From positions 2,852,001-2,916,000 of the forward strand of contig NZ_JBGKAD010000001.1 in the NCBI RefSeq assembly GCF_041361345.1: a stretch of DNA of 64,000 nucleotides, in the 5' to 3' direction. Made by a program: the position numbers and the translations under genes. The notes below the pieces were generated by a model. That model worked only from the letters and a program-made list of their open reading frames with translations. It did no database searches and was not told where the DNA came from. Shown piece by piece: positions 1-64,000 of this stretch. Numbering within the stretch: the first letter of the stretch is position 1; each line of letters begins with the position of its first letter. The stretch is from Halobaculum sp. MBLA0147 (GTDB lineage: Archaea > Halobacteriota > Halobacteria > Halobacteriales > Haloferacaceae).

Positions 1-645
1 GGCGGCCGACAGCGGCGCTCGCGGGGCACTCGCGTCCGCGAGCGTGACGACGGTCGCGGTCGCCTCGGCTCGCCAGACGACCTCCCGTGGTTCTCGGAGT
101 CGCCACGACTCTTCACCGCTCCGGGCGTCGACACCGACGACGACCGGTTCCTCGGGCGTCTCGTCGCGCGAGGGGACGAGGACTACAGTTCCCTCGACGA
201 CCGTCTCGACGTGTGTCGACCGCTCTCTCCGCCACAACTCCGTCCCGTTCTCGGGGTCGAACACCCGTACGGTGTCGGTCTCGTCACCGAACCCGCTGTC
301 CGCGACGAGGACACCCCCGCGGGGGCTCACGAACCGATCGTCGGGCAGGTCGAACGCCCAGACACGCTCGCCGGTGCGGGCGTCGACCGCGCGGTGGCGG
401 TACCGGCCGTCGGTCGCGCTCGCGAGGACGAAGTGGCCCGCACCGTCGGTGTAGAGGCGGTCCAGATCCGGTGCGGCCACCGACCACGCGACGCCGTCCT
501 GTGGCGTCGGCGAGCCGTCGAGTGCGGGGTTGACCGTCGGTGTCCCACCGCCGTCCGGAGCGGCGCCGCCGAGTAGTCCTGTACAGCCAGCGAGCGACGC
601 GAGACCGGCGAGACCGCCGGCTCGCAGGAGGGCACGTCGTCGCAC
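1..645 (-). CDS. PQQ-type beta-propeller lipoprotein, C-terminus cut off by window edge
   Basis: Partial; the frame is open to base 1, leaving 215 codons. It starts at GTG 645 with a twin-arginine signal (RRR, hydrophobic G/L/A stretch) and a lipobox L-A-G-C at residues 18-21, so the mature protein is probably a lipid-anchored, Tat-exported surface protein. After that come propeller blades with the PQQ-repeat signature A-x-T-G-x-x-x-W: TGERVWAFDL, NGTELWRRE, SGEESWRLRE. Members of this family may bind PQQ or only act as a scaffold; no enzyme active site is visible. A second, complete homologue lies at 14167-15420 in this window. Confidence 0.8.
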   Translation of the reverse strand, partial: MRRRALLRAGGLAGLASLAGCTGLLGGAAPDGGGTPTVNPALDGSPTPQDGVAWSVAAPDLDRLYTDGAGHFVLASATDGRYRHRAVDARTGERVWAFDLPDDRFVSPRGGVLVADSGFGDETDTVRVFDPENGTELWRRERSTHVETVVEGTVVLVPSRDETPEEPVVVGVDARSGEESWRLREPREVVWRAEATATVVTLADASAPRAPLSAA

Positions 646-732
646 GCCGGTTCCCGGCGTGGCCACCGAATTAGCTGTTGTGGTCCGAGACGGAGCGCGA
701 GGGGGCGAGCACGCTACCGCGGCACGCGCCGG

Positions 733-1401
733 TCACTCCCCGCCCGTCAGCCACAGTTTCGCGCTCACGACCGTCGCACCGGCGACGACGACGAGCAGCT
801 GCCAGCCGGACCGCACCAGCGGGAACACCCGCTCGACGTCTTTCGGCTCCGAGCCGGCCGTCGGGTCGACACCCGTGCTGTAGTGAGTGTTGTCCGTCGT
901 CTTCGGCTGGCTCCCGCCGCCTCCGCCACTGCTACCGCCGTCGCTCGGCGGCTCGGGCGAGAGGTCGACGAACGTCTGGACGAAGCCACGCTGGTTCGAG
1001 AGGATCGCGCGGCCGTTCGCGGTGTAGAACTGGTCGTGGACGGGCCACAGGAGGTTCGCGCCGTTGACCACGTAGTCGAGTCCGACCCCGGCGACGACGA
1101 ATCCCACGATCGCGACGGCGGCCGTCCACCCGCCACCGGCACCGAGGACGCGCCGGACGGTCGACCGCGGGCGCACCCGCAGGTCCACGGCGAGCAGCGC
1201 GGCCGCGAGTCCCGGCAGGAGGAGGTTGTGTCCGAGCGAGCGGTGCGCGCCGCGGATCACGGAGCCGAAGAACACGTCGAGGTCGGGGACGACGGCGACG
1301 GCGAGGATCAGGAGGACGGCACGACGGTCGAAGTAGTCGTCCGGCAACAGCGCGGCCGCGAGCAGTCCGGCGAGTGCGACGTGGACCAGTGTCGAGGGCA
1401 T
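733..1401 (-). CDS. Membrane-bound metal-dependent hydrolase (YdjM/DUF457-like)
   Basis: 222 residues with about four hydrophobic segments. The N-terminus carries the family pattern of histidines and aspartates facing the membrane: H7, PD-x-D at 39-42 and H53-R-S-L-G-H58, the predicted metal site. A glycine/serine/threonine-rich linker (residues about 150-185) separates the core from a last membrane helix near residue 200. The family is named LexA-binding, inner membrane-associated putative hydrolase; the substrate is unknown. It lies between two other minus-strand genes but is spaced from both, so it is probably transcribed alone. Confidence 0.75.
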   Translation of the reverse strand: MPSTLVHVALAGLLAAALLPDDYFDRRAVLLILAVAVVPDLDVFFGSVIRGAHRSLGHNLLLPGLAAALLAVDLRVRPRSTVRRVLGAGGGWTAAVAIVGFVVAGVGLDYVVNGANLLWPVHDQFYTANGRAILSNQRGFVQTFVDLSPEPPSDGGSSGGGGGSQPKTTDNTHYSTGVDPTAGSEPKDVERVFPLVRSGWQLLVVVAGATVVSAKLWLTGGE

Positions 1402-1512
1402 CCGTGTCGGCGGTGGACGCCGACCGAGAAGTGGGTTGTGCCGGGTCGTGGGAGTGTACGAGGTGTCGAGACGTGGCGGACGAGCGGACGGACCCCCGTC
1501 TCGTCCCCGAGC

Positions 1513-2160
1513 TCAGCTGTACCGCTCCTCTTCCCACGGGTTCGCGGTGTTCGAGTAGCCGCGCTTCTCCCAGTACCCACGCTCCGGCTCGGTGAGGAAC
1601 TCGACGCCTGTCACCCACTTGGCGCCCTTGTAGGCGTACTTGTGCGGGGTGACGACGCGCAGCGGCCCGCCGTGGTCCTCCGGGAGCGGCTCGCCGTCGT
1701 ACTCCCAGACGAACAGTACCTCCTCGCGGTCACACTCCGCGAGCGGGAGGTTCGTCGTGTACCCGTCCAGCGCGTGGAACATGACGTGGACCGCGTCGCC
1801 GCGGACCCCCGCCCGCTCGGCCAACTCCGGGAACGTGACCCCGGTGAACGTGCAGTCGAACCGCGACCAGCCAGTGACACAGTGGAAGTCCTGCCGCTGG
1901 GTGACCGACGGGAGCTCGCGGAACTCGTCGTAGTCGAAGGTCAGTTCCTCCTCGACGGCACCCCACACGTCGAACTGCCAGTCTTCGCGGGTCCAGTCCG
2001 GCGTCCCGGACTTCGAGAGCACCGGGAACCGGTCCGTCTGGCGCTGTCCCGGCGGGAGTCGCTCGTCGCCGTACTCCCGGTAGAGGTCCGTCACGTCCGC
2101 GTCCGGCGTCGGCACGTCGCCGTCCCCCGACTCCGCCTCGCCGTCCGAGTCCGTACTCAT
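1513..2160 (-). CDS. Sulfite-oxidase-like molybdopterin-dependent oxidoreductase
   Basis: 215 residues with the oxidoreductase molybdopterin-binding fold of the sulfite oxidase/YedY group. Cys94 in F-H-C-V-T-G-W matches the conserved cysteine that ligates molybdenum. The motifs W-x-V-W-G-x-V-E, G-x-x-F-P-E-L-A and V-T-P-H-K-Y-x-Y-K-x-A-K-W-V near residues 165-180 are also typical. I chose ATG 2160 because the residues before it are arginine-rich and unlike a coding N-terminus. No signal peptide is seen, so the enzyme is probably cytoplasmic. There is no dimerisation domain or haem partner beside it. The substrate is not deducible. Confidence 0.85.
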   Translation of the reverse strand: MSTDSDGEAESGDGDVPTPDADVTDLYREYGDERLPPGQRQTDRFPVLSKSGTPDWTREDWQFDVWGAVEEELTFDYDEFRELPSVTQRQDFHCVTGWSRFDCTFTGVTFPELAERAGVRGDAVHVMFHALDGYTTNLPLAECDREEVLFVWEYDGEPLPEDHGGPLRVVTPHKYAYKGAKWVTGVEFLTEPERGYWEKRGYSNTANPWEEERYS

Positions 2161-2214
2161 ACCTCTGCGTACGTCGGCTCCCACCAAAGCGTGTCGGAGC
2201 CGGACGCAGTAGTG

Positions 2215-2712
2215 GTCAGATATGCTCGAACCTCGAATGAGTTTATCACTCAGGAAGCCCCGATCCGTCGCCGGGCGGCTCCGCCGCCCGGCTGATAGCG
2301 AGACCTCCGGTCTCGCCCATCTCGCGGTCGCTCGGCCTCACGGCTTCGCCGTTCGGCATCGAGGCCTCACTCCGTTCGGCCTCGCACCCGACATATCGCG
2401 CCTCTCGCCACCGCCCGGCGCGATAGGGGCCGCCGAGACGATTAAAGTAGACGCGAGCGCCTCTACGGGAGAGCGAAGCTCTCCCGAGGAAACGGCGGCT
2501 CCGCCGCCGTGACCGCCCCTTCCAGCCCCACCCGAACCCGCCCCGCACCGCACCTCACCCTCCCCGGCCTCGTCGCTTGTGCCCGGCTCCGCCGGTTCGA
2601 GGCGCGGCGCAGCCGCGCCTCGCATGCTTCGCTCGCTCCTCCCTCGCGCGTTTCTCGCGCGCCACCCGCAACAGTCTGCTTATCTGAACACCACCTGTGG
2701 GGGTACCCTGAA
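2215..2712. other. Palindrome-rich non-coding spacer
   Basis: About 500 bases without a credible gene. The stretch is a chain of short inverted repeats, each closing on a 3-6 nt loop: gggcggctccgccgccc (2273-2289), gagacctccggtctc, gagagcgaagctctcc (2469-2484), acggcggctccgccgccgt, and a GCGCGGC/GCCGCGC hairpin near 2603-2618. AT-rich islands (gagtttatcact near 2237, attaaagtag near 2440, gcttatctgaac near 2680) break it up. Codon structure is absent and stops occur in most frames. It lies just downstream of pgi and upstream of the sulfite-oxidase-like gene. Confidence 0.6.
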
Positions 2713-4056
2713 CTATTCCACGACCAACTCCCGCTTCTCGCGGACGCGCCGCGACTCCTCGGTAGACTCGCCGAGCAGCCCGCGTGCGGCGCGTTTCCCC
2801 CACTCGACGGCGGGCTGGGTGAACGTCTCGAGGTCGGCCAACTCCCCGTAGAGGATCGTCGCCGCCTCGAAGCCGTACACCAACTCACCCACCGACTCGG
2901 CGTCGAGACGGTCGAGTTCGACCCGGACGTTCTCCCGCCCCGCGGCGGCGAGACTCGCCTCCGTGGCGCGCAACTCCGCGTCCCGTAACTCCCCCAGCGT
3001 TGCGCCGTCGAGGTACGAGAGCCCCTCCAACTCCGCCGCCGGGAGCGGCGTGTCCGGCCCCTCGCACACGTCGACGAGCGTCACCAGCTTGTCGGCGGGA
3101 CCGGCGCGGTACAGTTGGAGCTGTGAGTGTTGGTCGGTGACGCCCAGCGCCCGCGCCGGAGTCTGTCCGCGCCCGTCCTTCCCGAGCGACTCCGCCCAGA
3201 GTTGGGCCGTCCACTCGGCGAACCGTTCCAGCGACTCCGTGTACGGCATGATCGCGTTCACACTCGCGCCGCGCTCGGCCAGGGCGTACGCCGTCGCGCC
3301 GTAGGCGTAGCCGGGACACTCGAACAACGAGTCGGTCAACGAGTCGGCACCGGCCGCCCCGCCGGCCACGAGGCCGTCCACGTCGACCCCCAACAGCGCC
3401 GGGACGAGCAGTCCCACCGTCGACAGCGCCGAGAACCGCCCCGGGACCCCGTCCGGAACTGGGAGCGACGGCAGGTCGTGCGCCGCCGCCAACGACCGGA
3501 GGTTCCCCGATTCACCCGTCGTGACGACGGTGTGGTCGGTCCAGTCGACGCCGGCGTCCGTCATCGCCGCGCGGACGACGAGGAAGTTCGCCAGCGTCTC
3601 TGCGGTGGTCCCCGACCGCGAGACGACGTTCACGACCGTTCTGTCGAGGTCGACCGCGTCGAGTCGCCGTCGCACCCACGCCGGGTCGACGTTGTCTAGC
3701 GTCACGACCGTCGTGTCGGCGTCGGCAGCGAGCGCCTCGGCGAGCGTCGCCGCGCCGAGTGCGCTCCCACCGATCCCGACGGTGACGACCGCGTCGAGAG
3801 CGCCGGGGTCGTCCTCGCCCAGCGCCCGCTCGCGTGCCGCCCGTGCCGTCTCGCCGATCGCGGCCGTGTCGACGGTCTCCGGGAGCGCCAGCGCGGCGTA
3901 CCCGTGGTCGCGCCGCTCGCGACCGCGCGCGATCCGCTCGTGAGCCGTCGCGACTCGCTCGTCCAGCGTCTCCAACTCCGCTCGCGTCAGTCCGAGCGCC
4001 CCGCCGAGGGCGTTCCCGATGTCGACGTGCACGTGTGGGTGGGCGGCGGCCGACAC
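2713..4056 (-). CDS. pgi: Glucose-6-phosphate isomerase
   Basis: 447 residues, the usual length for the compact archaeal form of the PGI superfamily. It interconverts glucose 6-phosphate and fructose 6-phosphate in gluconeogenesis and glycolysis. The sugar-phosphate binding (SIS) signatures are clear: G-I-G-G-S at residues 94-98 and S-R-S-G-T-T at 146-151. The N-terminus V-D-I-G-N-A-L is like other haloarchaeal Pgi proteins; an internal GTG at V11 is an alternative start. The gene is divergent from the membrane protein at 4127. Azf, which uses the same substrate, is encoded 12 kb away in this window. Confidence 0.93.
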   Translation of the reverse strand: MSAAAHPHVHVDIGNALGGALGLTRAELETLDERVATAHERIARGRERRDHGYAALALPETVDTAAIGETARAARERALGEDDPGALDAVVTVGIGGSALGAATLAEALAADADTTVVTLDNVDPAWVRRRLDAVDLDRTVVNVVSRSGTTAETLANFLVVRAAMTDAGVDWTDHTVVTTGESGNLRSLAAAHDLPSLPVPDGVPGRFSALSTVGLLVPALLGVDVDGLVAGGAAGADSLTDSLFECPGYAYGATAYALAERGASVNAIMPYTESLERFAEWTAQLWAESLGKDGRGQTPARALGVTDQHSQLQLYRAGPADKLVTLVDVCEGPDTPLPAAELEGLSYLDGATLGELRDAELRATEASLAAAGRENVRVELDRLDAESVGELVYGFEAATILYGELADLETFTQPAVEWGKRAARGLLGESTEESRRVREKRELVVE

Positions 4057-4126
4057 GAAAACCGTTGCCCACGCGTCGCGGCGGGCAACGCGGTGCTTTT
4101 CCGCTCGTGGACGCTATCGAACGTCG

Positions 4127-4690
4127 ATGGCACACGACGGCGAGTCGCTCCGGACGGACGGTGGACGGGCGTACGGTGGGGTCCTCGGCGCGTTCCCGTA
4201 CGCGGCCAGAGAGACGGACTCGTGGCTGTTCCGGTCGTACGTCGTCGTCGCCGGACTCGCAGCCGGCTTCTTCACGCTGATCTTCACGCTGGCGTTGATC
4301 CGACTGTTGGGTGCGACGGCCGGCGCGCGGTTCTCGATCGCCCGGGCGTTCGTCATCCTCGTCGGTCTCGGTGCGGTCGCGCCGCTCGTGACACCGGTGT
4401 TGCTCGTCGCTCGAACCCACCGGCGACGTATCACGCGACGCCGGGGGTACGAGTTCGGGCTCGCGCTCGCCGGCTACCTGTTCTTGTTCTCCCTGTACGG
4501 GCTCGTCCTCGCCGCGATGCCCGCCTCCTTCGAACTCGACGGCGAGACGGTGACGCGGCCGCCGACGGAGTCGGCCGGGCTTCTAGAGCCCGTCGTGGGA
4601 GCGCTGTACGCGCTACCGGCGGAGTTCTCGCTGGCCGTTCCGACGGCCGCCGCTGCCGTGATCGTCGGCGTCCACTACCTCCGGCGGTGA
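4127..4690 (+). CDS. Uncharacterised four-helix membrane protein
   Basis: 187 residues. After a short polar N-terminus there are about four hydrophobic segments (roughly residues 38-62, 72-95, 110-132 and 160-183), with a basic loop T-H-R-R-R-I-T-R-R-R-G between the second and third. No known motif is recognised. The ATG at 4127 is chosen because the frame upstream lies in antisense pgi sequence. It is divergent from pgi with about 70 nt between the starts. Confidence 0.65.
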   Translation: MAHDGESLRTDGGRAYGGVLGAFPYAARETDSWLFRSYVVVAGLAAGFFTLIFTLALIRLLGATAGARFSIARAFVILVGLGAVAPLVTPVLLVARTHRRRITRRRGYEFGLALAGYLFLFSLYGLVLAAMPASFELDGETVTRPPTESAGLLEPVVGALYALPAEFSLAVPTAAAAVIVGVHYLRR

Positions 4691-4720
4691 CTGGTCGCGC
4701 GGTCGACGCCGCACCGGGAC

Positions 4721-4785
4721 GACGAGACGGTACTCGCGACGGAACGACGAGACGGTACTCCCGACGGACCGACGAGTACGCTCGA
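4721..4785. repeat. 25-bp tandem duplication after a gene end
   Basis: The block gacgagacggtactc begins at 4721 and again at 4746, and a third degenerate copy (gacgagtac) begins at 4771, giving a 25-bp period. It occupies the non-coding gap after the membrane protein gene and before the DUF5812 gene. Confidence 0.75.
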
Positions 4786-4846
4786 CAGCACGCCACAGCG
4801 CGGCCACGACGAAACGCCGAAACCGGCCGACCGTCTACGGCGGCGT

Positions 4847-5470
4847 ATGACAGACGAGACTCCCGACGGGGAGACAGACGACGCCGAGTCCCTGGCGGCG
4901 GGGTTGGTAGAGGAACTGGACGGCGACGCCGCCGCGAGTGACGGGACCGACGGCGGCCAGAACGCGGAGGACGACGCGAACGAGCCGCCGGCAGACACCG
5001 ACGGCGACGCGCTCGCCGGGACGTTCGTGGTCACACACGCCGACGACGACTCGGCGGTGTTGCGCGACGCCGACACCGGACAGGTCCACACGCTCTCGGC
5101 CAACGAGGGACTGACCGCGGACGAGGTGATCGAGGCGACCGTCGCGCCGGAGCCGCCGATGGGTGTCACCTACGAACTCCGGGACCTCCACGCGTCGCGG
5201 TCCGTACGAATCGAGGCCGTCCGGGAACCGCCGACGACACAGAGTCGCGAAATCGCCGCGGATCAGCCCGTCGGCGAGGTCACGCGACAAGAGCGCGCGG
5301 GCGACGGTGAACTCCACGTCCTGTCGGTTCCCGAGTCGGAGACGGAGTCGGCCGTCGATGACGTACTCGACGACCGCGAGACGCGACTCGTCCAGGCCGC
5401 TCGGGCCGGTGCGTCGCTCGTCGAGGTGCGCTCGGAACCGGGTGTCGTCGCCGTCCGCTACCTACCGTAG
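4847..5470 (+). CDS. DUF5812 family haloarchaeal protein
   Basis: 207 residues. The first 60 are a low-complexity acidic tail (D/E/G/A/T). The conserved part starts at G-T-F-V-V-T-H-A-D and continues through D-S-A-V-L-R-D, T-G-Q-V-H-T-L-S and V-A-P-E-P-P-M-G-V-T-Y. It ends with E-P-G-V-V-A-V-R-Y-L-P. This layout matches what I recall of the DUF5812 family, a soluble haloarchaeal protein of unknown role. The last 27 bases plus the stop are duplicated just downstream (see repeat at 5444). Confidence 0.75.
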   Translation: MTDETPDGETDDAESLAAGLVEELDGDAAASDGTDGGQNAEDDANEPPADTDGDALAGTFVVTHADDDSAVLRDADTGQVHTLSANEGLTADEVIEATVAPEPPMGVTYELRDLHASRSVRIEAVREPPTTQSREIAADQPVGEVTRQERAGDGELHVLSVPESETESAVDDVLDDRETRLVQAARAGASLVEVRSEPGVVAVRYLP

Positions 5471-5503
5471 CGCGTCGTCGCCGTCCGCCACCTGCCGTAG
5501 CGG
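5444..5503. repeat. 30-bp direct repeat spanning a stop codon
   Basis: The 3' end of the DUF5812 gene, beginning gtcgtcgccgtccgc at 5444 and including its TAG stop, is repeated once with a 30-bp period from 5474. Differences are few (ctacctaccgtag versus ccacctgccgtag). The second copy is untranslated. Confidence 0.8.
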
Positions 5504-5552
5504 TCCGTCGCCGAGCGAGACCGCGTGTGGAGCGGCCCCGTCTCGGGGCCAG

Positions 5553-5861
5553 TCACTCCTCGGGTGCGGCGGCGCTCTGGACGAGCCACCCGCCGGCGAC
5601 CCGTCCTTCGCGTTCGACGAGGTCGACGACGGTGTCGTCGGAGACGACCCCGCCACCCTCAACGACCTCCACGCGGAGGGTGAGGTCGAGACTGTCGCCA
5701 CAACAGCCCACGTCGACGAACTCCTCGCGTTCGTCCCCGACGGCCGGCTCGTCGAACACGCGCCGGAGGTAGCCACGGAACCGGTCGGTGTCGATCTGTC
5801 GCCGCCCCCAGTCGGACAACTCGTCCGGGAACGAGACGACGAGTCTACTCGCAGTGCTCAC
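5553..5861 (-). CDS. Small conserved haloarchaeal protein, function unknown
   Basis: 102 residues from GTG 5861. The sequence begins S-T-A-S-R-L-V-V-S-F-P-D-E-L-S-D-W-G-R-R-Q, has a central F-V-D-V-G-C-C-G-D-S-L-D-L-T-L-R strand with paired cysteines, and ends V-A-G-G-W-L-V-Q-S. Alternating hydrophobic strands suggest a small alpha/beta fold. The frame stays open far upstream, antisense to the TetR gene, so the start rests on the change to gene-like composition at residue 1. I do not recognise a named family with certainty. Confidence 0.6.
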   Translation of the reverse strand: MSTASRLVVSFPDELSDWGRRQIDTDRFRGYLRRVFDEPAVGDEREEFVDVGCCGDSLDLTLRVEVVEGGGVVSDDTVVDLVEREGRVAGGWLVQSAAAPEE

Positions 5862-5972
5862 ACCGGACGTGTGTGACGCTGTCACTTGCCTCTGTCGGGA
5901 CGGACGGAGACCAGTTTCCGTCGCCCTCGCGGACGGGAGAGTTAACTCATCGCGGGTCCAACCGAGGCGTAG

Positions 5973-6722
5973 ATGACCGGGTCTGGCGCAGACGACGAGC
6001 GGGTGACTGCTGGGGGCGGGGGCGACGACACAGACGCGGGTGACGAGACCGGCGACTCCGACGGTGACGGCGTCGTCGGGAGTGACGGCGCCGTCGCGGC
6101 CGACGGGTCGGGTACCCCCGACGTGACGACGGCGAGCGACACCGACGACACGGAGGCGGCGATCATGCACGCCACCTACCGGGCGCTGTGTGCCAACGGA
6201 TTCGCGGACACGACGATCTCGGCGATCGCCGACGAGTTCGCCAAGAGCAAGTCGCTGTTGTACTACCACTACGACGACAAGGAGGCGATCTTCGACGACT
6301 TCCTCGCGTTCCTGCTGGCGGAGTTGGAGGCCAACGTCGCCGCGGCCGAGACGGACGACCCGTACGACCGCCTCTGGGCCGTGATCGACCAACTGCTCCC
6401 GCCGGAGCTGGACGACGAGGGGCTCCGCTTCCGACGTGCGATCTCGGAGACACGCGCGAACGCCCCTCACTCCGCCGCCTATCACGACCAGTTCGCCCGC
6501 TCGGACGAGGTGATCCTCTCGCGGCTCGTCGAGGCACTCGAGGCCGGTGTCGAGAGCGGACGGTTCCGCGCCGTCGACTCCGAGGAGACGGCGGAGTTCC
6601 TCTACTCGACCGTCGTCGGTGGGCTCCACCGGGGTGTCACGCTCGACGACACGGAGCCGATCGAGCGGACGCGGACGGCACTCGAACGGTACCTCGACGA
6701 CGCCGTGGTGGCCGACGACTGA
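5973..6722 (+). CDS. TetR/AcrR family transcriptional regulator
   Basis: 249 residues. Residues 61-107 form the TetR DNA-binding domain: E-A-A-I-M-H-A-T-Y-R, G-F-A-D-T-T-I-S-A-I-A-D-E-F and the recognition-helix motif S-L-L-Y-Y-H-Y-D-D-K-E-A-I-F. The rest is the helical ligand-binding/dimerisation domain. The first 60 residues are an acidic low-complexity extension that TetR proteins normally lack. A start within that tail is possible. Many haloarchaeal TetR proteins repress efflux genes, but no transporter is adjacent. A 22-bp palindrome of TetR-operator type lies 137 nt after the stop (6859-6880). Confidence 0.88.
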   Translation: MTGSGADDERVTAGGGGDDTDAGDETGDSDGDGVVGSDGAVAADGSGTPDVTTASDTDDTEAAIMHATYRALCANGFADTTISAIADEFAKSKSLLYYHYDDKEAIFDDFLAFLLAELEANVAAAETDDPYDRLWAVIDQLLPPELDDEGLRFRRAISETRANAPHSAAYHDQFARSDEVILSRLVEALEAGVESGRFRAVDSEETAEFLYSTVVGGLHRGVTLDDTEPIERTRTALERYLDDAVVADD

Positions 6723-7150
6723 CCGCGAGAGACTGCGGCACGGCCGTTCGCGTCGTCTCTCCCGCGTCCCGTCACCCTCGACCCTTCTCGTCGTCTCTCT
6801 CACTCGTCACACCACTCCGCGGTCACCCGCGTCGCCCGCCCGGAGACAGAAGGCTTACACCGACCGAACGTTTAGTCAGTATCGCTGGGTCGTCCAGCAC
6901 TGCCGACAGACGCACCCACCCATCCACTGTGCGTTCCCCGACCACCGCGTCGTCGGCGGCGTCGGGCCGTTCGCTGGCGGCGACGCCCGACACCGACGGG
7001 GTCGAGTCCCCGGCTCGGACCCGTCACCCCACCTCACCCCACCGGTCCGGGCCTGGTCCGGGCCGGTGGCACTTCTCTCCCCCGGTCGACGGTCACTCGT
7101 GGGAGTCGCTCGTCCGAGAGTCCCTCTGCCTGCGGCCGACACGACGGATT
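6723..7150. other. Long non-coding gap between tetR and secF
   Basis: About 430 bases without a credible protein gene; the frames that stay open here have no start context and read through neighbouring genes. It contains an imperfect palindrome at 6859-6880 with AT-rich promoter-like bases, followed by some 270 nt before the secF promoter. Confidence 0.6.
6859..6880. promoter_or_regulatory. Imperfect 22-bp palindrome, candidate TetR operator with overlapping TATA box
   Basis: Bases accgaccgaacgtttagtca plus gt form an inverted repeat centred on AACGTT: 16 of 22 positions agree with the reverse complement. Size and symmetry fit a TetR-dimer operator. The right half, gtttagtc, also resembles a haloarchaeal TATA box, so a bound repressor would block TBP. 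The nearest regulator is the TetR gene ending at 6722. Confidence 0.5.
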
Positions 7151-7153
7151 GGG

Positions 7154-7165
7154 AAGCCTTATTCC
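7154..7165 (+). promoter_or_regulatory. Likely TATA box of secF-secD
   Basis: aagccttattcc is the only AT-rich patch close to secF and sits about 27 nt before ATG 7188, the spacing expected for a leaderless haloarchaeal transcript. Confidence 0.5.
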
Positions 7166-7187
7166 GACGGCGAGGGGAGCCGACCGC

Positions 7188-8111
7188 ATGGCACGGTTCG
7201 AGGTACCGGAGGTCGACTACGACCGGTACTCCAACAGGCAGTTGGCCGCGATCCCGCTCGGGGTGTTGGCGGTGGCGTTGGTGATCGTCGCCGTCACGTG
7301 GGCGACCACCGGTGCGCCGGTGGCTCTCGGGACGGACTTCAGCGGTGGCACGGAGTTCCGCGTCGCGGTCGACGCCGGGAGCGAGAGTGCGGAGTCGGTG
7401 ATCCGGACGGCCTTCCCCGCCGAACCCGCGTCGATCCGCGAGATCCCCTCGCAGGGGGTCTACGTGGTGACGTTCGGGCCGGAGGTGGACGCGACGGCCG
7501 CCGAGGACGCCATCGGGTGTGCGTCCGACGAGAGTGTCGAGTGTCTCTCCGACGCCCAGCGGGACGCCGCCCAGAAGGTCGAGTACCGCGCGAGCGCCGC
7601 CGTCTCCGCGGCGTTCGGCGAGGCCCTCCAGGGACAGGCGCTCGTCGGTGTCGTCGCCGCGTTCGCCGGGATGGGACTGCTCGTGTTCGGGTTGTTCCGG
7701 ACGTTCGTCCCGTCCGTGGCGGTCGTCGTCTCGGCGTTCTCCGACATCGTGATCCCGGTGGCGTTGATGAACCTGTTCGGGATCGAGCTGTCGCTTGGGA
7801 CCGTCGCGGCACTCCTGATGTTGATCGGGTACTCTGTCGACTCCGACATCCTGTTGAACAACCACATCCTCCGGCGTTCGGGTGACTTCTACGAGTCCAC
7901 CTACCGCGCGATGCGGACCGGGGTGACGATGACACTGACCTCGCTGGCGGCGATGATCGTGTTGACGATCGTCGCGACGATCTTCGGCATCGGACTGCTC
8001 GCGAGCATCGGGACGATCCTCGTGTTCGGGCTGACGGCCGACCTGATGAACACCTACATGCTCAACCTGAGTCTGCTCCGCTGGTACAAGTTCGAGGGGG
8101 TGGCGCGGTGA
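7188..8111 (+). CDS. secF: Protein-export membrane protein SecF
   Basis: 307 residues. A first membrane helix (about 25-45) is followed by the small periplasmic-side domain with the diagnostic G-T-D-F-S-G-G-T-E-F-R-V. Five more helices follow and include the conserved I-G-Y-S-V-D-S-D-I-L-L-N-N-H of RND-type SecD/SecF proteins. SecF and SecD assist Sec translocation, probably using the ion gradient. ATG 7188 is chosen because a TATA-like box lies 27 nt upstream. It overlaps secD by GTGA and is transcribed secF-secD, the order known in haloarchaea. An extracytoplasmic insert carries two cysteines (near residues 108 and 116). Confidence 0.95.
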   Translation: MARFEVPEVDYDRYSNRQLAAIPLGVLAVALVIVAVTWATTGAPVALGTDFSGGTEFRVAVDAGSESAESVIRTAFPAEPASIREIPSQGVYVVTFGPEVDATAAEDAIGCASDESVECLSDAQRDAAQKVEYRASAAVSAAFGEALQGQALVGVVAAFAGMGLLVFGLFRTFVPSVAVVVSAFSDIVIPVALMNLFGIELSLGTVAALLMLIGYSVDSDILLNNHILRRSGDFYESTYRAMRTGVTMTLTSLAAMIVLTIVATIFGIGLLASIGTILVFGLTADLMNTYMLNLSLLRWYKFEGVAR

Positions 8112-9655
8112 GCCTCCTCGACCGCGTCCGCGACAACTGGCGCGTCGCGTTGTTGATCGTCCTCGTCGCCGTCTCGACGGCGTTCCTGTTCGCCCCCGGC
8201 TTCGGAGGCAGCGGGAGCGAGGGGAACCCCACCAACCTCCAGTACGGGTTGGAACTCGACGGCGGGACGGAGGTCCGTGCGCCGCTCGTGGGCGTGACCG
8301 CCGAGGGTGTCGCGTTCGACAACGAGTCGCGCAGCGACGTGGCGACGGCGGTCGCCGCCGAACTCGACGGCGCCGAGCCGCGGGACGTGATCGCCCGGTT
8401 CGGCGAGCAGCCCGGGCAGAGCACCGTCGAGGTGACGACCGAGGGTGTCTCCCCGGACCGACTCGGGACGGCGCTGGACGCGGCCGGCTACGAGTACGAG
8501 AGCGTCCGGCAGGGCGTGACCGACGACACCCGTTCACAGACCGTCGAGGTGTTGCGGTCGAAGATCAACGAGGGCGGGCTCTCCGGTGGGTCGGTGACGA
8601 CCATCGACCTGCCGGGATCGCGCCCGTTCGTCTCCGTGCAGGTGCCGGGCGGCGACCGCAACGAGGTGCTCGACCTGGTGAACTCCCGGGGTGCCGTCCG
8701 GATCGTCGGCTACTACCCGACCCAGGAGAACGGGACGCGGACGTACGTCAACGAGACGATCTTCACCGACGAGGAGCTGCGTCGCGTCGGGAACGCCCGC
8801 GAGGCACGCGACAGCGACCAGTTCATCGTCGAAGTGCGAATCCAGCCGGACGCCGCCCAGCGCGTCCAGCAGACGTTCGTCGACACGGGTGTCGCACAAC
8901 AGCGTGCGACGCGGTGTACTTACCCGCAGACGGAGGACCCGTGTCTGCTCGTGGTCCGCGACGGACGGGTCGTCAACTCCTTCGGGATGGCCGGGGACCT
9001 CGGCCGGAGCATGGTGAACGGCGAGTGGCAGAAGAACCCGGTGTTCGTCCTCCAGGTGAACACGCTCGGCGAGGCCCAGCAGGTGTCGGTCGACCTGCGT
9101 GCCGGGTCGCTGCCGGCGGCTCTCGACGTCGACGAGGGGACGACCCGGACGACGGCACCCGCGCAGGGTGAGAGCTTCAAGCGCGACTCGCTGATCGCCG
9201 GCTTGCTCGCGGTGTTCGCCGTCAGCGGTGTCGTGTTCGTCCGGTACGGCGAGGTGGAGGTCGCGCTGCCGATGATCGTCACGGCGCTGGCGGAGGTGTA
9301 CGCGCTGTTGGGGATCGCGGCGTTGATCCAGTTCCCGGTGGACCTGTCGGTGATCGGTGGGTTCATCGCGGTGATCGGGACCGGGGTGGACGACCTCATC
9401 ATCATCGCCAACGAGGTGATGGACGAGGGCGAGGTGAACTCCCGGCGCGTCTTCCAGTCGCGGTTCAAGAAGGCGTTCTGGGTGATCGGCGCGGCGGCGG
9501 CGACGACGGTGATCGCCATGTCGCCGCTGGCAGTGCTCTCGCTGGGTGACCTGCAGGGGTTCGCCATCTTCACCATCCTCGGCGTCTTCATCGGCGTCTT
9601 CGTCACCCGCCCGGCGTACGGTGACATCCTCCGTGCGCTGTTGACGGATCAGTAA
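8108..9655 (+). CDS. secD: Protein-export membrane protein SecD
   Basis: 515 residues from GTG 8108, which overlaps the secF stop. There is an N-terminal helix (about 12-30), then G-L-E-L-D-G-G-T-E-V-R, the SecD signature, and a long extracytoplasmic P1-type domain to about residue 365. Six-helix RND core follows with G-F-I-A-V-I-G-T-G-V-D-D-L-I-I-I-A-N-E and the R-x-x-F-Q-S-R-F-K-K loop. It works with SecF on the outer side of the SecYE channel. SecY is encoded at 34788 in this window. No ATPase partner is present, as expected in archaea. Confidence 0.95.
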   Translation: MSLLDRVRDNWRVALLIVLVAVSTAFLFAPGFGGSGSEGNPTNLQYGLELDGGTEVRAPLVGVTAEGVAFDNESRSDVATAVAAELDGAEPRDVIARFGEQPGQSTVEVTTEGVSPDRLGTALDAAGYEYESVRQGVTDDTRSQTVEVLRSKINEGGLSGGSVTTIDLPGSRPFVSVQVPGGDRNEVLDLVNSRGAVRIVGYYPTQENGTRTYVNETIFTDEELRRVGNAREARDSDQFIVEVRIQPDAAQRVQQTFVDTGVAQQRATRCTYPQTEDPCLLVVRDGRVVNSFGMAGDLGRSMVNGEWQKNPVFVLQVNTLGEAQQVSVDLRAGSLPAALDVDEGTTRTTAPAQGESFKRDSLIAGLLAVFAVSGVVFVRYGEVEVALPMIVTALAEVYALLGIAALIQFPVDLSVIGGFIAVIGTGVDDLIIIANEVMDEGEVNSRRVFQSRFKKAFWVIGAAAATTVIAMSPLAVLSLGDLQGFAIFTILGVFIGVFVTRPAYGDILRALLTDQ

Positions 9656-9826
9656 TCCGTCGTCGGTGGGTGTCGTTCCGGGGGTGTCGGGCTCTCGTCC
9701 GGACCCCTGGTCGGGACACCACTCTGCCCCCGTCTTCTCGCCTGCTCGCCTCCCGACTACCCTCGCCGTTCCCAGACACTCGGAACGCGAGCAGTAGGAA
9801 AGTGGCTCCCGCCGCTACGACCGTCT

Positions 9827-10885
9827 ATGGCGACGGCACGCGAACGGGTGTTCCAGACGGACACGGACAGACTCTCCTTGCAGGTGTCGATCGGTGCCCT
9901 GCTCGCGCTCACGTTGGTCGTGGGTGGGCTCCGACTGACGGGGACGACGATCCCGCTGCGAGCGCAGGCGGCGGCGTACCTCGTCGGGATGGTCGCGTTG
10001 AACCTCCCGCACGGCGGGTACGAACACTTCGCCAACCTCCGGCGACGGACGGCGGAGTTCCGCTGGCGGTACGTCGGCGGCTACCTCGCGATGGTCGCGG
10101 CCGGGATCGGCCTGTTCCTCCTCGCGCCGGTCGTCGGGCTGGCGGTCGCGGTCGGCGTCGTCGTCGCGAAGGGCGGCGGCGGCGACCTCTACGTGTTGCG
10201 AGCGACGACCGGTGCCGGCCACCTCCGGACGCGGACCCAGCGACTCTTGGCCGCGGCGGCGCGTGGTGGCGCGGCGATGGCGGTCCCCATCGTCGCGTTC
10301 CCGGAGACGTTCCACGCGTTCAGTTCCATCATCGTCGCCGTCTTCGACCCGGGCGCACTCGGGCCGGCGGCCCAGTACTTCGACGTGACACGCCCGCTGA
10401 TCGGCGTCGGGTACGCCGCCGTGGTACTCGCACACCTCGGACTCGGGGCGACACGCCGGGACGGCAGCGGCTCGTGGCTCGTCGACGCCGGGGAGACGCT
10501 CCTGCTCGTCTGTTACTTCGCGGTGGTGCCGGTCGTCCTCGCGGTCGGACTCTACTTCCCGCTGTGGTACTCCGCCAGACAGGTCGCCCGCGAGCTGGCC
10601 GTCCAGGGGGAGCCCGGTGAGGGACCGGACCTGTTGTCGGGTGACGGCGACGCCTCCGCCGGCAGTGTCGCGCTCCGGGCGTGGGGGGTGCTCATCGGCG
10701 GTGCGATGGCGACCGGCGTCGTCGTCGCCGCGGTGTGGATCGCCGCGCCGAACCCGCTCGGGCAGGCCGGGCCGCTGCTCGGTGGGGTCGCGTTCTGGAG
10801 CGTGGCGATCAGCATCGTCGCGCTCCCGCACGTCGTCGTCGGCGGCGTGTTGGACCGCCGCCGCGGGATCTGGCACGTCCCCTGA
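9827..10885 (+). CDS. blh: Brp/Blh family beta-carotene 15,15'-dioxygenase
   Basis: 352 residues and about eight membrane helices. It is predicted to cleave beta-carotene into two molecules of retinal, the chromophore of haloarchaeal rhodopsins. Family features are seen: L-P-H-G-G-Y-E-H-F with H62 and H67, F-H-A-F-S-S, Y-F-P-L-W-Y-S-A-R-Q and a last L-P-H-V-V-V-G-G. The histidines are the presumed iron ligands. No opsin, bat regulator or phytoene gene is adjacent. A serine/glycine/aspartate loop (about residues 265-285) between helices is not conserved. brp and blh paralogues cannot be told apart here. Confidence 0.88.
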   Translation: MATARERVFQTDTDRLSLQVSIGALLALTLVVGGLRLTGTTIPLRAQAAAYLVGMVALNLPHGGYEHFANLRRRTAEFRWRYVGGYLAMVAAGIGLFLLAPVVGLAVAVGVVVAKGGGGDLYVLRATTGAGHLRTRTQRLLAAAARGGAAMAVPIVAFPETFHAFSSIIVAVFDPGALGPAAQYFDVTRPLIGVGYAAVVLAHLGLGATRRDGSGSWLVDAGETLLLVCYFAVVPVVLAVGLYFPLWYSARQVARELAVQGEPGEGPDLLSGDGDASAGSVALRAWGVLIGGAMATGVVVAAVWIAAPNPLGQAGPLLGGVAFWSVAISIVALPHVVVGGVLDRRRGIWHVP

Positions 10886-10946
10886 CGAACGGGTCTGAAC
10901 CTGCAGCCGTTCTTCTCCCTCGCCGTCCGGATTCGACTCTGCGTCG

Positions 10947-11050
10947 GTCGCCGCTCGAACGTCGCCCGACGGCCACGGGTCGCCGCTCGAACGTCGCCCG
11001 ACGGCCACGGGTCGCCGCCCGAAAGCCGCCCGACCGCCACGGATCGCCGC
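10947..11050. repeat. 32-bp tandem repeat, about 3.3 copies, abutting the rnhB stop
   Basis: Units starting gtcgccgctcgaacgtcgcc begin at 10947, 10979, 11011 (diverged: gcccgaaagccg) and 11043 (partial), an exact 32-bp period. The first two copies are almost identical. They fill the gap between the convergent blh and rnhB genes, so they belong to the 3' untranslated regions of both. Confidence 0.9.
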
Positions 11051-11839
11051 TCAGAAGTCGTCCAACCCAGACTGTGCGGCGGCGGCGAGTGCGTCCCGTG
11101 CCGTCTGCCACGACGCCCGCGCACACTCCGGGAGCGACCCGGTCTCGGTGACGTACGCCGCCAGGAACTCGCGTGTCGTCTCGTCGGACGGGTAGCCGCT
11201 CCCGACGGGGCGGTCGTAGCGCTCGTCGATCGCCGCCATCCGGCGGTCGCGTTCCACCTTCGCGAGGATCGACGCCGCCGCGACGAGGTCGTACCGGTCG
11301 TCTGCGCCGTGTTCCGCCGTCACGTCGACCTCGCTCGGTGGCGCGACGCCCTCCGGGTCGCCGTCGCCGGCCGCCAGCAGGGGGTGTGGGTCTGCGTCGT
11401 CTCCGTCCGTCGCCGCGACCGTCGTCTGGAGTCTGTCGCCGAACCGCTCGGCGGACACGTCGGCGGCGTCGACGACCGCCCGGTCGCCGTCGCGTGCGAC
11501 GCATCGGAGTGCCACCGCCTGTCCGGCGACCCCGAGTTCGTTCATGTCCGTCTCGGGGGCGTCGATAGCCGCGACGGGCACCACCGCCGTCGCGGTCGCG
11601 ACTGCCTCGTCGCTGCGGAGTCGCTCCGCCAGCCGCTCGCGGTCGCTCGCAGACAGGCGCTTCGAGTCGGCGACGCCGTCCGGGAGTCGGTCCGGGGAGG
11701 CACGGACCGCACCCGCGACCATCGGCCCGAGAACCGGTCCCTTCCCGGCCTCGTCCGCGCCCAACACGGCTCGCCCGTCGACGCCCGCGGCCCGCTCGTC
11801 CCTCGGGTCCTCGCCGCCGCTCTCGCCTCCGTCGATCAC
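11051..11839 (-). CDS. rnhB: Ribonuclease HII
   Basis: 262 residues from GTG 11839. It removes the RNA strand of RNA-DNA hybrids. Active-site carboxylates are visible: G-A-D-E-A-G-K-G (D29, E30), a central V-V-D-A-A-D, and the helix A-A-A-S-I-L-A-K-V-E-R-D. The C-terminus G-S-G-Y-P-S-D-E-T-T-R matches the substrate-recognition end. An acidic insert (around residues 120-150) lengthens it compared with bacterial enzymes. The frame extends to 11980 but would overlap the divergent methyltransferase start, so 11839 is preferred. No proteins of the same pathway are adjacent. Confidence 0.9.
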   Translation of the reverse strand: MIDGGESGGEDPRDERAAGVDGRAVLGADEAGKGPVLGPMVAGAVRASPDRLPDGVADSKRLSASDRERLAERLRSDEAVATATAVVPVAAIDAPETDMNELGVAGQAVALRCVARDGDRAVVDAADVSAERFGDRLQTTVAATDGDDADPHPLLAAGDGDPEGVAPPSEVDVTAEHGADDRYDLVAAASILAKVERDRRMAAIDERYDRPVGSGYPSDETTREFLAAYVTETGSLPECARASWQTARDALAAAAQSGLDDF

Positions 11840-11960
11840 ACTCGTCCACTCGTGAGTCTGGCACGAGTGTGTTCCGTTCTGGTGACTCGGGTGTGCCTCG
11901 CTCGGGTGTCGTCCCGCCGAACCCGTGGGATTATGATCGGCGAACCGCAACACGGGGGTG

Positions 11961-12644
11961 ATGGGAGTCCTCGAAGACAAGGCGCGTGCACGCCTGTTCT
12001 ACAAGTACCTCTCGAAGGTGTACGACACGATCAACCCGCTCGTGTGGAACGAGACGATGCGGGCGGAGGCGCTGGAGTGGTTCGACCCGCAGCCGGACGA
12101 CCGCATCCTCGACGTGGGTGCGGGCACCGGGTTCGCCACCGAGGGACTGTTGGAGCACGTCGACGAGGTGCACGCTCTCGACCAGTCGGTCCACCAGATG
12201 GAGCGCGCGTTCGCGAAGTTCGGGAAGCGCGGCCCGGTGAAGTACGTCCGTGGGGACGCCGAACGGCTCCCGTTCGCGACGGACGCCTTCGACAAGACGT
12301 GGTCGTCCGGCTCCATCGAGTACTGGCCGAACCCGGTCGACGCGCTCGAGGAACTGCGCCGGGTGACGAAGCCCGGCGGAACGGTGCTCGTCGTCGGCCC
12401 GGACTACCCCCACAACGCCGTCTTCCAGCGGCTCGCGGACGCGATCATGCTGTTCTACGACGCCGAGGAGGCCGACGAGATGTTCGCCGCGGCCGGGTTC
12501 GAAGACGTGACGCACCACGTCCAGCAGGCCAAACCCGGCAGTCCACGCGCCATCACCTCCGTCGCGACGGTGCCCGAGACCGACGGCGTCGAGTCGTCGG
12601 CGACCGACGCCGACTCCGAGCCGGTCGACACCGCCGCGGACTGA
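11961..12644 (+). CDS. SAM-dependent methyltransferase, VTE3-like (quinone biosynthesis)
   Basis: 227 residues. The sequence closely follows plant VTE3 (MPBQ/MSBQ methyltransferase), which is thought to be of archaeal origin: F-Y-K-Y-L-S-K-V-Y-D-T-I-N-P, motif I D-V-G-A-G-T-G-F at 51-58, L-D-Q-S-x-H-Q-M, G-D-A-E-R-L-P-F and S-G-S-I-E-Y-W-P-N-P. In a haloarchaeon the likely job is ring methylation of menaquinone or methylmenaquinone precursors; that role is inferred. The tail after about residue 205 is acidic. ATG 11961 follows a GTG by one codon (11958), so either could be the start. Confidence 0.8.
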   Translation: MGVLEDKARARLFYKYLSKVYDTINPLVWNETMRAEALEWFDPQPDDRILDVGAGTGFATEGLLEHVDEVHALDQSVHQMERAFAKFGKRGPVKYVRGDAERLPFATDAFDKTWSSGSIEYWPNPVDALEELRRVTKPGGTVLVVGPDYPHNAVFQRLADAIMLFYDAEEADEMFAAAGFEDVTHHVQQAKPGSPRAITSVATVPETDGVESSATDADSEPVDTAAD

Positions 12645-12723
12645 TCTTCGACTCTCCGGTCGCACGTCGCCGTGGACCGATCCTCGGGTCTCCGCTCGCA
12701 CGCCGCCGCCGCCGTTCCGGTCG

Positions 12724-13250
12724 TCACGGCCCTCGCGAACTGTCGTCTCGGCTCGTGCGACGCGTCTGTCTCGCACGGACAACGTCACCACGACCGTGTC
12801 TCCCACAGTCGGCGCCGGGTAGTTCGTGTCGGCGACCCGGAACGTCCCGGACTCGCCGACGACCCACCGCGGGGAACTCCGTGGGTTGAAGGGACCGGTG
12901 GGACCGCCGCGGAATCCGGTCGCCGCGAAGAACGGCACCGGCGGCTGTCGTCGCAGAGCGACACCGTCGACCGAGACGGTCACGTCGAGGCGGTCCACGT
13001 CCAGCGGTCGCCCACCGCGGTGGGTCAGCCTGATCGAGGCTCCCGTCGCCGTCGCTGCGAGTGCGACACCCGGGCCGACCGGTGCCGGCGCGTCGGCCGC
13101 ACTGGCGTCGTCGTCTCCACCGCCGCCGTCGCCGACACGGACGGCTGTCTCGGGAGTGGGTACGACGGCCCCCGCGAGTACCGCCGCCAGTCCGACGGCG
13201 ATCGCGACCAACACCACGACCCCGACGGGGCCGGCGGCGGCTCGTGACAC
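12724..13250 (-). CDS. Type IV pilin-like protein with no in-frame stop at its expected end
   Basis: Starts at GTG 13250: S-R-A-A-A-G-P-V-G-V-V-V-L-V-A-I, a short basic leader plus hydrophobic helix as in haloarchaeal type IV pilins processed by PibD. A beta-rich domain follows (L-T-H-R-G-G-R-P-L-D-V-D-R-L, G-D-T-V-V-V-T-L-S-V-R-D). Similar proteins end soon after this last strand. Here a TGA lies at 12724-12726 but one frame off, and the reading frame stays open to 11931, antisense to the methyltransferase. The 3' boundary given is the out-of-frame stop. A frameshift (real or sequencing) is the simplest explanation. TATA-like ttcaagtacc lies at 13271-13280. Confidence 0.55.
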
Positions 13251-13400
13251 ACCCGGTGTGGTCCCGCTTCGGTACTTGAACCTCCGGGTGACCCGGCCGA
13301 CTCGGTCGGGCTGCCAGTCACGACCAGATCCAGTCACTGCGACGATCACACCTCGCGCCCGACCGGAGGGGATTCGTGGCTCCGTCTTCAACGGGGAGAC

Positions 13401-14111
13401 GTGACAGACCGTTCGGACGAGAAGCCGGCCGAGTCTGCCCGCGAGGCGGGACTCGCGGCCGGGCTCGCGTTGTACGCCGACGGCCGTTACCACGCCACAC
13501 ACGACCCGTGGGAGGCGGTGTGGCTGCCGCTCGACGAGCCGACCGACTCCGACGACGAGCCGTTCTTCCACGGGTTGATCCAGGTGACGGCGGCCGTCCA
13601 CCACGGTCGCACGGGGACCCACGAGGGTGCGAGCGGCCTCGCGGCGAGCGCTCGCGAGTACCTCGCCCCGCTCACCCCGACACACCGCGGTGTCACACTC
13701 GGGCCGGCGCTGGACTACTGCCGTCGGCTCGCGGCGGACCCGGTCGTGGCCGAACGAGTGTCGCCGCCGCCACTCTCCCGCGGAGGAGGTCCCGTGTCGT
13801 ACCGAGCACTCTCGCCGGCCGCGTTGGAGCGTGTCGTCGCGGCGGTCGCCGACGAGACGGAGTACGACGCGTCCGTGCTGACTGACGCGGCGACGTTCGC
13901 GACACGTGACGCGGCGGCGACCGACCGTCCGGCCCTGTCGGCCGACAGTGGTGGGTCGGCCGACGCGGGGGACGGGGGCGCACCGTTCGCGTCGTTGCTC
14001 GTCGACTTCCTCGACCGGCCGGACGCGCGTCCCGTCGTGTTCCAGCGACTCTCGGAACACGTCGCGCGCCGTCGGCAGGCGGTCGACGACGTACGCGGAC
14101 TGTTCGAGTGA
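13401..14111 (+). CDS. DUF309 domain protein
   Basis: 236 residues from GTG 13401. The N-terminal half fits DUF309: L-Y-A-D-G-R-Y-H-A-T-H-D-P-W-E-A-V-W, then F-F-H-G-L-I-Q-V-T-A-A-V-H-H, a small helical domain of unknown function with conserved histidines and tryptophans. The second half is less conserved, helical and alanine/aspartate-rich, with a terminal helix R-L-S-E-H-V-A-R-R-R-Q-A-V. It is divergent from the pilin-like gene and convergent with the PQQ propeller gene. Confidence 0.8.
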   Translation: MTDRSDEKPAESAREAGLAAGLALYADGRYHATHDPWEAVWLPLDEPTDSDDEPFFHGLIQVTAAVHHGRTGTHEGASGLAASAREYLAPLTPTHRGVTLGPALDYCRRLAADPVVAERVSPPPLSRGGGPVSYRALSPAALERVVAAVADETEYDASVLTDAATFATRDAAATDRPALSADSGGSADAGDGGAPFASLLVDFLDRPDARPVVFQRLSEHVARRRQAVDDVRGLFE

Positions 14112-14166
14112 GCCACTCGTGGCCGACGACGAGGCGTGCCGCCGACCGCCGACCGAGGCGGACGAC

Positions 14167-15420
14167 TCAGTTTCCGGAGCCGTAGGCGGTGAGCGTACCG
14201 TCCCAGTCCGCGAGGTAGAGCCGGTCGTCCAGTACGACTGGGGTCGTCGAGACGGTGGCGTCGTGATCGAGCCGCCACTGGACCGTCCCGTCGAACGAGA
14301 GTGCGACGACGGTGCCGTCGGTCCGGACGACGTGGACCGTCTCGTCTGCGACGACCGGCCCCCGTTCGACGCGACCGTCGAGCGCCGTTCGCCACCGAAC
14401 CGCTCCGACCTCCGGGTCGAGCCCGACGACCGCTCCGCCGGCCGTAGCGGCGACGGTCAGTAGCTCGGTGAGTGCCGGTGCACCGACGACGGGGCTGTCG
14501 GTCTCGACCCGCCACCGTGGCTCCCCACTCTCACGCCGGACGGCGAGCAACTCGTCGGCGGTCCCGACGTGGACCAGTCCGCCGCCGACCGCGACACCCG
14601 AGCGGACGGGTGCGTCCGTTCCGAGTCCCCAGCTCGTCGATCTGACCGCTGGCCCCGTCGGGCCGTCCGAGTCGCCGCCACCGTCCTCGTCACTCGAGTC
14701 GCTCGGTTCGCCGGCACGGCGTGCGTCCACCGCGACCAGTCGCTCGTCGAGTGGGACGTAGACGCGCCGCCCGTCGGTCGCCAGCGGCCGTGTGACGATC
14801 CGTGGGAGTGTCACCACCCAGTCGGCGCGACCCGTCTCGGTGTCGAAGGCGAACACGCGCCCGTCGCCGCCCGCACCGATCACGAGTCCGTTCGCGAGTG
14901 TCGGCGGGGTCTGTCCCCCGCCGCGGAAGCGGTCGCCGACGCGCCACCGGTCGCTCCCCTCGGCGGTGGTCACGGAGCGCACGACGCGGTTCTCGTTACA
15001 GAGGTGGACACCCGTCGTTCCGACCGCCGGCGTCGTGAGCAGTCTGTCGGCGGCTCGAACGGACCACGACCGCTCTCCGGTCGTCGCGTCGAGCGCGCGG
15101 AGTCGACCGTCGCCGGTCGTCACGTAGCAGGTGTCCTCGACGACGGCGGGCGGTCCGTACACGCCCGCGTCGAAGCGACGGCGCCACAGCTGCGTCGGTG
15201 GTGCCGTCGGTCCAGTCGCGTCGATGACGCCGGTGTTCGTGGCGTCGTAGCGGTACAGTGGTGCGCCCGATGCCGGTGGGGCCGTCGCGGCGGTGCGGTC
15301 GGTCGTTCGCCCGCGCGGCTCTGCCGTCTCGCCACTCGGTCGCGTCGCCCCGACGACACCGGTGGTGGCGACTGCGGCACCCACGGTCGCCAACAGATCC
15401 CGGCGCGAGTACGACCGCAT
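14167..15420 (-). CDS. Tat-exported PQQ-like beta-propeller protein
   Basis: 417 residues. The N-terminus S-R-R-D-L-L-A-T-V-G-A-A-V-A is a Tat signal without a lipobox cysteine; cleavage is probably near A-T-R. Repeated blades follow with the PQQ-repeat pattern: D-A-T-T-G-E-R-S-W-S-V, T-E-T-G-R-A-D-W-V-V, E-S-G-E-P-R-W-R-V, D-P-E-V-G-A-V-R-W-R-T, F-D-G-T-V-Q-W-R-L. About seven blades can be counted. It resembles BamB-like scaffold propellers and the partial gene at 1-645. ATG 15420 is chosen because the signal starts there and TATA-like ttcaaattcc lies upstream. Confidence 0.85.
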   Translation of the reverse strand: MRSYSRRDLLATVGAAVATTGVVGATRPSGETAEPRGRTTDRTAATAPPASGAPLYRYDATNTGVIDATGPTAPPTQLWRRRFDAGVYGPPAVVEDTCYVTTGDGRLRALDATTGERSWSVRAADRLLTTPAVGTTGVHLCNENRVVRSVTTAEGSDRWRVGDRFRGGGQTPPTLANGLVIGAGGDGRVFAFDTETGRADWVVTLPRIVTRPLATDGRRVYVPLDERLVAVDARRAGEPSDSSDEDGGGDSDGPTGPAVRSTSWGLGTDAPVRSGVAVGGGLVHVGTADELLAVRRESGEPRWRVETDSPVVGAPALTELLTVAATAGGAVVGLDPEVGAVRWRTALDGRVERGPVVADETVHVVRTDGTVVALSFDGTVQWRLDHDATVSTTPVVLDDRLYLADWDGTLTAYGSGN

Positions 15421-15636
15421 CTCTCGGAGGGTGACGTGCGAGGAATTTGAACTTGGTGGTGATCGAGGTCGGATTCGGCTGCGAGGCGAGGGACGACGCG
15501 TCGCCGTCTTCTGGGTATCCGTTCTCGGAGGACCCACGCTCCAGTGGTCGTCTCGAGAGTTCGATCTCTCGTCTTCCTCGACGATTTACCGTCCCGACCG
15601 GACGCTGCCATCGGCACGGGCTGGAGTGCGTGACCC
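15421..15636. other. Non-coding spacer with a small hairpin
   Basis: Bases 15554-15571 (cgagagttcgatctctcg) form a six-pair stem with a six-base loop, downstream of the MazF-like toxin gene and upstream of the propeller gene, so it could end toxin transcription. No gene is seen here. The spacer is poorer in GC than its surroundings. Confidence 0.4.
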
Positions 15637-15978
15637 TCAGCCGGAGACGTACCGACGCAACTGGTCTGTCACGTCTTCGACGCGGTCGTCGACGAGCGCA
15701 GTGAGGTGGTGTTCGACGTCCGCAGCACTGGTGAGTGTCGCCAACGACCACGGGAGAACGTGACTTCGTTCCCCGAGTGGCTCACCCTCGTAGTCGTCGT
15801 CGCGGAGCGTGATCGAGTCCTCGTGGTACGTCTTCGTAGAGAGCAGGACAGTGATGAGTTGGACACCGTGGCCCGGGAACCGAGGAGTACCCACCACGAG
15901 CACTGGACGTCCTTTCTCCGAGAGCGGGTCACTCGCCCAGACGACGTCACCGCGCTCTAGATCCTCGAACGCCGTCAC
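15637..15978 (-). CDS. PemK/MazF-like toxin
   Basis: 113 residues from GTG 15978. The N-terminus matches the SH3-like barrel of MazF/PemK mRNA interferases: R-G-D-V-V-W-A-S-D-P, then G-R-P-V-L-V-V-G-T-P-R-F-P, followed by G-V-Q-L-I-T-V-L-L-S-T-K. A further motif, S-H-V-L-P-W-S-L-A-T-L, sits where MazF has its conserved substrate loop. It overlaps the upstream gene by GTGA, so the two are translated together. The partner is a winged helix, not the usual MazE. Toxicity is inferred from fold only. Confidence 0.75.
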   Translation of the reverse strand: MTAFEDLERGDVVWASDPLSEKGRPVLVVGTPRFPGHGVQLITVLLSTKTYHEDSITLRDDDYEGEPLGERSHVLPWSLATLTSAADVEHHLTALVDDRVEDVTDQLRRYVSG

Positions 15979-16334
15979 TGCACGTCCTCCATCTCGTCGG
16001 TCTCGAGGTTCTCGAGACGTTCCTCACCGTACTGTCGGTCTGCACTCTCGTGGTGTCGGTGGAGCCGATAGGCGGAGTGGAGCCGTTCCTCGTCGTCCGT
16101 GATCGCCCAGTACGGTCGCTTGTGTCGGACGAGTCCTCGTTCCTCCAGCCGTGAGAGGAGTGCACCGACGACATCCGTCTGCAGACCGAGCCGCTCGGCG
16201 ATCGACCCCGCCGTCCACGCACGGTCGTCGTGCTCGTCGAGGAACACCACGATCCGCTCGGCGTCGGTCCGCTCCTCGAAGTCGCCCGCGTCGGCGTCTT
16301 CGAACTCGTCGATGTCGATACTGCCGCTCGACAT
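15975..16334 (-). CDS. Winged-helix protein, probable antitoxin/repressor of the MazF-like toxin
   Basis: 119 residues. The acidic N-terminus (about 1-30) is followed by a winged helix: E-R-I-V-V-F-L-D-E-H-D-D-R-A-W-T-A-G-S-I, A-E-R-L-G-L-Q-T-D-V-V-G-A-L-L-S-R-L-E-E-R-G-L-V-R and the wing P-Y-W-A-I-T-D-D-E-E. A charged helical C-terminus (H-R-H-H-E-S, E-E-R-L-E-N-L-E) could bind the toxin. TATA-like caaatagctatg lies near 16355-16366, about 26 nt before ATG 16334. Its position before the toxin with a GTGA overlap is typical of toxin-antitoxin operons. Confidence 0.7.
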   Translation of the reverse strand: MSSGSIDIDEFEDADAGDFEERTDAERIVVFLDEHDDRAWTAGSIAERLGLQTDVVGALLSRLEERGLVRHKRPYWAITDDEERLHSAYRLHRHHESADRQYGEERLENLETDEMEDVQ

Positions 16335-16501
16335 ACGTGCCTGTCGAGCCCGTCGGTACATAGCTATTTGGTCGGTCGGTGTAGTAGAGTGAGCAGCGCC
16401 CACAGACGCTAGACCACGTGACCGTGTGACGACGGAGGCAGGCCGTGTAGTGACTGGGACAGAGCACATAGCGACACCTCGAGATCCCTCGGTGTCCACG
16501 C

Positions 16502-17284
16502 TCACTCCAGCGGTTCGCCGTCGAAGGTGTACGCCGCGGAGTCGTCGCGTGGCTCGTAGCCGAGCACCTCCCGGGCTCGGTCGATGGAGTAGTACTTGCG
16601 TTCGTTGTCGGAGATGCCGTAGACGATCTCGAAGTCGTACTCCGCCTGCAGACAGCGGTCGAACAGGTGGGCACAGTCGCGGTGCGAGAGCCACATCGCC
16701 TGCCCGCGCTCGTACTCCACCGGCGGGTGGTCCTCGGTGAGGTTGCCGATCCGAACACAGACGACCGAGAGGTCGGTGTGATCGTGGAAGTAGCGGCCGA
16801 TCACCTCGCCCGTCGCCTTCGAGACGCCGTACTCGTTCGACGGGCGAGGGAGTTCCGTCCCGTCGAGTCGGTAGTCGTCGTCCGTCCGGTACAGCTCTGG
16901 GGTCCGCTCGTCCGTCTCGTAGGCGCCGACGGCGTGGTTCGAGGAGGCGAACGCCACCTTCTCGACGCCGGCCGCGGCGGCGGTCTCGAACACCGCGTGA
17001 GTGCCGTCGACGTTGTTCGCCAACACGGAGTCCCACGGCGCGTTCGGCCGCGGGTCACCCGCGAGGTGGACCACCGCGCCGACGCCCTCGACTGCCTCGC
17101 GCAACGCCTCGCGGTCGGTCACGTCGCCGACGTACACGTCGTCGTCGCTCACCCCGTCCGGGAGCGTGCCCGGCGCGGGTGGCTCGAGGTCGTACAGTCG
17201 CCAGTCGTACTCGTCGCCGATCCCGTCGAGGATCGCCCGGCCGACGCGCCCGCCGGCTCCCGTCAACAGCACCGGGTCCTCCAT
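16502..17284 (-). CDS. azf: NAD-dependent glucose-6-phosphate 1-dehydrogenase
   Basis: 260 residues of the extended short-chain dehydrogenase family, closely resembling Azf characterised in Haloferax volcanii, which feeds the oxidative pentose phosphate pathway. Rossmann motif G-A-G-G-R-V-G at 9-15, catalytic Y152-G-V-S-K156, and diagnostic stretches H-L-A-G-D-P-R-P, F-A-S-S-N-H-A-V-G-A-Y-E-T and G-I-S-D-N-E-R-K-Y-Y-S-I-D-R-A are all present. It oxidises glucose 6-phosphate to the lactone with NAD+. A TATA-like element (ccgatattta, 17311-17320) lies about 30 nt upstream. It is divergent from the mptD-like gene across a tandem repeat. Confidence 0.9.
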   Translation of the reverse strand: MEDPVLLTGAGGRVGRAILDGIGDEYDWRLYDLEPPAPGTLPDGVSDDDVYVGDVTDREALREAVEGVGAVVHLAGDPRPNAPWDSVLANNVDGTHAVFETAAAAGVEKVAFASSNHAVGAYETDERTPELYRTDDDYRLDGTELPRPSNEYGVSKATGEVIGRYFHDHTDLSVVCVRIGNLTEDHPPVEYERGQAMWLSHRDCAHLFDRCLQAEYDFEIVYGISDNERKYYSIDRAREVLGYEPRDDSAAYTFDGEPLE

Positions 17285-17350
17285 TCGGGTGCCCCTCTGC
17301 GTGGCGGGGGTAAATATCGGACGGTCCGCTCCGTGGCCCTCGACGGGTCA

Positions 17351-17522
17351 CCCCCCACGGTACGCCGACGCCACATCCGCCGACACGGCGCCACCCTCGA
17401 CGACACGCCGACACCACTTCCGCCGACACGGCGCCACCCCCCACGGTACGCCGACACCACTTCCGCCGACACGGCGCCACCCCCCACGGTACGCCGACAC
17501 CACCTCCGCCGACACGACGACA
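17351..17522. repeat. 43-bp tandem repeat, four copies, between divergent promoters
   Basis: Copies of a unit beginning ccccccacggtacgccgac start at 17351, 17394 (variant ccctcgacgacacgccgac), 17437 and 17480, an exact 43-bp period. Each also contains ccgccgacacggcgcca. The array fills most of the gap between the divergent azf (17284) and mptD-like (17551) genes, so it sits where upstream control sites would be. There are no unique spacers, so it is not CRISPR. Confidence 0.92.
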
Positions 17523-17550
17523 CTAACAGCACGGCGCCCGAGCGAGTCGT

Positions 17551-17907
17551 ATGGTCACCGATCCACAGCAGGCCTGTTTCGAGGCCGGGATCAAGTTCGG
17601 TTCACTGTACCACCAGTTCGCCGGGACGCCGGTCTCGCCGGACAGCACGCGCTCGCTGGAGACGGCCATCGCGGAGTCCATCGAGAACCAGCCGCACTGC
17701 GAGTCGGTGACGGTCGCCATCGACGACGCGGCGGTCGCGGCCGACATCGACCACGAGAACGGCTACACGGAGTTGTCTGGTCACCTGATGGAGGTCGAGA
17801 TGCGGATCGGCTACGAGGCCGTCACCGTCGACACGCGGATGGAGATGGAGGACGGCTACCCGCTGATGAAACTCGTCTCCGTCGTCGAAGGCGGTCGGGG
17901 CGAGTAG
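17551..17907 (+). CDS. mptD: Dihydroneopterin aldolase family protein (MptD-like)
   Basis: 118 residues, the size of archaeal MptD. The N-terminus Q-A-C-F-E-A-G-I-K-F-G-S-L-Y-H-Q-F-A-G-T-P-V-S matches the family signature, and a second block is G-Y-x-E-L-S-G-H-L-M-E-V-E-M-R. MptD cleaves 7,8-dihydroneopterin to 6-hydroxymethyl-7,8-dihydropterin and glycolaldehyde, an early step in pterin coenzyme or folate synthesis. The gene is separate from the cofactor cassette at 28519-32133. The 43-bp array ends about 28 nt before its start. Confidence 0.88.
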   Translation: MVTDPQQACFEAGIKFGSLYHQFAGTPVSPDSTRSLETAIAESIENQPHCESVTVAIDDAAVAADIDHENGYTELSGHLMEVEMRIGYEAVTVDTRMEMEDGYPLMKLVSVVEGGRGE

Positions 17908-18047
17908 TCTCCGTCCGTCCCGAAGGCGAGTCGGACGAGTAGTCACCGCGGGTGCCGAGACCGGAGTGAAAGTAGTCCGCGTCGGGTCGACGTATCGGTT
18001 GTCTCGCCGGGTCACTCGTGAGGTTCCACTTCCGCTCTCGGGCGACG

Positions 18048-18056
18048 CTTTATGTG
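18048..18056 (+). promoter_or_regulatory. Likely TATA box of the DUF5790 gene
   Basis: ctttatgtg is centred 27 nt before ATG 18079, the spacing expected for a leaderless transcript; the surrounding bases are GC-rich. Confidence 0.5.
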
Positions 18057-18078
18057 TCGGTCCGGCGTACGCCGACGC

Positions 18079-18525
18079 ATGGGACAGACGACATTCGACG
18101 ACGACGAACTGCTCGGCGAGGCGGCCAGCGAGACGCGCGAGGACGTTCGTGCCCACTTGGAGGAGGCGACGGCGGCGTTGCCGACGGCCGACGCCATCTG
18201 GGAGACGGACGCGGACAACGTCTTGGGCGCGCTCAACGGGCTCCGCTCGGCGCTGGACACCGAAGACGCCGCGGCGTCGCTGCGACAGGCACGCAAGCAG
18301 TACCTCCTGGGCGAGCAGGCGGGTGCCTTCGACGAGGACGACGAACTCGGCGAGGAGTTGGACGAGGCGGCGGAACTACTGGCGACGCTGGAGGAGGCCC
18401 GCGAACAGGTCGGCGAACTCACCAGCACCGTGCCACAGCTCCGGAGTCAGTTGGAGGACGCGGCGTCGGCGGGCGCGGAGGCGGACGCGGCCGACGAGAG
18501 TGACGGCAACGAGGCGGAGGCGTAG
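18079..18525 (+). CDS. DUF5790 family haloarchaeal protein
   Basis: 148 residues, soluble, acidic and almost entirely helical. It begins M-G-Q-T-T-F-D-D-D-E-L-L-G-E-A-A-S-E and has N-V-L-G-A-L-N-G-L-R-S-A-L-D and a C-terminal heptad-like region (L-E-E-A-R-E-Q-V-G-E-L-T-S-T-V-P-Q-L-R). This matches my memory of DUF5790, a haloarchaeal family of unknown role. A possible coiled coil spans about residues 95-135. ATG 18079 is chosen because a TATA-like box lies 27 nt upstream. Confidence 0.75.
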   Translation: MGQTTFDDDELLGEAASETREDVRAHLEEATAALPTADAIWETDADNVLGALNGLRSALDTEDAAASLRQARKQYLLGEQAGAFDEDDELGEELDEAAELLATLEEAREQVGELTSTVPQLRSQLEDAASAGAEADAADESDGNEAEA

Positions 18526-18631
18526 AGGCGCCAGACGGAGGCGGAGACACGCAGACGGGGGCGACGCGACGCTGGGCGTAGACCCCGCGACGCCCGAAAG
18601 ACACGTCACCCTCGGCGGCGTCGGCTCCGAC

Positions 18632-19384
18632 GTGGCACCGACCCACGACGACGGTGACGCCCACCCCGACGAGCCCGCCACGGACCGGCTGCGACCCGGC
18701 GACGCGTCCGCAGAGTCGACCGGCACGACGGAGGACGCGCAGACCGGCTCCGACGGCACGACGGGAGACGCGCCGACCGGCTCCGAGGACGTGACGGCGA
18801 GTGACGACGCCGCGGCCGTTGAGGCGGACGCGGACGCCATCCTCGCAGAGTTGGACGCACTGGCGTCGTCTGCGGCCGTGGCGGACTCCGCGGCCGCTCG
18901 CTCGCGTGTCCGCAGGACGCGGGCGCTCGCTCGCCGCCTCCGCGAACGTGCCGCCGCTCGCCCGACCGTCGGTGCGTTCGACCGCAGCGACGCCGCCGAG
19001 GCGCTGCTCGGGAGCACGCTGCTCGGCATCCCGATGGCCGTCGAGGGCGGGACCACGGAGGTCGGACTGTTCCTCGCCGCACACCCGGCGGCGTTGGTCG
19101 CGACGCTCGTCGGCGCCGTCGGGCTGGTGACCGGCGTGATCTACGTCGCGGACATCCGCGAGGTCGGCGTCGAGGACCCCGTCGCCGGGGTCGTCCCGCG
19201 GCGGCTCCTCGGCGTCGTGACCGTCTCGGGCGTCACCGCGACTGCGATGCTCACCGCGTGGGGTCGCGTCTCGTGGGCCGAGCCGGTCACCGCTCTCGCC
19301 GTCGTCGTGGTCGCGTTCGTCCCGATGTCACTCGGTGCGGCGCTCGGCGACCTGTTGCCCGAGGACGACCGACCCGGCGAGTGA
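18632..19384 (+). CDS. DUF2391 family membrane protein
   Basis: 250 residues from GTG 18632. The first 90 are an acidic, threonine-rich low-complexity region with a duplicated T-G-S-D-G-T-T-G-D / P-T-G-S-E pattern. A helical part (V-R-R-T-R-A-L-A-R-R-L-R-E-R) precedes the conserved F-D-R-S-D-A-A-E-A-L-L-G-S, G-I-P-M-A-V-E-G-G-T-x-E-V-G. About four membrane helices follow, ending L-G-A-A-L-G-D-L-L-P. This agrees with DUF2391 integral membrane proteins, function unknown. The frame is open farther upstream but the composition there is not protein-like. Confidence 0.75.
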   Translation: MAPTHDDGDAHPDEPATDRLRPGDASAESTGTTEDAQTGSDGTTGDAPTGSEDVTASDDAAAVEADADAILAELDALASSAAVADSAAARSRVRRTRALARRLRERAAARPTVGAFDRSDAAEALLGSTLLGIPMAVEGGTTEVGLFLAAHPAALVATLVGAVGLVTGVIYVADIREVGVEDPVAGVVPRRLLGVVTVSGVTATAMLTAWGRVSWAEPVTALAVVVVAFVPMSLGAALGDLLPEDDRPGE

Positions 19385-19487
19385 GTGAGGAGTGTGTGTC
19401 GAGTCGCCTCTCTCGTTCCGGACGGGCGTTCCTCTCGTCGTCCTCGTCGGCCCGCCGTCTCACTCGCGGCGACGGACCCGTGTGTTG

Positions 19488-21002
19488 ATGTACCCGCAGC
19501 GACGACGGGGGGCCGTGTTCGCGGATCGCTCGGACCGGATCGCGCCACGCGAGGCGTTCAAGGGGTACGGCGTCGCCGTCACGCCCGGTGCAGACGGCCC
19601 GTGTGCGCTCGTCGCGGGGTACGGTCACGCGAACCGCCTGTACAGCTACGCCGATGGCCAGTTCCGGGACGTGACCCCGAGTGCGCTGGCCGCGCCGGAC
19701 CACCACGCGGTCGGGGTCGCGGCGGGCGACGTGGACGCCGACGGCCGCGAGGAGCTGTACGTCCACGACACGGACGCCTACGAGGGGGAGACCCACGACA
19801 CGGACCTACTGCTCGACCCGGTCGACGCGCCCACCGACGACCCCGAGAGTCGCTGGCGCGACCTGTTCGGACTCGGTGTCAACGCCGGCCGGGACAACTT
19901 CCGCGCCGGGCGGTCCGTCGCGGTCGTCGACCGGTACGGCACCGGCCGCTACGGCGTCGCCGTCGCGAGTCACGGGGAGCCGCTCCGCTTCTACGAGGTG
20001 GGCGAGGACGGGGAGTTGTCCGACATGGCCGAGGAGGTCGGCCTCTCCGTCGCCGACCGCGGCCGGTGTCTGCTCGCCGGGTCGATCGTCTCCGACCGGA
20101 CGGACCTGTTCGTCGGCGTCCAAGACGGGCCGAACAGACTGTTCCGCAACGACGGCGGTCACTTCACCGAGGTCGCCGCCGCGGTGGGACTCGCGGCTCC
20201 CGAGACGAACGCCCGTGGGGTCACTCGCGCCGACGAGACGCTCGTGCTCTGCTCGTGGGAGGGGCCCAACTGCGTGTTCTCGCCGTCCGCTGACGCGGCG
20301 ACCGGTGGTGTCGACGTGGCTCCGGCGGGCGAAGGCGGCGGCCAGGAGTCGGGCGACGGCGAGCGGGGGGTGCGATCGACACCCACCGGACGGCCGGACG
20401 GCGGGGGGTTCGTCGACCGCACGCCGGCGGCGCTCGCGGAGCCGTCTCGCGTGCGGACGGTGGTCGCGGCGGACTTCGACAACGACGGGCACGACGAACT
20501 GTTCGTCAACTGTCTCGGTCGTCGGAACCGGCTGTTCAGGCACCACCCGGACGGAGAGCCGACACGCTGGGAGGCGCTCGACCCCGGTGCGGCGTCGGAC
20601 CCGGACGGACTCGGCACCGGCGCGGCGGTCGCGGACTTCGACGGAGACGGCGTGCTCGAACTGCTCGTCTCCCACGGCGAGGTGGAGCCACAGCCCCCCG
20701 CGCTGTACGAGCCGGCGTCCGCCGGAGACCGCTGGCTGCGCGTCGCGCCGACCACGCGCCACGGTGCACCCGCACGCGGTGCGACGGTGACGTTGGAGAC
20801 GGATCGGTGGGACCGTCGACGGACGGTGTGTGCGGGGTCGGGCTACCTCTGTCAGATGGAGCCGGTCGCTCACTTCGGACTCGGCGAGGCGACGCCGCGG
20901 CGGGTGACCGTCCGCTGGCCCGACGGCCGGACGGCGACGCTGACGGACCCCGGCGTCGCACGCGAACACCACGTCGAACACCCCGGAGGTGACGCGGGGT
21001 GA
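19488..21002 (+). CDS. CRTAC1-like FG-GAP/VCBS repeat protein with ASPIC/UnbV C-terminus
   Basis: 504 residues. It begins with R-G-A-V-F-A-D-R-S-D and has several calcium-type propeller repeats: G-D-V-D-A-D-G-R-E-E-L-Y-V, F-D-N-D-G-H-D-E-L-F-V-N and F-D-G-D-G-V-L-E-L-L-V-S. R-L-F-R-N and R-L-F-R-H phrases follow each blade, as in the CRTAC1 family. The end (R-G-A-T-V-T-L-E, G-S-G-Y-L-C-Q, V-H/A-H-F-G-L-G, V-R-W-P-D-G-R) is the ASPIC/UnbV domain. No signal peptide is visible, which is odd for this usually exported family. Its stop overlaps the next gene by GTGA. Confidence 0.82.
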   Translation: MYPQRRRGAVFADRSDRIAPREAFKGYGVAVTPGADGPCALVAGYGHANRLYSYADGQFRDVTPSALAAPDHHAVGVAAGDVDADGREELYVHDTDAYEGETHDTDLLLDPVDAPTDDPESRWRDLFGLGVNAGRDNFRAGRSVAVVDRYGTGRYGVAVASHGEPLRFYEVGEDGELSDMAEEVGLSVADRGRCLLAGSIVSDRTDLFVGVQDGPNRLFRNDGGHFTEVAAAVGLAAPETNARGVTRADETLVLCSWEGPNCVFSPSADAATGGVDVAPAGEGGGQESGDGERGVRSTPTGRPDGGGFVDRTPAALAEPSRVRTVVAADFDNDGHDELFVNCLGRRNRLFRHHPDGEPTRWEALDPGAASDPDGLGTGAAVADFDGDGVLELLVSHGEVEPQPPALYEPASAGDRWLRVAPTTRHGAPARGATVTLETDRWDRRRTVCAGSGYLCQMEPVAHFGLGEATPRRVTVRWPDGRTATLTDPGVAREHHVEHPGGDAG

Positions 21003-22306
21003 CTCGCACCGAGACAGGCGAAGACTCGGAGACGGAGACGACGGCAGCGAGTGGTGAGACGGGGACAGCGGCAGCGAGTGGTGAGGCGGAGACGACGGCA
21101 GCGAGTGGTGAGACGGGGACAGCGGCAGCGAGTGGTGAGACGGAGACGACGGCAGGAGAACGAGAGACGACACCGGCCGACGACGCCTTCGCGGCGCTGT
21201 CCGACGAGACCCGACTGGCGGCGGTGAGCGCCGTCGCCGCCGCCGACGAGCCGCCGACGTTCACGGACCTGTTCGAGGCGAGCGACGCCGACACCTCGGC
21301 CGGCTTCGCGTACCACCTCCGGCAGTTGACCGACCGCTACCTCCGGAAGGACCCCGAGACGGAGCGGTACGAACTCACCTACGCCGGCCGGGCCGTCGCT
21401 CGCGCGCTCGACGCCGGGACGTTCACCGAGCGCGTGGACCGCGCGCCGACCGGTGTCGACGGCGACTGTCCGGTGTGTGGCGCGAGTGCGCTCGCCGCCG
21501 CGGTCGTGGACAACGTCGTCGCCGTCGCGTGTCGCGACTGCGAGACGGATCTGCTCGCGTTGCCGTTCCCGCCGGGTGGCGTCCGAGAGCGGGACACCGC
21601 CGACGTGGTCGAGGCCTTCGACGCCTACCACCGCCGGCGAGTCGCGCTCGCGGCCGACGGCGTCTGTCCGGACTGTGCCGGCGTCGTCGACGGGGCGATC
21701 GACCTGGTCGAGACGCCGGCACTCCCGGGCGAGGAACCACGCCCGCTGGTCGCCGCGGGCTGTGAGAGTTGTGGGTTCCACCTCCGTGTGCCGGTGTCGC
21801 TGACGGTGGTCGAGCACCCGGCCGTCGTCGCCCTCTTCGACCGGCACGGGGAGTCCGTCCGCAACCGCCCGGTGTGGAACCTGGGCCCGGAGTGGCACGA
21901 GACCGTCCTCTCGACGGAGCCGCCGGCCGTCGCCGTGACGGTCTCCCTGGGCGAGGACCGCGTCCGTCTGTTGGTCGGCGACGGCCCGACCGTCGTCGAC
22001 GTCGAGCGCGACGAGGGCGCCGAGCGTGACGAGCGCGACGAGGGCGCCGAGCGTGACGAGCGCGACGAGCGCGCCGAGCGTGACGAGCGCGACGAGCGCG
22101 CCGAGCGTGACGAGGGCGCCGAGGGCAGCGAGCGCGTCGACGGGGAGGTGGCGTCGGAGAGAGACGGCGAGAAGCGGTCGGGAGACGACGGCGGGGAGGA
22201 GTCGTCCGCACCCGTCGGCGGTGGAGGGGCGTCGGCGTCAGACGGCGCGGACCCGTCCGCGTCCGACAGCGAGAGGTCGTCCGCACCTCCCGACGCGTCT
22301 CAGTGA
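20999..22306 (+). CDS. Winged-helix regulator with zinc-ribbon domain and repeat tails at both ends
   Basis: 435 residues from GTG 20999, overlapping the CRTAC1 gene by four bases. Residues 1-58 are 9-residue repeats (T-A-A-S-G-E-T-G, A-A-A-S-G-E). A winged helix follows: F-A-A-L-S-D-E-T-R-L-A-A-V-S, S-A-G-F-A-Y-H-L-R-Q-L. Then cysteine pairs C-P-V-C, C-R-D-C, C-P-D-C and C-E-S-C fit two zinc ribbons. The tail after about residue 335 repeats A-E-R-D-E-R-D-E. The same core architecture, without tails, occurs at 59586-60530. I believe the C-terminal part is a DUF7351-type domain, not certain. Target genes are unknown; co-translation with CRTAC1 suggests a link. Confidence 0.75.
   Translation: MTRTETGEDSETETTAASGETGTAAASGEAETTAASGETGTAAASGETETTAGERETTPADDAFAALSDETRLAAVSAVAAADEPPTFTDLFEASDADTSAGFAYHLRQLTDRYLRKDPETERYELTYAGRAVARALDAGTFTERVDRAPTGVDGDCPVCGASALAAAVVDNVVAVACRDCETDLLALPFPPGGVRERDTADVVEAFDAYHRRRVALAADGVCPDCAGVVDGAIDLVETPALPGEEPRPLVAAGCESCGFHLRVPVSLTVVEHPAVVALFDRHGESVRNRPVWNLGPEWHETVLSTEPPAVAVTVSLGEDRVRLLVGDGPTVVDVERDEGAERDERDEGAERDERDERAERDERDERAERDEGAEGSERVDGEVASERDGEKRSGDDGGEESSAPVGGGGASASDGADPSASDSERSSAPPDASQ
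21036..21150. repeat. 27-bp coding tandem repeat, N-terminal end
   Basis: gcagcgagtggtgag recurs at 21044, 21071, 21098 and 21125, a 27-bp period. Alternate copies are more alike, giving a 54-bp higher-order unit. It encodes nine-residue A-A-S-G-E-T-x-T/A repeats at the start of the winged-helix regulator. Confidence 0.9.
22010..22135. repeat. 27-bp coding tandem repeat, C-terminal end
   Basis: gccgagcgtgacgag recurs at 22019, 22046, 22073 and 22100, again a 27-bp period, unrelated in sequence to the N-terminal array of the same gene. It encodes A-E-R-D-E-R-D-E-G/R nine-residue units, a charged helix-forming tail. Confidence 0.9.
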
Positions 22307-23001
22307 CTCGCCGGTGCGGCCTGCCACTCGTCGGCCGGCCCGTACCCCGGGAACGTCTCGATCTCGACGGGACCGGCGTCGATCGTCGCGAGACAGAGGC
22401 CGTTCCCGGACGCGAGGTCTCGCTCCGTCGCGGCACGGACCGCCGCAGCCGCGAGTGATCGCGCGTCGTCGACCGCCAACTCCGGTTCGAACCCGGCCTC
22501 CAACACCCCGTAGGCCGTCCCCGCACCGCTCCCGTCGGCCGCGAACGGGTGCGCCAGCGCCGCGCCGCCGCGGTCGAAGCTGTACAACTGTGGCCCCTCC
22601 GCGTCCGTCCCACCGAGGAGGTGTCTGACGCCGCGTGGCTGTTCGCGCATCTCCGTCCCCGTCAGACTCGCCAGCGCGGCGACGCTCATCCGCGTGTCGC
22701 GGCGCGTCTCGTACAGTGTCCGCTCCGACTGCAGCGTCGCCGCGAGGTCCTGTGCGCCGCTGACGGAGCCGGTGAACGCCAGCGCCGCCCCGTCACCGAC
22801 CGGGACTAACTTCTCGACGGACTTGCTCGACACCGTCGTACCCAGACTCGCGCGTCTGTCGGAGGCGAGGACGACCGCCTCCGACGCGACGACGCCGACC
22901 ACCGTCGTGCCGAGTGACTGCTCGCCCTCCGCGGGTGTTCGCTGCCGGTCGCCGCCCCGTGCCGTGTCGTGGGTCTCGCGACCCGCGTCGTTCCGTGTCA
23001 C
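22300..23001 (-). CDS. psmB: Proteasome beta subunit (divergent paralogue)
   Basis: 233 residues from GTG 23001. A 31-residue propeptide ends in L-G before catalytic Thr32 (T-T-V-V-G-V). The Ntn-hydrolase residues follow: S-D-R-R-A-S with the conserved Asp, and S-S-K-S-V-E-K-L with the conserved Lys. G-S-G-A-G-T-A-Y-G and E-R-D-L-A-S-G-N-G match archaeal PsmB. It forms the proteolytic inner rings of the 20S proteasome. Start 23001 is preferred to GTG 23013 because the TATA-like ttttactcgt (23021-23030) lies 26 nt before it. Several positions differ from the well-known haloarchaeal PsmB, so it could be a second paralogue. Confidence 0.85.
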   Translation of the reverse strand: MTRNDAGRETHDTARGGDRQRTPAEGEQSLGTTVVGVVASEAVVLASDRRASLGTTVSSKSVEKLVPVGDGAALAFTGSVSGAQDLAATLQSERTLYETRRDTRMSVAALASLTGTEMREQPRGVRHLLGGTDAEGPQLYSFDRGGAALAHPFAADGSGAGTAYGVLEAGFEPELAVDDARSLAAAAVRAATERDLASGNGLCLATIDAGPVEIETFPGYGPADEWQAAPASH

Positions 23002-23013
23002 GAGAACGACCAC

Positions 23014-23148
23014 GGTTGGGACGAGTAAAAGTGTCAGCTAAAATATAATTTAGTCGACGGCCACGGTCACTCGAGGGTCGTGATCGGTGGGAGGTCACTG
23101 TCTGGGAGCACACAGGAGTGTGTAGTGGATTCTGGATCAAAGTATATT
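23014..23148. other. AT-rich spacer
   Basis: Contains ctaaaatataatttagt (23038-23054), one of the most AT-rich tracts in the window, and a second AT patch caaagtatattctatac (23137-23153). The first lies just upstream of the proteasome TATA-like box; the second overlaps the 3' end of the ABC exporter gene. No gene is seen. Confidence 0.5.
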
Positions 23149-25023
23149 CTATACTCTACCACGAGACTCGAGAATAACTTCCCCGGTGTGGGTCTCCCAC
23201 AGCCGCTCGTACAGTCCGCCGTTGTCCGCGAGCTCGTCGTGGGAGCCACGTTCGACGATCTCTCCGTCTTCCAGTACGGCGATCTCGTCTGCCCCTCGGA
23301 CGGTCGACAGGTTGTGTGCGATAGTGAGTGTCGTGCGGTCGGCAGTCAGCGAGGCGAGGTTCCGTTGGATCGTCGTCTTCGTCTCGTTGTCGACGTGACT
23401 GGTCGCCTCGTCGAGGACGAGAATCTCGGGGTCGCTCAGAATCGCACGAGCGATGCTGATCCGCTGTCGCTGTCCGCCAGACAGCTTCGCACCCTCGCTG
23501 CCGACCTGGGTGTCGTACCCGTCGGGGAGATCGGTGACGAACTCGTGTGCGCCCGCCCGCTTCGCGGCGGTGACGACCTCCTCTCTGTCGACGGTCGGAT
23601 CACTGTACGCGATGTTCTCGGCGACAGACGTGTCGAACAGGAACGGCGACTGGCCGACGTAGCCGACGTGTCGTCGGAGGCTCCGGATCGTCACGTCTCG
23701 CACGTCGTGTCCGTCGACGCTCACGGTCCCTCCCTCGACGTCGTAGAAGCGCACGAGCAGCTTCACCAGCGTCGACTTTCCGGACCCAGTCGGACCGACG
23801 ATGCCGACGGTATCACCGGGATCGACGTCGAGGGACACGTCTCGAAGCGCCGGCTCCTCGGCGTCGGGGTAGGTGAACGTGACCTCGTCGAACGAGACTG
23901 CACCGCTCACCGACGTGAGTTCGTGGGCACCGTCCCTGTTCGCGACGGACGGCGAGTGATTCACGATCCCGAGCACTCGGGAGACGGTCGCCTTCGTCTG
24001 CTGGAACTCGTCTACGATCGAGGTGATCTGGCTCAGCGGCCACTGTAGCCGGTTCGTGTACAGCAGGAATGTCAACACCGTCCCCGCCGAGAGTTCCGCC
24101 GTGAACGGTCCCGGGGGACCGCGGAGTACCCAGAACCCGCCGACACCCAAGATCACGATGTACCCCAGGTTGACCGTGTACGCGGACCACTGGTTGGTCA
24201 GAATCTCCACCTTCGAGACTGCCCAGTTCGCGTCGCGGTACTCGTCCGAGACCTCGGTGATCCGTTCTCGTTCCTCTTGCTCGCGGGTGTAGGTCTTCAG
24301 TACGTCGATCCCGTTGACGTTGTCCTCGATCTCGGCGGTGATGTCGGCGACCCTGCCCCGTATCTCTCGGTGTCGTGGCTCGACGAACCGCGAGTACGCG
24401 TGGTTGGTCGCGAACACCAACACCGGCACGACGAGGACGAGTACCGTCAACTGCCAACTGAGCAGGAGCATGTACCCGGCGATCACCGCGAGCAGGAACA
24501 CCGTGTTCGCCACTCGTTGGAGCGTCCCGCTGAAGAACTGTTCTACCGCGTTGACGTCGTTGTTGAGGACACTCAGGACGCGTCCCGTTCCCTCCGTGTC
24601 GTGGAAGTCGAACGACAACCGTTGTGCCTCGGCGTACGCGTCCGTCCGGAGGTCGTGTTGAACCTCGTAGGCGACCCACGACTTCGCCCAGCCACCGACC
24701 ACTTGTACGGTCGTCCCAACCGTGTACGCCCCGAGGATCACTCCTACGGACAACAGGAACTGGTCGAGGCGGGTCGTCGGGATCCACGCTGCCGGGACGA
24801 GCGGGAGCGTGTAGTTCTCGCCGCCCGTCAACACGCTGTCGAACAACACACCGACGATCACCGGTGGCAGTTGGTACAGGGCACGGCCGACCAACAGTGT
24901 GAACAGACTCACGAACAGGTACGGGAGGTACCGTCGACAGTACTCTCGCAGGAGTGTCGGTATCGGACGCTCGACTCTCGACGCGAGCAGTTCGACGTTC
25001 GAATTACCGCTTTCTCCGCTCAC
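23149..25023 (-). CDS. ABC exporter half-transporter (permease-ATPase fusion)
   Basis: 624 residues from GTG 25023. The N-terminal six-helix ABC type-1 domain (about 20-330) joins a nucleotide-binding domain with Walker A G-P-T-G-S-G-K-S-T, signature L-S-G-G-Q-R-Q-R, Walker B I-L-V-L-D-E-A-T-S and H-loop I-A-H-N-L-S. It resembles MsbA/MDR-type exporters of lipids, peptides or drugs and probably works as a homodimer, since no second half-transporter is adjacent. TATA-like ctataatac lies near 25045-25054, so the transcript is leaderless. Codon use is less GC-biased than in neighbours, hinting at later acquisition. Confidence 0.9.
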   Translation of the reverse strand: MSGESGNSNVELLASRVERPIPTLLREYCRRYLPYLFVSLFTLLVGRALYQLPPVIVGVLFDSVLTGGENYTLPLVPAAWIPTTRLDQFLLSVGVILGAYTVGTTVQVVGGWAKSWVAYEVQHDLRTDAYAEAQRLSFDFHDTEGTGRVLSVLNNDVNAVEQFFSGTLQRVANTVFLLAVIAGYMLLLSWQLTVLVLVVPVLVFATNHAYSRFVEPRHREIRGRVADITAEIEDNVNGIDVLKTYTREQEERERITEVSDEYRDANWAVSKVEILTNQWSAYTVNLGYIVILGVGGFWVLRGPPGPFTAELSAGTVLTFLLYTNRLQWPLSQITSIVDEFQQTKATVSRVLGIVNHSPSVANRDGAHELTSVSGAVSFDEVTFTYPDAEEPALRDVSLDVDPGDTVGIVGPTGSGKSTLVKLLVRFYDVEGGTVSVDGHDVRDVTIRSLRRHVGYVGQSPFLFDTSVAENIAYSDPTVDREEVVTAAKRAGAHEFVTDLPDGYDTQVGSEGAKLSGGQRQRISIARAILSDPEILVLDEATSHVDNETKTTIQRNLASLTADRTTLTIAHNLSTVRGADEIAVLEDGEIVERGSHDELADNGGLYERLWETHTGEVILESRGRV

Positions 25024-25040
25024 GCATCCCGTTGCGGGGG

Positions 25041-25054
25041 TACTTGTATTATAG
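25041..25054 (-). promoter_or_regulatory. TATA box of the ABC exporter gene
   Basis: On the minus strand the sequence reads ctataatacaagta, a strong archaeal TATA element about 26 nt before GTG 25023. This fixes the preferred start of the exporter. Confidence 0.6.
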
Positions 25055-25154
25055 ATTTCGGAATACAAGAGAAAAGATCGAACCGAAACCAGTCCACGGT
25101 CGACAGGTCGGCGGTGTGACGACTCCGCCACCACGCTCTCCGTCCGTTCGTGAC

Positions 25155-26885
25155 TCAGGGGTGTGCGTAGTAGACGACCGTCTCCGCGCCGTCGCCGGCC
25201 GCGGCGGGTTCGTCGACGCGGACGAAGCCGATCCGCTCGAACTGGAGGAGATCGTCCGTCTCGTACGCCCGGAGGCCGGCCTCGGCGTGGCCGGACACGT
25301 CACCGTCTGGCGTCCGCATCCGCACGGGCTCGTTGTCCTCGGCGGGCACCCAGTGGACCACCGAGACACCCTCCTCGCGGACGACCGCGATCTCCTGACC
25401 GTCCCACGCGAGGCCGTCGTCCGTGCGGCGGAAGCAGCCGAACCCCTTCAGCCACACGCGGTCGCCGACTGCGGGCACGTCGTCCGGTTCCAAGAGGACG
25501 GCGTCGCCGGCGACGAGTTCGCGCTCGCCGCGGTCCTCGTGGTCCGGGTGGACCGGCGGGTGACCCGCCTCGGGGTAGGCACCCGACAGCGCGAACCGCT
25601 CGCCGTCGCGGACGAGGAACGCACGGTCCGTCTCGTCGTCGACCAACTCGCGGTTGTGAGCGTAGATGGCCGACATCGCGAGGTCCACGTCCGAGGTCGA
25701 CATCCCCAACTCCACCATCGCCGCGACGATGGCCTCGCCGCGGATGCCGCGGCGTCGCAGCGACCGGATCGTCGGCGCTCGGGGGTCGTCCCAGCCGGTC
25801 AACTCGCCGGCGTCGACCTTCTCCTTGATCGTCGAGGTGGACATCGACACGTCGTAGGCGTCGATCTGGACGTGGCCCCAGTGGAGCACCTCGGGGTACT
25901 CCCAGTCGAAGTAGTCGTAGACGAACTGCTGGCGCTTCGCGGAGTCCTGGAGGTCGATCCCGCGGATGATGTGTGTGACCCCGGTGAGGTGGTCGTCGAT
26001 CCCCGACTGGAAGTCGAGCATCGGCCAACAGCGGTACTCCGCCGCCTCCGGCCGTGGGTGCGGGGTGTCGATCATCCGGAAGGCGACGAAGTCGCGAAGA
26101 GCGGGGTTCTTGTGCTCGATGTCCGTCTTGACCCGCAACACCATCTCCCCGGCGTCGTACTCCCCGGCGACCATCGCGTCGAACTCCTCGTGGATCGTCT
26201 CGGTGTGCTTGTCGCGGTGGTCACACGGCTCGCCGTCGGCCTTCAGCCCGCGGAAGTGTTCGGCCGGACACGAGCAGGTGTACGCGCCGCCCGCGTCGAT
26301 CAGTCGCCGGGCGTGGTCGTAGTACGTCTCCAGCCGGTCGGATGCCCGGAGCACCGCGTCCGGTTCGAAGCCGAGGTACTCGAGATCTTCGAGGATCGCG
26401 TCGTAGGCGTCGAGATCCGGCCGCTTCGTCTCTGGGTCCGTGTCGTCGAAACGGACGACGAACTCCCCGTCGTAACGCTCCTTGTACGTGCCGATGACGG
26501 AGGGCATCCGAACGTGACCGAGGTGCCACGGCCCGTTCGGGTTCGGCGCCGCCCGCATCCGGATCGTGTCGTAGTCGTCGACGTTCGGCAACTCCGGCAG
26601 TTCGTGGTCGTCCTCCTCGTCGTCGGCCTCCAACGCCGCCAGTCGGTCGGGTGCCGCCTCCGAGAGGCGCTCGCGTCGCTCGTCGGCGTCCAGCCCCGCG
26701 ATCTCGGAGACGACCGGGGCCGCGACGCCGGCGATCTCGTCGCCGTGCTCGCGGAACTCGGGGTTCTCGCCCATCAGTGGTCCCATGATCGCCCCCACGT
26801 CGGGGTCCGAGTCGTGTTTCACCGCGTTCACGAGTGCGTGCAGTTCCGCCTCCTCGCGGACCCGCTCGCGTGTCTCCTCGTCCAT
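25155..26885 (-). CDS. gltX: Glutamyl-tRNA synthetase (archaeal type)
   Basis: 576 residues. It charges tRNA with glutamate and, because archaea usually lack GlnRS, probably also tRNA-Gln, which is then amidated. The class I signature is P-N-P-N-G-P-W-H-L-G-H near residue 113, and the second ATP motif is the degenerate V-S-M-S-T-S-T-I in place of KMSKS. An N-terminal helical region of about 100 residues and a C-terminal beta-barrel anticodon domain of GlnRS type (L-K-G-F-G-C-F-R) are present, as in archaeal and eukaryotic enzymes. A C-P-A-E-H-F insert with nearby C-D-H may bind zinc. Confidence 0.95.
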   Translation of the reverse strand: MDEETRERVREEAELHALVNAVKHDSDPDVGAIMGPLMGENPEFREHGDEIAGVAAPVVSEIAGLDADERRERLSEAAPDRLAALEADDEEDDHELPELPNVDDYDTIRMRAAPNPNGPWHLGHVRMPSVIGTYKERYDGEFVVRFDDTDPETKRPDLDAYDAILEDLEYLGFEPDAVLRASDRLETYYDHARRLIDAGGAYTCSCPAEHFRGLKADGEPCDHRDKHTETIHEEFDAMVAGEYDAGEMVLRVKTDIEHKNPALRDFVAFRMIDTPHPRPEAAEYRCWPMLDFQSGIDDHLTGVTHIIRGIDLQDSAKRQQFVYDYFDWEYPEVLHWGHVQIDAYDVSMSTSTIKEKVDAGELTGWDDPRAPTIRSLRRRGIRGEAIVAAMVELGMSTSDVDLAMSAIYAHNRELVDDETDRAFLVRDGERFALSGAYPEAGHPPVHPDHEDRGERELVAGDAVLLEPDDVPAVGDRVWLKGFGCFRRTDDGLAWDGQEIAVVREEGVSVVHWVPAEDNEPVRMRTPDGDVSGHAEAGLRAYETDDLLQFERIGFVRVDEPAAAGDGAETVVYYAHP

Positions 26886-27270
26886 CGACGGCGGCTACTC
26901 GCGCCGGCGGCATGAATGACGTGGATTCGCCGGCGCGTCGCGCTCCACACGCCGACACGCCGCTCTCCGGATGCCGACACGCCGCTCCGGGTGCGGTGGA
27001 AAAACTGGTGTCGTCCGGTCCGCGCGGGCACCGGAAGGCACACCCGGGTAGGGGCATCCGTGTGAACGTCTGCCACAGGTATGAGCGTGACGACGTTTCG
27101 CGCCAGTTCACGACCCCGTGAGACCGGCCGAGCGGTCGGTAGGAGGCGACTACCGCCCCGAGCGCGGGCGACCGAGGCGGTCCAGCGAGTGCGTCGAGGG
27201 GTGTGGCACCAAGCGCGGACGGACGGCGACCACGACAACGTTGATTGCGGTCGCCGGTCGACTCCGGGGT
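26886..27270. other. Non-coding gap between gltX and the MaoC gene
   Basis: About 385 bases between divergent genes. It contains a 22-bp direct repeat (gccgacacgccgctc at 26951 and 26973) and a TATA-like patch on the minus strand (gtcattcatgcc, near 26914-26925) about 30 nt before gltX. A short arginine-rich open frame (27081-27305) overlaps the MaoC start and is not convincing as a gene. The rest holds nothing I can name. Confidence 0.5.
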
Positions 27271-27720
27271 GTGTCAGTGTACTACGAGGACCTCTCGGTG
27301 AGTGACACGCAGTCGTTCGGGCACTACGAGGTGACGCGCGAGGAGATCCTCTCGTTCGCGGAGCAGTACGACCCGCAGTGGTTCCACACGGAGCCGGAGC
27401 GAGCGGCCGAAGAGTCCCCGTACGGCGGCGTCATCGCCTCCGGGTGGCACACGGCCGCGGTGACGATGCGCATGCTCGTCGACGCGGTGTTGTCCGACGC
27501 CGCCAGCGTCGGCGCGAAGGGTGTCGACGAACTCCGGTGGCCCGCTCCGGTGCGCCCCGGCGACGTGTTGACCTGCGAGAACGAGATCGTCGCGAAGGAA
27601 CCCGAACACCCCGAGCGCGGACTCGTCCACGCGAAGACGGAGACGTTCGACCAGGACGGCCGGCGCGTGTTCTCGATGGTCGGCCTGGTGATGTACCGGC
27701 GGCGGGACGGAGGGGCGTAG
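27271..27720 (+). CDS. MaoC-like dehydratase/hydratase
   Basis: 149 residues from GTG 27271. It has a single hot-dog domain with the R-hydratase signature Y-D-P-Q-W-F-H-T-E-P-E-R-A, Y-G-G-V-I-A-S-G-W-H-T-A, where Asp and His are the usual catalytic pair. Members hydrate trans-2-enoyl-CoA or related acyl-CoA esters. The length is that of a monofunctional hydratase. No acyl-CoA or polyhydroxyalkanoate genes are adjacent; an acyl-CoA dehydrogenase is at 48236. A longer N-terminus from 27118 is arginine-rich and unlikely. The second GTG at 27277 is an alternative. Confidence 0.85.
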   Translation: MSVYYEDLSVSDTQSFGHYEVTREEILSFAEQYDPQWFHTEPERAAEESPYGGVIASGWHTAAVTMRMLVDAVLSDAASVGAKGVDELRWPAPVRPGDVLTCENEIVAKEPEHPERGLVHAKTETFDQDGRRVFSMVGLVMYRRRDGGA

Positions 27721-27844
27721 TGGTCGGTGAGGACGTCGGTACTCGACCCGTGGTAGCCGACGAGTGCGACTTCGACACGTACCAGTAGCATCTCTCACGA
27801 CGCCCAAACGGTGAAGTGGAACGCGTGTTAACGATCACGTACAC

Positions 27845-28096
27845 GTGTCCGCTGCAGACGAACACATTCGAGTCAGCCGTCGGGTCAAGGAGGCACTCGA
27901 CCGTCGCCGGAAGGACGGGGAGTCGTACAACGACGTACTCGAACGGGTCCTCGACGAGGATCGTGATGTCCTCGCTGGGTTCGGCGCCTTCGAAGGGACC
28001 GACCGTGGGACGGCCACTCGTGAGGTCCACGAGCGGACGGCCGAGAAGTCTGGCCGACGGATCGAACGGATCGCGGAGCAACGCGACGACGAATGA
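27845..28096 (+). CDS. vapB: VapB-like antitoxin
   Basis: 83 residues from GTG 27845. The start, H-I-R-V-S-R-R-V-K-E-A-L-D-R-R-R, looks like the ribbon-helix-helix or short helical DNA-binding part of archaeal VapB antitoxins, and the E-S-Y-N-D-V-L-E-R-V-L helix fits. The C-terminal half is charged and probably disordered until bound to the toxin. It overlaps the PIN-domain toxin by ATGA, the usual arrangement. It would neutralise VapC and repress the operon; both are inferred from family and context. Confidence 0.8.
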   Translation: MSAADEHIRVSRRVKEALDRRRKDGESYNDVLERVLDEDRDVLAGFGAFEGTDRGTATREVHERTAEKSGRRIERIAEQRDDE

Positions 28097-28488
28097 GAGT
28101 CTTCGACGCGACGTTCTTGATCGACTACGGTCGAGGCGTCGATGCGACCGCCGAGTACCTACGTGAGTACCCCGACGAACGGTTCGTCGTCCCAGCACCG
28201 GTACTCACCGAGTTCCTTCTCGGGGCCGTACACGGTCGAGGAGCGACCGATCTCGCCAAGTTCGAGTCGGAACTCTCCTGGGCGGATGTCGTCGGACTCG
28301 ACCGAGGGACTGCGCGGAGTGCAGCCGTCGTCGCCGACGAGGTCGGCCCTCAGGGACCGCAGCTGACTGCCGTCGACGCGGTGGTTGCTGCCGTCGCTCG
28401 CGACCGCGGTGGGACCGTCGTCTCCGTCGACACAGATCTCACGCACGACGCTGTCCGTCGAGTCGTCGACGTAGACGAGTACCGTTGA
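28093..28488 (+). CDS. vapC: VapC-type PIN-domain toxin
   Basis: 131 residues. The acidic cluster of the PIN ribonuclease fold is complete: D5 in V-F-D-A-T-F-L-I-D, E40 in T-E-F-L-L-G, D95 in T-A-V-D-A-V-V-A-A and D113/D115 in S-V-D-T-D-L-T. These residues bind magnesium or manganese and cleave RNA, often initiator tRNA or rRNA in characterised VapC toxins. Translation is coupled to vapB. Base composition is a little lower in GC than in adjacent housekeeping genes, consistent with a mobile module. Confidence 0.85.
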   Translation: MRVFDATFLIDYGRGVDATAEYLREYPDERFVVPAPVLTEFLLGAVHGRGATDLAKFESELSWADVVGLDRGTARSAAVVADEVGPQGPQLTAVDAVVAAVARDRGGTVVSVDTDLTHDAVRRVVDVDEYR

Positions 28489-28518
28489 CCGGTGTGCCTC
28501 AGCCGACGACGCTGTCGA

Positions 28519-29379
28519 CTACCGTGACGACCGCCACCCCGTCGCATCGTCGACCACGTCGAAGGCCCGTCGGGCGCGGTCGCCGCCGGCCGTCTCGACC
28601 ACCTCGTCGTAGAACGCCAGTCGATCCAGCAACGCGTCCGTGTCGTACGTCGGCACGTCGAGTCGCGACGCCGCGACGGTCGCCTCCACCACCGCGAGCG
28701 CCGCGCGGTCGAACGAGCCGACCCGTTCGCGGCGGATCTCCGTCTCCACCGGGTGGAGCCGCCAGTCGACCCACTGCGTGCCACCGCGTTCGCCCGCAGC
28801 GACGCGCTCGACGGCGACGCGGACCCACGCGTCGGCAGACTCGACGACCGGGTCCGACTCCTCGCGGATCGTCAACGCCGCCTCCGCGAACGTCAGCGGG
28901 TCGACGGTGAACTGGACCACGCCCTCGCCCCGCTCGCGGAAGTTGCGCCACGTCCGCGTCCGTCCCCACGTCCGCGCCCACGCCGTGTCGTAGCCGTCGT
29001 CCGGGTCGTCCACACCGTCTGCGTCGTCCACACTGTCGGAGTCGTCCACACCGTCTGGGTCGTCTCCCTCGCCCGCGCCGACGTGGTCGTCACCGCCACC
29101 CGCGGGTGCGTGGACACCCAACGCGGCGACGTTCCACAGGTCGTTCGGGCCGAGCGTGGTCACGACCGTCTCCGTCACCCCGGTCAGCGCGACGGGCCAC
29201 TCTGCGTCTGCGTCGGCGGTGTCGCCGTCGCCGTCCACATCGCCGTTGCCGCCCGCGTCGCCGTTGCCGCCCGCGTCGCCGTCGCCGTCCACATCGCCGT
29301 TGCCGCCCACGTCGCCGTCGTCGTCCCCGTCCAACGCTCCCGTCGCCGACTCGGTGGTCGGCGGGGCGTCGTCGCTCAC
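28519..29379 (-). CDS. DUF447 family protein (cofactor cassette gene 4)
   Basis: 286 residues from GTG 29379, overlapping the CitG-like gene by GTGA. The N-terminus has two low-complexity acidic blocks (D-G-D/G-G-N-G-D repeats, and D-D-x-D-x-V-D-D repeats) inserted around the conserved core. The core, with P-N-D-L-W-N-V-A-A-L-G-V-H, A-R-T-W-G-R-T-R-T-W-R-N-F and F-T-V-D-P-L-T-F-A-E-A-A-L, fits DUF447, a split-barrel, flavin-reductase-like family. As I recall, DUF447 and CitG-like proteins also occur together in the tetrahydromethanopterin/methanofuran gene clusters of methylotrophs. The exact activity is unknown. Confidence 0.78.
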   Translation of the reverse strand: MSDDAPPTTESATGALDGDDDGDVGGNGDVDGDGDAGGNGDAGGNGDVDGDGDTADADAEWPVALTGVTETVVTTLGPNDLWNVAALGVHAPAGGGDDHVGAGEGDDPDGVDDSDSVDDADGVDDPDDGYDTAWARTWGRTRTWRNFRERGEGVVQFTVDPLTFAEAALTIREESDPVVESADAWVRVAVERVAAGERGGTQWVDWRLHPVETEIRRERVGSFDRAALAVVEATVAASRLDVPTYDTDALLDRLAFYDEVVETAGGDRARRAFDVVDDATGWRSSR

Positions 29380-30281
29380 GGCGACACCCCGCGACACAGT
29401 GCGACGTACAGCGCGGCGGCGGTGATGTCGGCGGTCGTCCCCGGATTGATCCCCTGCTCGACCAACTCGTCGGCCCACGCCTCGGCTGGCTCCAACGACT
29501 CTGTCTCGGCGACCTGCTCTGCCACCTCGCCGGCGCGGTCGGACACCTCGTCGGCCACGTCGGCGCCGTGTTGCGTCGCGACGAGCGTGTCCGGCGACTC
29601 GGCCAACAGGTCGAGGAACGCCCGTGCGGCGCGGTCGGTGACGGGGCCGTCGTCGTCGACGATCCGCTCGGCGGCGCGGAACGTCCGCGGGAACCCCTCT
29701 GCCCACTCGCGGGCGTTGTCGTCGTGCTCCGCGGAGTCACACAGCAACTCCCACAGCGTCAGGTCGCGCTCGACGAGCGTCGCGACCGCGTCCGCACCGC
29801 GGCGTACGTCCAGCGGCTCCATCCCGTCGGGCGGGTCGGCGACGGCCACGTCGACGTGCTCGAACGCGCGGTAGAACCCCGCCGCGTCCGCGACCGTCGT
29901 CGCTCGACAGACCTCGCGGACTCGCTCGCGGGTGACGCGCCGGTCGGCCGTCGTCGCGGCGACGAGCGGGACGAGCAACAGCAGACAGCCGAACTGCGTG
30001 TTGCCGCCGCGTTGGTGGCTCATCCCGGCGACGGCGGTCTCGAACGCCTCGCCGACCGGCTCGCCCGCGGCCGCCATCCGCAACCCCTCCCGTGCGCCGA
30101 CGGCACCGGCGAGGAACTGTTCCAAGTGGAGGTCGGCGGCGTCGCGGTGGCGGTCGACGTTGCCCGGCTTCGGCGTCCCGGCGACCTCCAACAGCAGCGC
30201 CAACTCCGCCGTCGCCGCCGGGTCACGCCGGACCCGATCTGCGTCCAGCGGCTCTCGTCGGATCGCGTCGTCGCGACTCAC
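29376..30281 (-). CDS. Triphosphoribosyl-dephospho-CoA synthase (CitG-like) protein (cassette gene 3)
   Basis: 301 residues from GTG 30281. Family signatures: L-L-L-E-V-A-G-T-P-K-P-G-N-V-D-R-H-R-D, F-L-A-G-A-V-G, Q-R-G-G-N-T-Q-F-G and the end G-I-N-P-G-T-T-A-D-I-T-A-A-A-L-Y-V. CitG makes the precursor of the prosthetic group of citrate lyase or malonate decarboxylase. Neither enzyme is present here, so a related transfer of a phosphoribosyl group in coenzyme synthesis is more likely. It overlaps both neighbours by GTGA, so all four cassette proteins are probably made together. Confidence 0.8.
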   Translation of the reverse strand: MSRDDAIRREPLDADRVRRDPAATAELALLLEVAGTPKPGNVDRHRDAADLHLEQFLAGAVGAREGLRMAAAGEPVGEAFETAVAGMSHQRGGNTQFGCLLLLVPLVAATTADRRVTRERVREVCRATTVADAAGFYRAFEHVDVAVADPPDGMEPLDVRRGADAVATLVERDLTLWELLCDSAEHDDNAREWAEGFPRTFRAAERIVDDDGPVTDRAARAFLDLLAESPDTLVATQHGADVADEVSDRAGEVAEQVAETESLEPAEAWADELVEQGINPGTTADITAAALYVALCRGVSP

Positions 30282-31141
30282 GACTGGCCTCCCTCCGGTG
30301 TCGCCGCCGACCGTCGGCGGTCGCCCCCCGAGTCGCCGGCCGCACTGGTCCCGTCGGCCCCCTCGAACCACTCGACTGCGGCGCGATTGACACGCCGCCG
30401 GACGACGGGGTCGTCGCTCGGCCGCCCGAGACTCACCGCGTCCGCGCCGTACGCGAGGTACTCGCGGACCGTCCGGCGGTCGCGGACGCCGTTGTTGGCG
30501 ATCACGACCGCCTCGGGAGCGGCGTCGGCGACGAGCGCGACGATCCCCTCCGTGTCCATCGCGTCGACGTGGAGCCAGTCGGCCCCCGCGTCGACGAGTC
30601 GCCGCGCCGTCGCCGGCAGGTCCACGCCGTCGACCTCCGCCCGGAGTTTCACGCTCGTCGTCGCTCCCGTGTCGCTCGCCGCGGCGACGTACCGCGCGAG
30701 CCGCTCCGTGTCGCGTGCCAGTGCCTCGCCGCAGCCGACCGCACACAGCTCCGGCTGGCGACAGTGGGCGTTCACCTCGACGACGGCGTCGTGCCGGGCG
30801 CACGTCTCGGCCGCCGCGCGGACCGGCGCGACACCGGTCGCACGGACGTTCACGCCGGGGCGAACTCGTACGTCAGCCAGTCGTCGCAACTGCTCGTCGA
30901 TCCACGCGACGGGGTCCGGCGGGAGGAACTCCGACCGCTCGCGGGCGACCAACTCGCGGGCCGCCTCGCGGCTCGGGTCGTCCAGTGCGACGCCGCCGAG
31001 GAACGCGACGGCGGCCTCGCCCGCGCCGGCTCGCGCCCACGCCGCGTCCGCGGCCCCGGACAGCGACGCGAGCGCGACCGGCGGGTCGAACGGCGTCGTC
31101 GCGTCGGCAGCCGGCCCTGTATCGGCCTCCCCAGAGGTCAC
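30278..31141 (-). CDS. Dihydrouridine-synthase-like flavoprotein (cassette gene 2)
   Basis: 287 residues from GTG 31141. It is an FMN-binding TIM barrel of the DUS type: [20 protein letters not shown] aligns with the catalytic-cysteine region of Dus enzymes, followed by V-K-L-R-A-E and [10 protein letters not shown] and a phosphate-binding [19 protein letters not shown]. It is shorter than tRNA-modifying Dus proteins and seems to lack their C-terminal helical tRNA-binding domain. With its position between cofD and CitG-like genes, this suggests reduction of a small-molecule intermediate, not tRNA. That role is inference. Confidence 0.72.
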
Positions 31142-32133
31142 TCCTCGACCACCTCCAGCGCCTCCCGACAGGCGTCCAACACCCGCTCGGCGTCGGCCGG
31201 GCCGTCGAGTGTCGTGTCCGTCCGGACGACCGGGCGGTCGAGGGTGGTCTCGTCGGCGTCGTCGAGGACGAACGCGTCGGCGAACGGGTACGCCTCCGCG
31301 ACGCCCGCGGTCGACGGCTCGTACCCCACACCCCGCATCAGCGCGGCCGCCGGCCCGGAGAACACCTCGTCGCCGACGAACGGCGACACGGCGACGACGG
31401 GTGTCTCCCGGAGCGCCGCCTCGACACCGGGCACCGCCAGCATCGGGCCGAGACTCGTCACCGGGTTCGACGGTCCGACGATCACGTCGTCCTCGAGTGC
31501 CGTCAGCACCGCGTCCGTCGGCGTCGCCGCCTCGGCGCCGCGGAACTCGACGTCCGCGACCGTCGGCTCGGCCCGTCGGTGGACCCAGTACTCCTGGAAG
31601 TGCATCCGGCCCTCGTCGGTGTGGATCAGACTCGCGACCGGGTCGTCCGTGACGGGGAGCAGGTCCACGTCGAGGCCGAAGGCGTCCGCGAGCGTCCGCG
31701 TGACCTCGGTGAGCGTGTGGCCCTCGTCGAGCAACGAGGTGCGGAGCACGTGGACCGCGCGGTCCCGGTCGCCGATCGTCATGAACTCGCCGACGCCGGA
31801 GAAGCGTCGCCACCGTGCGATCTCGCGGCCGGCGGTCTGTCTGTCGTCCGGGAGGAACCGCGGGCCGTCGTCGAGTCCCGCCGCGGCCGTCAACGACTGG
31901 ATCTCCTCGGTCGTCGTCGTCGTGTCGCCGTCGATCCCCCACCACGTCTCGCGGTCGAGTTCGCCGCCGCGAGCGAACAACACCGTGTCCACGTCCGGAC
32001 AGACGAGCAGCCCACCGATCTCCACGTCGTCGCCGACGTTGCCGACGACCGTCGTCGCGGCCGGCTCGTAGTGGGCCGCGAGTCCGTCGAGCAGCTTGGG
32101 GGTCCCGGTGCCCCCGGCGAGGAACGTCACCAT
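31138..32133 (-). CDS. cofD: 2-phospho-L-lactate transferase, coenzyme F420 biosynthesis (cassette gene 1)
   Basis: 331 residues. CofD joins the activated phospholactyl (or phosphoenolpyruvyl) group to the deazaflavin FO, forming F420-0. Hallmarks: [15 protein letters not shown] at the N-terminus, [23 protein letters not shown] and [14 protein letters not shown]. Length fits the family. It is the first gene of a four-gene string joined by GTGA overlaps. A TATA-like gatacaaac at about 32157-32167 lies 25-30 nt upstream, suggesting one promoter for all four. Confidence 0.93.
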
Positions 32134-32156
32134 ACCGATGGGTTCGGGCTACGCCG

Positions 32157-32168
32157 GTTTGTATCTCC
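32157..32168 (-). promoter_or_regulatory. Likely TATA box of the cofD cassette
   Basis: On the minus strand gagatacaaacc sits about 27 nt before ATG 32133. No other promoter-like sequence is seen within the four overlapping genes. Confidence 0.5.
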
Positions 32169-32183
32169 CCCTCCGCGGGTGAG

Positions 32184-32311
32184 TGACGTGGTCGGGGTGG
32201 TGTCCACTTCCGGAGTGACGTGGTCGGGGTGGTGTCCACTCCCGGAGTGACGTGGTCGGGGTGGTGTCCACTCCCGGAGTGACGTGGTCGGGGCGGGGCC
32301 CGCTTCCGTAC
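32184..32311. repeat. 32-bp tandem repeat, four copies, between cofD and a nucleoside phosphorylase gene
   Basis: gtgacgtggtcggggtggtg recurs at 32184, 32216, 32248 and 32280 with an exact 32-bp period; the last copy decays (gtcggggcgggg). The copies fill the space between two divergent promoters (cofD at about 32162 and nucleoside phosphorylase at about 32316). Sequence is unrelated to the 32-bp array at 10947. Confidence 0.92.
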
Positions 32312-32342
32312 ACTTATGCCCAGCACGGGCGCACGGACGGGT

Positions 32343-33071
32343 ATGTCCAAACAGCCGCACCTGTTGCTCGAAGAGGGTGACGTACACGACGTAGCCTTGA
32401 TCCCGGGGAACCCGGACCGCGTCGACCGCATCGCCGACCACTGCGACGAGTCGGAACTGGTCGCCGAGAACCGCGAGTACCGCACGGTCAACGCGGTCTA
32501 CGACGGCACCCCATTGACGATCACCTCGACGGGCATCGGCTGTCCCTCCGCCGCCATCGCGATCGAAGAACTCCACGAGGTCGGCGTCGAGACGGTGATC
32601 CGCGTCGGGACCTGCGGCGCGCTCCAGGCGGAGATGGAAGTCGGGGACATGGTGATCGCGACCGGCGCGGCCAAAGAAGAGGGAACCAGTCGCCGCTACG
32701 AGGCCGTCGAGTACCCCGCGGTGCCGGACTACGAGACCCTCGGCGAGCTGGAGGCCGCCGCCGCGGCCAACGACGAGGACGTTCACGTCGGCCCCATCGT
32801 CTCCGACGACGCCTTCTACAACGAGACGGACGAGTACGTCGCCGACTGGGAGGCCGCGAACTTGCTGGCCATCGAGATGGAGGCGGCGGCCGTCTTCTCG
32901 CTGGCGCGCCGCCGCGGGATGGCCGCCGGCGCGATCTGTACCGTCGACGGCAACCTCGTCGCCGGCTCCCAGAAGGGGGCCGACTCCGACGAGGAACTCC
33001 CCGAGAAGGCGAAGGACAACGTCGCCCGCGCCATCGACATCTCGCTGGACGCCGTGACGCGACTGGTCTGA
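32343..33071 (+). CDS. Nucleoside phosphorylase (uridine phosphorylase-like)
   Basis: 242 residues of the PNP/UDP phosphorylase family, which splits nucleosides with phosphate into base and ribose 1-phosphate. Features: L-I-P-G-N-P-D-R-V-D-R-I near residue 20, T-S-T-G-I-G-C-P-S-A-A-I-A-I-E-E-L, V-I-R-V-G-T-C-G-A-L and A-I-E-M-E-A-A-A-V-F. These are closest to uridine phosphorylase, but purine use is possible. ATG 32343 follows the TATA-like cttatg (32314-32319) by 26 nt. Uracil phosphoribosyltransferase, a natural pyrimidine-salvage partner, is at 58830. Confidence 0.9.
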   Translation: MSKQPHLLLEEGDVHDVALIPGNPDRVDRIADHCDESELVAENREYRTVNAVYDGTPLTITSTGIGCPSAAIAIEELHEVGVETVIRVGTCGALQAEMEVGDMVIATGAAKEEGTSRRYEAVEYPAVPDYETLGELEAAAAANDEDVHVGPIVSDDAFYNETDEYVADWEAANLLAIEMEAAAVFSLARRRGMAAGAICTVDGNLVAGSQKGADSDEELPEKAKDNVARAIDISLDAVTRLV

Positions 33072-33135
33072 ACGGACGGAGTACACACCACCCGCACCGC
33101 ACACTACTCACGATCACACACCGCCCAGTCGACCC

Positions 33136-34647
33136 GTGCCGGACCGCCGCTCGCGTCTCGCCGCCGTCGTCGCCGCGCTCACAGCGCCGGTGCGCGGTCT
33201 CTGGGGGCGGCTCCGGTCCGGCGTGGCGGTGTGGCGGCGCCGCCTCCGGCGGATCGAGCGCCGCGAGATCGCGGAGTTCCGGCGGTGGCTCGAACACACG
33301 GACAACCTCGTCCGGCTCTCGGCGCTGCTGTTCGTCCCGGGACTCTTGGCACTGGTCACGGCGTTGTCGAACGCGCTCCCGCAGTTCTCGTTCCTGCTGT
33401 TCCCGCCGCTCGCGTCGGGTGCCTACGGCCTGTTCGCGGACCCGGAGGGCCGCTACGCCGACCCCGTGCGGTTCGTCGTCGGCGTCACCGGCGGTGCCGC
33501 GTGCGGGTGGGCGGCCATCGAGGTCGAGACCCTCCTCTTCGGCGCGAGCGCGGCCCGGACCGTCTCGCCGGGGAGTGCCGCCGTCTCGATCCTGCTGGCC
33601 GGAGTGGTGACGTGGGCGCTGGACGTGGAGGTGCCGTCGGCGTTCTCCGCCGCACTGTTGGTGTTGGCGGCGCCGACCCCGTGGCGCTACGTCGGATTCA
33701 CGCTGCTCGCGAGTACGCTGATCGCCGCCGTGTTCGCGGTGTGGCGCGAGAGCGTCTACGAGGAGCGAGCGGGGTTCCTCTACGGCACCGTCACCGCCGA
33801 CGACCACGTCCTCGTCCCGTTGCGTGGGCCAGACCCGACCACACCGGCGCTGTTCGGCGCGCGTCTCGCCGAGGCCCACGAGGCGGGGAAGGTGGTGTTG
33901 CTCGACGTGGTCGACGACGAGCGCGTGGCGGCGACGGAACGGACGCTGCTCGACCACGCCCGCGGCACCGGTGACCGCGTCGATCGCCTCGCCGACGTGG
34001 ACCCGGCGGTGCGACGGCGTGCCGACGAGGCGGTCGAACGTGTCGAGACCACCGCGACGCGACTCCGGACGGAGGCGGGCGTCCCCGTCGAGGTGGCCGT
34101 CGCCACCGGCGACCCGGAGCGCGTCGTCGGCGAGGTGGCCCACGCGACCAACTGCGACCTGATCGTCACGCCCTACGAGACGGCCTTCGGCGGCACCGCC
34201 TCGTTCGTCCGGGCGGTGTTCCGGACGGACACGGACGCCGTGACGCTCCGGGCGCGTGAACCCCGCGAGGAGTGGCGGCGCGTGCTCGTGTTGGTCGCCC
34301 GTCCCGGCGACACCGCCCACGCGATGGTGGACTTCGCGGCGCGACTCGCCGGCGGCTCCGGGACGGTCGCCGTCTGTAGCTGTATCGACCGCGAGGCCGA
34401 ACGACGGCGCGCCGAGGACAAACTCGCGAAGGTGGTCGAGACCGTCGACGCCTCCGTCGAGACGCGGGTCGCGCGGGCCGACGTGCTGTCGTTCGTCGAG
34501 CGCAACGCCGCGGGCTACGATCTGGTGCTGCTGGGCGCCTCGCGGGACCGCTCGGCCGCCTCGCGGCTGCTCTCTCCGCCGACGTTCCACCGCGTCGAAG
34601 ACGTGGAGGCGGACGTGGCCGTCGTGGATCGTGGCGACGTGCGGTGA
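33136..34647 (+). CDS. HPP membrane domain fused to universal stress protein domains
   Basis: 503 residues from GTG 33136. After a basic amphipathic N-terminus, residues about 55-200 hold four to five membrane helices of the HPP family (F-S-F-L-L-F-P-P-L-A-S-G-A-Y, D-P-V-R-F-V-V-G-V-T-G-G). From about 210, V-L-V-P-L-R-G-P and later L-I-V-T-P-Y-E start a first Usp-like domain; V-L-V-L-V-A-R-P-G-D, Y-D-L-V-L-L-G-A-S-R-D-R-S mark a second. The fusion suggests a membrane transporter or channel sensing a nucleotide through its Usp domains. HPP proteins include nitrite transporters in plants and cyanobacteria; the substrate here is unknown. Confidence 0.82.
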   Translation: MPDRRSRLAAVVAALTAPVRGLWGRLRSGVAVWRRRLRRIERREIAEFRRWLEHTDNLVRLSALLFVPGLLALVTALSNALPQFSFLLFPPLASGAYGLFADPEGRYADPVRFVVGVTGGAACGWAAIEVETLLFGASAARTVSPGSAAVSILLAGVVTWALDVEVPSAFSAALLVLAAPTPWRYVGFTLLASTLIAAVFAVWRESVYEERAGFLYGTVTADDHVLVPLRGPDPTTPALFGARLAEAHEAGKVVLLDVVDDERVAATERTLLDHARGTGDRVDRLADVDPAVRRRADEAVERVETTATRLRTEAGVPVEVAVATGDPERVVGEVAHATNCDLIVTPYETAFGGTASFVRAVFRTDTDAVTLRAREPREEWRRVLVLVARPGDTAHAMVDFAARLAGGSGTVAVCSCIDREAERRRAEDKLAKVVETVDASVETRVARADVLSFVERNAAGYDLVLLGASRDRSAASRLLSPPTFHRVEDVEADVAVVDRGDVR

Positions 34648-34787
34648 CCGGTCCGCTCGGAGCGTCGGCTCGTCGGTGCGGTGCGCGTGATCCGGCTATC
34701 GAATCGAGCGTGTCGACCGGTGGGCGAACCGACCGCGACGCGAGAAGAGCACGTTCCGGAGAGCCGTGCCGGAGCGATCCGAGCCGT

Positions 34788-36239
34788 CTACTCCGAGCCG
34801 AACATCTGCCGCATCATCGGGTGCATCTCCATCAGCTGTTCCTCGGCGATCTCCTCGTACAGCTTGTAGGTGATCGACACCGTCAGCAGCAGCCCGGTCC
34901 CGGAGACGTTCCCGAGCGTCGGGAGCATGTTCGCCAACACGGCGAGCAGGCCGACGAGCGCGCCGCCGATGACGGTGACCTGCGGGATGTACCGCTCCAT
35001 CACCTTCTCGATCACCTGCGGGTTCTGTCGGAACCCGGGGATCTGCATCCCGGAGTTCTGAATCTGTCTGGCGGTCGACTCCGGCCCCATGTCCGTCGTC
35101 TCAACCCAGAAGATCGCGAAGATCGCCGACCCACCGATGGTGATCGTCAGGTCGATCGCGATCCGGATCATGATGTCGATGGGGTCACCCGCGGGCGCGT
35201 ACACGAACCACATCCACTGCTGTGGGCCACGCACCGGCCGGAGGTAGTACATCAACCCCTCGACGGCGACGCCGTTGGAGTACACCGCGAACCAACTCGG
35301 CAGCGACCCCAACTGCGAGTTGAGGATCTGGCCGAGGAACTGGATGTTCGCCGTCAGCGCCCGGACGAGGATGATCGGCAGGACGCTGGCGTAGATGAGC
35401 TTCACCGGGAACCGCCCCCGGGCACCCTTCACGCGAGCGTGACTCAGCGGGATCTCGACGCGGACCGACTCCGCGTACACGACGGTGACGAAGATCAACA
35501 GCGTCGTGAACACCGCGACCAACTGCCCCGGTGCCAGCAGGATGCCGCCGAGCCCCTCGACGGCGACCGATCCCGTGGCGATGCCGAACCAGTTGGGGAA
35601 GAACCCGTTCGAGTAGCCCAGCGCCTCCGTGCCGAACAGCCCACCGAGGATCCGCTGGCTGATGTTGGCGATGATGAACAGCCCGATCCCGGAGCCGACG
35701 CCCCACTTCGAGATGACCTCGTCCATCAAGAGGATGAGGACGCCCCCGACCGCGATCTGGGCGAATATCAGGGCGTTCACGCCGGTGGTACCGCCCGGGA
35801 CGACCTGCGCGAGCTGCTGACTGGCCGGGAGGAAGTTCCCGGCGAACACCATCGGCAGCCCGGTGAGGAAGATCATCACCACGACGAGCAGCTTCTGGAG
35901 GCCCTGGTAGAGGATCTGGTCGCGGGGGTCGTTGTCCGTGTCGAGTCCGAGGAGGTTCGCACCGCCGAGCAACTGGAGGACGATGGACGCCGTGACGATC
36001 GGCCCGATCCCCAACTGGAGCACCGACCGGGAGTTGCCGGCCAGGATCGATCTGAACTGTCCGTAGAAGTCGCCCCCGCCGGTACCGAGTCCCCACAGGG
36101 TGACGTTCGTCAGGAAGAAGTACATCACGAGGACCCCGGCGGTCCACGCCAGCTTCCGCTTGAAGGGGACGTGCCCCTCCGGACGCGCCACCGTGGGCAT
36201 CCGCGTGAGTACTGGTTCCGCCGTCTCTTTCCAACCCAT
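34788..36239 (-). CDS. secY: Preprotein translocase subunit SecY
   Basis: 483 residues, ten membrane helices. It forms the protein-conducting channel with SecE and Sbh. N-terminal M-G-W-K-E-T-A-E-P-V-L, plug-region G-G-G-D-F-Y-G-Q-F, G-S-G-I-G-L-F-I-I-A-N-I, the long cytoplasmic loop Y-A-E-S-V-R-V-E-I-P-L-S-H-A-R-V-K-G and C-terminal loop N-P-Q-V-I-E-K-V-M-E are all typical. In many archaea secY follows the ribosomal protein L15 gene at the end of the spc operon; here no ribosomal gene is adjacent. A TATA-like ccctacaaac lies 22-31 nt before ATG 36239, so it has its own promoter. Confidence 0.95.
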   Translation of the reverse strand: MGWKETAEPVLTRMPTVARPEGHVPFKRKLAWTAGVLVMYFFLTNVTLWGLGTGGGDFYGQFRSILAGNSRSVLQLGIGPIVTASIVLQLLGGANLLGLDTDNDPRDQILYQGLQKLLVVVMIFLTGLPMVFAGNFLPASQQLAQVVPGGTTGVNALIFAQIAVGGVLILLMDEVISKWGVGSGIGLFIIANISQRILGGLFGTEALGYSNGFFPNWFGIATGSVAVEGLGGILLAPGQLVAVFTTLLIFVTVVYAESVRVEIPLSHARVKGARGRFPVKLIYASVLPIILVRALTANIQFLGQILNSQLGSLPSWFAVYSNGVAVEGLMYYLRPVRGPQQWMWFVYAPAGDPIDIMIRIAIDLTITIGGSAIFAIFWVETTDMGPESTARQIQNSGMQIPGFRQNPQVIEKVMERYIPQVTVIGGALVGLLAVLANMLPTLGNVSGTGLLLTVSITYKLYEEIAEEQLMEMHPMMRQMFGSE

Positions 36240-36574
36240 ACTCTGGGAGTACGAGGCCTCGTTTGTAGGGGCTTCGCTTCTCGCCTCGTCGGGAACCGCT
36301 CTCCTCGGCCCCCGAGGCCGGCACGTGCGGGCAGAACGGTCTGTCGGCGCCCGTCGCCCGGTCCACGGTGCGCGAGCCGAGCCGCACACGAGCGTCGCGA
36401 CACCCGAGAGGGGCGGTCGCGACGGGGGCTGGATCCACTTCGAACGCCGAACGCGCCCAGCAACCTAGTCGGGTCTAATTTCAACCTACGACCGAGAGAA
36501 CTCCCAGACGCCCGCCCGACGCTCGGCTGCGGCGGACGCAGAATATAAGTACCCCGGGCGTCGTGCGTGTGGGT
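36240..36574. other. Divergent promoter region between secY and the dipeptide ABC operon
   Basis: About 335 bases with no credible gene. The minus-strand TATA-like box of secY is at 36261-36270 (ccctacaaac). The plus-strand TATA box of the ABC operon is aatataagt at 36542-36550, about 27 nt before ATG 36575. An AT-rich patch, gtctaatttcaacc (36474-36487), lies between them and could bind a regulator. Confidence 0.6.
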
Positions 36575-38212
36575 ATGGATGACAATACCGAGAAGCGAGT
36601 CGGGAGACGGACGTTCCTGGCGGCCGCCGGGACGGCGACCGCGACGGCGGTAGCCGGCTGTGCCGGCGACACCGGGGAAGCAGATCCGACCGCGACTGAC
36701 ACTGAAACCTCCGGCGGCGGTGGCGGCGGCGAGGACACCGAGACGGAGGCGGAGTCGACAGAGACGGCCAGCGGCCTGGACGTGACCGTCACGATGGGCC
36801 AGATGGACTCCGGGCTAGACCCACAGGACCACGCCGAGACGAACACGGAGATCATCGTCGGGCAGGCCTACGAGGGGCTGATGGACCGGAACAAGACCGG
36901 CGGGATCGTCGAGGCGCTGGCCACGAACTGGGAACGCGTCGAGCCCGGCGTCGCCCGGTTCACACTGCGCGACGGCGTCACCTTCCACAACGGCGACGAC
37001 CTCACCGCCGAGGACGTGGCGTTCTCGATCCGGCGGATCGTCTTCGACGACACCGGGATCGCCAGCCCGCAGAAGAACGACCTCGGCGCAGTCAGCGAGG
37101 TCGAGGCGGGCGACGGCGAGGTGACGGTCCGGTTCGACGGGCTGAACCCCATCGTGTTCCAGCTGTTCGCGACGAACGGCCCGGTCGTCCAGCAGTCGTG
37201 GATCGAGTCCAACGGCTCCGACTTCATCAACCGCAACGCGAACGGCACCGGGCCGTTCCAGTTGACGAACTACGACTCCGGCAACGAGGTCTCCTTCGAG
37301 CGCAACGAGGAGTACTGGGGTGAGGTCCCCGAGGTGGCGACGACGACGCTCAACGCCTCCAGCGAGTCGAGTACCCGCGTGAACCGGCTACTCGCCGAGG
37401 AGTCTGAGATCGTCACCAACGTGCCGCCACAGGAGGTGTCTCGCGTCGAGAGCTCCGACGTGGCCGGGGTCAACCCCGTCCCGTCGACACGGATCATCTT
37501 CCTCCAGATGCGGTACGACGTGGAGCCGTTCTCGAACAAGCAGTTCCGGCAGGCACTCAACTACGCCGTCGACGTCGAGAGCATCGTCGAGAACGTGCTC
37601 AACGGGTTCGGCTCGATCACCGGGCAGCCGACGCTCGAACAGTTCACGGGCTACAACCCAGACGTGGACCCGTACCCGTACGACCCCGAGCAGGCCGAAC
37701 AACTCGTCGAGGAGTCCGGCTTCGCGGGCGCGGAGATCACGCTGGAGACGCCGATCGGCCGGTACCTCAAGGACGTGGAGGTCGCACAGGCGGCCGCCAG
37801 CGACATCGACTCGCTGTCGAACGTCTCCTGTGAGGTGCGCCAGCGGGAGTTCTCCTCGCTCGTGCAGGACATCACCACCGGGAACATCGAGGACAAGCCG
37901 AACTTCAACCTCCTCGGGTGGGGCAACGGTGAGTTCGACGCGAGTCAGACGATCATCCCACTCCTGACGACGGACGGTGCCCTGACGATCCTGAAGAACG
38001 ACGAGATCGACTCGCTGATGCAGGAGGCACAGAACGAGGCCGACCCCCAGGCTCGCGAGGAGATCCTCCAGGAGGCGAACGCGCGCCTCCACGATCTGGC
38101 GCCGTGGGTGTTCATGCACCAGCAGTTCAGCGTCTACGGCGTCGCCAGCGACGTGGAGTGGCAGCCTCGTTCGGACGAGTTCATCGACGTGGACACGGTC
38201 TCCCGAATGTGA
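36575..38212 (+). CDS. dppA: Dipeptide/oligopeptide ABC transporter substrate-binding lipoprotein
   Basis: 545 residues, solute-binding protein family 5. The Tat signal G-R-R-T-F-L-A-A-A-G ends in a lipobox A-G-C, so the protein is lipid-anchored outside the membrane. A glycine/glutamate/threonine linker leads to the binding domain: G-L-D-P-Q-D-H-A, F-T-L-R-D-G-V-T-F-H-N-G-D-D-L-T-A-E-D-V-A-F-S and N-A-N-G-T-G-P-F-Q-L. It delivers peptides, or other ligands of this family, to the two permeases downstream. First gene of a five-gene operon. Confidence 0.92.
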   Translation: MDDNTEKRVGRRTFLAAAGTATATAVAGCAGDTGEADPTATDTETSGGGGGGEDTETEAESTETASGLDVTVTMGQMDSGLDPQDHAETNTEIIVGQAYEGLMDRNKTGGIVEALATNWERVEPGVARFTLRDGVTFHNGDDLTAEDVAFSIRRIVFDDTGIASPQKNDLGAVSEVEAGDGEVTVRFDGLNPIVFQLFATNGPVVQQSWIESNGSDFINRNANGTGPFQLTNYDSGNEVSFERNEEYWGEVPEVATTTLNASSESSTRVNRLLAEESEIVTNVPPQEVSRVESSDVAGVNPVPSTRIIFLQMRYDVEPFSNKQFRQALNYAVDVESIVENVLNGFGSITGQPTLEQFTGYNPDVDPYPYDPEQAEQLVEESGFAGAEITLETPIGRYLKDVEVAQAAASDIDSLSNVSCEVRQREFSSLVQDITTGNIEDKPNFNLLGWGNGEFDASQTIIPLLTTDGALTILKNDEIDSLMQEAQNEADPQAREEILQEANARLHDLAPWVFMHQQFSVYGVASDVEWQPRSDEFIDVDTVSRM

Positions 38213-38234
38213 CCCGCCCGGAGGCGAGTCACTG

Positions 38235-39227
38235 ATGTCACAGGGACGGTTCGTCGCGAAGCGGACCCTGCAAGGGATCGGCGTCGTCTGGGGTGTGGTC
38301 ACCGTCGTGTTCGCGTTGCGGTTCGTCACGCCGGGGAGTGCCATCAACGCCGTCGCACCGCTCGACGCGAGTCAGGAGACCCGACGCGCCATCGCTCGCG
38401 AGCTGGGCCTGGACGAGCCGCTGTACGTCCAGTACGGGGAGTACCTCTTCGACCTGGTGCGTGGCGACATGGGATTTTCGTACATCCGCGGCCAGGAGGT
38501 CACGTCGCTGGTCGCCTCGAAGGTGCCCGCGACGGTGGAGTTGGCCGTCGCGGCGACGGTCGTCGCCATCGCGCTGTCGATCCCGCTGGGTGTCGTCTCC
38601 GCCACGCGGCGGAACCAGCCGGTCGACTGGCTGGCGACGCTGTTCTCGCTGGCGGGGATCTCGACGCCGAACTTCTGGCTCGGGATCATGATGATCCTCG
38701 TGTTGGCGGTGCAGTTGGGGATCTTCCAGACCAGCGGCCGAGCGGTGGCCGGCGTCGAGGTGCTGGCGGCGATCGTCGGCCCGGCGTCGTTCATCGAGAC
38801 GCTGCGGCTGTGGCTGGCGCACATCACGCTGCCGGCGATCGCGCTGGGAACGTACTTCACGGCGCTGATCACGCGGCTGACGCGCTCCGGGATGCTCGAC
38901 GAACTCGGGAAGCCGTACGTGCGAGCCGCTCGCGCGAAGGGACTCCCGGAGACGCTCGTCCGGTACAAACACGCCCTGCGGAACACACTGATCCCGGTGA
39001 TCACCGTCCTCGGGCTCCAACTCGGGACGCTGATCGGTGGGGCGGTCATCACTGAGGCCGTCTTCTCGTGGCCGGGGCTGGGGACACTCGTGATCCGGAG
39101 TATCAACCTCCGCGACTGGCCGGTGTTACAGGGGAGTCTGATCGTGATCGGGACGAGTTTCGTCCTGGTCAACCTCCTGGTCGACGTGGTGTACGCGCGG
39201 CTCGACCCGCGGGTGGTCAACGAGTGA
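38235..39227 (+). CDS. dppB: Dipeptide ABC transporter permease, DppB type
   Basis: 330 residues, six membrane helices. N-terminal A-K-R-T-L-Q-G-I-G-V-V-W-G-V and R-F-V-T-P-G-S-A are typical of DppB/OppB. The EAA loop is Y-V-R-A-A-R-A-K-G-L-P-E-T-L-V-R-Y-K-H-A-L-R-N, which docks on the ATPases. A ggagg at 38220-38224 lies 11 nt before ATG 38235 and can serve as ribosome binding site. It overlaps dppC by GTGA. Confidence 0.93.
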   Translation: MSQGRFVAKRTLQGIGVVWGVVTVVFALRFVTPGSAINAVAPLDASQETRRAIARELGLDEPLYVQYGEYLFDLVRGDMGFSYIRGQEVTSLVASKVPATVELAVAATVVAIALSIPLGVVSATRRNQPVDWLATLFSLAGISTPNFWLGIMMILVLAVQLGIFQTSGRAVAGVEVLAAIVGPASFIETLRLWLAHITLPAIALGTYFTALITRLTRSGMLDELGKPYVRAARAKGLPETLVRYKHALRNTLIPVITVLGLQLGTLIGGAVITEAVFSWPGLGTLVIRSINLRDWPVLQGSLIVIGTSFVLVNLLVDVVYARLDPRVVNE

Positions 39228-40306
39228 CCCTCCTCGACACGCTCCTCGCGGTGCTCGCGGGGCTCTACCGGCGGGGACTGAGCGCACTGAGCGTCTCCGA
39301 CCGGGTGAAGAAGAACCTCGCGAGCGAGTTCCGGGGGAGCGTCCTCGCGAAACTCGGTGTCGTCTTGGTGTTCGCGGTGGTGCTGGTGGCGGTGTTCGCG
39401 CCGTTCGTCGCCCCGCACAACCCGACGGCACAGGACCTCGACAAGGCCCAACTGCCGCCACTCGGGTTCACGCAGACGGAGAACCAGACCACCTCCGAGA
39501 TGGTCGACGGGGAACTGAAGACGGTGACCGAGCGGGTGACGATCGAGCCCGACGCGGCACACCCGCTCGGTACGGACGGACTCGGGAGAGACATGCTCTC
39601 GCGGGTGATCTACGGCGCACGCACGTCGTTGATCGTCGGGGCACTCGGGACGGTGTTCGCAGCGTTGGTCGGCGTCCCGGTCGGACTGGTCGCGGGGTAC
39701 TACCGCGGGCGGATCGACGACGGGCTGATGCGGTTCGCTGACGTGAGTCTGGCGTTCCCGTCGCTCGTGTTGGCCATCGCCCTGATCGGATTGTGGGGGC
39801 GTGCGAGCGTGCGGATACCGGACCCGTTCGTCGAAGCCGGGTTCGTGAGCGGGATGCCGGAGACGTTCGTGTTACCGGGGACGGTCGTGGTCGTCGTCGG
39901 GTTGGTCAACTGGGTGTGGTTCGCCCGGATCGCACGCGGCGAGGCGCTGTCGTTGCGCGACCAGGAGTACGTGAAGGCGGCCCGTGCGTTGGGTGCCTCG
40001 GACGTGCGCATCCTCGCCAGACACGTCCTCCCGAACGCGATCACGCCGATCATCGTGCTCGCGACGGTGCAGGTGGCGGCGATCATCCTGTTGGAGTCGT
40101 CGCTGTCGTTCCTCGGGTTCTCCGGGACGACGCTGTCGTGGGGCTTCGACATCTCACAGGGCCGCGACTACGTCTCCTCGGGCCAGTGGTGGATCGCCGG
40201 GATGCCCGGGCTGGCGATCATGCTGTCGGTGATCGGCATCAACCTGATCGGCGACTGGCTACGTGACGCCCTCGATCCGGGGATCGAGGGGGAGGGTGGC
40301 GCGTGA
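39224..40306 (+). CDS. dppC: Dipeptide ABC transporter permease, DppC type
   Basis: 360 residues from GTG 39224, overlapping dppB. It begins with a cytoplasmic stretch and first helix (V-F-A-V-V-L-V-A-V-F-A-P-F), then an extracellular insert of about 45 residues, H-P-L-G-T-D-G-L-G-R-D-M-L-S-R-V-I-Y-G-A-R, the DppC/OppC signature. Five more helices follow. The EAA loop is Y-V-K-A-A-R-A-L-G-A-S-D-V-R-I. The insert between helix 1 and this signature is longer than in many DppC proteins. It pairs with DppB in the membrane channel. Confidence 0.93.
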   Translation: MTLLDTLLAVLAGLYRRGLSALSVSDRVKKNLASEFRGSVLAKLGVVLVFAVVLVAVFAPFVAPHNPTAQDLDKAQLPPLGFTQTENQTTSEMVDGELKTVTERVTIEPDAAHPLGTDGLGRDMLSRVIYGARTSLIVGALGTVFAALVGVPVGLVAGYYRGRIDDGLMRFADVSLAFPSLVLAIALIGLWGRASVRIPDPFVEAGFVSGMPETFVLPGTVVVVVGLVNWVWFARIARGEALSLRDQEYVKAARALGASDVRILARHVLPNAITPIIVLATVQVAAIILLESSLSFLGFSGTTLSWGFDISQGRDYVSSGQWWIAGMPGLAIMLSVIGINLIGDWLRDALDPGIEGEGGA

Positions 40307-41520
40307 CGGACCCACGGCTGGACGACGACGTGGTCGTCGCCGTCCGCGACCTCTCGACGCGGTTCTTCACCGACGAGGGACAGGTGAACGCGGTGGAGTC
40401 CGTCTCCTTCGACGTACGCGACAACGAGATCCTCGGGATCGTCGGCGAGTCCGGGTCGGGGAAGTCGGTGACGGCGCTGTCGCTGATCGACCTCGTGGAG
40501 CGCCCCGGCCGGATCGTCGGCGGCGAGGTGTGGTACCGCGACGCCGAGTTGGCCGCGGAGTTCCGCGACCGCGACGCGAGCGTCAGCGGCGACCACGTCG
40601 ACCTGCGCACGGTGCCGGAACGTGTCCGGCGGTCGCTGCGCGGCTCCTCGTTCAGCACGATCTTCCAGGACCCGATGAGCAGCCTCAACCCGTCGTTGAC
40701 GGTCGGCGAGCAGATCGCCGAGGCCGTCGAGGTCCAACGGCGCGCCAGCGCGAACCCGCGGAGCACGCGCCAGCGGAGTCAGGGGTACGGACTCGGTCGG
40801 ATGCTCGTCGACGCCTTGGTTCCCTCGCGGGAGTACGCCGGCGAGGCGAGCCACGCGCGAGCGATCGAGCTGCTCGAGCAGGTCGGGATTCCAGACCCCG
40901 CGGAGCGGGCCGAGCAGTACCCCCACCAGTTCTCCGGTGGGATGCTCCAGCGGGCGATGATCGCGCAGGCGTTGGCCGGCGAGCCGGACGTGTTGATCGC
41001 CGACGAGCCGACGACCGCGCTGGACGTGACGATCCAGGCGCAGATCCTCGACCTGTTGCGCGACCTCCAGGAGGAGGAGGACACCAGCGTGGTGATGATC
41101 ACCCACGACCTGGGCGTGATCGCGCGGATGTGCAACCGTGTCGGTGTGATGTACGCCGGCGAGGTGGTCGAGCGTGGGACGCTCTCGGACGTGTTCGACG
41201 ACCCCGTCCACCCGTACACGGAGGGGCTGCTCGGGTCGATCCCCGACCTGGAGGACCCGGCGCCGCGCCTCCAGCCGATCGAGGGGAACGTCCCGTCGCT
41301 GTTGGACGCGGAGATGGGCGACGGCTGTTACTTCGCGGATCGCTGTCCCAAAGCCATGACAGACTGTCTCTCGGACGTGCCCGAGTACGACGCGGCGAGT
41401 GGGAGCGACGACCACGCCGTCCGGTGTGTGTTGGCGGAACGCGACTACGATCCGGCGGACGCAGTCGACGCCGCCGGGCCGGGGTTCGCCGGCACCGAGG
41501 AGGTGGCGTCGGATGACTGA
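40303..41520 (+). CDS. dppD: Dipeptide ABC transporter ATP-binding protein, DppD type
   Basis: 405 residues from GTG 40303, overlapping dppC. Walker A G-E-S-G-S-G-K-S near residue 49, an insert of about 70 residues before the Q-loop ([11 protein letters not shown]), signature F-S-G-G-M-L-Q-R, Walker [13 protein letters not shown]. The C-terminal oligopeptide-type domain has four cysteines (G-C-Y-F-A-D-R-C-P, then T-D-C and R-C-V), a probable metal or cluster site seen in this family. It overlaps dppF by eight bases. Confidence 0.92.
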
Positions 41521-43216
41521 GGACCCGACGCCGACGGCAGACGGCGGTGGGGCGGACGACGAGACGGCGTTCGACGGGAGGACGGCCGTCGACGACCGCG
41601 TGGCGCCCGACGGGAGGACGGCCGTCGACGACCGCGTGGCGCCCGACGGGGGAACGGCCGCCGACACCGCGGCGTCCGACGGCGAGACGCAGACCGCCTC
41701 GTTGGGGGACCGCACCGCCAGCGACACGGCCGCGGCGGCGGGCGAGCCGCTGTTGGTCGCCCGGAACCTGGAGAAGTACTACTACGAGAACGACACGATC
41801 GTCGACACGCTGTTGGGGCGGGACCGCCAGAGCGTGAAGGCCGTCGACGGCGTGAACCTGGAGGTGCGCCGCGGCGAGACGCTCGGCCTCGTCGGCGAGT
41901 CGGGCTGTGGGAAGTCGACGACCGGCGAGACGGTGCTCAACCTCCGAGAGCCGACGGGCGGCACCGTGGAGTTCGACGGCCAGGACCTGACGGAGCTGTC
42001 CAGCGACGAGTTGACGGCGTTCCGGAAGCGCGCACAGATCGTCTTCCAGGACCCCTTCTCCAGTCTCGACCCACGGATGACCGTCGGCGACGTGGTCACG
42101 GAGGGGCTGAAGATCCACGGACTCCCCGAGGAGACGCCCGACGGCACGACGAAACGCGAGGCACGCCGCGAGCGAGCCCGCGAACTGCTGGAGCGGGTCG
42201 GGCTCTCCGCCGACCAGGTGGACCGCTACCCCCACGAGTTCTCCGGGGGTCAGCGCCAGCGCGTCGGCATCGCCCGGGCGCTCGCCCTCGATCCGGAGTT
42301 CGTCGTGCTGGACGAGCCGGTGTCGGCACTGGACGTGTCGGTGCAGGCGCAGATTCTCAACCTGTTGGACGACCTCCAAGAGGAGTACGGGCTGACGTAC
42401 CTGTTCATCGCCCACGACCTCAGCGTCGTCCGGCACATCTGCGACCGTGTGGCGGTGATGTACCTCGGCGAGGTCGTCGAGCGGGGCGAGACCGACGACA
42501 TCTTCGACAGTCCGCGGCACCCGTACACGGAGGCGCTGTTGGAGTCGGTGCCGCGAGCCGACACGAGCGAACAGGGCCGGCGGGTCGAGCCGCTGCCGGG
42601 CGACGTGCCGTCCCCGCGGAACCCGCCCTCTGGGTGTCGCTTCCGGACGCGGTGTCCGGAGGTGATCCCGCCCGCGGGCGTCGCCACCGAACAGTCCGCG
42701 TACCGATCCGTGTTGACGTTCCGCGACCGCCTCGAACGCGGCGAGTTCGGCGCCGAGCGGTTCCGCAGCGGCGGCGAGTACGCCGACGGCGAGGCGAGCG
42801 GAGGCGCCTCCGGTGGTGGCAGTGCCGCCGAGGTGGACGGCACGGCTGCCGACGACGAGGCGTTCAAGCGGGCGGTCCGCGCGGAGTTCGGCCTGGACGG
42901 GTTGACGGGTGCCGACGAGGACACCGTCGAGGACGCCCTCGAGATCCTCGCGAACGGCCGCGAGGCGGAGGCCGCCGAGCGGCTGACGGACCGTTTCGAG
43001 TCCGTCTGCGAGCGCGAGGCGCCGGCCGAACACGACCACGGCGACGGACAGGTGGCGGCGTGTCACCTGTACCGCGACGACGAGCACGACGACACCGACG
43101 ACGAGCCGCCGACCGAACCGGACATCGAGTCCGCGTTCGGCGGGGTGCCGTCCGGGGCCGCCGCGACGGAGTCGACTGCGGCCGGCGGCGACGACGACCC
43201 CGTGGACGGGGCGTGA
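41513..43216 (+). CDS. dppF: Dipeptide ABC transporter ATP-binding protein, DppF type, with long insertions
   Basis: 567 residues against about 330 usually. Residues 1-80 are an acidic extension with a 14-residue repeat ([12 protein letters not shown], twice plus a partial; a 42-bp DNA repeat near 41574-41655). The ATPase core is normal: Walker [10 protein letters not shown], signature F-S-G-G-Q-R-Q-R, Walker [13 protein letters not shown]. The C-terminal cysteine motif is split: G-C-R-F-R-T-R-C-P at one end and V-C-E-R-E-A-P / V-A-A-C-H-L-Y about 125 residues later. The insertion is helical and acidic. ATG 41513 lies eight bases inside dppD. Confidence 0.9.
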
Positions 43217-43331
43217 CACTCGCCGAAGTGGGTACCGGAACGCCGTCACCGCTCCACGGCGCCTGCGGGCGGGTCTGCCGGCTCCCGTCTCGAACCGCAA
43301 CGCCTTCGGAGAGTGGTGGCGAACCGCGGTC

Positions 43332-44291
43332 GTGAGCAGGTACAGAGACGCCGGGCTGTTCCTCGCGCTCGCGGCGGCGTGGGGGACGGCGTTCGTCGCG
43401 ATCAAGGCCGGGCTCGGGACGCCGACGGCACCGGCGGGCTTCTTCGAGACGCCGGTGTTGTTCGCCGCGCTCCGGTTCGACCTCGCCGGGCTGTTGATGC
43501 TCGGGTACGCCGCCGTGGTGGCGTCGGACCCGATCCCACGTGGCCGGCGCGCGTGGGCAGCCGTCGGCGTCGGTGCGGTCCTCATCATCGCTGGCTACCA
43601 CGCGCTGTTGTTCGTCGGCGAGACGGACCCGGCGGTGACCAGCGCCGCCGCAGCGGTGATCGTGAGTCTCAACCCGGTGTTGACGACCGGCTTCTCCCGA
43701 CTGTTGCTCCCCGAGGAGTCGCTCGGACTCGTCGGCGCGGGCGGGCTCCTCGTCGGGTTGCTCGGCGCCGTCGTGTTGGCGAACCCGGACCCGTCGGCGC
43801 TGCTCTCCGGTGGTGCCGTCGCGAAGGGGCTGGTGTTCGCTGCCGTCACGGCGTTCGCGCTCGGCTCGGTCGTCACGGAGCGACTCGACGCGGGTGTCGA
43901 GATCGAGACCGTCGAGGCGTGGTCGATGGTGCTCGGTGCCGCGTTGCTCCACCTCGCGGCCGTGGGACTCGGGGAGAGCCCCGGCGACGTGCGCTGGACC
44001 GCGACGGCGCTCGGTGCGCTCGGCTTCCTCGCGGTCGTCGCCTCCGCCGGTGGGTTCCTGATCTACTTCACGCTGCTCGATCGCCTCGGCTCCGTGGAGA
44101 TCAACCTCGTCTCGTACGTCGTTCCGCCGTTCGCGGCGGTGACCGGCTGGCTACTGCTCGGCGAGACGCCCACCGTCGCGACCTGGGCCGGGTTCGGCCT
44201 CGTCGTCGTCGGGTTCGGACTGCTGAAACGGCGGGTGTTGCGGGCGGAGGTGAAGCGACTCCGCGGACGTGGCGTCGGACCCGGCGACTGA
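43332..44291 (+). CDS. EamA/DMT family transporter
   Basis: 319 residues from GTG 43332, ten hydrophobic helices in two five-helix EamA repeats (first repeat from A-A-A-W-G-T-A-F-V-A-I-K, second from A-K-G-L-V-F-A-A-V-T-A-F-A-L-G). Drug/metabolite exporters of this family move amino acids or metabolites outward. The end of each repeat has the typical P-L-x-A-x-x-x-x-x-L-L-G-E pattern (here V-P-P-F-A-A-V-T-G-W-L-L-L-G-E). It lies 115 nt after the Dpp operon, with no obvious promoter, so read-through is possible. The substrate is unknown. Confidence 0.88.
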   Translation: MSRYRDAGLFLALAAAWGTAFVAIKAGLGTPTAPAGFFETPVLFAALRFDLAGLLMLGYAAVVASDPIPRGRRAWAAVGVGAVLIIAGYHALLFVGETDPAVTSAAAAVIVSLNPVLTTGFSRLLLPEESLGLVGAGGLLVGLLGAVVLANPDPSALLSGGAVAKGLVFAAVTAFALGSVVTERLDAGVEIETVEAWSMVLGAALLHLAAVGLGESPGDVRWTATALGALGFLAVVASAGGFLIYFTLLDRLGSVEINLVSYVVPPFAAVTGWLLLGETPTVATWAGFGLVVVGFGLLKRRVLRAEVKRLRGRGVGPGD

Positions 44292-44509
44292 CACGGGCGG
44301 CTCACCCCGAATTCGGTCCACGATCAGTGATCGGTGTCAGAAAGAGTCTCTGCTGCTCTTGAACGGTCTCGGCGGTTCTAAAGCCGTCGTAAAACGATGC
44401 GTGGCTCCGACTAGTGGGCGTGAATCGGGGCGAATCTACCGGAACCCTCTGGCGGCTATATGTACACGGGGGTGGTACGTGGTAGTGGGCACACCCGCCC
44501 GGACAACCG
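44292..44509. other. Lower-GC non-coding spacer
   Basis: About 218 bases. It holds gatcagtgatcg (44322-44333, an inverted repeat), an AT-rich region ttctaaagccgtcgtaaaacg (near 44374-44395) and a strong TATA-like ctatatgtac (44456-44465) some 50 nt before the small membrane protein gene. The composition differs from adjacent coding DNA. I cannot assign a function. Confidence 0.45.
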
Positions 44510-44761
44510 ATGCCGCCCTCCACCACCACCGAGTTCGAACGCATCGTCCGCTCGATCACGCGCGCCGGGACGCGACTCCCGACCGGGAGCGCGCTGGCAC
44601 CGCTCAGAGCAGCGAGCTTCTACACGGCCATCGCGCTCCCGTTCGTCTACTTGCCGCTGATCGCGACCGGGCTCTCGGTCGAGAACGCACCGCTGGTCGC
44701 CGCCCTCGTCGCCGCCAACGTCGTGACACTGGTCCTCGGTCACGGCTACGGCGCCGACTGA
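44510..44761 (+). CDS. Small two-helix membrane protein
   Basis: 83 residues. A short amphipathic N-terminus (F-E-R-I-V-R-S-I-T-R) precedes two hydrophobic segments (about 34-54 and 58-78) ending G-H-G-Y-G-A-D. No known motif. A TATA-like ctatatgtac about 50 nt upstream would give a short leader. The gene may be a haloarchaeal conserved hypothetical; I do not recognise it by name. Confidence 0.55.
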   Translation: MPPSTTTEFERIVRSITRAGTRLPTGSALAPLRAASFYTAIALPFVYLPLIATGLSVENAPLVAALVAANVVTLVLGHGYGAD

Positions 44762-44839
44762 CGGCGACCACTCCGCTCACTCCCGCTCCTCGACTCCCTC
44801 CCGATAGTCACTCCGCTCGGGATGGGACCCGACGACGAC

Positions 44840-46033
44840 TCACTCCGCCAGCGCCGCGTCGAAGGCCGACTGCAGGTCACGCTTCATGTCCGCGACGTGT
44901 TCGACACCGACGCTCACGCGGATCAGCCCGTCCGTCAACCCCGCCGCGAGCCGCTCCTCGCGCGGGATCGCGGCGTGGGTCATCGCCGCCGGCTGTTCGA
45001 TCAGACTCTCGACGCCACCGAGCGACTCCGCGAGGGTGAACACCTCCGTCTCCTCGACGACCGTGGACGCCTGCTCCAGCGTCCCGTCGAACTCGAAGGA
45101 GAGCATCCCGCCGAAGTCGTCCATCTGGGCGGCCGCGAGCTCGTGTTGCGGGTGACTCTCCAGGCCGGGGTAGTACACCTCGTCGACGGCGTCGTGGTCT
45201 GCGAGCCACTCTGCGAGCGTCCGGGCGTTCTCGCAGTGGCGGTCCATCCGCACCGGGAGTGTCTTCGTCCCGCGGAGCACGAGGAAACAGTCGAACGGGG
45301 ACGGCGTCGCCCCCACGGAGTTCTGGTAGAAGCCGATCTGCTCGTCCAGCTCCTCGTCGTCCGTGATCAGGGCGCCGCCGACCACGTCAGAGTGGCCGCC
45401 GAGGTACTTCGTCAGCGAGTGTGACACCACGTCCGCGCCGAGTTCCAGCGGCCGCTGGAGGTACGGCGTCGCGAACGTGTTGTCGACGACACACAACGCG
45501 TCGTGGGCGTGGGCGAGGTCTGCGAGCGCACCCACGTCGTTGACCTGCATCAGCGGGTTCGTCGGCGTCTCCACCCACACCAACTCGGTCGACTCCCGCA
45601 TCGCGTCGCCGACGGCGTCGTGGTCCGTCGTGTCGACGAAGTCGAACTCGAGGTCGTAGTCCTCGTACACCTGTGTGAAGATCCGGTGTGTGCCGCCGTA
45701 CACGTCGTCGCCCGCGACGACGTGGTCGCCCGCCTCCAGCAGGTTCAGGATGGTGTTGATCGCACCCATCCCCGAGGAGAACGCGCGGCCGTACTCGCCA
45801 CCCTCCAGCGCGGCGAGGTTCTCCTCCAAGTCGGTCCGGGTCGGGTTCCCCGTCCGAGAGTACTCGTAGCCGCGGTGGTCGCCGGGACCGTCCTGCTCGT
45901 AGGTGGAGTTGGCGTAGATTGGCGTCATCAACGCGCCGTTGTCGGCGTCCGGCTCCTGTCCGGCGTGGATCGCGTCCGTCTCGATGTGGAACTCGGGGGT
46001 CTCGTCGCTCCGCTCGTCGGGTGACTCGTCCAT
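44840..46033 (-). CDS. metB: Cystathionine gamma-synthase/lyase (Cys/Met metabolism PLP enzyme)
   Basis: 397 residues, PLP-dependent trans-sulfuration family. It is complete: [18 protein letters not shown], the phosphate-binding [23 protein letters not shown] and the PLP lysine in [13 protein letters not shown]. The end R-V-S-V-G-V-E-H-V is typical. Synthase (O-acylhomoserine plus cysteine) and lyase activities cannot be told apart by motif; the symbol is tentative. The gene is monocistronic. Confidence 0.9.
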
Positions 46034-46260
46034 GCTCGTCGTTCGCGCGGTCGGGTGTTGTGTCTGTCGGGAACGGACTCGTGCCCGTCGGAGGCGGACT
46101 CGTGGCGGGCCAGACTCGTGCCTGTCGAGAGCGGACTCATGGCGATGGATCGGACTCGTGGGGTCGGCCCGACCCCGTGCCGGTGGATCGGCCGTGACTC
46201 GCCGCGGACGAGACGGGACCGACGGGGAGACGCCTCGTAGCGCTTAAATCGGCAGACCCG
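46034..46260. repeat. Spacer with degenerate ggactcgtg repeats
   Basis: The gap between metB and the aMBF1 gene contains at least five degenerate copies of a short unit around ggactcgtg, beginning near 46074, 46099, 46121, 46133 and 46152. Spacing is irregular, so this is decayed compared with the arrays elsewhere. TATA-like gcgcttaaat (46241-46250) of the next gene lies at its end. Confidence 0.55.
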
Positions 46261-46271
46261 GAACAGTTCGT

Positions 46272-46796
46272 ATGGCCAAGTACTCGACGGGCGGCTCGGG
46301 CTCCGCCGGGTCCGGCGACGCCTGCGAACTCTGCGGACGCGAAGACGCGAACCTCTCGCGGGAGAACGTCGCCGGTGCGAACCTGCTCGTCTGTGGCGAC
46401 TGCGCGCCACACGGCGACGGCGGCGACGACCGCGGTGGGTCGAGCGGCGACGCCTCCGGCACCGGTGGCGACGAGCCGGAGCCGTCCGCTCGCAAGCGGG
46501 CCGCACAGAACGCCGCGGGCGTGTACGACGCCTCGCAGGCGAACCCCGACTGGGTCGAGGAGGGGACCGACTACGAGGACGACCGGCTCCCGTACCTCGT
46601 CTCCGACTACGGGGAGGCGGCCGAACGTGCCCGCCAGGACGCCGGGCTCACCGTCGAGGAGCTGGCGGCGGAACTCGGCCTCGACGAGGACGACGTGCTC
46701 GCCGTCGAACAGGGTCGCGCGGCCCGCGCGAACGTCGGCGGCTCCGTCGTCGAACGACTGGAGGAGTTCCTCGACACGGAACTGATCGACGAGTAG
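46272..46796 (+). CDS. Archaeal multiprotein bridging factor aMBF1
   Basis: 174 residues. An N-terminal zinc ribbon with C18-E-L-C21 and C41-G-D-C44 joins, through a glycine/aspartate-rich linker and a conserved D-Y-G-E-A-A-E-R-A-R, a Cro/C1-type helix-turn-helix (about 110-165: L-T-V-E-E-L-A-A-E-L-G-L-D-E-D-D-V-L-A-V-E-Q-G). aMBF1 is the archaeal homologue of eukaryotic MBF1, linked to basal transcription and ribosomes. The ATG follows a TATA-like cttaaat by 27 nt. The linker is more acidic than usual. Confidence 0.9.
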   Translation: MAKYSTGGSGSAGSGDACELCGREDANLSRENVAGANLLVCGDCAPHGDGGDDRGGSSGDASGTGGDEPEPSARKRAAQNAAGVYDASQANPDWVEEGTDYEDDRLPYLVSDYGEAAERARQDAGLTVEELAAELGLDEDDVLAVEQGRAARANVGGSVVERLEEFLDTELIDE

Positions 46797-46883
46797 CGGC
46801 GACCGCGACCAGTCGCGGCGACTGTGACGAGTGGCGGACCGCGACGGGTGGCTTCTTGTAGGCCGCGCACCTCCCGACCGGGT

Positions 46884-48095
46884 ATGACGAGTTCACTCGC
46901 ACCGGCGGAGCCGACGGTGCGCGAGTTCGAGGCGACGGTCGAGGCGGTCGACGGCACCAGCGTGCGACTCTCGGAGACGTACTTCTACCCGGCGTCGGGC
47001 GGACAACCCGCCGACCGCGGCACACTGGGCGAGACGGCGGTGCACCACGTCGCCGAGGGAGGAGAGGGGAACGACGAGAGCGAGGGTGTCGTCCACGAAC
47101 TCGCGGAGCCGCCGAGGTTCGAGGCTGGCGACACGGTGGTCGGCACGATCGACGACGACTTCCGGACGTACTGTACCCGTGCTCACACCGCGAGCCACGT
47201 CCTGTACGGCGCGGGCCGACACCTCCTCGACGAGTTGGGGTACGGCGGGTTCGACATCGGGACGGAGACGGTCCGGGTCGACTTCACCACGCCGACGGAG
47301 ATCGACGACGAGACGCTTGTGGAGTTGGAGCGACTCGCGAACCGCGCGGTGTGGGAGGCTCGCCCGGTCTCGTGGGAGACCGTCCCGGTCGCCGAGGCTC
47401 GATCCCGCGAGGAGGTGTCGTTCAACACGAAGACGGAGGAGGGAGTCATGGCCGACGCCGACACCGTGCGGGTCGTCACCGTCGACGGGTGGGACTGGGC
47501 GGCCTGTGGCGGCACACACGTCCGGAACACGAGCGAGATCGGTCCGGTGACGGTGACGGACCGCTCGAACCCCGGCGAGGGGATGACTCGTGTGGAGTTC
47601 GCCGTCGGGCCGACGGGAATCGACCGGCGCGCGACGGTCCACGAGAACGCCCGCCGCGCCGCGACGACACTCGACGCGAACCTGGAGACGCTGCCAGAGG
47701 AGGCGACGGCACTGCGCGAGCGCGCCGACGAGTTGGCCGCCGAGGTCGAGTCGCTGCGGACGGCGGCCGTCGACGCGGCGGTGGCGGACCTCCCGACGGT
47801 GGACCGCGACGGCACGACGTGGCGCGTCGGGACGGTGACGGCCGACGATCCGAACGTCGTCGGCGAGTGTGCACAAGAGCGCGTCGGCGACGAGGCGGCC
47901 GTGATCGCCGCGGTCGAGAGCGGCGCGGCCCCGTTCCTCGTCGTCGCCTCCGACGGCAGCGTCGACGCCGGTGCGGTGGTCGCCGACGCCACCGACGAGT
48001 TCGGCGGCGGTGGCGGCGGTGGCCCGACGTTCGCACAGGGCGGTGGACTCGGTGCCGACGGCGAGACCGTCGCGGCGTGGCTGCGGGAGGGGTGA
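46884..48095 (+). CDS. alaX: Alanyl-tRNA editing protein AlaX (long form)
   Basis: 403 residues. It removes serine or glycine mischarged onto tRNA-Ala. Zinc ligands: H-T-A-S-H and C-G-G-T-H-V-R-N-T; the start F-Y-P-A-S-G-G-Q-P-A-D-R-G is the family glycine-rich motif. The C-terminal part, with a coiled helix (E-L-A-A-E-V-E-S-L-R) and F-G-G-G-G-G-G-G-P-T-F-A-Q-G-G, is a DHHA1-like domain, making this an AlaX-L form. ATG 46884 is chosen because homology starts shortly after it. It follows aMBF1 by 88 nt and may share its transcript. Confidence 0.9.
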   Translation: MTSSLAPAEPTVREFEATVEAVDGTSVRLSETYFYPASGGQPADRGTLGETAVHHVAEGGEGNDESEGVVHELAEPPRFEAGDTVVGTIDDDFRTYCTRAHTASHVLYGAGRHLLDELGYGGFDIGTETVRVDFTTPTEIDDETLVELERLANRAVWEARPVSWETVPVAEARSREEVSFNTKTEEGVMADADTVRVVTVDGWDWAACGGTHVRNTSEIGPVTVTDRSNPGEGMTRVEFAVGPTGIDRRATVHENARRAATTLDANLETLPEEATALRERADELAAEVESLRTAAVDAAVADLPTVDRDGTTWRVGTVTADDPNVVGECAQERVGDEAAVIAAVESGAAPFLVVASDGSVDAGAVVADATDEFGGGGGGGPTFAQGGGLGADGETVAAWLREG

Positions 48096-48235
48096 CGACC
48101 GCCGGAGTACTGTCGGCTGCGCGACCACGCGACGATCCGAAGACGTTCACTCGCGTCCGAAGTACGAGTTCCGTCGCGTGAGCGGCGGTGCGGGTGGCTC
48201 GCAGGAGTTAACTCCGCGGCTGCGAACCGTGTGGT

Positions 48236-49390
48236 ATGAGCGACGTGTTCTCGAGTCTGGACTCGGCACTCTCCGAGGAGACGCGGGCGATCCGCGACGT
48301 GGTCCGCGAGTTCGCGGTGGAGGAGGTCCGTCCCGGCGCCCAGGAGGCCGACGAGCGGGAGGAGTTCCCGGAGGACGTGTGGGACGGGCTCGCGGAGATC
48401 GACCTCACCGGACTCACGGTGCCGACGGAGTACGGCGGGTACGGCGCGGACCGCGAGACGTACGCCGTCGTCAACGAGGAGATCGCGTACGGCCAGTTGG
48501 CGGTCGCGACGGCGCTGTCGGTCCACTGTCTCGCGACGGAGTGTATCGCGGAGTTCGGCACGGAGACGCAACGCGAGGAGTGGCTCCCCTCGATGGCAGA
48601 GGGGCGACCGGTCGGCGCGTTCTGTCTCTCGGAGCCGGACGCTGGCTCGAACCCCGCGGAGATGTCGACGGTCGCCGAGCGGGACGGCGACGAGTACGTG
48701 CTGTCCGGAGAGAAGCAGTGGATCACCAACGGGGAGCGAGCGGGCGTGTACGTCGTGTTCGCGAAGACGGACGCCGGCGACCCCGGCTCGATCACGCAGT
48801 TCCTCGTCCCCGCGGACTTCGACGGCGTCGAGGTGGGACGCAAAGAGGAGAAACTGGGGCTGCGTGCCTCGGACACGACGCAGATGCACTTCCACGACGT
48901 GCGACTCCCGGAGGCGTACCGGCTCACGCCGGAGGGTGAGGGGCTCTCGGCGGCGTTCCGCGCGCTCACCGGCGGCCGGGTCGGGATCGCGGCCCAGGCG
49001 GTCGGGCTGGCGCAGGCGGCCTTCGACGAGGCGAAGGCGTACGCGAGCGATCGCGAGCAGTTCGACCGGTCCATCGACCAGATCCAGAGCGTCCGGCACA
49101 AGTTCTCGGAGATGGCGACGCAGATCCAGGCGGCTCGCCTGCTCGTCCGGGAGGCGGCCCGCCAGGGGGACGCCGGGCAGGACAACCGGGCGACGGCGTC
49201 GATGGCGAAGTACTTCGCCAGCGAGGCGGCGATGGACGTGACCAACGAGGCCGTCCAGATCCACGGCGGCTACGGCTACACGACGGACTTCGACGTGGAA
49301 CGGTTCTACCGTGACGCGAAGATCACGACGATCTACGAGGGCACCACGGAGATTCAGAAGAAGATCCTCGCACGGGAACTGCTCGACTGA
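48236..49390 (+). CDS. Acyl-CoA dehydrogenase
   Basis: 384 residues, full-length FAD-dependent acyl-CoA dehydrogenase. Signatures: A-F-C-L-S-E-P-D-A-G-S-N (FAD/substrate), E-K-Q-W-I-T-N, and the C-terminal Q-I-H-G-G-Y-G-Y, with catalytic Glu in I-Y-E-G-T-T-E-I-Q near residue 370, the position of short/medium-chain enzymes. It introduces the alpha-beta double bond in fatty-acid or branched-chain acyl-CoA oxidation, passing electrons to ETF. TATA-like gagttaactcc (48205-48215) lies about 26 nt before the ATG. No beta-oxidation partners are adjacent. Confidence 0.92.
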   Translation: MSDVFSSLDSALSEETRAIRDVVREFAVEEVRPGAQEADEREEFPEDVWDGLAEIDLTGLTVPTEYGGYGADRETYAVVNEEIAYGQLAVATALSVHCLATECIAEFGTETQREEWLPSMAEGRPVGAFCLSEPDAGSNPAEMSTVAERDGDEYVLSGEKQWITNGERAGVYVVFAKTDAGDPGSITQFLVPADFDGVEVGRKEEKLGLRASDTTQMHFHDVRLPEAYRLTPEGEGLSAAFRALTGGRVGIAAQAVGLAQAAFDEAKAYASDREQFDRSIDQIQSVRHKFSEMATQIQAARLLVREAARQGDAGQDNRATASMAKYFASEAAMDVTNEAVQIHGGYGYTTDFDVERFYRDAKITTIYEGTTEIQKKILARELLD

Positions 49391-49457
49391 GCACGAGCGA
49401 GCGGGATGCATCGGGTTTCCACCGGTCGTCCGCCGTCTGCGCTCCCGGCGACCCGCG

Positions 49458-50195
49458 TCACGACTCGTCGGTGTTCGGGCCGAACAGCCGCCACCAGAGG
49501 CGTCGCGCTCTGCCCCACTCCGCGTCGACCACGGCGTCTGGGTTGTAGGCTCTGGTCCGTGGGTTCTCGAGGAGTGCGACCGCGTCGAGCTCGAACTCGA
49601 CGAGTTTCAGGAAGACGAGACCACAGCCTGCCTGAGCGATCGCCAACAGCACGGTCCACGTGATCGAGTCGGTTCCGGTGTCCGGGATCCAGTGCGGTGT
49701 GACCACGTCGACGAACCGGACTCCCTCTTCCACCCCAGAGGAACTACCGTCGGCGAGCAACGCGAACACCACTCCGGGCTCGTACGGCGAGACGACTAGA
49801 CCGACGACCACGAGCAGCGTCAAACAGAAGTGCCACCACAACGACAGGCGTGTCACGCCCTCGTTCGCGACTCGTTCGTACGCACCGAGTTCGTAGACCG
49901 GTAGCGACGCCGAGAGGAGAACCATCACGGCCCCGACGGTCAAGGCCGTGACTCCAGGGCGTGACTGTAACACGAGCACGTATCCCGCAGTGAACAGGAA
50001 CAGGTTTGCGGCGTGAACCGCTACCAACCGCCCCACCTGCGGCCAAAGGCCCCAGATTCGCAGCCCGAAGATCGGTGTCGTTCCGGGGTCGCGACGACGT
50101 GCGAACGACGACAGTTCGAGGACCGCGAGGAGCAACACCGACACGCTCGTCGTCAGCGATCCCGGATCGATTCCAGCCACGATCTGTCTCGACAC
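49458..50195 (-). CDS. Uncharacterised haloarchaeal membrane protein
   Basis: 245 residues from GTG 50195. About five to six hydrophobic helices; conserved-looking W-W-H-F-C-L-T-L and V-T-P-H-W-I-P-D segments, and a charged cytoplasmic tail (D-A-E-W-G-R-A-R-R-L-W-W-R-L). The start is set by TATA-like tattaac (50216-50222) about 24 nt upstream; the frame itself extends to 50279. Base composition is less GC-rich than its neighbours, and no family is recognised, so it may be recently acquired. Confidence 0.65.
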   Translation of the reverse strand: MSRQIVAGIDPGSLTTSVSVLLLAVLELSSFARRRDPGTTPIFGLRIWGLWPQVGRLVAVHAANLFLFTAGYVLVLQSRPGVTALTVGAVMVLLSASLPVYELGAYERVANEGVTRLSLWWHFCLTLLVVVGLVVSPYEPGVVFALLADGSSSGVEEGVRFVDVVTPHWIPDTGTDSITWTVLLAIAQAGCGLVFLKLVEFELDAVALLENPRTRAYNPDAVVDAEWGRARRLWWRLFGPNTDES

Positions 50196-50298
50196 TTGAT
50201 TCTTCTCGAAGAAAGTTAATACATTCGAATCTAAACACAGCCATCGGCCCGGGAGTCGAGCTACCACCCACAGTTTCACCTCGCGTGAATCTCCCCCG

Positions 50299-50308
50299 TT
50301 TTATTACC
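50299..50308 (+). promoter_or_regulatory. TATA box of a winged-helix regulator gene
   Basis: ttttattacc is centred 27 nt before ATG 50331, giving a leaderless transcript; it is the clearest AT element in the region between the divergent genes. Confidence 0.55.
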
Positions 50309-50330
50309 CCTTGTCGCCACCTACCGTTCG

Positions 50331-50678
50331 ATGGCGGACGAAGAGGCGGACCTGGAGACGATCGCCGGGCTGCTCGAAGACGAGTACGCCCGGGCGATCC
50401 TGCGTCACACGAGCGTCGAGCGCCTCTCGGCGTCGGCGCTGGCGGATCGGTGTGACACCTCCAAAGCGACCGCCTACCGCCGGATCGACCGCCTCAAGGA
50501 GCACGACCTCGTGGAGGCCTACCAGGAACTCGACCCGGACGGCCACCACTACGAGACGTTCGTCGCCTCCTTCGAGGAGTTGACCGTCTCGCTCGAGGAC
50601 GGCGAGTTCCACGTGGCCGTCGAACGCAGCACCGACCCGGCGGACCAGCTCACCGACCTGCTCGGCCAACTCAGGTGA
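50331..50678 (+). CDS. ArsR-like winged-helix transcriptional regulator
   Basis: 115 residues. I-A-G-L-L-E-D-E-Y-A-R-A-I-L-R-H-T starts the domain; S-A-S-A-L-A-D-R-C-D-T-S-K-A-T-A-Y-R-R-I-D-R-L is the recognition helix and E-H-D-L-V-E-A-Y-Q-E-L-D-P-D-G-H-H-Y-E-T-F the wing. The end is short, with no ligand-binding domain. The two DUF7521-type membrane proteins downstream on the same strand probably form a module with it; a regulator followed by such proteins is, as I recall, a recurrent haloarchaeal arrangement. No metal-binding cysteine pair is seen. Confidence 0.82.
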   Translation: MADEEADLETIAGLLEDEYARAILRHTSVERLSASALADRCDTSKATAYRRIDRLKEHDLVEAYQELDPDGHHYETFVASFEELTVSLEDGEFHVAVERSTDPADQLTDLLGQLR

Positions 50679-50689
50679 GCCGACGACCG

Positions 50690-50850
50690 AGGGCTCCCCA
50701 CACCGACCACACGACGACACCACGACCACGCGACCACACGAGGACACGACGACACCGCGACCACACGAGGACACCGTGTCCACGACCACACCACGGCCAC
50801 ACCGCGACTACACCACGATCACCCTCCCACGACACACGCCGACACCACCA
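50690..50850. repeat. Degenerate cgaccacac repeats before the DUF7521-type pair
   Basis: The spacer is built of variants of cgaccacacgaggacac and gacgacaccacg (for example near 50733 and 50759), with cytosine/adenine strand bias throughout. Period is irregular, about 26 bp where measurable. It may extend into the first codons of the following gene. Confidence 0.6.
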
Positions 50851-50852
50851 CG

Positions 50853-51272
50853 ATGGGACACACACGCTCGCCGACACGGCCGCAGACGACAGCGACGACA
50901 CTCGAGGACGGCGGGGTGACACCCCCCGACCCGATCCTCGACACCGTCGACCCGGTGCCACTCCAGCAGGTAGACACGACGGCGGATATGGTCTTCGCGG
51001 TCGCCGTCGGGTTGATCTTCCTCGGGTCGTTGTTCCTCGCGTTGTTCGTCGCCTGGCGCGTGCTCCGTGGCTACCGCGCCAACGGAGAACGTCGCCTCCT
51101 CCTGTTCGGCGTCGGCGTGTTGTGTATCGTGTTCGTCTCGAAGGTGAGTACACTCTCGTTGAACGTCGCCGTCCCCAGTTTCCGGTTCGCGGACAGTGTC
51201 GCCGCCGGCTGGCGGGTGGTCGGCGGTGCCTGCGTGTTGTACGCCATCTACCGAGGAGGTGAGAGACAGTGA
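50853..51272 (+). CDS. DUF7521-type membrane protein 1
   Basis: 139 residues as drawn. Three hydrophobic helices (about 46-70, 84-104 and 115-134); the linking loop W-R-V-L-R-G-Y-R-A-N-G-E-R-R-L-L-L-F is shared with the next gene (Y-H-A-L-R-G-Y-N-R-N-G-D-R-S-V-L-V-F). The first 20 residues look derived from the repeat-rich spacer, so GTG 50916 may be the true start. Overlaps the next gene by GTGA. Function unknown; the pair probably forms a heteromeric membrane complex. Confidence 0.68.
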   Translation: MGHTRSPTRPQTTATTLEDGGVTPPDPILDTVDPVPLQQVDTTADMVFAVAVGLIFLGSLFLALFVAWRVLRGYRANGERRLLLFGVGVLCIVFVSKVSTLSLNVAVPSFRFADSVAAGWRVVGGACVLYAIYRGGERQ

Positions 51273-51634
51273 TCCCCGGACTCGCCCCGGCGCAGATCAC
51301 CACCGACGGCACCCCGGAGATGGCGGCGCTCCAGCTGTCGGTCAACGGCCTGTTGACCGTCGTCGGGGTGGCGGTCGGCTACCACGCGCTGCGCGGGTAC
51401 AACCGCAACGGCGACCGCTCGGTGTTGGTGTTCGGGGCCGGGATCTTCGTGTTGACGACGGTCCGTGCCTCGCTGTTCGTCGCCGCGATCACCGCCGAGA
51501 CGCTGTTCGAGTTGCTCTCGTTCCTCCTCGGGGGGATCGGGCTCACCCTCCCACTGGAACTCGTGTTCATCGCCCTGACGCAGACCGTCGACGTGATCGG
51601 CCTGCTGGCCGTCTTCTACGCGCTGGTCGAGTGA
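51269..51634 (+). CDS. DUF7521-type membrane protein 2
   Basis: 121 residues from GTG 51269. Three hydrophobic helices and the loop G-Y-H-A-L-R-G-Y-N-R-N-G-D-R-S shared with its upstream neighbour; these are clear paralogues. A gaggaggtgag tract at about 51253-51263 lies just upstream and can serve as a Shine-Dalgarno site, which supports the GTG. The stop lies inside a 24-bp direct repeat (gagtgagcgggtcgacgg at 51629 and 51653). Confidence 0.72.
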   Translation: MIPGLAPAQITTDGTPEMAALQLSVNGLLTVVGVAVGYHALRGYNRNGDRSVLVFGAGIFVLTTVRASLFVAAITAETLFELLSFLLGGIGLTLPLELVFIALTQTVDVIGLLAVFYALVE

Positions 51635-51751
51635 GCGGGTCGACGGCTCGCCGAGTGAGCGGGTCGACGGGTGGTGAGGAGATGCCCGCGAGTGGAGCCC
51701 CTGTGGGAGGACCGCGACGAGTCACCACGCGAGAGACTGTCGCCCCTTCGC

Positions 51752-51761
51752 AGTATACAAG
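51752..51761 (+). promoter_or_regulatory. TATA box of the CBS-domain gene
   Basis: agtatacaag lies 25-34 nt before ATG 51786 and is the only AT-rich element there; it gives a leaderless transcript for the CBS protein and perhaps glyS. Confidence 0.55.
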
Positions 51762-51785
51762 AGGTACGGGTGGGTATCCGGGGGT

Positions 51786-52643
51786 ATGATCGTAGCCGAC
51801 GCGATGACCCCGGGGGCCGATCTGGTGACGGTCTCGTTGCCGGGCGGCCGCAAAGACGCGCTGGAGTACCTCCAAGAGGACCGATTCTCCTCCGTTCCCG
51901 TCGTCAAGCAGACCGACGACGGCGAGCAGTACCGTGGACTCGTCTCGCGCGAGGACCTGATCGCGAACCCCACCGAGGACCAACTCGCCTTACTGATGCG
52001 CGAGGTGCCGACGGTTCACCCGGACGACGACGTCCGCGAGGTCGCACGGGTCGTCCGCGAGACGGGTGCCCGCAGACTCCCGGTCGTCGACGGCGACGAC
52101 GAGACGGAGTTGGTCGGGATCGTCACCGTCACCGACGTGATCTCCGCCATCGCCCACGGCGAGGTGGAGACGGACGCGACCTGTGGCGAGGTGGCGGCCA
52201 GCGCGGTCACGACCGTCTACGCGGGGGCGCCGCTGACGGTCGCGGAACGGCAACTCGCCTTCGCGGAGGTGCCGTACGCCGTCTGTCTCGACGACGACTG
52301 CGAGGTCGCCGGGATGTTGACCGAAGTCGACGTGTTGGACGTGGCCCGGATCGTCGAGGGGGAGGAGGCGACCGGCGACTCCATCGCCGATCAGGACGAC
52401 GACTGGAAGTGGGAGAGCGTGAAGGCGATCGGCAGCCGCTACCTGCCGACCCGCAACGTCGAGATCCCCTCGGAGCCGGTGTCGCGGTTCATGACGGCGG
52501 ACGTGCTCAGCGTCTACGGCGCCCAGACCGTCCGCGAGGCCGCCCAGGAGATGGTCCGCAACGACGTCGAGCAGTTCCCGCTGATGGACGGCGGCGACCT
52601 CGGTGGCGTCGTCCGCGACGTGCACCTGCTGGAGGCGGTGTGA
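51786..52643 (+). CDS. Four-CBS-domain protein
   Basis: 285 residues, two Bateman pairs: V-A-D-A-M-T-P-G-A-D-L-V-T-V, V-P-T-V-H-P-D-D-D-V-R-E-V-A, then T-C-G-E-V-A-A-S-A-V-T-T-V-Y and R-F-M-T-A-D-V-L-S-V-Y. CBS pairs bind adenosine nucleotides and act as energy or ligand sensors. There is no attached enzyme domain, so it may regulate a partner. The stop is one base from the ATG of glyS (GTGAGATG), suggesting co-transcription. A tie to tRNA charging is possible but not shown. Confidence 0.88.
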   Translation: MIVADAMTPGADLVTVSLPGGRKDALEYLQEDRFSSVPVVKQTDDGEQYRGLVSREDLIANPTEDQLALLMREVPTVHPDDDVREVARVVRETGARRLPVVDGDDETELVGIVTVTDVISAIAHGEVETDATCGEVAASAVTTVYAGAPLTVAERQLAFAEVPYAVCLDDDCEVAGMLTEVDVLDVARIVEGEEATGDSIADQDDDWKWESVKAIGSRYLPTRNVEIPSEPVSRFMTADVLSVYGAQTVREAAQEMVRNDVEQFPLMDGGDLGGVVRDVHLLEAV

Positions 52644-52644
52644 G

Positions 52645-54498
52645 ATGGCCGACCGCGAACGCCTCGCGGAACTCGCGAAGCGACGCGGGTTCTTCTTCGG
52701 CTCCGTCGGCGCCTACGGCGGCGTCGCCGGCTTCCAGACGTACGGTCCGCAGGGTGCGAGCCTGAAGGACAACGTCGAGACGGCGTGGCGCGACCGGTTC
52801 ACCGTCAAGGAGGGGAACCACGAGATCGAGGCTCCGACGGTGATGCCGGAGGCCGTCTTCCAGGCGTCGGGCCACCTCGACGGGTTCGACGACATGCTGG
52901 TCCGCTGTAGTGAGTGTGCCACCGCCCACCGCGCGGACCACCTGATCGAGGACGCCACCGAGATCGAGGAGGCCGAGTCGATGCCCACCGACGAGGCGGA
53001 GACCCTGATCGCGGACCACGAGATCGCCTGCCCGGAGTGTGGCACGCCGCTGGCGGGCCAGCCGGTCGAGGAGTTCAACCTCATGTTCGACACGGAGATC
53101 GGGCCGGGGACCGGCCAGTCCGGCTACCTCCGGCCGGAGACGGCACAGGGGATCTTCGTGGAGTTCCCGCGGCTGAAGGAGTACGCCCGCAACAGCCTCC
53201 CGTTCGGCGTCACGCAGATCGGGCCGGGCTACCGCAACGAGATCAGCCCACGTGGCGGGCTCGAACGGCTCCGCGAGTTCACGATGGCGGAGTTGGAACA
53301 GTTCGTCCACCCCGAGGACGACGGGCCGTCGCTGGAGCCGGTCGCGGACGTGACGCTCCCACTGTACGCCGCGCCCGATCAGGCGGACGACGACGGCGGC
53401 GTTCGCGAACTGACGGTCCGGGAGGCGGTCGACGAGGGTGTCGTCGCCTCCGAGTGGATCGCCTACTACCTCGGCGTGGCGCTGCGGTGGTACGACCGGG
53501 TCGGCGTGGATCTCGACCGGTTCCGCTTCCGCCAGCACAACCCCGGCGAACTCGCCCACTACGCCTCCGACTGCTGGGACGCCGAGGCGCTGTTGGGTGC
53601 GCCCGCAGACGCCTCGCGCGGTGATCCGCAGGGTGGCGACTGGGTGGAGATCGCCGGCTTCGCGGACCGCGGCGACTACGACCTCTCGAAACACGCCGAG
53701 TCGTCCGACGAGCGGTACACCGTGTTCCGCGAGTACGACGAACCGAAGACGGTCGAACGGACGACCGTCGACCCCGACATGTCCGTCCTCGGGCCGGAGT
53801 TCGGCGGCGACGCCGGCGCCGTCGCGGCGGCGCTGGAGACGCTCGCGGACCGGGACCCGGACGCCTTCGACGGCGACGAGGTGACCGTGGAGGTGGACGG
53901 CGAGTCCGTCACCGTCGACACGGAGGTGGCGAACTTCGGCGTCGAGACGGTGACGGAGGCGGGCGAACACGTCACCCCGCACGTGATGGAGCCGTCGTTC
54001 GGTGTCGACCGGACGGTGTTGACCCTCGTCGACCACGCCGTGCGCGACGACGAGGTCGACGGCGAGGAGCGGACGTACCTCGCCTTGGACCCCGAGGTCG
54101 CCCCGACGACGGCGGCCGTCTTCCCGCTGGTCTCGAACGACGACCGACTGGTCGCGCTGGCCGACGACGTGGCCGACGCGCTGCGCGAGCGCGGTCTGGC
54201 GGTGGCCGAGGACGACTCCGGCTCCATCGGGCGCCGCTACCGCCGACAGGACGAGGTCGGGACGCCGTTCTGCGTGACGGTGGACCGCGACGGGGTCGAG
54301 AGCGACGGTCCGGACACGGTGACGCTGCGGGAGCGTGACACCGCGGCACAGGTCCGGCTCCCGGTCGACGACGTGGCCGCCGAGGTCGCGGCGCTGGTCG
54401 ACGCCGAGACGGAGACGACGTTCGCGGACCTCACGGACCGGTACACGGTCGTCGCGGCGGGGAGACTGTCGGAGGCGGCGGCCGACGCGGAGTCGTGA
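52645..54498 (+). CDS. glyS: Glycyl-tRNA synthetase (archaeal/eukaryotic alpha2 type)
   Basis: 617 residues, class II. Start A-K-R-R-G-F-F-F-G-S-V-G-A-Y-G-G-V-A-G-F is the family N-terminus. The C-x-x-C pairs (R-C-S-E-C, C-P-E-C-G) suggest a zinc site. Motif 2 region F-R-N-E-I-S-P-R-G-G-L-x-R-x-R-E-F is visible as Y-R-N-E-I-S-P-R-G-G-L-E-R-L-R-E-F. Motif 3 G-V-D-R-T-V-L-T-L-V appears near residue 455, and a C-terminal anticodon domain follows. It charges tRNA-Gly in the cytoplasm. It overlaps the next gene by GTGA. Confidence 0.95.
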   Translation: MADRERLAELAKRRGFFFGSVGAYGGVAGFQTYGPQGASLKDNVETAWRDRFTVKEGNHEIEAPTVMPEAVFQASGHLDGFDDMLVRCSECATAHRADHLIEDATEIEEAESMPTDEAETLIADHEIACPECGTPLAGQPVEEFNLMFDTEIGPGTGQSGYLRPETAQGIFVEFPRLKEYARNSLPFGVTQIGPGYRNEISPRGGLERLREFTMAELEQFVHPEDDGPSLEPVADVTLPLYAAPDQADDDGGVRELTVREAVDEGVVASEWIAYYLGVALRWYDRVGVDLDRFRFRQHNPGELAHYASDCWDAEALLGAPADASRGDPQGGDWVEIAGFADRGDYDLSKHAESSDERYTVFREYDEPKTVERTTVDPDMSVLGPEFGGDAGAVAAALETLADRDPDAFDGDEVTVEVDGESVTVDTEVANFGVETVTEAGEHVTPHVMEPSFGVDRTVLTLVDHAVRDDEVDGEERTYLALDPEVAPTTAAVFPLVSNDDRLVALADDVADALRERGLAVAEDDSGSIGRRYRRQDEVGTPFCVTVDRDGVESDGPDTVTLRERDTAAQVRLPVDDVAAEVAALVDAETETTFADLTDRYTVVAAGRLSEAAADAES

Positions 54499-55079
54499 GC
54501 GAACTCGGCCGACGGGCGATCCACCTGTCGGGGACGGCGTTCCCGGCGGCGTACCTGCTCGACGTGGTCGACTACCGGGGGCTCCAGCTCCTGTTGGGTG
54601 GGTTCCTCGTCGCGGTGGCGGTGGCCGAGTTCGTCCGGCTGGTCGTCGGCTACCAGCACTGGGTGTACGACGAACTCACCCGCGAGTACGAGGCCGACAA
54701 CGTCGCCGGGTACGCGCTGTTCTTCGTCGGGGCGACGCTGGCGGCGGTCGTCTTCCGCCCGTCGGTCGCGGTGCCGGCGGTGTTGATGCTGTCCGTCGGC
54801 GACCCCATCTCGGGCGTCCTCGGCTCGGCGGAGGCCGGGACGGCCAAGGAGGCGGGCGTGTTGGCGGTGATGTTCGGCGTCTGTCTCGCGCTGGCGCTGC
54901 CGTTCGCGACGGCGACGTTCGCGACGCTCCCAGCGGTGGCGGTGGCGGCGGCGGGTGCGCTGGCGGCCACGCTCGCGGACGGCACCACGCCGGTGGTCGC
55001 CGGCTACGTGATCGACGACAACTTCTCGATCCCACCCGCCGCCGCGACCGCGATGTGGCTCGTCGGCCAACTCGTGTGA
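54495..55079 (+). CDS. Dolichol/polyprenol kinase-like (phosphatidate cytidylyltransferase superfamily) membrane protein
   Basis: 194 residues from GTG 54495. The N-terminus L-G-R-R-A-I-H-L-S-G-T and six to seven helices are typical of SEC59/VTE5-like CTP-dependent polyprenol or diacylglycerol kinases. The conserved S-V-G-D-P-I-S-G-V-L-G and later K-E-A-G-V-L form the CTP-binding loop. In archaea such a protein may phosphorylate dolichol for glycosylation or salvage phytol. It is short compared with yeast Sec59. Overlap with glyS is probably only a matter of packing. Confidence 0.75.
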   Translation: MSELGRRAIHLSGTAFPAAYLLDVVDYRGLQLLLGGFLVAVAVAEFVRLVVGYQHWVYDELTREYEADNVAGYALFFVGATLAAVVFRPSVAVPAVLMLSVGDPISGVLGSAEAGTAKEAGVLAVMFGVCLALALPFATATFATLPAVAVAAAGALAATLADGTTPVVAGYVIDDNFSIPPAAATAMWLVGQLV

Positions 55080-55217
55080 CCGGAGTCCGGTGAGCCGTCG
55101 GGGCCCGTCGACCACGCCGTGCGAGTGGACCTCGCGTGGTCGTCACGGTCGACCCGGCACTCGTCTCGCCGTGCACCACCCGAAACGGGTAAGTCGGCCG
55201 GCGTGGAAGACGGTTCT

Positions 55218-56084
55218 ATGAGCGAGTCGGTCGTCGCCGATTTTCCCGGCCGGTTCTACAGCCACCAGGTCGGTGGCGAGCCGCCGAACGGGCGGATCTT
55301 GTTGAACAAGACGCAGCTCGTCCTCGTCGCGGACGACTTCAAGGAGAACATCCCCGTCTCGAACATCTTCGACGTGCAGGTCGGCGAGGTGCCGGACGAA
55401 CTCCGGATGTACTTCAACGACACCGTCACCGTCGCCTACGAGGCCGACGACACCCGCCGGTTCGTCGCCATCGAGGGCGACGACAAGCACATCGAGCGGT
55501 TCTCGACGGTGTTGTTCAAGGTGCTGTTGAACGGGACACCGACACTGGTCCGGCACCCGGCGCGCCGCGGTGGTCGCGTGACGGACGAGGACCCGGTGAC
55601 GGCGACGCTGGATCTCCAGTGGGAGGTGATCGGCTTCGAGTCGAGCGGTGGCGCACGCGTCGAGATCGACCTCGACGACGTGATCGGCGTCGACCGCTCG
55701 AAACGCGACATCGGCGCCGGTTCCCACCCGGTCGTCGACTTCCGCCACCTCACCGACGGGGAGGCGATCACCACGGAGGCCGGCATCAAGTCCCCGCGGA
55801 AGACGAACCTGCTGGGGCGGTACGTCCGGATGCGCTACTCCGACATCGAGGAGGAGTTGGCCGACACGACGATCACCGACGAGGAAGAGGAGATTCTCGT
55901 CGCCCTGTACACCGCGCCGGGTGTCTCGCTGTCGAACGTCGTCGACTTCAACCCACAGCGGCTCACGATGGTGTTGCGCGGGCTCCGCGAGAAGGGCCTG
56001 ATCGCCGACACCAAAGAGGAGACCACCCTGACGATGAAGGGGAAGGTCGTCGCCGGCAACCGGATCGAACAGGTGAACACCTGA
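55218..56084 (+). CDS. cheF: Taxis protein CheF
   Basis: 288 residues. CheF is archaea-specific and links CheY to the archaellum motor. The whole sequence fits the CheF-arch family: S-E-S-V-V-A-D-F-P-G-R-F-Y, G-R-I-L-L-N-K-T-Q-L-V-L-V, a duplicated PH-like fold, and a C-terminal winged helix (I-L-V-A-L-Y-T-A-P-G-V-S-L-S-N-V-V-D-F). ATG 55218 follows a change from repeat-like to protein-like sequence. No chemotaxis or archaellum genes are in this window, so the gene is detached from its usual cluster. Confidence 0.85.
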   Translation: MSESVVADFPGRFYSHQVGGEPPNGRILLNKTQLVLVADDFKENIPVSNIFDVQVGEVPDELRMYFNDTVTVAYEADDTRRFVAIEGDDKHIERFSTVLFKVLLNGTPTLVRHPARRGGRVTDEDPVTATLDLQWEVIGFESSGGARVEIDLDDVIGVDRSKRDIGAGSHPVVDFRHLTDGEAITTEAGIKSPRKTNLLGRYVRMRYSDIEEELADTTITDEEEEILVALYTAPGVSLSNVVDFNPQRLTMVLRGLREKGLIADTKEETTLTMKGKVVAGNRIEQVNT

Positions 56085-56202
56085 GTAGTCGCGAACTCCC
56101 CGACCCGAACAGATCCGCCACCACCTCGGTCCCGTCTCCACCGTCGGTCACGTGGGGGTCTGTCCGCGTCACCGCACAAAGAGCTCTAGCCGGCGCGTGG
56201 CG

Positions 56203-57129
56203 CTACTCCGCGGCGTCGGTCATCTGGTCGTACTGGTCGGCGAGCTTCTCGGCGGCGTCGTCCAACAGCTCCGTCTCGTAGTCGGCGAGGTCCCACTCGA
56301 CGACCTCCTCGACGCCGTCGCTACCCAGCTTCAGCGGGACGCCGACGGCGGTGTCCTCGTAGCCGTACTCCCCGTCGAGCGGGATCGAGCCAGGCAACAC
56401 CTCGCCCGTGTCCCGCAGGACGGCCTCGACCATGTGGGCGACACCCGTCGCCGGGCCCCACTGCGTGGCGCCCTTCCGCTCGATCACGTCCATCGCGGAC
56501 TGCTGGAGGTCGCTCAGGATCTCCTCGCGCTCGTCGGCGTCGAACGTCGGGTCCGCCCCGTCGACGCGCACCTTCGAGAAGACGGGCGCCTGCGCGTCGC
56601 CGTGCTCGCCGAGGATCGTCGCCTCGACGTTCTGGACGGGCACGTCGAACCGCTCGGACAGTACGTACCGGAAGCGGGCGGAGTCGAGTCGCCCGCCGAA
56701 GCCGATCACCTTCTCGCGGGCTCGCTCACCCGTCTCGTAGAGGTGGCGGTTGAGCAGGTCCACCGGGTTCGAGGTGGTGATCGACACGAAGTCGTCGTTG
56801 TGCTCGCGCAGCGACGCGCCGATGTCCTCCATGATCGGCGCGTTGTCGCCCGCCAGATCGATCCGCGTCTGGCCGGGCTGGCGCGGGATCCCCGCCGTGA
56901 TCACGACCACGTCCGAGCCGGCGGTGTCGGCGTACGTCCCCTGCCGGACCGTCGTGTTCGAGTCGTACGCGACGCCGTGGTTGGTGTCGGCCGCCTGCCC
57001 GACCGTCTCGTCTTCCTTGTCGGGAATGTCCACGAAGACCAGTTCGTCCACTACGTCGCGCAGCGCCAGGTTGTAGCCGGCCGCGGCGCCCACGGTGCCC
57101 GCCGCGCCGACGATGCTCACTTTCGTCAT
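56203..57129 (-). CDS. mdh: Malate dehydrogenase (LDH-like type)
   Basis: 308 residues, typical of haloarchaeal MalDH. NAD site G-A-A-G-T-V-G-A at 8-15; mobile loop with substrate-selecting arginines [10 protein letters not shown]; catalytic His in I-L-G-E-H-G-D-A-Q, and D-S-A-R-F-R. It oxidises malate to oxaloacetate in the citric acid cycle. Acidic surface residues are many. TATA-like cgcttacc (minus strand, about 57156-57163) lies about 30 nt upstream. Monocistronic. Confidence 0.95.
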
Positions 57130-57272
57130 GCGTGCGAAACTGACGCCGAAATCCCGGTAAGCGTTTCGGAGTCGGCGGCTGTGGGCCCTGAACGTCGGAT
57201 GCGGTGTTCGTCGTCCGTCGAATTCTCCCGCTCCTGTCTTCCTCCCGACAGAACTGCAAGTGGCAAATTTGG

Positions 57273-57284
57273 AGTAAAACTAAG
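57273..57284 (+). promoter_or_regulatory. Likely promoter of the cysteine-rich peptide gene
   Basis: agtaaaactaag and the nearby caaatttgg (57263-57271) make an AT-rich element about 30 nt before ATG 57310, in the gap between divergent mdh and the peptide gene. Confidence 0.45.
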
Positions 57285-57309
57285 TCGACACTCGGCGTTC
57301 TGCCGCCTG

Positions 57310-57663
57310 ATGTCCGACGGAGACGATCACACGAACAGACGGAACGTGCTGAAGGCAGTCGGCGTCGGGGCGGCCAGCGGCGCGGGGCTCGCGAGCGCCG
57401 CGAGCGCGGTCTCCCCCGACGCGGTCGAAGGTCCGGCGGTGGACGGCGAGGTCGTCGCCGAGCGGGAGTCGACCGAGCCCGACCGCGTGGTCGCCGACCT
57501 CTCGGCGGTCGCCCAGAGCTGTTCGGACTGTACGACGGAGTACAAGTGCGACTCGCCGGCCTGTGCGGACTACGACCAGTCGCTGTACGAGCGCGAGTGT
57601 TGCCAGTGTGGCGGCGGCGACATCTGTGGCGAGTGGCAGTTGACGAGTCGCTGCTGCTTCTGA
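57310..57663 (+). CDS. Small Tat-exported protein with ten C-terminal cysteines
   Basis: 117 residues. N-terminal [16 protein letters not shown] is a Tat signal ending near A-S-A-V-S. A polar spacer of about 35 residues follows (D-G-E-V-V-A-E-R-E-S-T-E-P). The last about 45 residues contain ten cysteines: C-S-D-C, K-C, A-C, E-C-C-Q-C, I-C and R-C-C-F at the end, enough for five disulfides or a metal site. The plan (Tat signal, pro-region, Cys-rich end) is like that of microhalocins such as halocin C8, but I see no sequence identity with it. No rSAM, protease or transporter gene is adjacent. Function unknown. Confidence 0.65.
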   Translation: MSDGDDHTNRRNVLKAVGVGAASGAGLASAASAVSPDAVEGPAVDGEVVAERESTEPDRVVADLSAVAQSCSDCTTEYKCDSPACADYDQSLYERECCQCGGGDICGEWQLTSRCCF

Positions 57664-57701
57664 CCCGGCACGCGGGCGTCCGGGTCGTTCGGAGTGTCAC
57701 A

Positions 57702-57790
57702 CGCACCGTGTCGCGGTCTCCCCCTGGGAACGTCGACCGCACCGCGTCGCGGTCTCCCCGGGAACGTCGACCGCACCGCGTCGCCGGCCG
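57702..57790. repeat. 34-36-bp tandem repeat after the cysteine-rich gene
   Basis: cgcaccg-gtcgcggtctcccc occurs at 57702 and 57738, with a third start at 57772; the spacing (36 then 34) differs by a two-base indel. It lies between two convergent gene ends (cysteine-rich protein and SDR). Confidence 0.8.
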
Positions 57791-57796
57791 ACCGCC

Positions 57797-58633
57797 TCAC
57801 TGGGTGTAGGTCAGTCCGCCGTCGGCGACCAGTTCTGCCCCCGTCACGAACGAGGCGAGGTCGCTGGCGAGGAACACCGCGGGATCGGCGATCTCGCGGG
57901 GGTCGCCGTACCGCGACAGCGGCGTCGCCGCCTCCAGGGCCGCCAGTGCCTCGTCGTCGCCGAGGATCGGCACGTCCTCGCGGACGAGCTCCGTGTCGAT
58001 CAGCCCCGGGAGGATCGAGTTGACGCGGATCTCCGGCCCGAGTCGATCCGCGAGCGCGAACGTGAGCTGTCGCAACGCGCCGCGGGTCGCCCCGTAGACG
58101 GGTCGCGGTCCGGTCCCGGCCAGAGCCTCGACGCTGGAGACGTTGAGGATACACCCGGTGTCCATCTCCGCGGCGGCCGTCCGCGCCGCGTAGAGACACC
58201 CCTTCACGTTCACGTCGAAGAACCGGTCGACGATCTCGCGGTCCGCGTCGTAGTCGTCCAGTCGAGCGACGGCGGCGTTGTTGACGAGCACGTCCAACCC
58301 GTCGGCGGCTGCGGTCTCGATCACCGCGGCGACCTCGTCCGGCGCTGCCACGTCACACTCGACGTAGGTCGCCTCGGCGTCCGTCTCGCGCTCGATCACC
58401 TCGTCGGTGGGCGTCCCGCCGCCACGTGGCGTCCGACGCACGTCCGCCAGCACCGTGTCTGCGCCGTGGCGGGCGAACTGGATCGCGATCTCGCGACCGA
58501 TGCCACTGGCACCACCGGTGACGACTGCCGTCTTCCCCGCCAGGAGGCCGGTCCACTGCGCCGCTCCTCCGTCCGTGCGCTCTGGCGCGCCCGATTCCAC
58601 TCTCCTCTCCCCGTCCTCGTCACTAGTCGACAC
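57797..58633 (-). CDS. SDR family oxidoreductase with catalytic Lys replaced by Arg
   Basis: 278 residues from GTG 58633. Classical [18 protein letters not shown](P) motif, C-D-V-A, L-V-N-N-A-A-V, N-V-S-S and a C-terminal [13 protein letters not shown]. The active site reads Y-G-A-T-R-G-A, so the YxxxK lysine is an arginine. This would weaken or abolish normal catalysis unless compensated. The first 35 residues are an acidic extension. TATA-like ataaattt (minus strand, 58655-58664) sets the start at 58633 instead of 58654. The substrate is unknown. Confidence 0.85.
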
Positions 58634-58829
58634 GCGATGCGTGAGGGGAGTCACAAATTTATGCTTTTCTCCAGCGACGACTGTCCGTGGGGGTCGGCCG
58701 GATCACCGTCGTCCGCCGTCCCGTCGGTACGAGGGCGGCGCGTCCGGCCGGCAGCACGGCCGGGGAGCGACGGCCGGTGCGGGCACCGAACCGGTGGAGT
58801 TTAGCGGTCGCCGGTCACTCACTCCGACG

Positions 58830-59507
58830 ATGCCAATCGAGGAACGAGGCGACGCGCACCTCATCACTCACGCGCTCGCCAAGCACACGCTGTCCCGACT
58901 CAGAGACGTCGAGACCGAACAGGTCGCCTTCCGGAAGGGACTCGTGAAGCTCGGCCGCATCTGTGGGTACGAGATCATCGACGGGGCGATGGAGACGGAG
59001 TACGTCTCCATCGAGACGCCGCTGGCCGAGACCACCGGCGAGCGCGTCCGCGGGCTCGACGACGTGGTGATCGTCAACGTCTTGCGGGCGGCGACGCCGT
59101 TCGTGGAGGGGCTCCTGAAGGCGTTCCCGCGGGCCAAACAGGGCGTCATCTCCGCCGGTCGCGACGAGTCTGCCGGGATGGCAGACGACGGCACATTCCC
59201 GATCACCATCGACTACACGAAACTCCCGGAGATCACGAGCGAGGACACCGTGATCGTCGCAGACCCGATGCTCGCGACCGGCTCGACGATGTGTACCGTC
59301 CTCGATCACGTGACCGAGGTCGGCGAGGAACCGGAGGACCTGTTCGTGCTCTCGGCGGTGTCGGCGCCCGACGGCCTGCTCCGCGTGAGCGAGGCGTACC
59401 CCGAGGCGGACCTGCTGACCGTCGCCATCGACGACGAACTCGACGAGGACGGGTTCATCGTCCCCGGACTGGGCGACGCCGGTGACCGCGCCTTCCGGAC
59501 GCAGTGA
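58830..59507 (+). CDS. upp: Uracil phosphoribosyltransferase
   Basis: 225 residues. It converts uracil and PRPP to UMP. PRPP-binding loop [10 protein letters not shown], the N-terminal [19 protein letters not shown] and the uracil-binding end G-D-A-G-D-R-A-F are all present. TATA-like gagtttagc (58797-58805) lies about 28 nt before ATG 58830. It salvages pyrimidines, possibly using the uracil released by the nucleoside phosphorylase at 32343. Confidence 0.95.
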
Positions 59508-59512
59508 CTGGT

Positions 59513-59580
59513 GGTCGTCACCCACCCGACCCACGATCACCTCGCCGGTCGTCACCCACCCGACCCACGATCACCTCGCC
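59513..59580. repeat. 34-bp direct repeat just after upp
   Basis: ggtcgtcacccacccgaccc starts at 59513 and 59547, two near-perfect 34-bp copies ending cacctcgcc. The first begins six bases after the upp stop, and the second ends just before the convergent regulator gene. Confidence 0.88.
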
Positions 59581-59585
59581 GTCAG

Positions 59586-60530
59586 TCACTCGTCCGTCCG
59601 TTCGACTGCCGTCGTCGACAACCCTCGATCGACGGTCACTCGCAGCGTCGCGTCTCCTTCCGGTGCGTCGAACGACACGGCGAGTCGAGGCGGGTCGCGT
59701 CGCTCTACGGTGACCGTCCCGGTCTCGAAGAGGGCTCGGACGGACTCACGCTCGACTCCGTGGTCGGTGGCGAACGCGACGACCGGCTCCGCCCGGAGTA
59801 GTGCGGCGGTCACGCTCCCCCAGAACACCGTCTCACAGCGAGAGCACCCGAACACGGCGACCGGTTCGTCGGGGTCGGCGACTCGCTGCGCGGCGTCGAG
59901 TGACTCCCCGGTGGCTGGGTGGCGATCTGGGGTCCCGAACTGCACTTCGCGATCCATCGCCCCCCAGCAACGGAAGCAGACGCCCCTCATCCCCCACTCC
60001 GTGTCGTTGAGCAGGTCGCGAACGGCGATGTCGACGACTGCGTCGATCTCTCGACCGACCGCGGCACCCGACGGTAGTGTCGTCCCCAAGACGATCCCGT
60101 GCTCGTCGCACACGACTCGAATCCACCCGCGTTCGTGAATCGCAGTGAGACTCCCGCCACACGTCGGGCACACGTCGTCGATCTCCCCAGTCAGTCGTCG
60201 GTCGTCCCCGCCGTACCGCCCGGCGAGCACGGCGTCGACGATCTCCAGCCCACTGTTGGTGAGAACGTACGTTCCGTCGTCCTCGTAGACGTACGTGCCG
60301 ACGAGCTTCTCGAGGTGGTAGTTGAACGTGCCGGCGTCGTCGACACCGACTGCTCGTCGGAGTTCTGCGAACCGCAACCCGGACGGCCGCCAGTTCTCGC
60401 GCCGCTCGTCTGCGAGGACTCTGAGCGTCTCCAGTCGCGTCTCGTCGGCCAGTAGCGCGAAGTGGTCGGGGGCTCCCCTGCCGGTGTCGTCTCCCGACGA
60501 CGCCCCGTCGGTCCGGTCGGAACCAGTCAC
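59586..60530 (-). CDS. Winged-helix regulator with zinc-ribbon domain (paralogue of the 20999 gene)
   Basis: 314 residues from GTG 60530. Winged helix: F-A-L-L-A-D-E-T-R-L-E-T-L-R-V-L, F-N-Y-H-L-E-K-L-V-G. Zinc-ribbon cysteines: C-P-T-C, C-D-E-H, C-F-R-C and C-S-R-C. The plan is the same as for the gene at 20999 but without repeat tails. TATA-like tttatgtgga (60551-60560) is 24 nt upstream. It is divergent from an ABC-2 type transporter at 60694, so that transporter is its most likely target. Confidence 0.8.
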   Translation of the reverse strand: MTGSDRTDGASSGDDTGRGAPDHFALLADETRLETLRVLADERRENWRPSGLRFAELRRAVGVDDAGTFNYHLEKLVGTYVYEDDGTYVLTNSGLEIVDAVLAGRYGGDDRRLTGEIDDVCPTCGGSLTAIHERGWIRVVCDEHGIVLGTTLPSGAAVGREIDAVVDIAVRDLLNDTEWGMRGVCFRCWGAMDREVQFGTPDRHPATGESLDAAQRVADPDEPVAVFGCSRCETVFWGSVTAALLRAEPVVAFATDHGVERESVRALFETGTVTVERRDPPRLAVSFDAPEGDATLRVTVDRGLSTTAVERTDE

Positions 60531-60660
60531 AGGGACTCGACGGTCGCCCGTCCACATAAACGGTGTACACGGGACCCACGATCACTGAAGACCGGACACG
60601 GGTGCGACGACGATCGGGCGCGAACCTGTCGGGCGAGTTACTGGATACGTCTCCAAGAAA

Positions 60661-60670
60661 CGCTTAATCC
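60661..60670 (+). promoter_or_regulatory. TATA box of the ABC-2 transporter operon
   Basis: cgcttaatcc lies 24-33 nt before GTG 60694; it supports the GTG start and a leaderless transcript. Confidence 0.55.
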
Positions 60671-60693
60671 GGTTCCTGCCCTCTCCGACACTC

Positions 60694-61746
60694 GTGACCG
60701 ACGACGACAGGTGTCGACGAACGACCGGAAGAGACAGTGAACCGCTCCTCTCTGTCGACGGCCTGACGAAGCGGTACGAGACCGACGACGGCAGCGTCAC
60801 CGCGGTCGACGACGTCTCGTTCGCCGTCGAGTCGGGGTCGGTCGTCGGCCTGCTCGGGCCGAACGGTGCCGGGAAGACGACGACGATCAAGTGTTGTCTC
60901 GGGTTGGTGGAGCCGACGGCCGGGCGGATTCGAATCGGTGGCGTGGACCCGACCCGAGCGTCGCGAGCGACGTACCGGCACGCCGGCGCCGTCTTGGAGG
61001 GGGCACGGAACGTCTACTGGCGGCTCACCGTCCGCGAGAACCTCCGGTTCTTCACGGGACTCCAGGGACTCCACCCGGACGACAGACGGGAGCGTCACGA
61101 AGGCCTGTTGGAGACGCTCGGCCTGTCGACGAAGGCGGACACCGTCGCGAACACGCTGTCGAGGGGGATGCAACAGAAGCTGAGCATCGCCTGCACACTC
61201 GCCCGCGACACACCGCTCGTGTTCCTGGACGAACCGACGCTCGGACTCGACGTGTCGGCGGCGCGTGATCTCTGTGCGGAGTTGTCCAGACTCGCCGCCG
61301 AGGAGGACCGTGCCGTGGTCGTCTCCAGCCACGACATGGACGTCGTCCGGCGACTGTGTGATCGCGTGGTCGTCTTCGACGGTGGACGTGTCGTCGTCGA
61401 CCGACCGGTCGACTCGCTGTTGCGACTGTTCCGTCGACAGGCGTACCGCATCCGACTCGCGTCGGCTGGCACCGCCGAGTCGGCGCTCTCGGCGTTCGAG
61501 ACCGAGTGGTCGGCGGACACGGTCGAGGTGACGGTCGAGGAACCGGACGCGGTGTACGACCTCGTCGCAGCGCTGGAGCGTGCCGGTGCGACGATCGAGT
61601 CGATGGAGTCGATCGAACCGGACCTCGAGACGGTCTTCCTCGAACTGACGGCGGGGGACGGCACGGGAGGCGGAGACGCCGCGTCGACGACTCGGGCGAC
61701 CGACGACGAGACGACCGTGCCCGTCGCGAGTGGGAGGTCCCGATGA
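60694..61746 (+). CDS. ABC-2 type transporter ATP-binding protein
   Basis: 350 residues from GTG 60694. Walker A G-P-N-G-A-G-K-T-T-T, Q-loop region, signature L-S-R-G-M-Q-Q-K (variant of LSGGQ), Walker B L-V-F-L-D-E-P-T-L-G-L-D and the H-loop S-S-H-D. The domain after about residue 225 is typical of DrrA/CcmA-like exporters. It powers the permease encoded next (ATGA overlap). The N-terminus R-C-R-R-T-T is short and polar. Substrate unknown: drug, lipid or polysaccharide are all possible. Confidence 0.9.
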   Translation: MTDDDRCRRTTGRDSEPLLSVDGLTKRYETDDGSVTAVDDVSFAVESGSVVGLLGPNGAGKTTTIKCCLGLVEPTAGRIRIGGVDPTRASRATYRHAGAVLEGARNVYWRLTVRENLRFFTGLQGLHPDDRRERHEGLLETLGLSTKADTVANTLSRGMQQKLSIACTLARDTPLVFLDEPTLGLDVSAARDLCAELSRLAAEEDRAVVVSSHDMDVVRRLCDRVVVFDGGRVVVDRPVDSLLRLFRRQAYRIRLASAGTAESALSAFETEWSADTVEVTVEEPDAVYDLVAALERAGATIESMESIEPDLETVFLELTAGDGTGGGDAASTTRATDDETTVPVASGRSR

Positions 61747-62516
61747 GTCTCGCGGAGACGTACGCGATGGTGCACGTCGTCTTCGAGAAGGAGGTGGCAC
61801 TCTTGCGACGGTACTGGTTGAACACGCTGTCGAACGTGGCGACGACGTACGTGATGTTCCTGTTGTTGTTCCTCGGCGGACAGTCCGTGGCACCCGCGAC
61901 CCTCGACGACAGCCTCGCAGGCGTCATCGTCGGCTTCTTCGTCTGGTCGCTCTCGTGGAGTGCCTTCCAGGGGCCGGCACAGACGATCACGAGAGAGGCG
62001 AGTTGGGGGACGCTAGAGCAGTTGTACGCGAGTCCACTCCCGTTCCGGACGGTGTTGTCGGCCGAGGTGTTCGCCGGCCTCCTGGTGAACACGATCACGA
62101 GCGGACTCCTGTTGCTCGCGATGATGGTGACGACCGGACGGTATCTGACGCTGGACCTCCTCACGGTCGTCCCACTGACCGTCGCGACGGTCGTGCCCGT
62201 CGTCGGATTGGGTCTCGCCGCCGGCGGCCTCGCACTGCTGTACAAGCGGATCAGCCAGTTGTTCCTGCTCGTCCAGTTCTGCTTCCTCGTCGCAGTCGCG
62301 ATCCGTGGCCGCGGGCTCGTTCGACTGCTCCCGCTGAACCTCGGAACGGCCCTCCTCACGCGAACGATGGCGGACGGGGAGCCACTGTCGGCGATGCCGG
62401 TCGCCGAACTGGGACTGCTCGTCGGGAAGGCGGTCGGGTTCCTCGTCGTCGGAGGTGTCGTGTTCGGGTACTGCCTCCGTGTCGCGCGCCGACGTGGCGT
62501 CCTGGGACACTACTGA
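61743..62516 (+). CDS. ABC-2 type transporter permease
   Basis: 257 residues, six membrane helices: M-F-L-L-L-F-L-G-G, G-V-I-V-G-F-F-V-W-S-L-S-W, and so on. G-T-L-E-Q-L-Y-A-S-P-L-P-F-R-T-V-L is the ABC-2 cytoplasmic coupling motif. It starts with ATG 61743, overlapping the ATPase gene. Last gene of a two-gene operon; control may come from the divergent regulator at 59586-60530. Confidence 0.88.
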   Translation: MSLAETYAMVHVVFEKEVALLRRYWLNTLSNVATTYVMFLLLFLGGQSVAPATLDDSLAGVIVGFFVWSLSWSAFQGPAQTITREASWGTLEQLYASPLPFRTVLSAEVFAGLLVNTITSGLLLLAMMVTTGRYLTLDLLTVVPLTVATVVPVVGLGLAAGGLALLYKRISQLFLLVQFCFLVAVAIRGRGLVRLLPLNLGTALLTRTMADGEPLSAMPVAELGLLVGKAVGFLVVGGVVFGYCLRVARRRGVLGHY

Positions 62517-62623
62517 GCCGACGGCCCGCCCGTTCCGTCCGGCGCCGCCGAGTCACCGACACGTCCACTCCGTCTCGGCTCGGGCCCGTCGACGACCGGT
62601 CGACCCTCCCGCCGAGGGGGTGA

Positions 62624-64000
62624 TCACGACGACTCCGTCTCGATCTCGAACCGCGCGCCGCCGTCCGCGGACTCTCCGACCGACACCGTCCAGCCGTGTG
62701 CCTCGACGGTGTCGGCGACGATCGAGAGCCCGAACCCGGTCCCCGCCTCGCTCGTCGAGAACCCGTGTTCGAGCACTCGATCGCGGTCCGCTGGGTCGAT
62801 CCCGGGGCCGTCGTCTGCGACCGCGAACCCCGACCGGCCGTCCGACAGCGGCGCGACCGTCACCGTCACCGCGCCCGGCGAGTGGTCCACGGCGTTGCGG
62901 AACAGGTTCTCGAAGACGCGTGCGAGCCGACTCCGGTCGCCGGTCACCTCACCGAGGCCGTCGTCGACGACGAGCGTGGCGTCGGTCGTGTCGACGTACC
63001 CCCACGCCTCGCGGGCCAGCGCCGCCACGGACACCGGTTCCGGATCCTCGACCGCCGCACCACCGCGTGCGAGTGCGAGTAAGTCGTCGATCAGTCGCCC
63101 GATCCGGTCGTGAGCGTCCGCGACGGGCTCGAGGTGCTCCGTCTCCCCGGTGTCGCGAGCCACCTCGAGGTAGCCGTCGGCGACCGACAGGGGGTTCCGG
63201 AGGTCGTGTGCGACGACACTGGCGAACTCGTCGAGGCGTTCGTTCTGACGCCGGAGCTCCGCCTCCCGCTCGACGCGCCGCAGCGCCGCCTCCACGCTCG
63301 CCCCGAGCAGGCGGAACAGGTCGACCTCCGTCTGCGAGAACTCCCGGCGGTCGACGGTCCCGGTCGACAACAGCCCGTACTCGCCGAGTGGTACCTGCAC
63401 CTCGCTGCGCAGTGCCGTGTCCTCGGCGTACGTCCCAGAGGTCTCGTCGAGTTCGGTCCACACGCGGACCTCGCCCGACTCGAACGCCTCGTGGGCCAGA
63501 CTCTCGCCGGGTTCGAACGCCGGCAACTCGCCGAACAGTTCCCGCGTCCGGTCGGTCGCCGCCACCGGGAGGAGGCGGTCGGTTCGCTCGTCGTACCGTC
63601 GCAGGACGGTCAACTCGAGGTCGAGCACTTCCTCGGCGGCCGCGACGGCGGCCTCGCCGACGGCAGCCACGGACTCGGAGTCGTTGAGTTCCCGACCGAC
63701 GAACTGGAGGTCTCGGAGGCGCGCCTCGAACTCCTTGCGCTCGGTGATGTCGGTCACGACGGCGATGACACTCTCGACGGTGCCGTCGTCGGTCGTGATC
63801 GGTGCCGCCGACAGCAACACGTCCACTCGACCGCCGTCGCGGCGTGTCGCGCGCGTCTCGACGGCACGGACGCGCTCGCCCTCGAACGCTCGTTCGAAGT
63901 ACGTCGCCACGGTGTCACCGCCCGCAGCCTCCGTCAGCGGGTTCGGGCCGCCGACGACGGCGTCGCGCTCCCACCCGAACACCGACTCGGCGGCGCGGTT
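62624..64000 (-). CDS. PAS-GAF sensor histidine kinase, N-terminus beyond window
   Basis: Partial: open to the end of the window, 458 codons visible. In order: PAS domain (N-R-A-A-E-S-V-F-G-W, V-I-A-V-V-T-D-I-T-E-R), short linker helix, GAF domain (about 85-225), HisKA with phosphoacceptor V-V-A-H-D-L-R-N-P-L-S, and HATPase with N-box F-E-N-L-F-R-N-A-V-D-H-S, G1 D-D-G-P-G-I-D and G2 G-F-G-L-S-I-V. Signals sensed are unknown. No response regulator is adjacent within the window; haloarchaeal kinases are often orphans. No transmembrane helix in the visible part. Confidence 0.9.
   Translation of the reverse strand, partial: NRAAESVFGWERDAVVGGPNPLTEAAGGDTVATYFERAFEGERVRAVETRATRRDGGRVDVLLSAAPITTDDGTVESVIAVVTDITERKEFEARLRDLQFVGRELNDSESVAAVGEAAVAAAEEVLDLELTVLRRYDERTDRLLPVAATDRTRELFGELPAFEPGESLAHEAFESGEVRVWTELDETSGTYAEDTALRSEVQVPLGEYGLLSTGTVDRREFSQTEVDLFRLLGASVEAALRRVEREAELRRQNERLDEFASVVAHDLRNPLSVADGYLEVARDTGETEHLEPVADAHDRIGRLIDDLLALARGGAAVEDPEPVSVAALAREAWGYVDTTDATLVVDDGLGEVTGDRSRLARVFENLFRNAVDHSPGAVTVTVAPLSDGRSGFAVADDGPGIDPADRDRVLEHGFSTSEAGTGFGLSIVADTVEAHGWTVSVGESADGGARFEIETESS

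Follow-up and report, generated by a model that had tools for sequence, protein, structure and literature searches.

Gene clusters for tetrahydromethanopterin (H4MPT) in methylotrophic bacteria and methanogens unite CitG-like and DUF447 genes with RFAP synthase, the same combination that we propose for haloarchaea; in the bacterial clusters, genes for DmrX, a DHPS-like protein, Mch, and Fae lie nearby. In the literature searched, DUF447 was not found named in connection with methanopterin synthesis. Adam, Borrel, and Gribaldo surveyed H4MPT auxiliary genes in 2019, and their survey may already include both DUF447 and CitG-like genes. Published annotation describes haloarchaea as folate users without methanopterin enzymes, and their RFAP-synthase homologue has been argued not to make RFAP (PMC8305020), while the function of haloarchaeal Mch and Mer is described as unclear (PMC7599335).

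For coenzyme F420, mycobacterial FbiB is an FMN-dependent dehydro-F420-0 reductase, which acts after CofD/FbiA (PMC6450877). A missing archaeal reductase, "CofX", has been predicted (PMC6450877), and the archaeal F420 reductase or 2-phospholactate source is listed as an open question (PMC6450877, PMC8498797). When tested, CofC/CofD pairs from archaea favour 2-phospholactate (PMC8764529).

Here, we describe a four-gene cassette in a window of 64,000 nucleotides, the whole stretch of Halobaculum sp. MBLA0147 DNA that was analysed. The best explanation, which we consider about as probable as a coin toss (roughly 0.5), is that the cassette supplies two coenzymes of one reaction, F420 and a methanopterin-type C1 carrier.

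Architecture and conservation of the cassette

The cassette lies on the minus strand. It starts with cofD (31138..32133; 331 aa), which encodes the 2-phospho-L-lactate (or enolpyruvyl) transferase of F420 synthesis; the protein scores 378.7 bits against TIGR01819, above the equivalog cut-off of 257.45. The second gene (30278..31141; 287 aa), whose GTG start overlaps the cofD stop, encodes a Dus-like FMN-type TIM-barrel protein. It is followed by the gene of a predicted CitG-like ribosyl/triphosphoribosyl transferase (29376..30281; 301 aa) and by a DUF447 gene (28519..29379; 286 aa), whose product has an N-terminal extension and an acidic low-complexity insert. Three GTGA overlaps of 4 bases each (31138-31141, 30278-30281, and 29376-29379) join the genes, and in each of them the TGA stop and the GTG start of the next gene share bases. 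The four minus-strand genes are confirmed, and the overlaps are located exactly where the initial annotation had placed them. The single promoter-like element that it described gave no match in a sigma-70 scan, a scan not built for archaeal promoters; upstream of cofD we found, instead of a confirmed element of this type, a 32-bp tandem repeat (32181..32293, strand not applicable; 3.5 copies) between cofD and a divergent gene at 32316.

Gene order is conserved across Halobacteria. The full four-gene order was found in 64 of the 80 named haloarchaeal loci, and cofD and the Dus-like gene are neighbours in 78 of them, a recurrence by which the order exceeds chance. The CitG-like and DUF447 genes are adjacent almost wherever the pair occurs. 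The assignment of the cassette to coenzyme genes, made in the initial annotation, holds. The four genes do not form one metabolic branch, as had been suggested; the cassette is composed of two modules, cofD with the Dus-like gene and the CitG-like gene with DUF447, which are lost independently. Nor is the pterin side a new branch of F420 or pterin metabolism in general, which the initial annotation had raised as a possibility; it most likely represents synthesis of the methanopterin tail, together with RFAP synthase and Mer.

Linkage of CitG-like and DUF447 proteins to methanopterin genes

The CitG-like protein matches PF01874 with an E-value of 1.5e-66 and 225.4 bits, above the gathering cut-off of 27. 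This superfamily match would be compatible with a role in supplying citrate lyase or malonate decarboxylase with a CoA-type prosthetic group. Such a role is strongly disfavoured and was rejected on model scores: the protein reached 27.7 bits with the CitG equivalog model (TIGR03125; cut-off 272) and 31.8 bits with the MdcB model (TIGR03132; cut-off 282). The gene also travels with DUF447 and RFAP synthase, and the initial annotation had likewise argued against a citrate-lyase enzyme. The DUF447 protein matches PF04289 (70.1 bits) and PF20766 (37.8 bits), both above cut-off, and is homologous to the solved structures 2iml, 2ptf, 2nr4, and 3b5m.

Co-occurrence of the two families in methanopterin clusters of the methylotroph type, mentioned in the initial annotation, is borne out by genome context. 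The methanopterin cluster of Rhizobium gallicum contains RFAP, CitG, DUF447, DHPS-like, DmrX-like, Mch, Fae, and MptN-like genes, and on bacterial plasmids most CitG matches lie ~3-6 kb from RFAP synthase. In methanogens, CitG and DUF447 are adjacent and are followed by DmrX (TIGR02700) in several loci. A plasmid of Halobellus limi carries the operon mer–DUF447–RFAP–metE–metE. The two families were thus found linked to RFAP synthase and further H4MPT genes in bacteria, in methanogens, and on the Halobellus plasmid. We consider it very likely that methanogens and bacteria use CitG-like and DUF447 proteins for methanopterin synthesis, and somewhat more probable than the contrary that haloarchaea do so too; if true, the two proteins would fill two unassigned steps of this synthesis.

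Co-loss across haloarchaeal genomes

Of 116 haloarchaeal genomes, three and no others (G001, G007, and G018) lack the CitG-like gene; DUF447, the RFAP-synthase homologue, and the Mer orthologue show the same pattern, so that the absences of the pair and of RFAP synthase are identical. These genomes belong to two species of one genus and to Halobacterium salinarum DSM 3754 (G018), for which methionine is essential (PMC2674319) and whose genome also lacks MetE. The three genomes are small, which makes gene loss easier there; four others of 1.9-2.5 Mb (G021, G093, G010, and G066) nonetheless keep all four genes. Retained in the three are Mch, two FolP paralogues, and cofD, which is found in 116/116 genomes. 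In Haloferax volcanii, the RFAP homologue is HVO_2628 and Mer is HVO_1937.

Several candidates for further co-lost genes were rejected. Mch is present in all 116 genomes, and loss of MetE is confined to H. salinarum and does not extend to the other co-loss lineage. No haloarchaeal genome carries the DHPS-like TIGR00284 protein above cut-off, which makes this family uninformative for co-loss. The lack of this methanopterin-route enzyme speaks against the carrier, as haloarchaea would have to rely on FolP or its paralogue to join the pterin; the distribution of Mch and MetE, which does not track the co-loss, likewise speaks against it.

Cluster context, the four-gene co-loss, and the Halobellus operon indicate that the CitG-like and DUF447 proteins probably build the carrier tail. 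Together with the separately encoded RFAP-synthase homologue, they would assemble this tail, a ribosylated aryl-ribitol, for a C1 carrier of the methanopterin type. The aryl-riboside would come from RFAP synthase; DUF447, a flavin split-barrel protein, would probably reduce the ribose and open it to ribitol, and the CitG-like enzyme would probably add an alpha-ribosyl phosphate with displacement of adenine or pyrophosphate, as in CitG. Mer could then use the carrier and F420H2 to generate a methyl group, with methionine synthesis as the likely sink. We infer these individual reactions, and the presence of the carrier in haloarchaea, from the observed gene order, domains, co-loss, and cluster context and from the predicted fold.

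Alternatively, the CitG-like, DUF447, and RFAP-synthase genes may be leftovers of a methanogenic ancestor that were re-used for another aryl-riboside, with the loss of Mer being unrelated. The missing DHPS-like enzyme and the persistence of Mch where these three genes are gone would fit such an origin, loss of the H4MPT branch can leave biosynthetic genes behind (PMC9635834), and the doubts about RFAP production by the homologue (PMC8305020) point the same way. We nevertheless regard it as rather unlikely, because Mer, a C1-carrier enzyme, is missing from identical genomes and because Mer, DUF447, and RFAP synthase share a Halobellus operon with two MetE genes.

The Dus-like protein and its association with cofD

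The Dus-like protein scores 133 bits (9e-39) against TIGR00736, the MJ0144 family, under the curated cut-off of 218.7, which was reached in 0/116 haloarchaeal genomes. A sequence search of the PDB returned weak barrel matches only. The nearest solved folds to its AlphaFold model (pLDDT 91) are DusC and dihydroorotate dehydrogenases. The protein combines an FMN-type TIM barrel with the conserved Cys/Lys/His set of tRNA dihydrouridine synthases, and these catalytic-type residues (Cys127, Lys165, and His191) are invariant across 35 sequences. Their invariance, together with tRNA-bound DusC as the closest solved fold, would suit a tRNA dihydrouridine synthase that stands beside cofD by accident. 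We consider this very improbable: as the initial annotation had noticed, the C-terminal helical tRNA-binding domain is missing, with post-barrel tails of 0-37 aa in 39 haloarchaeal loci and a model that ends at residue 264. Dihydroorotate dehydrogenases score nearly as well in the fold comparison, the TIGR00736 score falls short of its cut-off, and dihydrouridine is reported absent from tRNA of H. volcanii (PMC2584109), whose genome encodes the Dus-like gene. The methanogenesis marker-9 domain (TIGR03277) gave no match in the protein either, and the tails are too short for it in all 39 loci.

In haloarchaea, the Dus-like gene is associated with cofD and not with the pterin pair; it is retained next to cofD in the three genomes from which the CitG-like/DUF447 module is gone. 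In other Halobacteriota, a longer Dus-like protein is encoded directly upstream of CitG in 14 of 20 loci, and in methanogens the gene adjoins CitG–DUF447 and not cofD. From this placement, the protein could serve the pterin module instead of F420 synthesis. Such a role is unlikely in haloarchaea, where the gene stays when the pterin genes and Mer go and where two genomes (G002 and G069) have lost it yet keep the pterin genes; in addition, no Dus-like gene was seen in the bacterial methanopterin clusters examined.

A tentative assignment, of limited probability, is that the Dus-like protein saturates the enolpyruvyl group as F420 is made, which would make it a candidate "CofX". CofD would attach the F420 side chain, and the Dus-like protein would transfer a hydride from FMN to the enolpyruvyl double bond of dehydro-F420-0 or its precursor. 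The evidence bearing on this identity is the neighbouring cofD gene and the FMN-barrel fold. The proposal is speculative because G002 and G069 carry cofD without the Dus-like gene; the preference for 2-phospholactate (PMC8764529) and the methanogen placement by CitG–DUF447 also weigh against it. The gene provides a named candidate for an activity missing in archaea, either the F420 reductase or the supply of 2-phospholactate.

Implications and comparison with known systems

The carrier reading challenges the current view of haloarchaea as folate-only organisms without a working methanopterin pathway, and the four-gene co-loss, which ends in a methionine auxotroph, offers a concrete and cheaply testable answer to the role of haloarchaeal Mch and Mer. 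A joint claim would be that haloarchaea synthesise a second C1 carrier, of the methanopterin type, which serves F420-dependent Mer and methionine synthesis, and that the Dus-like protein is at the same time CofX or the 2-phospholactate source. We regard this combination as quite unlikely; if true, a single operon would provide the two coenzymes that one reaction needs.

Haloarchaea differ from known H4MPT clusters in two ways besides the missing DHPS-like gene: their CitG-like/DUF447 pair is coupled to cofD and the Dus-like gene, and their RFAP synthase is usually encoded elsewhere. Methanogenesis marker protein 9 has a homologous barrel with 31-37% identity to the Dus-like protein, and its gene likewise lies upstream of CitG in methanogens. 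It adds a Cys-rich TIGR03277 domain of ~110 residues, which is present in the methanogen homologues and of which haloarchaeal Dus-like proteins lack all. With Dus enzymes, the haloarchaeal protein shares the FMN-type TIM barrel and the conserved Cys, but not the tRNA-binding domain. The reaction of FbiB is the one proposed here for the Dus-like protein; however, FbiB is a nitroreductase fold fused to a glutamyl ligase, whereas the Dus-like protein is a TIM barrel encoded beside cofD, and the proposed likeness is purely functional.

The operon joins two modules

The four minus-strand genes cofD (31138–32133), Dus-like (30278–31141), CitG-like (29376–30281) and DUF447 (28519–29379) lie where the initial annotation had placed them, and the 4-base GTGA overlaps it claimed at their three junctions are exact. 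In a profile search, CofD scored above the equivalog model cut-off; the CitG-like and DUF447 proteins each exceed that of their own Pfam model, and the Dus-like protein matches TIGR00736, but far under its cut-off. The gap upstream of cofD is filled by a 32-bp tandem repeat (32181–32293; 3.5 copies, 98% identity), flanked by the divergent starts of cofD and a phosphorylase-like gene at 32316. Repeats of 18 bp (28998–29064 and 29221–29331) encode acidic Asp/Gly-rich stretches ahead of and within the DUF447 domain, which are absent from some relatives, such as that of locus L093. Two small overlapping plus-strand genes (27845–28488), convergent with the operon, resemble VapB/VapC (PIN domain) toxin–antitoxin genes by eye.

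All of 116 haloarchaeal genomes carry cofD, 114 carry the Dus-like gene, and the CitG-like and DUF447 genes occur in 113 each. The gene order is conserved across haloarchaea: the full run is intact in 64 of the 80 named loci retrieved with the Dus-like protein as query, and cofD adjoins the Dus-like gene in 78. In family f4, the CitG–DUF447 pair often occupies another site, still paired, for example in Natrinema. Three genomes, G001, G007 and G018 (Halobacterium salinarum DSM 3754), lack both genes of the pair; in them, cofD and the Dus-like gene still adjoin and are followed by a gene reading as asd. Conversely, G002 and G069 lack the Dus-like gene only and keep cofD–CitG–DUF447. These separate absences divide the operon into one module of cofD and Dus-like and a second, the pterin module, of CitG-like and DUF447. 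G002 and G069 (loci L090 and L091) represent two genera.

The pterin module is lost with RFAP synthase and Mer

Most likely, a methanopterin-type C1 carrier receives its ribosylated aryl-ribitol tail from RFAP synthase, DUF447 and the CitG-like protein, with Mer using the carrier. If the pair still serves this pathway, RFAP synthase should be lost along with it, and its homologue is missing from exactly G001, G007 and G018 among the 116 genomes. Mer matches with E ≤ 2e-79 in every other haloarchaeal genome, has no match in G001 or G007, and gives only a paralogue-level match (9.7e-39) in G018; since the haloarchaeal Mer proteins all score below the curated cut-off, their orthology rests on this score gap. 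MetE follows the expected co-loss only in part, being absent from G018 and present in G001 and G007. Mch and FolP are retained in all three genomes, so folate chemistry was not lost as a whole. Because G001 and G007 belong to one genus and other Halobacterium loci keep what G018 lost, at least two independent losses occurred. The naive chance of the same three absences is about 4e-6 per added gene, the true value being larger owing to shared ancestry and genome reduction.

An independent physical link is provided by Halobellus limi plasmid NZ_CP031312.1 (L083), where the genes run mer–DUF447–RFAP synthase–metE–metE. Together with an F420-NADP reductase gene, these consecutive genes (6206–11842 of L083) form a portable C1/methionine operon. 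In the window's own genome, Mer directly follows cofE (G000:C1:2443597–2444550; L095), thus linking F420 and C1 genes at a second site.

Methionine is required by H. salinarum (PMC2674319). It has been stated that some H4MPT biosynthesis genes outlast loss of the pathway (PMC9635834), and what Mch and Mer do in Haloarchaea has been called unclear (PMC7599335). Our search of open papers turned up no account of RFAP synthase, CitG-like, DUF447 and Mer being lost together, or of the link to methionine auxotrophy.

Predicted roles of the pair and its context outside haloarchaea

To our knowledge, two steps of methanopterin synthesis lack an assigned enzyme, namely the one that reduces the ribosyl ring to ribitol and the one that adds an alpha-ribosyl phosphate. 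DUF447, which has homologues with solved structures (2iml, 2ptf, 2nr4, 3b5m) and whose fold we take to be a flavin split-barrel, may perform the reduction, and the CitG-type transferase would add the alpha-ribosyl phosphate. The weakest link of this reading is the DHPS-like TIGR00284 enzyme, which is missing in haloarchaea. FolP-type (Pterin_bind) proteins number two per genome, the second matching in 11 of 12 haloarchaeal genomes; this divergent paralogue, which is not lost along with the pair, could join pterin to the aryl-riboside.

CitG and DUF447 also adjoin in 29 of 30 loci of other Halobacteriota. There, a DmrX-type gene (TIGR02700, dihydromethanopterin reductase) occurs in 5 of 20 regions of 20 kb, in four of them directly downstream of DUF447, and a DHPS-like TIGR00284 gene in 3 of 20. 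A Rhizobium gallicum plasmid has the pair inside a full methanopterin cluster, which comprises RFAP synthase, an MtdB-type dehydrogenase, Mch, an MptN-like ligase, CitG, Fae, an H4MPT-linked protein, DUF447, and DHPS-like and DmrX-like proteins. By our count, RFAP synthase lies about 3–6 kb from CitG in at least 23 of 29 CitG records from bacterial plasmids.

The Dus-like protein

In its presence and absence, the Dus-like gene goes with cofD rather than with the pterin module. For the protein, AlphaFold gives a confident TIM barrel (pLDDT 91) that ends with residue 264, to which DusC and dihydroorotate dehydrogenases are the closest solved structures, with similar scores. Residues of FMN-site type and Cys127 are invariant in 35 Dus-like sequences. 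The tRNA of H. volcanii is reported to lack dihydrouridine (PMC2584109), and the genome of this species, used as a control, has a Dus-like match. An archaeal dehydro-F420-0 reductase, 'CofX', has been predicted, its enzyme yet to be identified (PMC6450877); the consulted passages of that study describe a search for nitroreductases beside cofE and do not take up a gene that overlaps cofD and encodes an FMN-type C=C reductase. The Dus-like protein is a speculative candidate for such a reductase, and two observations count against it: G002 and G069 keep cofD without it, and the archaeal CofC/CofD pairs tested, with no haloarchaeal pair mentioned, prefer 2-phospholactate (PMC8764529). The open papers yielded no mention of a Dus-like reductase linked to cofD.

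Among the methanogen regions, one group (L067, L068, L072, L073, L076 and L078) has a Dus-like gene of the marker-9 type (TIGR03277 domain) that adjoins a divergent coenzyme F430 (cfb) cluster. The initial annotation's claim that the protein lacks a tRNA-binding tail holds across the 39 haloarchaeal proteins analysed, with 0–37 residues after the barrel in each. Methanogen homologues extend about 113–121 residues further past the barrel, in a segment matching methanogenesis marker 9, whereas the haloarchaeal proteins stop short of it.

Follow-up and report, generated by a model that had tools for sequence, protein, structure and literature searches.

The gene described here lies in a 64,000-nucleotide stretch of the Halobaculum sp. 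MBLA0147 genome (the window, meaning the whole stretch analysed) and occupies a gap of its own, between the start of a malate dehydrogenase-like gene at 57129 and the end of a short-chain dehydrogenase gene at 57797, both on the minus strand (Table 1). Translation of the open reading frame on the plus strand (57310-57663) ends in SCSDCTTEYKCDSPACADYDQSLYERECCQCGGGDICGEWQLTSRCCF (37 letters of the protein are not shown). The original prediction had described a Tat signal, a polar pro-region, and a ten-cysteine end that includes C-C-Q-C and a terminal C-C-F, and the latter two were confirmed in the translation. The Tat signal was likewise supported: the protein has a twin-arginine motif (NRRNVLK), a hydrophobic stretch, and an A-x-A-like cleavage site, as is characteristic of Tat substrates, and it passed the NCBIfam TAT_signal_seq model (TIGR01409; 19.8 bits against a cut-off of 16.7), while scoring below the cut-off of the Pfam TAT_signal model.

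Table 1. Features of the precursor gene and its surroundings in the window.
Feature	Position	Strand	Basis or remark
Malate dehydrogenase-like gene, divergent neighbour	56203..57129	-	Name from reading the sequence
Precursor gene, 117 residues, ATG start	57310..57663	+	Stop codon 57661-57663; ORF translation and homologues
Tat signal peptide, residues 1-33	57310..57408	+	RR at 57337-57342; NCBIfam TIGR01409 above cut-off; leader kept in intact relatives
Acidic pro-region, residues 34-70 (37 residues), probably unstructured	57409..57519	+	Alignments; mostly low AF2 confidence
Cysteine-rich domain, residues 71-117 (47 residues)	57520..57660	+	Alignments; AF2; four predicted beta strands
Three imperfect direct repeats of ~34-36 bp (GGAACGTCGACCGCACCGCGTCGCGGTCTCCCC-like), directly 3′ of the gene	57691..57793		
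Short-chain dehydrogenase gene, convergent neighbour	57797..58654	-	Name from reading the sequence; not conserved near other copies

Judged from the A-x-A motif, signal-peptide cleavage likely falls after residue 33, between ASA and V. The pro-region ends in DRVVADLSAVAQS, which alignments showed to be common to the window protein and its closest relatives, and all ten cysteines fall within the domain that follows, in the pattern C-x2-C-x2-E-x2-C-x4-C-x11-CC-x-C-x5-C-x2-W-x5-CC-F, a cysteine density of 21% over the last 47 residues. If a cysteine frequency of 0.8% is assumed, at least ten cysteines would occur in 117 residues by chance with p ~4e-8. Stronger grounds than this value came from comparison with 19 other copies, which have the same architecture and nearly always keep the framework, and on the evidence of these relatives the open reading frame is a real gene.

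The family, with copies read one by one, comprised 20 members in 15 haloarchaeal genomes belonging to five families; these are 15 of 382 genomes of the order, and occurrence was very patchy even inside genera. Genomes are referred to by code numbers (G002, G008, and so on) and loci by L numbers. A whole-protein search of the order placed true relatives in G114, G002, and G008 amid many leader-only matches, and almost all of the 112 genomes matched by the first such search were Tat-leader matches, so that searches with the mature domain were used for judgement instead. Profile searches with the cysteine-rich C-terminal part, the region that the original prediction had singled out for searching, added G031, G171, G190, G130, G181, G118, G152, a second G114 locus, G082, G124, and G134. 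G082, G097, and a second G124 gene were found by reading the corresponding site in genomes that apparently had no copy. Weak matches in G358, G164, G077, G326, and G345 were read and discarded as wrong-frame or chance, and those in G055 and G185 are not among the copies read. A scan of named genomes returned a single matching record, the metagenome-assembled Halobacteriales archaeon QS_1_68_20 (contig PXRE01000001.1), which we took to be G008 contig 1.

Except in the most divergent copies, the framework C-x2-E-x2-C...R-x-C-C...C-x2-W...C(C) was kept, and an alignment of 14 copies had ten invariant columns (C, E, C, R, CC, C, W, CC). The departures were in G134, with six cysteines and a single one at the end; G097, which lacks the first CC at R-x-CC; and G124b, which lacks the tryptophan. 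Every intact copy had the Tat leader at its start and the cysteine domain at its end, the twin arginines being kept in intact relatives and replaced by KR in G097. The stretch between the two varied in length, from a few residues in G031 (short-type members have almost no pro-region) through ~30-45 in the window protein, G114a, G002, and G008, to ~120 in G181, G130, G114b, G082, and G124, and the long pro-region was conserved among the copies that have it. In related pairs for which it was computable, dN/dS in the mature domain was 0.05-0.32, and the pair G181 and G114b had 0.09 for the domain but 0.34 for the stretch before it; dS was saturated for several pairs, and the ratios come from few comparisons. 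On these sequence comparisons, purifying selection acts on the cysteine domain, which is the more constrained part of related copies relative to the upstream stretch.

Apart from the NCBIfam Tat-signal model, no family in Pfam, NCBIfam, PHROGs, or PDB sequences matched the window protein above threshold; the viral, plasmid, and phage sequences searched held no relative, and our literature search found no paper describing such a family. The best reading of these comparisons is that the protein belongs to a new, scattered haloarchaeal family, unnamed in the libraries searched. In G226 (L042 / L086), we also noted a protein of 381 residues, possibly with an export leader, in which a CWTETECRSGAEYTRECC segment is similar to one half of the cysteine domain; the ~280 residues that come after it have no Pfam match.

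Local duplication was seen in G124, with two neighbouring copies, and in G008, with three in tandem. Five of the 20 copies were broken at the 5′ end with the domain still reading well, a one-sidedness partly due to the searches, which pick up the 3′ end; individual errors of assembly may also play a part. The lesions were a leader frameshift in G118 and in G171, a 14-bp tandem duplication (TAGTAATTCCGATG) just upstream in G190 (L072), where the presumed start codon is out of frame with the peptide, the absence of any Tat motif in frame in G152, and, in G008 contig 1 (C1), a deletion accompanied by a change of frame. Turnover of this kind is in keeping with a gene that is dispensable and of local use.

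Each of the six relatives inspected had other genes beyond the start of the malate dehydrogenase-like gene. A search of the window's own family (170 genomes with that of the window) found no convincing copy in the other 169, the one weak match, in G358, being chance. This pattern of presence is consistent with acquisition by transfer or with losses elsewhere. In family f17, the peptide gene has a fixed chromosomal locus between ATP-pyrophosphatase-like and MutS-like genes, near TatC genes, and many f17 genomes had no recognisable copy there. At three f17 loci (L074, L076, L079), the peptide gene lay ~1-3 kb from TatC genes, which may be chance, and one f17 TatC gene near a peptide gene encodes a long protein (835 aa) with two TatC stretches. 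Outside f17, copies had no conserved gene for immunity, transport, or processing beside them. We considered conserved neighbours as candidates for immunity or processing and rejected them: only those in f17 were constant, and they were housekeeping-like (ATP-pyrophosphatase-like and MutS-like, with TatC nearby). The earlier remark that no obvious immunity gene is adjacent is true of the window and extends to the relatives.

The cysteines were confined to the domain in every copy and were even in number (6, 8, 10, or 12) in 19 of the 20, the exception being G031; the copies are related, and their parity does not amount to 20 independent trials. The original prediction had left disulfides and metal binding side by side. 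Disulfides are favoured over a metal cluster because the counts shift in steps of two, as disulfide partners do, and these paired changes, together with predicted export, make it a strong inference from the sequences that the cysteines are disulfide-bonded, with up to five bonds. The metal-binding half of that suggestion fared poorly. A zinc ribbon or metallothionein-like protein would account for the cysteine density, yet the paired changes, the Tat leader, the adjacent CC pairs, and the conserved Trp, Tyr, and Arg all tell against it, and the homology to a known zinc-ribbon family that would have signalled such a protein was found neither in Pfam nor among PDB sequences; we regard this alternative as quite improbable.

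In the case of the fold, AlphaFold2 (AF2), which had been put forward as a check, gave a confident small domain for residues 59-117 (pLDDT 83.4, pTM 0.59) with four strands, from a thin alignment of two rows (the window protein and L071) and with one of five models poor (37.7). A full-length model had the same strands, at residues 73-81, 91-100, 103-107, and 110-115, with low confidence over the signal and most of the pro-region that rose only next to the domain. We take the predicted small all-beta domain as support and not proof. Foldseek against the PDB returned, as its best match, a ribosomal protein without plausible relation (E 0.59), which also headed a VIA fold comparison (Z 5.1); no PDB fold was convincing and no fold family could be named. 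Domain GRAVY was -0.59 in the window protein and -1.44 to 0.01 across the 20 copies, and net charge was -2 to -8. Even cysteine counts, the predicted fold, and the conserved framework agree with the earlier proposal of a folded, disulfide-rich extracellular peptide, and we consider the window product very probably to be a Tat-exported, disulfide-bonded extracellular miniprotein, export itself being predicted.

The original prediction had likened the protein to microhalocins, and the family does share with halocin C8 a haloarchaeal Tat-exported precursor, a pro-region, a ten-cysteine C-terminal domain, and a patchy distribution. That characterised microhalocins are Tat-exported, as was claimed, stands for halocin C8 (PMC11509114), the only case documented here, and by sequence the candidate's size and leader would fit the microhalocin class (secreted, <10 kDa, inhibiting haloarchaea). 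Kinship with halocin C8, however, did not hold: hhalign gave the cysteine domain a probability of 0.2% against three genuine members, and the family HMM scored HalC8 no better than its shuffles (942 of 3000 reached the score). Halocin C8-like precursors have ~300 aa against 117 in the window protein, and a strongly hydrophobic domain of ~75 aa in which cysteines are single and spaced, without the CC pairs of the window domain. The described halocins are all reported to be hydrophobic (PMC11509114), whereas the window domain has the opposite hydropathy (-0.59 against +0.91 for HalC8 and +1.10). Homology to the long ProC8 pro-region (HalI) was also rejected, the window pro-region having 37 residues and the long-type relatives reaching only 1.0% probability. 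In spite of the shared leader, pro-region, and ten terminal cysteines, true membership in the halocin C8 family is therefore extremely unlikely. In Haloferax and Halobacterium plasmids (L068-L070), halocin C8-like genes were each followed by a small gene (207-693 bp), a putative immunity candidate.

Laterosporulins were the only disulfide-rich bacteriocins among the weak VIA matches. Laterosporulin and laterosporulin10 (PF17861, class IId defensin-like) are, like the window domain, disulfide-rich miniproteins of ~50 residues; they aligned weakly over 48 of 49 and 49 of 53 residues (Z 3.4 and 3.6, rmsd 3.2), and by eye they share DYxC-like and C-x3-W elements with the window protein (TDYQC/TEYKC, YC..EW/IC.EW). 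These Z scores, below 4, are tied with those of unrelated proteins and lie beneath that of the ribosomal protein, and the N-terminal cysteines are placed differently. Laterosporulins are moreover leaderless, six-cysteine, and bacterial, unlike the Tat-led, ten-cysteine haloarchaeal protein. Kinship was rejected at an hhalign probability of 0.2%, with no Pfam match (PF17861) and a family HMM score no better than that of shuffles (2066 of 3000 reached it). A laterosporulin-like fold is a weak structural hint from the model, and descent as a divergent homologue is very improbable. The HalC8 and laterosporulin query sequences were corroborated by database matches. The inhibitor cystine knot (knottin) order C-C-CC-C-C was exactly present in the six-cysteine G134, the smallest member, a match in cysteine order; the family's spacings are longer than those of knottins, other members have additional cysteines, and no sequence or fold match was found. 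A further haloarchaeal precursor that is secreted, the protease-activated HmHapP (HFX_0892) of Haloferax mediterranei, gives rise to an antagonistic fragment (PMC12893001). The active part of HmHapP is alpha-helical, the word cysteine is absent from the main text of the paper describing it (PMC12893001), and the window domain is predicted to be all-beta. By sequence, the haloarchaeal family matched none of halocin C8, laterosporulins, and actifensin.

We propose that the precursor would be exported via the Tat pathway, that the signal peptide would be removed after ASA, and that the acidic pro-region would probably be removed as well, processing that we infer with moderate confidence. The product would be a hydrophilic, acidic, all-beta miniprotein of ~45 residues with up to five disulfide bonds, acting outside the cell. 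Its most likely single use would be antagonism against other haloarchaea, bacteriocin-like and reached independently of halocin C8, and we propose this because the gene is small, secreted, patchy, locally duplicated, divergent, and often broken. Antagonism is a tentative assignment, the likeliest single function but weakly inferred, and the account as a whole, of an exported disulfide-locked miniprotein of a new family most likely used in antagonism, is plausible though somewhat short of probable. Against antagonism are the lack of an immunity gene; the scant pro-region of short-type members, which leaves almost nothing that could serve as built-in immunity, immunity to halocin C8 being said to lie in the pro-part (PMC11509114); and a domain that is acidic and hydrophilic, unlike the hydrophobic described halocins (PMC11509114). 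The fixed f17 locus would suit an established accessory gene no less than a weapon.

Instead of a weapon, the protein may be an inhibitor or a binding protein that acts outside the cell and, for instance, protects against secreted proteases of the halolysin type. Inhibitors commonly take the form of small hydrophilic domains that are exported and locked by disulfides. Such a role would work without an immunity gene, extracellular proteases are secreted by many haloarchaea (PMC12893001), and cystatins were among the weak fold matches; these matches were partial and weak (Z 3.4-3.7; 39-45 of about 80 residues) and may reflect nothing more than a shared arrangement of beta strands. We could point to no exposed loop that is conserved, and no protease gene was seen travelling with the family; we regard this role as rather unlikely. 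More unlikely still is a secreted signal or adhesion peptide acting between cells of the same lineage: export, small size, divergence among lineages, and the fixed f17 locus would fit, but no co-occurring gene for a receptor or regulator was seen, and the distribution is very patchy within genera. Returning to antagonism, the broader proposal that the family is a new, independently evolved archaeal class of antagonistic peptides (acidic, hydrophilic, all-beta, disulfide-locked, and Tat-exported, without a dedicated immunity gene and with pro-regions swapped round a conserved cysteine core) is more speculative than antagonism itself, and we hold it to be possible but unlikely.

Secreted disulfide-rich miniproteins are an established kind, with bacterial and eukaryotic cases such as laterosporulins and actifensins (PMC6989792) and with halocin C8 as a cysteine-rich archaeal one; the haloarchaeal family itself is unnamed in the libraries searched. 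Most halocins have yet to be sequenced in full, and the best molecular description is that of halocin C8 (PMC11509114). The family offers concrete, easily synthesised candidates for antagonism, protease inhibition, or signalling, and its study would also bear on the way in which haloarchaea form multi-disulfide proteins once Tat export has taken place.
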